Source: a bacterium BMS3Abin14 (GTDB lineage: Bacteria; BMS3Abin14). From it: 28,259 nucleotides of DNA. Shown here in pieces: positions 1 through 28,259 of this stretch (position 1 is the first letter of the stretch; each line of letters starts with the position of its first letter). A program made the translations under genes and the position numbers. A model generated the notes under the pieces. That model was given only the letters and a program-made list of their open reading frames with translations. It did not search any database and had not been told where the DNA came from. The stretch spans positions 1 through 28,259 of the forward strand of contig BDTG01000022.1 of assembly GCA_002897695.1 (NCBI GenBank), in the 5' to 3' direction.

Positions 1-697
1 TGCTCCGGGTAGTAACCAGCCCACCGATCATGACTCCCGCCTGAAGGTACCTGCGGACAAGTCCGAGGACCCTCCGGTCTTTGACCCACCGAGCCAACCG
101 GGACATCAAAATGTCATGGTTCACCCGATCAAAGAACCTCTCCAGATCCATATCAACCACCCAACTACGACCGGAAGCAACATACTCACGGGCATTACGC
201 ACCGCCTGATGAGCGCTCCGGCCCGGGCGGAATCCGTAGCTCGAATCAGAGAAGTGAGGATCAAAAACAAGCTGCAAAACCTGATGCAAAGCCTGTTGAA
301 TGAGACGATCCAACACCGTCGGAATGCCGAGTTGCCGCATGCCTTTGCCGCCGGGCTTGGGTATTTCCACCCGCCTTACCGGCTCAGGCTGATAACAACC
401 ATTCAACAGCTCGCCTTTGATGCGCGGCCAGTGCTCGCGAAGATAACCTTCAAGGGCATCCACGGACATGCCATCCACACCCGGAGAACCCTTGTTGGAT
501 CTCACGCGCCGTAAGGCCGCCAACATGTTCCCACGCTCGACCACTGCGTCCATCATACTGCTCAACTCCGGATAAGAGTCACCCGTCCTTGCCGTGTGGC
601 TTGACACGCCATCCCCGTACTCTCGCAAATTCCGTCCGCTACCCTCCGGGGTGGCTCGGAACCTCTCAGTCCCTCTGTCCGCGTCTCTGACCATCAT
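1..697 (-). CDS. ltrA: Group II intron reverse transcriptase/maturase (partial, C-terminus off window)
   Basis: About 232 codons are visible. The product copies intron RNA into DNA and helps it splice. The RT0/RT1 region contains ERGNMLAALRRV, NKGSPGVDGM and IPKPGGKGMRQLGIP. RT2 is around SSYGFRPGRSAHQAV. RT3 contains DMDLERFFDRVNHD, with the first catalytic aspartate. The YxDD loop lies beyond the left edge. The ATG at 697 has an AGGAG site about 10 bases upstream and is preferred. The conserved domain itself only starts near a second ATG pair at 551-556, so the first 47 residues may be a linker or untranslated intron RNA. No stop or frameshift is visible in the part seen. Confidence 0.85.
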   Translation of the reverse strand, partial: MMVRDADRGTERFRATPEGSGRNLREYGDGVSSHTARTGDSYPELSSMMDAVVERGNMLAALRRVRSNKGSPGVDGMSVDALEGYLREHWPRIKGELLNGCYQPEPVRRVEIPKPGGKGMRQLGIPTVLDRLIQQALHQVLQLVFDPHFSDSSYGFRPGRSAHQAVRNAREYVASGRSWVVDMDLERFFDRVNHDILMSRLARWVKDRRVLGLVRRYLQAGVMIGGLVTTRS

Positions 698-882
698 CGA
701 AATTCCGGCTCCTATCCCATGCTGCATGTTCAGGCCTTCGGTTCGGTCGAAAACCTACTATGCCCTCGGCTGACTTCTGATCCCACCTCACGGTGGGCAC
801 CCTTGCCGTCCGGCTAGCAGTTCCCCCTGTCGGGACTGCAAAGGACTTACACCTCCAAGTGGGTGCGCCCTGCCGGGCGCAC
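1..882 (-). mobile_element. Class C (IIC) group II intron, 5' part, truncated by window edge
   Basis: Read on the minus strand, the intron begins at 882 with GTGCG, matching the GUGYG consensus for a group II 5' splice site. The first 20 bases form a perfect 8-bp hairpin (863-870 with 875-882). A structured RNA of about 185 bases follows, then a reverse transcriptase/maturase frame that leaves the window on the left. The intron starts right after the T-run of the tRNA-Asn terminator (888-917). Insertion behind terminator hairpins is the known target preference of bacterial class C introns. Domains V and VI and the 3' splice site are outside the window, so whether it can still move cannot be judged. 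Class assignment rests on insertion site and ORF type, not on a folded structure. Confidence 0.85.
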
Positions 883-887
883 AAATA

Positions 888-917
888 AAAAGACCCCGCC
901 TTACGGCAGGGTCTTTT
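888..917 (-). terminator. Rho-independent terminator of tRNA-Asn
   Basis: Arms 888-900 and 905-917 pair over 13 positions with one mismatch around a 4-base loop. The minus-strand product ends in a T-rich run immediately followed by the intron start at 882. It lies 7 bases beyond the tRNA 3' end. The A/T-rich flanks could also let it work on the plus strand. Confidence 0.85.
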
Positions 918-923
918 ATTAAC

Positions 924-999
924 TGGCTCCCCGGGTCGGACTCGAACCAACGACAAAGTGGTTAACAGCCACTCGCTCTACCAACTGAGCTACCGGGGA
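924..999 (-). tRNA. tRNA-Asn (anticodon GTT), CCA encoded
   Basis: A full cloverleaf of 76 bases including an encoded CCA. The 7-bp acceptor stem pairs TCCCCGG with CCGGGGA, with discriminator G. The anticodon stem AGTGG/CCACT closes the loop CTGTTAA, giving anticodon GTT. The T-loop is GGTTCGAGTCC. The gene is followed by a terminator and then by a group II intron. Upstream, 14 bases that include the tRNA 5' end occur a second time at 1068-1081. Confidence 0.97.
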
Positions 1000-1081
1000 A
1001 TATGAAATCTGTCAACTGCCACCCCAACGATCCCGCTAAGGCGGGATTAATCACGCCGGCGGCGTGACTACCGGGGAATAT
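990..1081. repeat. 14-bp direct repeat flanking a 64-bp hairpin insert at the tRNA 5' end
   Basis: CTACCGGGGAATAT occurs at 990-1003 and again at 1068-1081. The first copy includes the first ten bases of tRNA-Asn. The 64 bases between hold two perfect inverted repeats: 1030-1036 with 1041-1047 (loop TAAG) and 1051-1057 with 1061-1067 (3-base loop). Removing one repeat plus the insert would leave a tRNA leader of about 9 bases behind the promoter at 1093-1121. This looks like a small insertion with target duplication or a local duplication. Confidence 0.7.
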
Positions 1082-1092
1082 TGAGGACGAAA

Positions 1093-1121
1093 CTATTAGC
1101 AGAATGCCAGTTCCATGTCAA
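1093..1121 (-). promoter_or_regulatory. Probable tRNA-Asn promoter
   Basis: On the minus strand, a perfect -35 TTGACA (1116-1121) is followed after 17 bases by TAATAG (1093-1098), a weak -10; shifting one base gives AATAGT. Transcription would start near 1086 and run through the hairpin insert into the tRNA. No competing -35/-10 pair with correct spacing was found closer to the tRNA. Confidence 0.5.
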
Positions 1122-1283
1122 TTTCTCCTTTGCCCGGGTGGTTAACAATACTGCCTGGAACCCCCAGACCTCCTTTGTGTTCCTGTTTTTCCTTTTCAGC
1201 CTGATCCAAACTTCCATAATCCCTTAAAAATCAAACGAATATAAGTGTTTTTGAACTCAATACATAAATAAAACTCCACAAGT
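1122..1283. other. AT-rich intergenic stretch, nothing recognised
   Basis: This stretch is visibly more A/T-rich than the neighbouring genes. It separates the tRNA promoter from the palindromes ahead of the small gene at 1338. No open frame with a ribosome site, hairpin terminator or repeat was seen. Confidence 0.5.
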
Positions 1284-1333
1284 CATTGTTACAATGTAAA
1301 ACCCTGAAAAATACTGGCATATTATATAATATG
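1284..1333 (+). promoter_or_regulatory. Promoter with two palindromic candidate operators ahead of the RHH-like gene
   Basis: Two perfect palindromes precede the gene: 13 bp at 1284-1296 (CATTGT and ACAATG around a T) and 16 bp at 1318-1333 (CATATTATATAATATG). The second contains TATAAT at 1325-1330, a consensus -10 lying 7 bases ahead of the ATG at 1338. No good -35 is visible at the expected place. The layout suits autorepression by the small DNA-binding protein encoded just downstream. Confidence 0.45.
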
Positions 1334-1337
1334 GCCC

Positions 1338-1550
1338 ATGGCACGTGGAAAATCAGGTCGCATAGTTCTCGAGATCGATCCCTCGTTGAACAGCGATCTC
1401 TACGAGGCTCTCAAAGGGGAGGGGCTTACGCTCAAGGAGTGGTTTCTCAGGCACACAGGATCATATCTGGCTCAAAAAGCTCAGCCGTCCTTATTTAACT
1501 CCATTCAAGTGGCTGAAATGAAGGTTAAGGCCGGAAAGAAGGAGAGGTAG
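1338..1550 (+). CDS. Small ribbon-helix-helix-like putative DNA-binding protein
   Basis: 70 residues, basic at both ends (MARGKSGR at the start, KAGKKER at the end). GRIVLEIDP at residues 7-15 fits a beta-strand, followed by two predicted helices (LNSDLYEALKGEG and TLKEWFLRHTGSYL). That pattern is typical of MetJ/Arc-type repressors and of antitoxins. No toxin-like partner follows. The ATG has no Shine-Dalgarno site and lies about where a transcript from the TATAAT at 1325 would begin, so the message may be leaderless. The family call is by pattern only and the operators are inferred from palindromes. Confidence 0.6.
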   Translation: MARGKSGRIVLEIDPSLNSDLYEALKGEGLTLKEWFLRHTGSYLAQKAQPSLFNSIQVAEMKVKAGKKER

Positions 1551-1778
1551 TCAGGACTAACACGAGCTGGGGGTGAGAAAGATGACAATGGAACAGAAGA
1601 AAGTGATCAGGGCCGCCGTTCTGACACCGATGTTTCTGCTGCTTGCCATCGGGATATTTGATGCACGGCACGGTAATCTCGCTGCGCAGGGTAAAACGCG
1701 TAATATCGCTTCTTCCGGTAACATGGATTTTCGGAAGGCGGAGGCCGGTTTTCCCGCGGAAAGACTGGCTACGGCTTA

Positions 1779-4013
<2,235 letters not shown>

Positions 4014-4132
4014 GACTTTCCTCCTGGAAATATATCAATGTCCTTCTGGTGGTGGCTGATGGCTGCTGCAGTCCATGTCTTTATGGGGCGGTGGATTGTT
4101 GTTGCGGATGGGGCCTCAGCAACCCGGCCCAT

Positions 4133-4181
4133 TGTATACATTATACTGTATACCTATAACGATCGGTTGCGGGGATGTCAA
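4133..4181 (-). promoter_or_regulatory. Probable icd promoter with GTATAC-repeat operator candidate
   Basis: On the minus strand, -35 TTGACA (4176-4181), a 17-base spacer and -10 TATAGG (4153-4158) predict a start near 4146. GTATAC, itself a palindrome, occurs twice at 4134-4139 and 4148-4153 with a related TATAC between, just past the -10. This would leave an untranslated leader of about 130 bases before icd. The stretch 4014-4337 otherwise holds only the terminator of the next gene; 4182-4276 shows nothing. Confidence 0.5.
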
Positions 4182-4276
4182 CGATTTTCAGATTATTGCA
4201 GAAATGTGCTCATGGCCAGGATCGGTCCTGCGTATTCTATCGGCGAAACGCGTGACCGTGCGCCCGCTCAAAAAAA

Positions 4277-4310
4277 GGCCGGAAGGAAAAAGAGGAGTTT
4301 CCTTCCGGCC
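4277..4310 (-). terminator. Rho-independent terminator of the arsR/acd/Cys-rich operon
   Basis: A perfect 13-bp stem (4277-4289 with 4298-4310) around an 8-base loop. On the minus strand a run of T (4270-4276) follows directly. It lies 28 bases beyond the stop codon of the Cys-rich protein gene. Confidence 0.92.
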
Positions 4311-4337
4311 TCAGCAGTGATGGTTGTAGATGAACCC

Positions 4338-4538
4338 TCACTTACTTTCCCATTCACTAATGCGTTCCTCGACTCCGGTCAGTTCCTTTTTCAACTGGTC
4401 CCGGTAGTTCTCCAGGCATTCCCGTTTCTCCTGGGTGGAGAAGAACCGGCGGAATCCTGTACCGCATCCGCATCCGCAACAACCGCAGGTGCATCCCGTC
4501 AATCCGCTGGATTTGTGGGCCATTTTTGGTTGACACAT
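4338..4538 (-). CDS. Cys-rich 66-residue protein with C-terminal charged helix
   Basis: No named family recognised. Eight cysteines (2, 16, 18, 20, 21, 23, 25, 41), six packed into CTCGCCGCGC at residues 16-25, suggest metal or Fe-S binding, by inference only. The rest is a charged amphipathic helix (about 36-64) ending YRDQLKKELTGVEERI. The ATG at 4538 has GGAGG 8 bases upstream; a GTG three codons earlier overlaps that site and is rejected. Last gene of a minus operon behind the acyl-CoA dehydrogenase (82-base gap) and before a strong terminator. The same helix motif ends the ArsR-type protein at the head of the operon, a link unlikely by chance. Confidence 0.8.
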   Translation of the reverse strand: MCQPKMAHKSSGLTGCTCGCCGCGCGTGFRRFFSTQEKRECLENYRDQLKKELTGVEERISEWESK

Positions 4539-4620
4539 CGCAATCACCTCCTTTCAGGTTATCTGTGTGTTTCCGTTCATTCCGTGGTGCCTGTCTGCCT
4601 CGTCGATAGGACCTGGAGCC

Positions 4621-5766
4621 TCATAGTCCCAAGGCTGCCTTGGCGACGTCCTGGCGGAGCCATTCCGATGTCTTGAAATGAAGCATGAGGCCCCGTGCAT
4701 CCCGGAAAAGCCTCTCGACGGTGTAGTCTCGGCAATACCCGTGCCCGCCCATGACCTGTATGGCCTTGTTGGTTACTTCCACGGCGGTCTCGGAGGCAAA
4801 TAATTTGGCCTTGTAACCGTTGATATTGGCGGAAGCCGGCGAAGCATCCGCTTTGCCGGCACCGTAGGCGAGCAGTGCCCTGGCCGCCTCCGACTGGACG
4901 ATCATGTCCGCAATCATGGATTGAACGGCCTGGTGAACACCGATCGGCTGCCCGGCAATCGTACGTTCTTTGGCATGGTGCACGGCCAGATCAACCGCCG
5001 CTTGGGCGATGCCGACCGATATGCCGGCGGCACCGAAGAACCCCCAGCCAATGACACTTTGACCGATGACCTGTAGACCTTCGCCTTCGATTCCCAAAAG
5101 ATTTTCCACCGGCACGAGACAATCCGTGAAGAACATTTCCCGCGACGAAGAGCTTCTGAGGCCCATCTTGTCTTCAGGATTCCCAAACGAGAACCCACGG
5201 GCGTCTTTTTCGATAAGCAGCGCACTCATTCCCTGGGGTCCCTTTCCCGGTTCTGTCCTGACGAGCACCAGGTAGACGTCCGCCTCCCCCGCCGACGTAA
5301 TGAAGAACTTCGAACCGTTGACGATGTAATGATCGCCGTCCTTCTTCGCCGTTGTAGTGATCGCTCCGGCGTTGCTGCCACTGTTAGCTTCGTGCACGGC
5401 GAAGGCCCCCAGCGCCTGGCCGGATTCCATCAGTGGAAGCCATTTGTTTTTGGTGAGATCCGTTGCGGCGACCTCGACGGCCTTTTCCGCGATGAGGTGG
5501 GACAAAACCACCAGCGCCGTTGAGGCGCATGCTCCGCCAAGTTCGCTTGTCACTGAAGCGAGGGTCGTCCGGCTCGCTCCGGCACCACCGAGGTTTTCGG
5601 CAACAACCATTCCAAGGATACCGCTTTCCCCGAGGGTTTGCATTGCCTCCCGCGGGAAAACGCTGTTCTTGTCTCTCTCGCCGGCCCCTGGGGCGATCCG
5701 CTCCTTGGCGATCTGCCTGGTGAGTTCCTTTGCCTCCTTCTCAACGAAGCCGTTTATCCGATTCAT
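4621..5766 (-). CDS. Acyl-CoA dehydrogenase family flavoprotein, catalytic Glu position not conserved
   Basis: 381 residues, the usual length. Family features are the N-terminal helical domain (EKEAKELTRQIAKERIAP), the mid-domain LGAFAVHEANSGSNA and NGSKFFITSAGEADVYLV that contact FAD, and the C-terminal IQVMGGHGYCRDYTVERLFRDA. Most members oxidise acyl-CoA at C2-C3 and pass electrons to ETF. Where the family has YEGT with its catalytic Glu, this protein has HFKT (residues 363-366), and the alternative Glu of the isovaleryl/long-chain type is not evident near 245-260. The reaction is therefore uncertain. No CoA ligase or ETF gene is nearby. ATG at 5766 has AAGGAG 7 bases upstream. Second gene of an operon behind an ArsR-type regulator (88-base gap). 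Confidence 0.9.
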   Translation of the reverse strand: MNRINGFVEKEAKELTRQIAKERIAPGAGERDKNSVFPREAMQTLGESGILGMVVAENLGGAGASRTTLASVTSELGGACASTALVVLSHLIAEKAVEVAATDLTKNKWLPLMESGQALGAFAVHEANSGSNAGAITTTAKKDGDHYIVNGSKFFITSAGEADVYLVLVRTEPGKGPQGMSALLIEKDARGFSFGNPEDKMGLRSSSSREMFFTDCLVPVENLLGIEGEGLQVIGQSVIGWGFFGAAGISVGIAQAAVDLAVHHAKERTIAGQPIGVHQAVQSMIADMIVQSEAARALLAYGAGKADASPASANINGYKAKLFASETAVEVTNKAIQVMGGHGYCRDYTVERLFRDARGLMLHFKTSEWLRQDVAKAALGL

Positions 5767-5854
5767 GCCCTGCTCCTTTTCGTTTTGCCGCCGTTTGGGC
5801 CGGATGATTCAGTAATGAAGCAAATGCTTAATCTTTCCCTAAAAAATATATTTG

Positions 5855-6289
5855 CTACTCCGACTTGATCACCTTGATCCTGGACTGTACTCCCTCAAGC
5901 TCCTTCTTGAGTTTCCGTTCGTATTTCTTCAACTGGGATAGCCTGCTATCCGCCTTCTCCATACCCGACCCCCGGAACCGGCTATCGTCCCTGCATCTGC
6001 AGTTACAAACATCGGTAAGGAGTTCCCCACACTGTTCCAAAGCGGCTGGATCGATTTCGTATGGCAGGCAGTATCCTTTCCGTTCACTGCTGACTAACCC
6101 GGCGTATCGGAGGACCTTCAGATGCTGCGAAACAGCCGAAGGGGTGATGCCAATGGCTTCGGACAGCTCGCTGACCCCAAGAGGGCCTTTTTGCTTCAGC
6201 AAATCGATAATCCTGATACGGGACTCAACACTCAGGACCTTGAAGAGTTCGGCTTGCCTGGCTCCGTCCATTTTCACCATCCAATTCAT
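5855..6289 (-). CDS. ArsR-family winged-helix repressor with Cys cluster and C-terminal helix
   Basis: 144 residues. Residues 10-80 form the ArsR/SmtB winged helix: ELFKVLSVESRIRIIDLL, then LSEAIGITPSAVSQHLKVLRYAGLV as recognition helix, then the wing SSERKGYCLPYEI. Beyond it are cysteines 74, 87, 95, 97 and 99 (CNCRC at 95-99), a plausible thiolate metal or thiol-redox sensing site. A charged helix YERKLKKELEGVQSRIKVI ends the protein and closely resembles the end of the 66-residue protein of the same operon. First gene of the operon; a palindrome over its own promoter suggests autorepression. The ATG at 6289 lacks a clear Shine-Dalgarno; Met7 at 6271 has a better GGATGGTG and is an alternative. 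Confidence 0.88.
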   Translation of the reverse strand: MNWMVKMDGARQAELFKVLSVESRIRIIDLLKQKGPLGVSELSEAIGITPSAVSQHLKVLRYAGLVSSERKGYCLPYEIDPAALEQCGELLTDVCNCRCRDDSRFRGSGMEKADSRLSQLKKYERKLKKELEGVQSRIKVIKSE

Positions 6290-6295
6290 AATTCA

Positions 6296-6336
6296 GTAGT
6301 TGCTTAAGTACTACATTAATCTAACCACGCTGTCAA
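6296..6336 (-). promoter_or_regulatory. arsR-type operon promoter and candidate operator
   Basis: On the minus strand, -35 TTGACA (6331-6336), 17 bases, then a weak -10 TAGTAC (6308-6313). An inverted repeat, GTAGT (6296-6300) with ACTAC (6310-6314) around CTTAAG, covers the -10 and predicted start, 6 bases ahead of the ATG. That geometry fits repression by the gene's own product. Confidence 0.55.
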
Positions 6337-6410
6337 GCTTTTCGAATCGGGCCATTCTGGAGATGAGTACTTTGATGAAGACCAGGATTAAGAATGCAAA
6401 GTTGATGACT
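6337..6410. other. Short intergenic stretch, nothing recognised
   Basis: Lies between the arsR-type promoter and the inverted-repeat element. No frame with a ribosome site and no terminator seen. Together with the promoter and the element it fills the gene-free stretch 6290-6681. Confidence 0.4.
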
Positions 6411-6661
6411 TCGCAAAAAGTCCATCAACGCGTTCACTGAAGGGACGACACCGGATGCGGCATGCGATTTTCAGAATCAGCTTGTTTCGGACGCCAGCGG
6501 TGGCATAATAATGAATTCGGAAGAAGTCATCAACGCGCACACTTAGAGATGCGCAAATCGAAGATTTGTGGGTAAAGTGAGAACGACGTTTTTCGCTTTC
6601 CGTTGAGTAAAGACCACGAACCTGCCTGTGCGTCGCATGCTGGCAGGTGGACTTTTTGCGA
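6411..6661. mobile_element. MITE-like element bounded by 14-bp perfect inverted repeats
   Basis: TCGCAAAAAGTCCA at 6411-6424 is repeated exactly inverted at 6648-6661, enclosing 223 bases with no coding frame. Inside are an AAGTC(C)ATCAACGCG motif twice (6418-6432 and 6524-6537), a CAAATC/GATTTG hairpin (6554-6568) and a longer stem closed by CCTGCC/GGCAGG (6621-6647). The left end is also part of a local 29-base hairpin (6401-6429). No clear target duplication is visible. It ends about 10 bases before the pgm ribosome site, so it forms most of the pgm leader. Confidence 0.5.
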
Positions 6662-6681
6662 CCCTATATATTGAGGTAATC

Positions 6682-8346
6682 ATGAAAACAGACCCTCTCG
6701 CGGGAAAACCGGTGGAACCAGGGATGCTGGTGGACATACCAAGGCTAATCACGGCCTACTACACTGAGGTCCCAGACCCCGCTTTCCCGGCACAGCGGGT
6801 GGCGTTCGGCACCTCCGGACATCGAGGCACTCCCTTTGACAGGTCCTTCAACGAAAACCACATCCTGGCGATCACCCAGGCTATCTGCCTCTATCGAAAT
6901 ACGCAGGGAACAGACGGCCCGCTTTTTCTGGGAATCGACACCCACGCGCTTTCGACCCCAGCCTGCACAACCGCCCTCGAGGTCCTTGCGGCAAACGGCG
7001 TCGAGGTGATGATCGCAGAAGGGGACGAATATACGCCCACACCGGTGATCTCCCATGCGATCCTGACCTTCAATCGGGGCCGGAAGGCCGGGCTCGCCGA
7101 CGGAATAGTGGTCACACCCTCGCACAACCCGCCGTCCGATGGAGGCTTCAAATACAACCCGCCCAATGGCGGACCGGCCGACACGGCAGCAACCGCATGG
7201 ATCGAGGAAAAGGCCAACAAGTTTCTCAAATCCCGGCTGGACGGCGTGAAGCGGGTAACGCCGGCCAACGCCCTCAACGCCTCCACGACCCGCCGGCACG
7301 ACTATCTTGGCGCCTACATCGCAGATCTCGAGAACGTGGTTGATATGGAGACCATACGCGGGGCGCATCTAACCATGGGAGTTGATCCCCTGGGCGGTTC
7401 AGGCGTCCATTACTGGGGACGAATAGCCGATCGCTACGGCCTGAACATCGATGTGGTCAACGAAACCGTGGATCCCACGTTCCGCTTTATGACCGCGGAT
7501 TGGGACGGCCAGATACGGATGGACCCCTCATCGGTCTACGCGATGCGGCGATTGATAGGCATGAAGGACCGCTTCGATCTTTCCTTCGCCTGCGATACCG
7601 ACCATGATCGGCACGGCATCGTCACACGAAGTGAAGGGTTGCTCCCGCCCAACCACTATCTGTCCGTCGTGATCTTTTACCTCTTTCAACACCGGCCGAA
7701 GTGGCGCAGGGAAGCGGCGGTGGGCAAAACCGTGGTGAGCAGCCGGATGATCGACCGCGTCGCCGAGAAGCTCGGTCGGAAGCTCTACGAGGTACCGGTG
7801 GGTTTCAAGTGGTTCGTTGACGGTCTGCTCGACGGTTCGCTTGGGTTCGCCGGGGAAGAAAGTGCGGGGGCTTCCTTCGCCCGCCTGGACGGCACCGTCT
7901 GGACGACGGACAAGGATGGGATTATCCCGGCTTTGCTGGCGGCAGAGATCACCGCCCGCATGGGCAGGGATCCCGGCGAGATATACCATGAACTAACGCG
8001 CGAGTTCGGTGATCCTGCCTATGCCCGCATCGATGCGCCGGCAACTCCGGATCAAAAGAAACTTCTGGCAAAACTTTCGCCGCAGCAGGTAACTCTCTCC
8101 GAACTGGGGGGCGAAAAGATCCAGGCCGTCCTCACTCACGCGCCGGGCAACGACGCGCCCATCGGCGGATTGAAGGTAATTGCCGAAAGCGGATGGTTCG
8201 CAGCGCGCCCGTCAGGGACCGAGGATATCTACAAGATCTACGCGGAGAGCTTCCTTGGAACGGATCATCTGCGCCGCATTCAGGAGGAAGCCCAGGCCAT
8301 CGTAAACGATACTCTGGCATCCGACGCAGGGAGGATTGACCCATGA
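6682..8346 (+). CDS. pgm: Phosphoglucomutase (alpha-D-glucose 1-phosphate/6-phosphate)
   Basis: 554 residues, close to E. coli Pgm. It interconverts glucose 1-phosphate and glucose 6-phosphate, linking glycogen or nucleotide-sugar metabolism to central carbon flow. Seen are FGTSGHRG (42-49), TPSHNP (145-150, phosphoserine at about 147), the metal loop DTDHDRHG, sugar-binding GEESAG and the phosphate-binding [15 protein letters not shown] near the C-terminus. The ATG at 6682 with GAGG 6 bases upstream is chosen over an in-frame ATG at 6628, which lies inside the inverted-repeat element and lacks a ribosome site. Its stop overlaps the start of the phosphoketolase gene (ATGA), so the two are translationally coupled. 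Confidence 0.96.
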
Positions 8347-10730
8347 AGACAAAAACCCTTTCTCCGGGACTGCTCCACAGAATGGATGCTTACTGGCGTG
8401 CTGCAAACTATCTGGGGGTCGGCCAGATTTATCTATACGACAATCCGCTGCTGAAGCGTCCGCTGACAATCGAGGATGTGAAGCACATGCTTCTGGGACA
8501 CTGGGGCACGACTCCCGGACAGAACTTTATTTACGTACACTTGAACCGGGTCATCAAAAAATACGTCCTCGACATGATTTACGTTTCCGGCCCAGGGCAC
8601 GGCGGCCCGGCGGTCGTGGCCAACACTTATCTCGAGGGCACTTACAGCGAGATATATCCCGACATCAGCCGGGATGAGGCCGGGCTTCGGAAGCTCTTTA
8701 TCCAGTTTTCGTTTCCCGGAGGAATCCCGAGCCACGCATCCCCGGAGTGCCCCGGCTCGATTCACGAGGGCGGTGAGCTGGGCTATTCGCTCAGCCATTC
8801 GTTCGGGGCTGTGTTCGACAATCCCGATCTCATCGTCGCCTGCGTCATCGGCGACGGCGAGGCGGAAACAGGTCCACTGGCCACCTCATGGCATTCGAAC
8901 AAGTTCCTCGATCCGGCAACCGACGGCGCGGTGCTGCCCATCCTTCATCTGAACGGTTACAAGATTTCCAACCCCACTGTTCCTGCCCGCATCTCCCGCG
9001 AGGAATTGGAACAACTACTTCGCGGTTACGGGTGGACGCCCTACTTTGTCGAAGGCCACGAGCCCGAGCCGATGCATGAGGCCATGGCCATGGCCCTCGA
9101 TACAGCGATAGAAAAGATCAAAAAAATCCAGCAGGACGCCCGCATCCACGGCAATTTAGCACGTCCGCGCTGGCCGATGATCGTTCTCAATTCACCCAAG
9201 GGGTGGACGGGGCCGGAAATGGTCGATGGACTCCAGGTTGAAGGCACCTTCCGTTCACACCAGGTGCCGCTCTCCAACCCTGCCGCCCATCCCGAACAGC
9301 TTGAGCTGTTGGAAGAATGGCTGAGAAGCTACCGGCCGGAGGAACTCTTCGATAAACAGGGCTGTCTGAAACCGGAGCTGGCCGAACTTGCTCCCAGGGG
9401 CGAGCGGCGCATGGGGGCGAATCCCCACGCCAACGGCGGCATTTTGCTCCGCGACCTGCGGATGCCGGATTTCCGAAACTACGCTGTTGAGGTGCCCTCC
9501 CCTGGGGCTCCCGGCATCGGGGACACGCATGTCCTCGGGCGTTTCCTGCGCGACGTGGTAAAGCAGAACAGTGAGCAGCGGAATTTCCGGGTCTTTGGCC
9601 CTGACGAAACGATCTCCAACGGCCTGGAGGCTCTCTTTGAGGTGACCAAGCGCCAATGGGACGCTGCGACTGTGCCGAACGACGAATTTCTGGCGGCCAG
9701 CGGACGCGTGGTGGAAATGCTCAGCGAGCACCAGTGCGAGGGCTGGCTCGAGGGCTATCTGCTCACCGGGAGGCATGGACTCTTCAACTGCTACGAGGCA
9801 TTTATCCACATCATCGATTCCATGTTCAACCAGCACGCCAAGTGGCTGAAGGTAACTGCGGGTCTCCCGTGGCGGCGGAAGATAGCTTCGTTAAACTACC
9901 TGCTGACCTCGCATGTCTGGCGTCAGGACCACAACGGCTTTACGCACCAGGACCCCGGTTTCATCGACCACGTCGTTAACAAAAAAGCCGAGGTTGTGCG
10001 CGTTTACCTACCACCGGATGCAAACTGCCTGCTGTCGGTGATGGACCACTGTCTGAGAAGCCGCCATTACGTCAACGTCGTGATCGCGGGCAAGCACCCG
10101 GCACCGCAGTGGCTGACGATGGACGATGCCGTCAAGCACTGCACCGAGGGAATCGGCATCTGGCCGTGGGCCGGCAACGACCATGGCGCTGCGCCCGATG
10201 TGGTCATGGCCTGCTGTGGCGACGTGCCCACGTTGGAGACGCTCGCCGCCGTTTCTATTATGCGCAAGCACTTCCCCGAGCTGAAAATCCGGGTGGTCAA
10301 TGTCGTCGACCTCATGAAGCTGCAGCCGCAAACCGAGCACCCCCACGGACTCTCCGACATGGATTTCGACGAACTCTTCACCAGGGACAAGCCCGTAATC
10401 TTTGCCTTCCATGCCTACCCGTGGTTGATCCATCGACTGACCTACCGCCGCACCAACCATGACAATATCCACGTTCGCGGCTATAAGGAAGAAGGCACCA
10501 TCACCACGCCCTTCGACATGACTGTGCTCAACGACCTGGACCGCTTCCATCTGGTGATGGACGTCATCGACCGGCTGCCGCAGACCGGGGACAAAGGCAT
10601 CGACCTGAAGAGCCGGCTTAAAGACAAGCTCATCGAGCACAGGCAATACATCAATCGCCACGGCCAGGACATGCCGGAAATCCGAAACTGGGAATGGGGC
10701 AGCCCAGCTGCAGCGGACTACCCTCTTTAA
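8343..10730 (+). CDS. xfp: Xylulose-5-phosphate/fructose-6-phosphate phosphoketolase
   Basis: 795 residues, normal for the family. A thiamine-diphosphate enzyme that cleaves xylulose 5-phosphate or fructose 6-phosphate with phosphate into acetyl-phosphate plus glyceraldehyde 3-phosphate or erythrose 4-phosphate. Seen are GPGHGGP (83-89), [20 protein letters not shown] (123-142), the TPP motif [11 protein letters not shown] (170-180), and the middle and C-terminal signatures [14 protein letters not shown] and [17 protein letters not shown] overlap with pgm gives a direct route from glucose 1-phosphate to acetyl-phosphate. No acetate kinase gene is in the window. Whether it prefers xylulose or fructose phosphate cannot be read by eye. 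Confidence 0.97.
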
Positions 10731-10781
10731 GGGGCCTGCCATCGAGGAGCCTCGTCCCGGCAAACAGGAAGCTATCGACAC

Positions 10782-12074
10782 ATGAGCAAAGCAGGTGATG
10801 GAAAGATCGGGTTGTGGGGGGTGGTTGCCATCGGCGTCGGCGGGATGGTCGGGGGCGGGATTTTTGCTGTGCTGGGTCTGGCGGTGCAACTGGCCCACGG
10901 CGGAACACCGGCGGCCTTTGCGATTGCGGGTGTGGTGGCGCTACTGACAACGTATTCGTATGCGAAGCTTTCGGTGGCCTATCCAAGCCGCGGCGGAACG
11001 GTCACGTTTCTGGATCGTGTTTTCGGGTCAGGCATGTTGACCGGCAGCCTGAACGTCCTGCTGTGGCTGAGTTATATCGTGATGCTGTCGCTGTATGCGT
11101 TCGCGTTCGGGAGTTACGGTGCAACGTTTTTGCCGGTGACATGGCAAGTGATCGGCAAACACACGTTGATTAGTCTCAGTGTGATTACAATTGCCGGATT
11201 GAACCTGCTCAGCGCCGAGTTGATCGGCAAAGCGGAGGGCTGGATCGTAGGATTGAAAGTGACGATCCTGCTGTTTTTCGTCGGCGCGGGTCTTGCCGGC
11301 GTCAACACTTCCCAGGTCGCACCAAGCTCCTGGTCGCCTCCACTGCAGTTGGCGGCGGGCGGGATGATCATTTTTTTGGCCTACGAGGGGTTTGAGTTAA
11401 TAGCCAATACGGCGCAAGATGTACGAGACGCAGCGCGGACGCTGCCGCGCGCGTATTACATTGCGGTTGGGTTTGTAATCGGATTGTACGTGCTGGTATC
11501 GCTCGTCACGGTGGGCAATCTCACCGTGGACAAGATCGTGGCGGCCAAGGATTACGCTTTGGCAGAGGCGGCTCGGCCATTTCTAGGACAAGCCGGCTTC
11601 ACGCTGATCGCAATAGCGGCAATGTTATCCACCGCTTCCGCGATCAACGCCACGCTTTACGGCGCAGCGCGTCTGAGTTACTGCATCGCGCGCGACGGCG
11701 AATTGCCTGCAATCCTGGAACGTAAAGTGTGGGGTGGACCGATGGAGGGCCTGTTGATTACCGCCGGCCTGACGCTGTTCGTGGCCAATATATTCGATCT
11801 GACGAGCATTGCGACGCTGGGCAGCGGAGGGTTTCTAATGATCTTCGCCGCGGTGAACGCCGCCAATGCGCGGCACGCGGCGCATACCAACAGCCACGGC
11901 TGGATTTCATCAGTCGGCGCTGTCGCATGCCTCCTGGCTTTGGGCGCGTTGGTTTGGCAGACATTCATGACCGCACCCGCAAAGTTATGGGTGCTGGCAG
12001 CGATGGTCTCGTTGGCGGTGATGATCGAGGGCGGTTACCGGCTGGCGAAACGGGAGATCCGATTGCGTGAATAG
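10782..12074 (+). CDS. APC-superfamily amino acid permease
   Basis: 430 residues with about 12 hydrophobic segments. The N-terminal GLWGVVAIGVGGMVGGGIFA (about 9-28) is the APC helix-1 signature with its unwound Gly-rich turn; AYEGFELIANTA near 205 is the helix-6 equivalent. It should import an amino acid or polyamine by proton or antiport coupling; substrate unknown. It starts 51 bases after xfp with only a weak AGGA site, so it may be read from the pgm-xfp transcript. Its codon choice looks richer in GCG, ACG and TTG than its neighbours, hinting at separate ancestry (a visual impression). Confidence 0.9.
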   Translation: MSKAGDGKIGLWGVVAIGVGGMVGGGIFAVLGLAVQLAHGGTPAAFAIAGVVALLTTYSYAKLSVAYPSRGGTVTFLDRVFGSGMLTGSLNVLLWLSYIVMLSLYAFAFGSYGATFLPVTWQVIGKHTLISLSVITIAGLNLLSAELIGKAEGWIVGLKVTILLFFVGAGLAGVNTSQVAPSSWSPPLQLAAGGMIIFLAYEGFELIANTAQDVRDAARTLPRAYYIAVGFVIGLYVLVSLVTVGNLTVDKIVAAKDYALAEAARPFLGQAGFTLIAIAAMLSTASAINATLYGAARLSYCIARDGELPAILERKVWGGPMEGLLITAGLTLFVANIFDLTSIATLGSGGFLMIFAAVNAANARHAAHTNSHGWISSVGAVACLLALGALVWQTFMTAPAKLWVLAAMVSLAVMIEGGYRLAKREIRLRE

Positions 12075-12222
12075 CCCACCGATCCACCTGTAAAGTTAGC
12101 TTTATCCGGGAAAAAGGTAATGTCAGGGATTTTTTCAGCAAAAGGGTCCTTGACCTGCACCGGCGGATGCTTGTGTTGAGTTCTTCGCGTAGTGGGCAAG
12201 ATGGAGAGGACAATACACATCA

Positions 12223-12936
12223 TTGAACACCGTGACAGTTAAAAGAAACAATCTGCTGCACCTGTGGCATGGATTCAGGGACTTTTTGCCCATCGGGCTC
12301 ATCGTTTTCTCCTATGCCATCGTCTTCGGCGCCCTGGCCATGAAAAGTGGGCTGACGATCCCGGAGGCTTCCCTGATGTCCTTGACCGTATTCGCCGGGG
12401 CATCCCAGTTCCTGGCCCTGCCCATGATCCAGAACGGCGCGTCCGTCTGGACCCTTACCTCCATGGCCCTCATGGTCAACATGCGCCACCTCCTTTACGG
12501 CCTTAACATCGGGAAGAAGTACTCCGGCGCCTCTCCACTGAAGCTTCTGGGCCTGTCCTTCGGGATCGTTGACGAGACCTACGCCTTCAACACCATCGGG
12601 CCAGGGAGGAAGATTACCTCTATCCCCTACTTCATGGGAACCGCCCTGTGCGGCTATGTCGTCTGGAACACCGGGACCGTGCTCGGAGCGATGGCGGGAC
12701 GATGGACGTCCATCCTGAAGGCCGAGGGCCTTGATTTCGCCATGCTGGCTGTGTTCATTTCCATGATCGGGTCCTCCATCGGTGACCGGCGGGACTGGAG
12801 CATTCTGGTGTGCTCAGGCCTCGCTGCTTTGGCCATTAGCCGGTTTGCAGGGGGGTACTGGCACCTTTTCGTAGTTGGGTTGGCGATCCCCCTGGCGTTC
12901 GCCGTTTTAACGAAAGAGGGAAAAAATGCGGCATGA
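12223..12936 (+). CDS. azlC: AzlC-family branched-chain amino acid exporter, large subunit
   Basis: 237 residues. The N-terminal block FRDFLPIGLIVFSYAIVFGALA, then LTVFAGASQFLALPMI, MALMVNMRHLLYGLNI and SFGIVDETYAF are AzlC/YgaZ hallmarks. The protein is an inner-membrane permease that exports branched-chain amino acids or analogues together with AzlD. The start is uncertain: TTG at 12223 is the longest frame, GTG at 12232 is next, and the nearest purine-rich stretch (GGAGAGGA) is rather far upstream. The 148 bases before it show no clear promoter or terminator. It overlaps azlD by 11 bases. Confidence 0.92.
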   Translation: MNTVTVKRNNLLHLWHGFRDFLPIGLIVFSYAIVFGALAMKSGLTIPEASLMSLTVFAGASQFLALPMIQNGASVWTLTSMALMVNMRHLLYGLNIGKKYSGASPLKLLGLSFGIVDETYAFNTIGPGRKITSIPYFMGTALCGYVVWNTGTVLGAMAGRWTSILKAEGLDFAMLAVFISMIGSSIGDRRDWSILVCSGLAALAISRFAGGYWHLFVVGLAIPLAFAVLTKEGKNAA

Positions 12937-13249
12937 GCTTGTCATCGCCTTCGCCGGGATGACGCTGGCCACCTACCTGACCCGGTCCCTTTTCACCGTT
13001 CTCGTGGCGAAGGTACGCATTTCCCCTTTCTGGGAGAGGGTGCTTTCCCACGTCCCTCTGGCTGTGCTGACCGCCTTCGTGGTCCCGTACCTGTTCGCTT
13101 CCACCGGCGAGGGAACATCCGCTTTAAGCCCCTATCTGCTCGCGGGAGCTGCGACCCTTTTCCTTTCCTACCGTACGAGGAACATCCTGCTATCCGCGGC
13201 TTCCGGGATCGTCCTCTTCATGATTCTCGTCCGGCTCTTCCCCCTGTAA
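12926..13249 (+). CDS. azlD: AzlD-family branched-chain amino acid exporter, small subunit
   Basis: 107 residues with about four membrane segments and the family pattern AGMTLATYLTRSLF near the N-terminus and PLAVLTAFVVPYLF in the middle. It pairs with AzlC; the 11-base overlap and conserved order support a two-subunit exporter. The ribosome site (AAAGAGGGAAAA) lies within the end of azlC. Confidence 0.92.
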   Translation: MRHELVIAFAGMTLATYLTRSLFTVLVAKVRISPFWERVLSHVPLAVLTAFVVPYLFASTGEGTSALSPYLLAGAATLFLSYRTRNILLSAASGIVLFMILVRLFPL

Positions 13250-13274
13250 AGGGGAAAAACCCATGTATGGACTT

Positions 13275-13302
13275 TTTACAACCCTATCAAAAATGGTATA
13301 AT
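13275..13302 (+). promoter_or_regulatory. Probable promoter of the cheR/kinase operon
   Basis: -35 TTTACA (13275-13280), a 16-base spacer and a perfect -10 TATAAT (13297-13302), in an A/T-rich patch between azlD and the CheR gene. It predicts a start near 13309 and a leader of about 43 bases. Confidence 0.6.
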
Positions 13303-13351
13303 AAACCACCTCTTCTGTGAAATTTTCGCATAGGCTTAAAGGGATTATCCA

Positions 13352-14191
13352 ATGAAAAGGGGTCTGAACAGGATCATTCGGGTGATGGACCAAGCGTATG
13401 GACGTGATATTTCCCCTTATGATGAAACGTTCCTGGCAAAATCGATTGACAGAAGGTTGGCTGCCGCCGGGGTGAAGACTTTCTCAGCCTACGGCGCCTA
13501 CTTATCTGAAAACCGCGCGGAGGCGGAAGTCCTTTCCGATTCACTGAACATCTCATACAGCGAGTTCTTCCGGAACCCGCTTACCTTTGCCCTGATGGAA
13601 CAACTCATCCTGCCCGACCTTGTCGAGAAAAAAAGCCGAAACAACCGCGGCGAGATCAGAATCCTGGTGGCGGGATGCGCAGGCGGCCAGGAAGCCTATT
13701 CCATCGCCATCCTGGCGGAGGAAGCGACGGCGGTACGGGAGGATCCGGTGCTGTGCCGGATCTTTGCCGTCGACCTGTCGAAAACTGAACTGGCCCGTGC
13801 GCAAGCGGGGAGTTACAGCACCGAGGACGTCGGGAACGTCTGTCTGCGCCGTCTCAACGCCTGTTTTTCCCGGCGAAAGAACTCTTTTATTGTCGCCCCC
13901 CGGATCAGGAAGCGCGTGATTTTCTCGCTTTACGATCTGCTGGACAAACACACAACCTCTCCGCCGGATAGTATTTTCGGCGACTTCGACCTGGTGTTGT
14001 GCTGCAACGTCCTTCTCTACTACAGGCCTGAGACTCAGCGCCTCATTCTGGACAAGATACGGCGATGCCTGTCGCCGGGTGGATATCTGGTCGTCGGCTG
14101 GACAGAGCACCAAATTGTTAAGAGCGCCGGCGGTTTCCGCTCCGCGTTCCCACCCGCGACCGTGTTTCGACCAACTCACAAGGGGGGATAA
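13352..14191 (+). CDS. cheR: CheR-type protein glutamate methyltransferase
   Basis: 279 residues. The N-terminal all-helical CheR domain is followed by the SAM-dependent methyltransferase domain. Seen are FFRNPLTFALMEQLILP (near 70-85), the SAM motif LVAGCAGGQEAYSIAI (CheR consensus GCSTGEE-YSIA), FAVDLSKTELARAQAGSY and DLVLCCNVLLYY (consensus DLIFCRNVLIYF). CheR uses SAM to methylate chemoreceptor-type glutamates. Here it is followed 3 bases later by a broken sensor kinase with no cheB, cheA or cheW in view, so it more likely modifies a kinase or receptor of a non-flagellar signalling system. Some motif positions depart from consensus (GQEA for GEEP), so activity is likely but not certain. 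Confidence 0.9.
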   Translation: MKRGLNRIIRVMDQAYGRDISPYDETFLAKSIDRRLAAAGVKTFSAYGAYLSENRAEAEVLSDSLNISYSEFFRNPLTFALMEQLILPDLVEKKSRNNRGEIRILVAGCAGGQEAYSIAILAEEATAVREDPVLCRIFAVDLSKTELARAQAGSYSTEDVGNVCLRRLNACFSRRKNSFIVAPRIRKRVIFSLYDLLDKHTTSPPDSIFGDFDLVLCCNVLLYYRPETQRLILDKIRRCLSPGGYLVVGWTEHQIVKSAGGFRSAFPPATVFRPTHKGG

Positions 14192-14194
14192 CCC

Positions 14195-16240
14195 ATGAGA
14201 CTCAGGAACCTGAAAGTCGGCACACAACTGCGCCTGGGGCTGGGCCTGATTCTGGTGTTCGTGTTAGGCATCGGCCTGTTGACCTGGAGAACCTCGAACG
14301 TACTCTCGTCCCAGACCAGGACGCTATATGACCACCCTCTGAAGGTCCGCAATGCCCTTGGCGCGCTCACTGCCGACATGCTGATAATTCACCGGAACGC
14401 GGACGACCCGAATTCGGAAGGCGCCCCGGGCAGGGTAAATGCCGCCAAACTCGATGCCTCCCGGCAATTTGATATCCTTTATGACCGTTACCTCGGCCCG
14501 AGGGCTGACGTCTCCGATCTTGAGGCTGGATTCATGGACTGGTACGCTTTCAACGAAAAAACCGTACTGATGCACCAGGCAGGCGGGCCAATCGAGGCCG
14601 GTATCAGGAACAAAAAAACGAACAGGATTCTGGATGAAAACATGATGGCCCGGTTCAGTAAAGTGACTGACTTTGCCAGTGCCAAGGCCAAACTGATCTA
14701 CAACAACTCCATGATTGAGAGCAGAAACCTGAGAAACCAACTGGCCCTCATCGTTTCAGTCATTCTGCTGACCTCCCTGATCGTCTCCTGGGGTTTGATA
14801 AAGGGGATCAGGAACCCGCTTATGCAACTGACCGCAGCGGGTATGTCTCGACCAACGAATTCGGTATATTATCCCACGCGTTCAACGCCTTGGCCGACAC
14901 GATTCAGGCCGACTTGAACCTGAAAGGGACCGCTTCGTCGCTCGCCAACGCAATGTCCCGTGAAACCGGGGCGCGCGCATTCTTCCGGGAACTGCTCCAG
15001 GGACTCATGGAGCCTACCGGCTCCCTGAGCGGGGCCGTTTACATACTGAACCGGCAGAAGACCGAGTTCGAGCATTTCGAGTCCATCGGCCTTTCCGGGG
15101 ACGGACGCGCCTCGTTCTCGGCCTCGACACGCGAGGGCGAGTTCGGCGCGGCACTGGCCACGGGCCGGATCCAGCGGGTTACCGACATCCCCGGTGATAC
15201 ACGTTTTTCCTTTGTCGCGGTCAGCGGGGAGTTAAAGCCGCGGGAAATTGTGACCATTCCGGTGCTTTCGGATGAGGGGGCCACGGCGATGGTGTCCCTG
15301 GCATCCGTCCACGTCTATACCGAATCGGCCCTGAGGCTGCTGGACGAAATCTGGGACAGTCTGAACGCCCGCGTGAACGGCGTACTTGCCTTCCGGCGGA
15401 TCCAGGATTACGCGGAGCGGCTTGAATCCCAGAACCGGGAACTGGAAACCCAGAAGAAGGAGATGGCCGCGCAGACTGACGAACTGACGGAGATGAACAC
15501 GGAGTTGGAGCTGCAAAAGCGGCAACTGGACGAGGCCAATCGGCTCAAAAGCAGTTTTCTTTCAAACATGAGCCACGAACTGCGCACGCCGCTCAACTCG
15601 GTGATCGCTCTATCGAACGTACTGGGCCGCCGGTTGGCAAAGACCATCCCCGAAGAGGAATACGGCTATCTGGACGTGATCGAACGCAACGGTAAACAGC
15701 TCCTGGCGCTGATCAACGACATCCTCGACATCTCCCGCATCGAAGCCGTCCAGGAAAAGATCACCCTCGGTCATTTTTCCATCAGGACCCTGGTCAGCGA
15801 AATTACGGACATGCTCGAACCCCAGTCGCAGGAAAAGGGCATTGCTCTCCTCAATCAGGTTGGAGACGACCTGCCGCCGGTCGTCTCCGATCCCGACAAG
15901 TGCCGACAACCTGCAAACCTTGTGGGCGCTGCTTTCCGATGCCTATACCGTCCTCGAAGCGCTTGATGGGCGGTCAGGCGTCGACCAGGCCCGGCGGCAT
16001 CAGCCCAATATCATCCTGATGGATATTGGGCTGCCCGTCATGGACGGCTTCGCCGCGCTGGCGGAGATCAGAGAGGACGAAGCGCTGAGCCGCATCCCGA
16101 TTGTGGCCGTCACCGCCAGTGCGATGAAAGGTGATCGGGAGCGGATTATCGCCCGAGGCTTTAACGGCTACATCTCCAAGCCGATTAACGAGGAAATTCT
16201 CCGAAAAACCCTGCACGAGGCGCTTTATGGAAATGAATGA
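14195..16240 (+). pseudogene. Hybrid sensor histidine kinase, disrupted by two deletions (HAMP and HATPase regions)
   Basis: Three pieces in different frames read as one former protein. 14195 to about 14835: membrane segment, periplasmic four-helix sensor (ADMLIIHRNADD, QFDILYDRYLG), second membrane segment and the start of HAMP. About 14836 to 15900: end of HAMP (NEFGILSHAFNALADTIQ), GAF, coiled coil and HisKA with SFLSNMSHELRTPLNSV. About 15900 to 16240: a receiver domain from ADNLQTL on, with LMDIGLPVMDGFAALAEIR and KPINEE. The frame changes inside HAMP, where spacer residues are missing. Near 15900 the text jumps from SDPDKC, which precedes the ATPase domain in such kinases, straight into the receiver. 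The whole HATPase domain and the receiver start are absent, so autophosphorylation is impossible. Real decay and a mis-assembly are both possible. Confidence 0.85.
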
Positions 16241-18248
16241 CATGAAGATATTGGCGATTGACGATAACCGGCACAACCTGACGGCGCTCAAAGCGATCCT
16301 GGCGGACAGACTGCCTCACGCCAGGCTCTTCACCGCCCTGGACGGCCTGAAGGGGCTCGAACTTGCCAGGGCCGAGGACCCGGACGTGATCCTGCTCGAC
16401 ATCGTCATGCCGGGCATGGACGGATACGCGGTCTGCCGGAAGCTGAAAGAAGACGGACGCCTGCGGTCAATCCCGGTTGTCTTTCTTACTGCCCTCAGGA
16501 CCGACCAGGAAAGCCGCGTAAAGGCCCTGGAAGCGGGGGCAGAAGGGTTTTTAGCCAAGCCGTTTGACGCACTCGAACTGACCGCTCAGATCCGGGCCAT
16601 GATCAAGGTCAAAGCGGCCAACAACCTGCAGTGGATGGGGAGGGAACAGCTGACATCTTTGGTGTTAGAGCGCACCATCGAACTGGAGAAGGAACTCGCC
16701 GAACGCAGGCGGATCGAGGCCGAGCGTGATCGGTTGATAACGGCGATAGAGGAGACAGATGAGTCCATCTACATCACCGACCTCGACGGAAATATCCTGT
16801 ACATCAACTCGGCTGTGGTGAGGAACACCGGCTATTCCAGAGACGAAATGGTGGGTCAAAATCCGCGCATTGTCAAAAGCGGCAAACAGGACGAAGCGTT
16901 CTACCGCGACCTCTGGGCAACCATCTCCGGCGGCAAAACCTGGAAAGGACAGATGGTCAACAGACGCAAGGATGGGGCCCTTTATACCGTGGATAAAACG
17001 ATATCGCCGGTGCACGACCCTGCTGGAGCGATCGTTAATTACGTGGCCATCAATCATGACATCACCGAACACCTGCGTGTCAGTGCGGATAAGGCCAGAT
17101 TGAAAGAGGAATTGCATCAGGCCCAGCGGATGGAGGCCATCGGCAGACTCGCAGGCGGTGTGGCTCACGATTTCAACAACATGTTGAGTGTGATTCTCGG
17201 CCACGGTGAAATGCTCCTTTCTAAACTCCAGGCCGAAGACCCTTCTCGTGAAAAGGTTGCTGCCATCGTCAAGGCCGGACGGAGATCCTCGGATCTTACG
17301 CGGCAGCTTCTCACTTTTGCCCGCCGGCAGATCATCGACCCTGAGAACATGGACCTTAACCAGGCGGTGACCGAACTTCTGAAACTCCTCCGGAATGTCA
17401 CCAGAGAAGACATTGAGATCAAGACCATACCGGCGGATAAACTAATGATGATCCACGCCGACCGGGGACAGATCGAGCAGGTGCTGATGAACCTCTGCCT
17501 CAACGCCCGGGACGCCATGCCTGAGGGGGGACAGATGATCATCGAGACCAAAGAGGCATCGGTGAACAGTCAGGATGTGAAGCAGCATCCGTACATGAAA
17601 GTGGGGAAGTATGTTCTGCTTTCGGTGAGCGACAACGGGGTCGGGATGGGCGAGAATATCTATAAGCACGTCTTCGAACCGTTTTTCACCACCAAAGGCC
17701 CCAACAAGGGGACCGGTCTCGGGTTGTCCGTCGTTTTCGGGATCGTGAAGCAGCATGGCGGGTACATCCACCTGGACAGCGAACCGGAAAGGGGGACGAA
17801 ATTCACCATCTATTTTCCCGCAGTGGATGCCCCCCCGGACGCCCGATCGGCGGTTTCATCGAAGCCGGCCAGGGGAGGGACCGAAACACTTCTCGTTGCG
17901 GAGGACGAGGACTCGGTCCGGGACCTGTTTCAGCAGACGTTGGAATCGTACGGATACAAAGTCCTGACTGCCCGGAACGGCGCTGAGGCGGTTGAGGTCT
18001 ATCTCACCCACAGGGAAGAGATTGCTCTCGCCGTACTCGATGTCGTCATGCCAAAGAAGGGTGGGAAGGAGGCCTACGACGAGATAGCCAAAATCACCCC
18101 TGGTCTCAAGGTCCTGTTTTTGAGCGGATACTCCACCAACGCGATCCACGATGATTTCATTCTCAGCCCAGGACTCTCATTCCTCCAGAAGCCGTTCATT
18201 CCTTCTGTGTTGGCCAGGAAAGTCCGGGAGATATTGGATACAAAATAA
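16227..18248 (+). CDS. REC-PAS-HisKA-HATPase-REC hybrid histidine kinase
   Basis: 673 residues, cytoplasmic (no membrane segment). N-terminal receiver (1-125, Asp12/13, phospho-Asp58, Lys111), coiled coil, PAS (about 170-285), HisKA with [11 protein letters not shown] (His314), HATPase with N-box NLCLNARDAM, G1 DNGVGMGE and G2 GTGLGLSVV, then a C-terminal receiver with VLDVVMPKKGG. It should pass phosphate from a partner kinase or its own His to its receivers. ATG at 16227 has GAGG 7 bases upstream and overlaps the end of the broken kinase gene by 14 bases, implying one operon; Met6 at 16242 is an alternative. Its upstream partner kinase being broken, its input may now come from elsewhere. 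Confidence 0.94.
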   Translation: MEMNDMKILAIDDNRHNLTALKAILADRLPHARLFTALDGLKGLELARAEDPDVILLDIVMPGMDGYAVCRKLKEDGRLRSIPVVFLTALRTDQESRVKALEAGAEGFLAKPFDALELTAQIRAMIKVKAANNLQWMGREQLTSLVLERTIELEKELAERRRIEAERDRLITAIEETDESIYITDLDGNILYINSAVVRNTGYSRDEMVGQNPRIVKSGKQDEAFYRDLWATISGGKTWKGQMVNRRKDGALYTVDKTISPVHDPAGAIVNYVAINHDITEHLRVSADKARLKEELHQAQRMEAIGRLAGGVAHDFNNMLSVILGHGEMLLSKLQAEDPSREKVAAIVKAGRRSSDLTRQLLTFARRQIIDPENMDLNQAVTELLKLLRNVTREDIEIKTIPADKLMMIHADRGQIEQVLMNLCLNARDAMPEGGQMIIETKEASVNSQDVKQHPYMKVGKYVLLSVSDNGVGMGENIYKHVFEPFFTTKGPNKGTGLGLSVVFGIVKQHGGYIHLDSEPERGTKFTIYFPAVDAPPDARSAVSSKPARGGTETLLVAEDEDSVRDLFQQTLESYGYKVLTARNGAEAVEVYLTHREEIALAVLDVVMPKKGGKEAYDEIAKITPGLKVLFLSGYSTNAIHDDFILSPGLSFLQKPFIPSVLARKVREILDTK

Positions 18249-18259
18249 ATTCCTGCATC

Positions 18260-18484
18260 TCAACCTCCGCCAAGCAGGGGGAAAATGGCCAGGGTGTCTC
18301 CCTCACTCAGCTCTTGGTTCTCATCGACATGCCGGTGGTTGAGGAACAGGATGCCGACCTTCGCCGCAGGAATCTGCAATTGCTCGATGACAGCTCCGGC
18401 CCTGGTCGCAGGCGGGTAATCCCGCTCCTCAATCTTGAAACGACCGTTGCGAAAGGTGGCAAACAGCTTGATCGTAACGCGCAT
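18260..18484 (-). CDS. MoaD/ThiS-like beta-grasp sulfur-carrier protein
   Basis: 74 residues with the ubiquitin-like pattern VTIKLFATFRNGR at the start, ILFLNHRHVDENQELSEGDTLAIFPLLGGG at the end (given as segments 44-58 and 59-74) and a C-terminal Gly-Gly, which in MoaD and ThiS is adenylated and thiocarboxylated. In oxidoreductase clusters such proteins serve assembly of the pterin dithiolene of the tungsten or molybdenum cofactor. ATG at 18484 has GGAGGAG 5 bases upstream; TTG one codon earlier is too close to it. Last gene of the oxidoreductase operon, 27 bases after the 189-residue protein. It ends 11 bases from the convergent kinase gene with no terminator seen between. Confidence 0.9.
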   Translation of the reverse strand: MRVTIKLFATFRNGRFKIEERDYPPATRAGAVIEQLQIPAAKVGILFLNHRHVDENQELSEGDTLAIFPLLGGG

Positions 18485-18511
18485 CAAGACTCCTCCGCCT
18501 GGATTCGTCGA

Positions 18512-19081
18512 TTACTCACAAGTTGAAACGTCAAATAAAATCTGCAGTCGCAACTCCCCCGCCTGGCCCATACCTTCCTGTTGCAGTTTCTGTGGCGGCA
18601 GGGAGATGCCTTGCAATTCGGTCGCCTCCGTGGTCGGCAATATGATGCCACGAGCCAATAACAGATCGCCCAGATCATGCATCAACAGGTTGAACAGCTT
18701 GACCCGAATCCGCCCACAGGCGCCAGATGTCGGGCGCCGTTCGGGGCTGCGGGTGACAGCACCGCGCATGGTGGCATAAAAACCACCCCGTTGCATGGTC
18801 GCCCCCACTAGACCGGGTACCGCGGATGAAAGCGCCAGGGTGGCGTCGGGGCTGATAAAGGCGGCATCAAGATTGTCGACCACCTTGCTGTTCAGAAAAA
18901 TCGTTGTTATCCGCCGGTCAATGAATTCCTGCCCAATGCCGAGCTGATCGACCAGCAGTTGTTGCAGGCTGTTCCCCGTTTCAACCTCGATCCATACCCC
19001 GCGCCGCAACAGGGGAAAAAAGCGTGTCAGGGCTTCTGCCGGCATGGTCAGTTGCAGAGTCGGTGGTGAAACGTCCAGCAT
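18512..19081 (-). CDS. Oxidoreductase-associated 189-residue protein with MoaD-like segment
   Basis: No named family recognised. Residues about 30-95 look like a beta-grasp fold. ITTIFLNSKVVDN, then SPDATLALSSAVPGLVG, lines up with ILFLNHRHVDEN, then SEGDTLAIFPLLGGG, of the MoaD/ThiS-like protein encoded next to it. Here the terminal Gly-rich turn is internal and followed by about 95 more residues containing FYATMRGAVT and IRVKLFNLLMHDLGDLLLARGIILP. It lies 15 bases after the aldehyde oxidoreductase gene and 27 before the MoaD-like gene. It could be a degenerate sulfur carrier, a cofactor-insertion chaperone or a small subunit; this is inference. ATG at 19081 has AAGG about 12 bases upstream. 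Confidence 0.75.
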   Translation of the reverse strand: MLDVSPPTLQLTMPAEALTRFFPLLRRGVWIEVETGNSLQQLLVDQLGIGQEFIDRRITTIFLNSKVVDNLDAAFISPDATLALSSAVPGLVGATMQRGGFYATMRGAVTRSPERRPTSGACGRIRVKLFNLLMHDLGDLLLARGIILPTTEATELQGISLPPQKLQQEGMGQAGELRLQILFDVSTCE

Positions 19082-19096
19082 ATGTATATTCCAGCC

Positions 19097-20830
19097 TTAA
19101 TCCCAGTTGTAAACCTGGTCGAGTTCCTCGTCGGTAACATCGAAAGTTACGTTGTGCGGCGCAAGTGGCTCATCCTTGAAGAACTGCGGCAACCGATCAT
19201 GTTGGGCACTGAACCCGGCCCGACGGTTAAACTCGCGCTCCTGAGAAAGAACCCTTTTCCCCAGTGCAGTAATATCGTCACCGGTCATTTCCAGACCGTA
19301 GAAGGCATTAAGCATGTCGATCAATGCCTGGAAGGTCTCGGGCTGATCGAGGATGGCAAAGGCGATGAACAGGCACATGCCGGTCGAATCGATGGCCGCC
19401 GTGGCGATCTGCAGATTGCGGGACAGCTCCACCTGACCGGCCGGTTTGAGCGGATCGACATCGCCGCCGACCTTGAGGATATTGGTAGCCACCGCATACC
19501 CGGCGGTGTGGTCGGCGCCCTGAGTGGTGGTGGCATAGGTGACGCCGATCCCCTGTACCGCACGCGGATCATAGGCCGGCAGCGACTGCCCCTTGACAAC
19601 CGGGACCCGCTCGACGCCGAAAGCCTTGCCGGTTACCTCAGCGCCGCTGGCGAGAATCCGCCCCATCGGGGTGCCCTTGCCGACTTCGTCGCGCACAAGG
19701 CGGATTGCCTCCGCCCCATCGCCGAATTCGATCACCCCGGCTTCCATGGCGACGCCAATGGCAACGCCCATCTCAATGGTGTCTACACCGATATTGTCGT
19801 CGAGGTAGTCAAGTTGGGCAATGATGTCGATATCGCTGATTTCGCAGTTTCCACCGTGAGCCCAAACCGTCTCGTATTCGGGTTGCTTGGTCAGATAATT
19901 ACCGTCCTTGTCATTGAAGATTCCTGAACACTGGATAACGCAGCCGCGATGGCAGCCGTGGGTCGCCTTGCCGCCACGCTTGATCTCGAGTTCGGCCTCG
20001 GTCTCACCGCTGATGTCCGCCGCTCTATCGAACTGCCCGGTGCTGAAATTGCGAGTCGGGTAGCCTCCTGCTTCGTTGAGTATGTTGGTCAGCACGTTGG
20101 TGCCGTAGGCGGGCAGCCCTTCACCTGTCACTGGATGTTTGCGCAATCCCTCGACAAAGACGCGGTTGGCATCGCGGAATTTATCCTTTTCCCTGGGCGG
20201 GCGCATCTTCATCCCGGCATCATCAAGGATGATCGCCTTGACCCGTTTTGAGCCAAGCACCGCACCCGTGCCGCCGCGACCGCAATGGCGGGTGGGATGC
20301 AGTTCGGGATCGGTGCAGGCAATAGAGGCTGCGAGAAGCTTCCTCTCGCCCGCGCTGCCGATTGACATGTAGGCGGCTTTGTCGCCGTATGTTTCCCTGA
20401 GCTTTTCAATCAGTGGGTAATTGTCGAGCATTTTCAGGCTGTTGTCGACGCTGATCTGCACACCGTCCTTGTTGATGTAGATCTTGTAGAGATCATCCCC
20501 GGTCGGCTGTCCCTCGATGATGATGGCGGCATAGCCGAGTCGCGCCAGCACCTGAGCCGCCTGGCCGCCGGCGTTCGATTCCTTGATGGTTCCGGTCAGC
20601 GGGCTTTTGCATCCGACCGAAATCCGCCCGCTCATGGCGCCTGCGGTGCCGCTGAGCATTCCTGGTGCAATCACTATCTTGTTGCCTGCGGAAAGCGCAT
20701 GACAGAGCGGATCGACCTCGCCGGAGATGATGGCAGTGGTCATCGCCCGCCCCCCAAGGCCGGCCAGATCACCAAGCGGCTCGACCTTTTGACTCAAGTC
20801 ACGCATGTCGATTCTAAGAATCTTATCCAT
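19097..20830 (-). CDS. aor: Tungsten-type aldehyde:ferredoxin oxidoreductase family protein
   Basis: 577 residues, near the usual 600. The family oxidises aldehydes to acids, or reduces acids, with a tungsten bis-pterin and one [4Fe-4S] cluster, using ferredoxin. Seen are the N-terminal GGRAMTT and GTAGAMSGRISVGCKSPLTG region, RHCGRGGTGAVLGSKRVKAI (181-200), Cys293/297/301 in GCHRGCVIQC with Cys486 in DSTGMC as cluster ligands, and the pterin-contact motifs DDNIGVD (344-350) and DSTGMC (481-486). Cysteine spacing Cx3Cx3C differs from the Cx2Cx3C of the archaeal prototype. ATG at 20830, 7 bases behind GAGGAG, is chosen over an in-frame start 90 bases upstream without such a site. First gene of an operon with the 189-residue and MoaD-like genes. 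Confidence 0.94.
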   Translation of the reverse strand: MDKILRIDMRDLSQKVEPLGDLAGLGGRAMTTAIISGEVDPLCHALSAGNKIVIAPGMLSGTAGAMSGRISVGCKSPLTGTIKESNAGGQAAQVLARLGYAAIIIEGQPTGDDLYKIYINKDGVQISVDNSLKMLDNYPLIEKLRETYGDKAAYMSIGSAGERKLLAASIACTDPELHPTRHCGRGGTGAVLGSKRVKAIILDDAGMKMRPPREKDKFRDANRVFVEGLRKHPVTGEGLPAYGTNVLTNILNEAGGYPTRNFSTGQFDRAADISGETEAELEIKRGGKATHGCHRGCVIQCSGIFNDKDGNYLTKQPEYETVWAHGGNCEISDIDIIAQLDYLDDNIGVDTIEMGVAIGVAMEAGVIEFGDGAEAIRLVRDEVGKGTPMGRILASGAEVTGKAFGVERVPVVKGQSLPAYDPRAVQGIGVTYATTTQGADHTAGYAVATNILKVGGDVDPLKPAGQVELSRNLQIATAAIDSTGMCLFIAFAILDQPETFQALIDMLNAFYGLEMTGDDITALGKRVLSQEREFNRRAGFSAQHDRLPQFFKDEPLAPHNVTFDVTDEELDQVYNWD

Positions 20831-20979
20831 CACTGTTCTCCTCTCGCACGGGTTGACCACAGACGCCCCTTTCCATCCGGGAGGCCCGGCCGTTTCCCGC
20901 CGGACCCATTGGCCAGCCACCGTGAGATCAAGTCCGACAGGCGGTCAGGCTCGGGAACTACCTGAGATCTTACACAATG

Positions 20980-21008
20980 ATAATATCTTCTCTTCAGAGA
21001 GGCTTCAA
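20980..21008 (-). promoter_or_regulatory. Probable promoter of the aldehyde oxidoreductase operon
   Basis: On the minus strand, -35 TTGAAG (21003-21008), 17 bases and -10 TATTAT (20980-20985). The spacer contains the inverted repeat TCTCT/AGAGA (20989-21000), a possible operator. The leader would be about 145 bases. It faces away from the radical SAM gene. Confidence 0.5.
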
Positions 21009-21046
21009 CCATTTTTTGGAATATCCATCGGATCTTCTGTGAGTCC

Positions 21047-21076
21047 TTTACCTTCCCCATATCCTCCCGGTATACT
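21047..21076 (+). promoter_or_regulatory. Possible promoter of the radical SAM gene
   Basis: -10 TATACT (21071-21076) with a mediocre -35 TTTACC (21047-21052) at 18 bases. A start near 21083 leaves a short leader carrying GGGAGG at 21091-21096, 4 bases before the ATG. Weak -35, so low confidence. Confidence 0.35.
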
Positions 21077-21100
21077 GGAAAGCAAAGAAAGGGAGGCTTC

Positions 21101-22426
21101 ATGCAACCGACATTGACCACCTTGCCGACAGAACCGCAAAATCCGGGATTACGTGACCGGCCGACCAAACTGTTTGTCGAGACCACCTCCCGCTGTAATT
21201 TCAGCTGCGCCATGTGTGTCAAACAGAGCCCCGGAATATTAGCCGCTGAGGGGGATATTTCCGCCGCAACCTTCGCCGCTCTACTGCCGGCCATGGGGTC
21301 ACTTGAAGCGCTGGTCCTCAACGGCCTCGGTGAACCACTGCTTCACCCACAGCTCGAAAACTTCATCAGTCAGGCCCGGAGGCAGATGCCGCCAACCGGC
21401 TGGATCGGTTTTCAAAGTAACGGCCTGCTCCTGGATGCGCCGCGTGCTCGTGCCCTGGCTGCAGCGGGTCTTGACCGAGTCTGCCTGTCCGTTGATGCCA
21501 GCTCACCGGAGACCTTTCGCTCCCTGCGCGAGGGAGGCGAACTGCAGGCGCTGGAGGCGGCCTTTTCCGCCCTGCGCCAGGCAAAATTGAAACGACCAGG
21601 GCTGCAATTCGGCATCGAGTTTGTCGTCATGCGGCAGAATCTCGATCAGCTTTGCGACACCCTGCGTTGGGCGGCCAGGGAGGGAGCGCGTTTTGCCCTG
21701 GTCAGTCACCTGCTTCCCTATGCCGAAAACAGCCGCAGCGACGTCGCATATCCCGACTCCACCGAAGTGGCCCTGCAGTTTTTTGACCGCTGGAGGCAGA
21801 AGGGTCAGGATACAGGGATCGACCTTGGCCGCTACTACCATCTCGCCTGGAAATACTCCCGTACCGAAGAGGAGGAACAGGTTATCAATCTGGTTGCGGC
21901 CATGAGGCGTGAGGCGGAGCAGTTGGGGATCTTTTTCAACCTGAAAAAGCTGCTGCTGATTGACCGCGCCTGGCTCGATCGGGTTGAGACGACCTTTGCC
22001 GAGGCCGAACAGGTTGCCGCCGATCTTGGCCTCGATCTGCGACTGCCTGGAGTAATTCCCAAAGCGCAGCGGCGCTGCGATTTCGTCGAAGACGGCAGCG
22101 CCTTCATAAACTGGGACGGACAGGTACATCCCTGCTATTTCCTCTGGCATAGCTGCAGTTGCCACGCCAGCGGCTGGGAGCAGCAGGTTCAGGCCCGCAG
22201 TTTCGGTCTGGTCGGCGAGCAGACTCTGCTGCAGATCTGGAACAGCCCCGAATTCAGCGCCTTCCGTCGTAGCGTCCTCAGCTACGACTATCCCTTCTGT
22301 TACGCCTGCACCCTGGCTCCATGCGACTACATCCAGACCGAACAGTTTGAGCAGGATTGCCACGTAAATGGAGAACCCTGCGGAAGCTGTCTGTGGTGCA
22401 TGGGCCTGTTTCAGTGCCTGCGTTGA
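21101..22426 (+). CDS. Radical SAM/SPASM protein, probable maturase of the adjacent tungsten oxidoreductase
   Basis: 441 residues. The radical SAM cluster motif is ETTSRCNFSCAMC (Cys32, 36, 39), followed by ALVLNGLGEPLLHP (the GGE-type SAM-binding strand) and LDRVCLSVDA. The last 110 residues hold 12 cysteines, including VHPCYFLWHSCSCH, YPFCYACTLAPC and CGSCLWCMGLFQC, a SPASM-type region for auxiliary Fe-S clusters. SPASM enzymes mostly modify peptides or proteins, and a family described as tungsten-oxidoreductase radical SAM maturase is known next to such oxidoreductases. The divergent position 270 bases from the aldehyde oxidoreductase fits that. ATG at 21101 has GGGAGG 4 bases upstream. 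The substrate is not identifiable from sequence. Confidence 0.85.
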   Translation: MQPTLTTLPTEPQNPGLRDRPTKLFVETTSRCNFSCAMCVKQSPGILAAEGDISAATFAALLPAMGSLEALVLNGLGEPLLHPQLENFISQARRQMPPTGWIGFQSNGLLLDAPRARALAAAGLDRVCLSVDASSPETFRSLREGGELQALEAAFSALRQAKLKRPGLQFGIEFVVMRQNLDQLCDTLRWAAREGARFALVSHLLPYAENSRSDVAYPDSTEVALQFFDRWRQKGQDTGIDLGRYYHLAWKYSRTEEEEQVINLVAAMRREAEQLGIFFNLKKLLLIDRAWLDRVETTFAEAEQVAADLGLDLRLPGVIPKAQRRCDFVEDGSAFINWDGQVHPCYFLWHSCSCHASGWEQQVQARSFGLVGEQTLLQIWNSPEFSAFRRSVLSYDYPFCYACTLAPCDYIQTEQFEQDCHVNGEPCGSCLWCMGLFQCLR

Positions 22427-22525
22427 CGGGTAGGTATCGGCATCCGGCAGAAATATCTTGTCTGTCCTGAAAAACCAGTCTATTGATATTGCCTTTCATC
22501 AGACAGGCGTGAGGGGATATTCTAC

Positions 22526-23437
22526 ATGAAAAAAGAGGCCGCCAGGTCCGACATCCTGCTGATTTTGACCGCAGCGATCTGGGGATTCGCATTCGTGGCC
22601 CAGCGCGTCGGAATGGATTACGTGGGACCGTTCACCTTTAACGGCGTCCGCTTCGCCCTGGGAAGCGTTTCCCTCCTCCCGCTTATCTTTTTCTGGAGAG
22701 TGCGGAAAAACGGGGCATCTCCCGAAGAGCAATCCCCCTCGAAAAGAGGGGCCCTCTGGTACGGGGCGCCGGCCGGCCTGGTCCTCTTCGCCGGGGCATC
22801 CCTCCAGCAGATGGGACTTGTCTACACCACAGCGGGAAAGGCCGGTTTCATCACCGGGCTTTACGTGATCATTGTGCCCATCATCGGCTACAGGTGGGGC
22901 CAGAGGACATCTTCCGGGACATGGCTTGGCGCCGTCCTGGCGTTGACAGGCCTTTACCTGCTAAGCGTCACGGGCGCCTTCACCATGTCGAGGGGCGACC
23001 TTCTGGTCCTCGGTAGCGCCTTCTTCTGGGCCGGGCACGTCCTTATCATCGGCTGGATGTCGCCCAGGATGGATGCCCTCGTCCTGGCTTCAGTCCAGTA
23101 CGCCGTCTGCGCCCTGCTAAGCATTTTCGTCGCCTTCGCCCTGGAAACAGTTGCGGTTGCCGGCATCCTCCAGGCGGCCGTTCCCATTCTCTACGGGGGG
23201 CTGGCCTCAGTGGGGATCGCCTACACCCTCCAGGTCGTCGCCCAGCGCCACGCCCCGCCGGCCCACGCATCTATTATCCTTACCCTTGAGGGGGCCTTCG
23301 CGGCCATCGGAGGATGGATACTCCTTGGCGAGACCCTTTCCTTCCGCGCCCTCGCCGGTTGCGTTATCATCCTCTCGGGGATGCTCGTCTCCCAACTTTC
23401 CGACCACCTTTTCCCTTATCCGGATTCAGCGTCATAA
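22526..23437 (+). CDS. EamA (DMT-superfamily) transporter
   Basis: 303 residues with about ten membrane segments in two homologous halves. TAAIWGFAFVAQRVGMDYVGPFTFNGVRF opens the first half (written here as segments 15-30 and 31-43), and SAFFWAGHVLIIGW opens the second. The end LEGAFAAIGGWILLGE is the typical final EamA block. The family exports or imports small metabolites, often amino acids; substrate unknown. ATG at 22526 has GAGGGG about 9 bases upstream. It stands alone, 99 bases after the radical SAM gene and 209 before the next kinase. Those 209 bases show no gene or clear signal. Confidence 0.92.
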   Translation: MKKEAARSDILLILTAAIWGFAFVAQRVGMDYVGPFTFNGVRFALGSVSLLPLIFFWRVRKNGASPEEQSPSKRGALWYGAPAGLVLFAGASLQQMGLVYTTAGKAGFITGLYVIIVPIIGYRWGQRTSSGTWLGAVLALTGLYLLSVTGAFTMSRGDLLVLGSAFFWAGHVLIIGWMSPRMDALVLASVQYAVCALLSIFVAFALETVAVAGILQAAVPILYGGLASVGIAYTLQVVAQRHAPPAHASIILTLEGAFAAIGGWILLGETLSFRALAGCVIILSGMLVSQLSDHLFPYPDSAS

Positions 23438-23646
23438 CGCTCGCAGGCCCACTACCGGCCTTTCCAACATCCGCACTCCGGGCTGTTCTTTCCCCTCGAT
23501 CGCGACTATACTTATGGCCATGGGGTTTTCCGTGCCCACAGAATGACCAGACAATGGTATCGATTTGGGGCCTGTCGCCGGAATAGCCCATGAGTTGGGG
23601 GTGGTGCTGTTTCGGGGCAGGGATCGAGTATTGGGGAAGTTTTGCC

Positions 23647-26163
23647 ATGGATAAAAAGATCGAGAAGCATCCTGCCGGTGAGCCTGGAAGCCGTCCCGGA
23701 TTTTCGGATGTGGATCTGGAAAGCCCCGAAAAAAAATTCCTGATGCTCGCGAAGTTCTCACCGATAGGCCTTTTTCTGGATGATCCCCAGGGACATTGCA
23801 TCTACATCAATCCAAGAGGCTCCGAAATATTAGGGCTGTCGCCGGAAGAGGCCCTCTCTCTTGACTGGGCTCCGTTCATTCACCCCGATGACCGCGAGCG
23901 GGTGGTAACGGAGTGGAACAGGGCCGTGGAGAATCGCGGTGTGTTTCACCAGGAATACCGATGGGTCCACCCCGACGGTACAGTTGTCCATACACACGAA
24001 CTCTTTTATCCGGTCATCGGGGCCGCCGGGGACGTTGAAGTTTTCGTTGGGACCCTCATGGACATTACCAGACGCAAGGCCACTGAAGAGCGGGCTGAAA
24101 GGCTTCAAAGGCTCTACCGTGCGACAACCCGGATCAACCATGCCGTTGTCCAACTCCGGGACCCCCTGAAGCTTTTCCGGGAGATGTGTCGCCTTGCTGT
24201 TGAGGAGGGCGGTTTTCAGATGGTCTGGGTCGGAATGCCAGACGAGAAAAAGGAGTTCGTCAAGATCGTCGCCTCCTCGGACACCACAACTGAACACCTT
24301 GAACAGGTCAATATCGCCCTCGACGAAGGGCCCCGGGGACAAGGTCCCACCGGGACGGCCCTGAGGGAAGGGCGCCCTGTGATCTGCAACCGGATCGCAT
24401 CCGATCCTAAAATGGCACCCTGGAGGGGTAATGCCTTGCGGCATGGCTTCGGCTCCTCGGCGGCATTCCCCCTGGAGGCACAGGACAAGATTCGATGGAT
24501 TGTCAACTTTTATGCCGATGAGCCGGACTTTTTCAACGATGAGGAGGTTGAACTGCTGGTTGACGTTGTTGGAAACATCTCCCTTGCCCTTGAACGTGCC
24601 GGAAGGGATGTGGAGATCGAGACACTCAACGAATGCCTCCTCCGGGCACAGCGATTTGCCGGGCTTGGGTTTATTGACTGGGATCTGAAAACTGACGAGG
24701 CTGTTCTTTCGGACGAGATCTACCACATCTTCGGGATCGAGAAGGGTACGATGAGGGCCACTCAGAAACTGGTTGCAAACGCCGTTCACCCGGACGATCA
24801 AAAACGCGTTCGGGAGGGACTCGGAAAAACGGTCAGGGGTGAAAGTGAATACGACGAAGAACACCGAATTGTGCGGCCCGACGGCAGCGAGCGCTGGGTC
24901 AGGGCACAGGCCGTACCGGTTGTCCGGGACGAAAACGGAAAACCGGAGACCCTTTTCGGCACAGTTCTCGACATAACCGAAAGGAAGGAGACCGAGGCCA
25001 GAAATGTTGTCGTTGAGGAGCAGCTGCTCCAGGCCCAGAAGATGGAATCGGTGGGCCGTCTCGCCGGAGGGGTGGCTCACGATTTTAACAACATGCTGAC
25101 TGTGATCACCGGCCTCACGGAAATGGCCCTCTCCAAACTGGATCATTCCCACCCCCTTTTCAGGACTCTTACCCAGGTTTGTGAGGCGGCCAGTCGATCT
25201 GCGGATCTTACCAGGCAGCTGCTGGCATTTTCCAGACAACAGGTCATATCCCCCCGTTCCCTCGACCTGAATCTGAAAATCGGGGACACTGTCGGGTTTC
25301 TCCGGAAACTTGTCGGTGAGAACATAGGTTTTACCCATATTCCAGGCGACAGCCTCTGGACGGTCAACCTCGACCCGGTCCAGTTTGACCAGATATTGAC
25401 AAATCTGGCCATCAACAGCCGGGATGCCATCCAGGATACTGGAGAGATCATAATTGAAACGAGCAACATTTCTCTTGACGAATCCTATTCCGACAGCAGG
25501 CCTGATTTCTCCCCCGGAGACTACGTGATGATGGCCTTCACTGACAACGGATTCGGCATGACCAAGGAGGTCATGGGGAAAATATTCGAGCCCTTCTTTA
25601 CCACGAAGGAACGCGGATCCGGTACCGGCCTGGGCTTGGCAACCGTTTACGGGATCGTCAGGCAGAACGACGGATTCATCAATGTCTACTCCGAGGTGGG
25701 CAAGGGAACAACGTTCAGGATCTACTTCCCCAGGTTTGAGTCGGCTCCCGAGGCCATCGGGGAGACTGTCGAGCCGGAATTAATAACCGGGAATGAAACC
25801 ATCCTGGTCGTCGAGGACGAAGAACTGATACTTGAATTCATAAAGGAAGCCCTGGGAACGTACGGGTACCACATCCTGGGCGCCGGTAGCCCCGAAGACG
25901 CAATTGAACTTTGCGAAAAACAGGAGACCGGAATAGACCTTCTTCTCACGGATGTCGTCATGCCCTCGATGAACGGGAAGGAACTTGCGGATAGGGTAAA
26001 AGCCTTTTTCCCCGGGATCGGGACAATCTTCATGTCAGGCTACACGGTCGACGTCGTGGCCCATCGGTCGATTCTGGAGAAGGGGGTTAACTTTGTTCAA
26101 AAGCCTTTTAATTTGGAAACTTTGGGAAGAACCATCCGGGAGGTCCTGGATTCACCGGCCTGA
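23647..26163 (+). CDS. PAS-GAF-PAS-HisKA-HATPase-REC hybrid sensor kinase
   Basis: 838 residues, soluble. PAS1 (about 30-145, [10 protein letters not shown] and YRWVHPDGT), GAF (about 165-315, [26 protein letters not shown]), PAS2 (about 335-450, [10 protein letters not shown] and DITERK), HisKA with [11 protein letters not shown] (His478), HATPase with [19 protein letters not shown] and [13 protein letters not shown], then a C-terminal receiver ([13 protein letters not shown], phospho-Asp in LLTD, KPFNLE). No cofactor-binding signature is obvious in the PAS or GAF domains, so the input is unknown. The ATG at 23647 with GGGGAAG is chosen; an in-frame ATG at 23590 has no ribosome site. It lies 219 bases ahead of the cytochrome operon on the same strand and is a plausible but unproven regulator of it. 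Confidence 0.94.
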
Positions 26164-26268
26164 AAAAACAGATCCTGTCGAAAAACATCTTCCTGTCGCG
26201 AAGTTAACCGGCACATCATCTTCCGTAAAATAGTGACCCCTACCAAATAGACGTTATTTTTGTGTGAT

Positions 26269-26285
26269 AATTCTCCGGGAGAATT
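26269..26285. promoter_or_regulatory. 17-bp perfect palindrome upstream of the cytochrome operon
   Basis: AATTCTCC and GGAGAATT pair perfectly around one G. It lies 98 bases before the P460 start, with a TGATAAT -10-like sequence overlapping its left edge but no convincing -35. It has no T-run, so an operator is likelier than a terminator for the kinase gene. Confidence 0.45.
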
Positions 26286-26340
26286 CATTGCAGACTGTAA
26301 GGCACGGGATGATACGACGGAGATTGTGGGGAATATGAAT

Positions 26341-26357
26341 CCCCCCCCGGGGGGGGG
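26341..26357. repeat. Homopolymer palindrome C8-G9 in the P460 leader
   Basis: Eight C directly followed by nine G, 26 bases before the start codon and just upstream of the AAGGAGG site. In RNA the arms could pair only with a few bases lost to a loop. Such tracts are prone to slippage and to sequencing error, so the exact length is uncertain. Confidence 0.6.
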
Positions 26358-26382
26358 ACCTGTGAACCCAAGGAGGTAAAAG

Positions 26383-26880
26383 ATGAAAAAGATCAGGAAC
26401 CTGTTGCTACTGCTGGCGATCGTATCGTTGGTCGGCCTTCCGCTTTTGGCTGCTGCCGGCAGCGCCGATCTGCCTGGTCCTGACGGCAAGGCGGTATGGA
26501 ACTATATCACGAAGGTAAAGCCTTACCATGGCTGGGCTCTCTGGCCCGACAAGGGCAAGTTCTACAAGGGACAGCATCCCCATGGAGCACTCCTGACCAC
26601 CTATGTTTCTCCCGGGGCGTTGAAGACTATCAAGGACAAATCCGGATCCTTCCCCGACGGTACTTTCATCGTAAAGGAGAACTACTCCCCCAAGAAGATG
26701 CTCGGAGCTGTAACGGTCATGTATCGCATCAATGGGTATAACGCTGATGCCGGCGACTGGTTCTGGGCCAAGTACGGCGGGAACGGAAAGATAATGGCGG
26801 AGGGAAAGGTGGCGGGGTGCACCAACTGTCATCAGGCCAAAATCATGAACGACTGGGTATTCACCGGACCCGTCAAGTAA
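26383..26880 (+). CDS. Exported cytochrome P460 family protein
   Basis: 165 residues. A signal peptide (MKKIRN, then a hydrophobic run ending in LLAAAGSA, about 1-27) directs it to the periplasm. The mature part matches cytochrome P460: WALWPDKGKFYKGQHPHGA, then FIVKENYSP and AVTVMYRINGYN, and at the C-terminus CTNCH (146-150) for covalent heme attachment. Known P460 proteins oxidise hydroxylamine or bind NO through a heme cross-linked to a lysine. Which lysine might do so here cannot be told by eye, so activity is open. ATG at 26383 has a strong AAGGAGG 7 bases upstream. First gene of an operon with a diheme cytochrome. Confidence 0.9.
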   Translation: MKKIRNLLLLLAIVSLVGLPLLAAAGSADLPGPDGKAVWNYITKVKPYHGWALWPDKGKFYKGQHPHGALLTTYVSPGALKTIKDKSGSFPDGTFIVKENYSPKKMLGAVTVMYRINGYNADAGDWFWAKYGGNGKIMAEGKVAGCTNCHQAKIMNDWVFTGPVK

Positions 26881-26906
26881 GGCCGGGCCTGCGGCTGTGA
26901 AGTAAC

Positions 26907-26939
26907 CGGCGACAGGAGCCTCCGGGACCCCCGTCGCCG
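26907..26939 (+). other. Intercistronic stem-loop between P460 and diheme cytochrome genes
   Basis: CGGCGAC (26907-26913) pairs with GTCGCCG (26933-26939), with an internal GGAG/CTCC helix. There is no T-run, so it is more likely an RNA-stability or differential-expression element than a terminator. It sits in the 116-base gap of the operon. Confidence 0.4.
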
Positions 26940-26996
26940 ACGTATTGCGCCGGGCTGACCGCCCGAAGAAGGCAAGAGTCAAGGAGCCGGAATTCG

Positions 26997-27785
26997 ATGA
27001 ATCGGCTTTTGTTCTGCGTATTGACCGTTGCTCTCCTGTTCCCATCTTCATCCTTTGGAGAGGGGGGCAATGTCAATTTGGGCCCGCGTGGTCTCAACGG
27101 GCTCGAGCCCCATTATCGTTCCAGTGTACTGAGGGGCTGGCGCAGTTTTCAGACCAGCTACGCGAAAGACGGGGTGGCATGCATCAACTGCCATCGTTCC
27201 TATGAGGAGATGGCTGCGTGGGCTGGAGCATATCCCAAGGTCCAGGTTTTTGACGGCACACCATACGCGGTAAAATCCCTGAGTGACGTAGTACTCGAGG
27301 CGCTTGAACGGCACACCGATCTGTCCGAATCCAGCTGCATGAAGATGGTCGATGACCTGGTTGCCTGCATAGCCTGGTGGGGGGATGGACAGCCTGTAAC
27401 TCCCGGATTTTCCGGTGCCGGCAGGCCTCCATCTCAGGACCGCGCCAAACTCGAAGAAGCGGTGGCAAGAGGGAGAATCCTGTTTAAGCGAAGGGGTCCT
27501 TCCTCCTGCTCCAGTTGCCATTCGCCAAGGCCGCGAGCAACTGAGCCGGAAAAAACCTCCATGGGTGACTCGTTCACAACCTTTCCGCGCTACGACGTCA
27601 ACACCAGGAAGGTTGTTTCCCTGAAAACCTTTCTCCTGTGGCATGAGGTCAAGTATCACCTGAGTCTGGATCCGGAGGACGTGACCGACATCTCGGCCTA
27701 TCTGGCCCGGCTGGCGTCGAGGAGGCTCTTAAGGCCCGGAACGCCTGCGGATGGGTCGCCACCAGAATCTTCAGGGGGAAAGTGA
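26997..27785 (+). CDS. Exported diheme cytochrome c
   Basis: 262 residues. A signal peptide (about 1-21, MNRLLFCVLTVALLFPSSSF) leads into a periplasmic protein with two heme-binding motifs, CINCH (62-66) and CSSCH (171-175). Each lies in a c-type cytochrome domain and the arrangement recalls SoxA- or SoxX-like diheme cytochromes, though no specific subfamily is clear. WWGDGQPVTPGFSG between the domains and DITDISAYLARL-like text at the end (DVTDISAYLA) are typical of class I cytochromes; possible sixth-ligand methionines are Met115 and Met117, or Met189 nearby. ATG at 26997 has AAGGAG upstream. It likely passes electrons to or from the P460 protein encoded before it. Confidence 0.92.
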   Translation: MNRLLFCVLTVALLFPSSSFGEGGNVNLGPRGLNGLEPHYRSSVLRGWRSFQTSYAKDGVACINCHRSYEEMAAWAGAYPKVQVFDGTPYAVKSLSDVVLEALERHTDLSESSCMKMVDDLVACIAWWGDGQPVTPGFSGAGRPPSQDRAKLEEAVARGRILFKRRGPSSCSSCHSPRPRATEPEKTSMGDSFTTFPRYDVNTRKVVSLKTFLLWHEVKYHLSLDPEDVTDISAYLARLASRRLLRPGTPADGSPPESSGGK

Positions 27786-27788
27786 CCC

Positions 27789-28259
27789 ATGGCCAGACCG
27801 GTTATTGTTACCCTGTTTCTACTTTTCTTCCTCGCCGCCGCATTCTCGTCCCTTCCCCCACGATCCGCCTTGGCCGCGGATTCCGGAGATCGCAGCCAAA
27901 CGGAAAAAACCGTCATAAGCGGTCTGGTCACAGCCGCCGATGATGGACCGGTCGCAGGCGTCATCCTCATCGAAAAAGGCCGCCTGTATGGAAAAGATTT
28001 TCGGTACGGCGGCCTCATCGACAGGGAAGGACGATTCTCGGTTAAGGTGGACCAGGGTGGAGATTACGGGATTCACATCTACGCTACCGGCTACATCTAC
28101 TTTCCTCTGGGCATCAATGCCCTGAGCGGGCAGAATAATTATGATACCTACAGGCTTCCACCGAACCCGGCAGTTTCACATGCGCCGGTTATAGACAATG
28201 TCCGGTTTGAAGGATCGGAAGATTCGTCAACCATCGCGATCTCGGTCAGCGAGCCCGAC
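27789..28259 (+). CDS. Exported protein with carboxypeptidase-regulatory-like domain (partial, C-terminus off window)
   Basis: 157 codons are visible, open to the right edge. A signal peptide (MARPVIVTLFLLFFLAAAF, cleavage likely after SALAA near 30) precedes TVISGLVTAADDGPVAGVILIE, a beta-sandwich start as in carboxypeptidase-regulatory-like domains, continuing with GRFSVKVDQGGDYGIHIYATGY. Such domains occur in periplasmic and outer-membrane proteins as binding or scaffold modules. It begins 3 bases after the diheme cytochrome stop with GGGGGAAA as ribosome site, so it is cotranscribed with the two cytochromes. No heme motif is visible in this part; later domains are outside the window. Confidence 0.85.
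   Translation, partial: MARPVIVTLFLLFFLAAAFSSLPPRSALAADSGDRSQTEKTVISGLVTAADDGPVAGVILIEKGRLYGKDFRYGGLIDREGRFSVKVDQGGDYGIHIYATGYIYFPLGINALSGQNNYDTYRLPPNPAVSHAPVIDNVRFEGSEDSSTIAISVSEPD

Follow-up and report, generated by a model that had tools for sequence, protein, structure and literature searches.

The window analysed here, a stretch of 28,259 nucleotides from the bacterium BMS3Abin14, encodes a tungsten-type aldehyde:ferredoxin oxidoreductase (AOR) next to a 189-residue protein, designated P189, and raises the question of which role such a protein plays beside a tungsten enzyme. FdhD/NarJ/XdhC-type loaders serve other pterin enzymes. We know of no chaperone dedicated to loading the cofactor into enzymes of the AOR family, and to our knowledge only MoaD-like helpers have so far been indicated for the supply of its cofactor.

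A preliminary description, made from the sequence alone, had reported tightly spaced genes for an oxidoreductase, a 189-residue protein and a MoaD/ThiS-like protein with terminal Gly-Gly, together with a divergent SPASM radical SAM gene. All four open reading frames (ORFs) were found as described. On the minus strand the order is AOR, P189 and MoaD-like gene, with intergenic distances of 15 nt and 27 nt, and the radical SAM gene has the opposite orientation to AOR. The listed ORF of the MoaD-like gene starts one codon earlier, at TTG. The features are as follows:

19097–20830, minus strand: AOR, tungsten-type aldehyde:ferredoxin oxidoreductase of about 577 aa with AFOR_N and AFOR_C (Pfam)
18512–19081, minus strand: P189, 189 aa, protein of two beta-grasp-like domains, founder of an unnamed family linked to AOR (profiles and AlphaFold)
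18809–19081, minus strand: N-terminal MoaD/ThiS-like beta-grasp domain of P189, residues 1–91 (VIA-align, HHalign)
18764–18829, minus strand: invariant internal loop of P189, residues 85–106, S-x-A-x-P-G-L-V-G...R, in place of the Gly-Gly tail of MoaD/ThiS (conservation)
18515–18721, minus strand: C-terminal domain of P189, residues 121–189, probably a second, diverged copy of the N-domain, truncated in the P189 of the window (HHalign)
18260–18484, minus strand: MoaD-like/WorX-type protein, 74 aa, with GGG end (Pfam ThiS)
21101–22426, plus strand: radical SAM/SPASM protein of the TIGR04311 subfamily, optional partner (TIGR04311, PF04055, PF13186)

Two large PAS/histidine kinase/receiver hybrids, judged from their translations, lie on either side of the AOR cluster (16131–18248 and 23590–26163). 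At 14890–16240, a sensor-kinase ORF stops abruptly past the dimerisation region and is followed by a response-regulator remnant in another frame, as if the gene had suffered a frameshift or an internal deletion. A phosphoglucomutase-family gene and a phosphoketolase gene at 6628–10730 overlap by 4 nt and likely form a sugar-phosphate operon.

The AOR matches AFOR_N (9e-56) and AFOR_C (1e-78), and the solved structures most closely related to it are those of AORs, 1aor and 8c0z among them. As in AOR and WOR large subunits, both domains are accompanied by four cluster cysteines, arranged as C-X3-C-X3-C plus one distant Cys, and by the Thr/Glu/Tyr/His tungsten site. The equivalents of Thr243, Glu313 and His448 of PfAOR and the four cluster cysteines do not vary among 106 P189-adjacent AORs, while the equivalent of Tyr427 is Y in 104 of them. 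Since the tungsten-site and cluster residues are intact, the P189-adjacent AORs look like working tungsten enzymes as far as can be judged from their sequences.

Within the cluster, the match to Pfam ThiS is limited to the short MoaD-like protein (1.1e-8, 35.9 bits, cut-off 22.5). It ends in FPLLGGG, and a GG end was found in 53/53 strong MoaD-like homologues near P189. MoaD genes linked to AOR have been proposed to act in the synthesis of the tungsten cofactor (Iyer et al. 2006, PMC1779556), and the ThiS-like WorX, encoded near tungsten oxidoreductases, has a predicted role in pterin synthesis (PMC13328260). The window protein shares the ThiS-family domain and the Gly-Gly end with WorX, and P189 alone stands between it and AOR. 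In Aromatoleum aromaticum, aorD and aorE encode MoaD-like products which are not present in the purified enzyme (PMC6365974). Co-expression of aorDE raised the activity of the Aromatoleum AOR from 4.5 to 16 U/mg, with 85 U/mg reached with tungstate, while aorDE alone gave no higher tungsten content (1.06 to 0.39 W) (PMC9295118). This gain in activity may serve as a precedent for MoaD-like helpers of AOR. By analogy, the GGG protein fits an AorD/AorE- or WorX-type role.

P189 resembles AorD and AorE in that MoaD-like accessory proteins are encoded together with AOR, but differs from them, going by their descriptions, in being long, two-domain and devoid of a Gly-Gly end. Likewise, the accounts of WorX and of AOR-linked MoaD describe the short GGG protein of the cluster well, but not P189; the passages of PMC13328260 and PMC1779556 consulted mention neither a second long beta-grasp protein nor a radical SAM gene beyond MoaA in such clusters. 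The long two-domain P189 family appears to be undescribed, while AOR-linked MoaD-like helpers are already known.

That P189 belongs to no recognised family, as had been stated earlier, is borne out by the lack of matches to Pfam and NCBIfam models. None of 75 P189 homologues matched any Pfam model convincingly, and a ThiS match was not obtained for any of them at E ≤ 1. A search of the species-level collection with the single P189 sequence returned no relatives. Using a profile seeded with one homologue (34% identity) from a distant genome, P189 was found in 57 of 395 genomes of the phylum of the seed's genome, with one copy each. An alignment-based search by a single motif in the species-level collection (about 85,000 species) yielded 330 relatives. 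The best 80 of these belong mainly to Desulfobacterota, many of them Geobacter-like, and also to Spirochaetota, Nitrospirota and Myxococcota, with one betaproteobacterial MAG. Searches of viral contigs and of plasmids yielded no P189. P189 is hence a real and widespread family, although it is unnamed.

In the small phylum of the window's own organism, a search of 11 other genomes revealed no P189. Desulfuromonadales-type AORs reach up to 78% identity to the window AOR, which branches within them in the tree. Based on these two observations, horizontal gain is the simplest reading for P189 and AOR of the window; the G+C content of the locus showed no contrast.

The AlphaFold model of P189, obtained with a 75-row alignment, has a pLDDT of 87 and a pTM of 0.82, with values above 90 over most positions of residues 11–80. 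Each half is modelled as strand-helix-strand-helix-helix-strand. In VIA-align comparisons, the N-half aligned best with the ThiS structures 1zud_2 (Z 5.3, rmsd 2.1, 58 residues aligned) and 3cwi (Z 4.8, rmsd 2.1, 59 residues aligned), followed by MoaD (Z 3.1–3.7), Urm1 and SAMP1. These matches are modest (best Z 5.3), but ThiS ranks first and second, and a single fold class accounts for most of the leading matches. AOR structures were not among the fold matches listed, and a PDB sequence search with the P189 family profile gave matches at chance level only.

At the sequence level, P189 and the MoaD-like protein have a motif in common (FLNHRHVDENQELSEGDTLAIFPLLGGG in the MoaD-like protein, FLNSKVVDNLDAAFISPDATLALSSAVPGLVGA in P189). 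BLASTP of the two single sequences detected nothing, and for this reason only profiles were trusted for their relationship. Compared to the MoaD-like family profile, residues 1–112 of P189 scored 27.9 in HHalign (maximum of 15.5 in 40 column shuffles) and residues 1–92 scored 25.2 (maximum of 21.7 in 100 shuffles). Comparison of the C-domain and N-domain profiles of P189 yielded a probability of 84% and a score of 31.7, with a shuffle maximum of 15.3. Given that the C-half can be aligned by profile with the N-half, and the N-half with the MoaD family, P189 probably arose by duplication and divergence of a MoaD-like domain. The isolated C-domain model gave no useful match in the PDB, and its first strand is unformed in the model.

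P189 shares with MoaD/ThiS the beta-grasp fold and the profile-level similarity of its N-domain, but is set apart by the duplication, by the missing ThiS match among its homologues and by its C-terminus. The structural alignments end at or near residue 91, which faces the final residues of the ThiS and MoaD chains. Past this turn 98 residues remain, and the protein ends in STCE. In place of a tail there is an internal loop in which S85, A87, P89, G90, G93 and R106 are identical in 75/75 homologues; position 97 is R in 74/75 and Q in the window protein. K128 and N131 of the C-domain are invariant as well. The loop, residues 85–106, is modelled with lower confidence (pLDDT about 68–75). Strict conservation combined with possible mobility is what a binding element would be expected to show. 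An internal RRGG stretch is variable among homologues, and since its positions vary, a new Gly-Gly end is unlikely to be set free by proteolysis. With no C-terminal Gly-Gly, an internal PGxxG loop and 98 extra residues, ordinary C-terminal thiocarboxylate chemistry by P189 is excluded.

Structure prediction and comparison to MoaD/ThiS thus agree with the preliminary description, which had inferred a beta-grasp relationship from a shared pattern and had regarded P189 as no normal thiocarboxylate carrier because it continues about 95 residues past the turn. What goes beyond it is that the C-half is itself, according to HHalign, a diverged copy of the N-half domain.

The neighbourhood of P189 was compared among named loci, which represent the 80 closest of the 330 relatives and are biased for that reason, and among loci of a wider genome set; counts refer to loci with enough flanking sequence. 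AOR lies upstream of P189, on the same strand and within 1.3 kb, in 71/74 named loci and in 32/55 loci of the wider set. The MoaD-like gene directly follows P189 in 52/77 and 13/56 loci, respectively. As the lower figures of the wider set indicate, the linkage of AOR and P189 is looser outside Geobacter-like genomes.

At the level of whole genomes, a member of the AOR clade (at least about 63% identity to the window AOR) was present in 45/57 P189 genomes compared to 7/338 P189-negative genomes (Fisher 2e-40, a value that overstates independence because the counts ignore shared ancestry). In one of the seven exceptions (G173) the P189 gene is cut by the contig end, and in another (G428) AOR is directly followed by the MoaD-like gene, without P189. 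Six of 52 genomes with this AOR clade have no detectable P189, indicating that P189 may be dispensable or replaceable, and one genome (G336) has P189 and no close AOR. Some dozen genomes encode both P189 and AOR at distant positions. Genomes with an unlinked P189 usually still have the AOR clade; no consistent non-AOR neighbour of such P189 genes was found. A MOSC-domain gene (L098:6068-6505(+)) lies directly upstream of one AOR-unlinked homologue. In the AOR tree, built with FastTree, P189-adjacent AORs make up 51/64 rows of one group with 99% support and a few occur outside it; the label requires 10 changes compared to 26 in shuffles. The coupling of P189 to a single AOR clade is tight and specific.

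In one lineage, a mini protein consisting of AFOR_C only is joined to P189 as a fusion (G437, L100:2420-3754(-)) or directly follows it (G322, L099:6353-7105(-)). These mini proteins keep the CxxCxxxC motif and the fourth Cys and lack AFOR_N. The arrangement is a physical hint that P189 acts beside the C-terminal part of AOR. Another homologue (G034, L011:8943-10346(+)), divergent from AOR, is continuous in frame with an inositol-phosphatase/CysQ-type domain and may represent a genuine fusion.

The radical SAM protein is a full member of TIGR04311 (rSAM_Geo_metal, NCBIfam), a family already named as putative metalloenzyme maturase, with 616.6 bits (cut-off 400) over residues 21–440. It also matches PF04055 and PF13186 (SPASM) and carries the motif CNFSCAMC, i.e. 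C-X3-C-X2-C. With 225 bits it falls below the cut-off of 380 for TIGR04317 (W_rSAM_matur, NCBIfam). Neither family was found by name in the open-access literature. TIGR04311 occurs in 6/57 P189 genomes compared to 11/338 others (p 0.02) and near AOR-P189 in 12/80 named loci from Desulfobacterota, Spirochaetota, Nitrospirota and Myxococcota. An AOR homologue is also present in each of the 19 genomes that have a TIGR04311 match at E ≤ 1e-60. Fifteen further TIGR04311 loci had no P189 or MoaD-like gene in their flanks, and only one of them had an AOR fragment, about 5 kb away. For TIGR04311 genes away from AOR (L221–L235) no clear common partner emerged, in a comparison blurred by opposite-frame shadow ORFs. 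The gene is best seen as an optional accessory which recurs beside AOR-P189 but lies outside the core. Of the dedicated four-gene system proposed initially, the co-occurrence of AOR and P189 therefore stands, while an obligate four-gene module does not, the radical SAM gene being absent from most P189 genomes and present elsewhere.

Taken together, the conservation of P189 and its specificity for one AOR clade suggest a protein dedicated to assisting the assembly of AOR or the loading of its cofactor. We consider it probable (roughly 60%) that the P189 family comprises tandem MoaD-like beta-grasp proteins acting as a dedicated, non-catalytic maturation partner of one clade of tungsten-dependent AORs. 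An assembly or cofactor-loading role is the best reading of the data, and both the contact with AOR or its cofactor and the step of action are inferred. The neighbouring GGG protein would act as an ordinary thiocarboxylate sulfur carrier for pyranopterin synthesis. The invariant PGLVG...R loop of P189 and the K/N positions of its second domain would hold apo-AOR and/or the pterin cofactor, by which P189 would promote assembly of the cofactor or its insertion into AOR, and the TIGR04311 protein may serve as an occasional extra maturase.

A more specific version is suggested by AOR itself, the N-terminal module of which is a tandem beta-grasp pair that binds pterin and has a suggested MoaD-like origin (Burroughs et al. 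2007, PMC1949818). P189 likewise has two tandem beta-grasp domains, and on account of this parallel it might bind pterin or the empty site, as a free-standing metallopterin carrier or insertase that arose as a MoaD duplicate, gave up sulfur chemistry and binds W-bis-pterin or the empty AOR site. Profile comparison of P189 and the AOR-N module detected no sequence relationship (score 13.5, shuffle mean 14.2), so that we put this version forward tentatively. Somewhat less likely is that P189 forms a permanent small subunit of an AOR heteromer, with a structural role or as a docking site for ferredoxin or another acceptor. The close tandem with AOR and the fusion to or position beside an AFOR_C fragment would suit such a subunit, but in about one genome in four the P189 gene lies apart from that of AOR, its inspected conserved positions include no Cys and no recognisable cofactor site, and AORs from genomes without P189 are equally intact in sequence. 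Moreover, the additional subunits known from AORs are Fe-S proteins or flavoproteins (PMC6365974, PMC13328260).

A place at the sulfur-transfer step, either as a MoaD pseudo-paralogue serving as scaffold or regulator for the MoaD-like protein or in place of MoaE in pterin synthase, appears quite doubtful. The MoaD-like halves adjoin a bona fide GG-ending MoaD-like gene in the window, but most P189 loci of the wider set are without the tandem GG protein (present at 13/56). Replacement of MoaE was considered because MoaE (Pfam PF02391) was not detected in the window's own genome (G000), which is rated 100% complete. It is rejected as a general role, since 43/57 P189 genomes have MoaE, compared to 213/395 overall. 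Despite the lack of a detectable MoaE, the same genome has four AOR genes and, as judged by eye, a MoaA-like ORF (L008:1453-2472). Least probable, and in our view very improbable, is that P189 serves as recognition element for TIGR04311 and that both install a radical SAM-type modification on AOR. The position of TIGR04311 divergent from or near AOR-P189 in four phyla and the AOR homologues in all 19 genomes with strong matches speak for it, but 51/57 P189 genomes lack TIGR04311 and the 15 other loci are not beside AOR, P189 or MoaD-like genes.

The delivery of the cofactor to tungsten enzymes of the AOR family is little understood. As a conserved and unnamed protein that tracks one AOR clade, P189 is a directly testable candidate for this step. 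It also adds to the MoaD-type proteins in which loss of the Gly-Gly tail and duplication gave rise to a partner protein. If the carrier or insertase reading holds, P189 would be a dedicated cofactor-loading chaperone for AOR which mirrors the enzyme's internal tandem beta-grasp module. P189 is possibly also a missing factor for producing these acid-reducing enzymes in other hosts.
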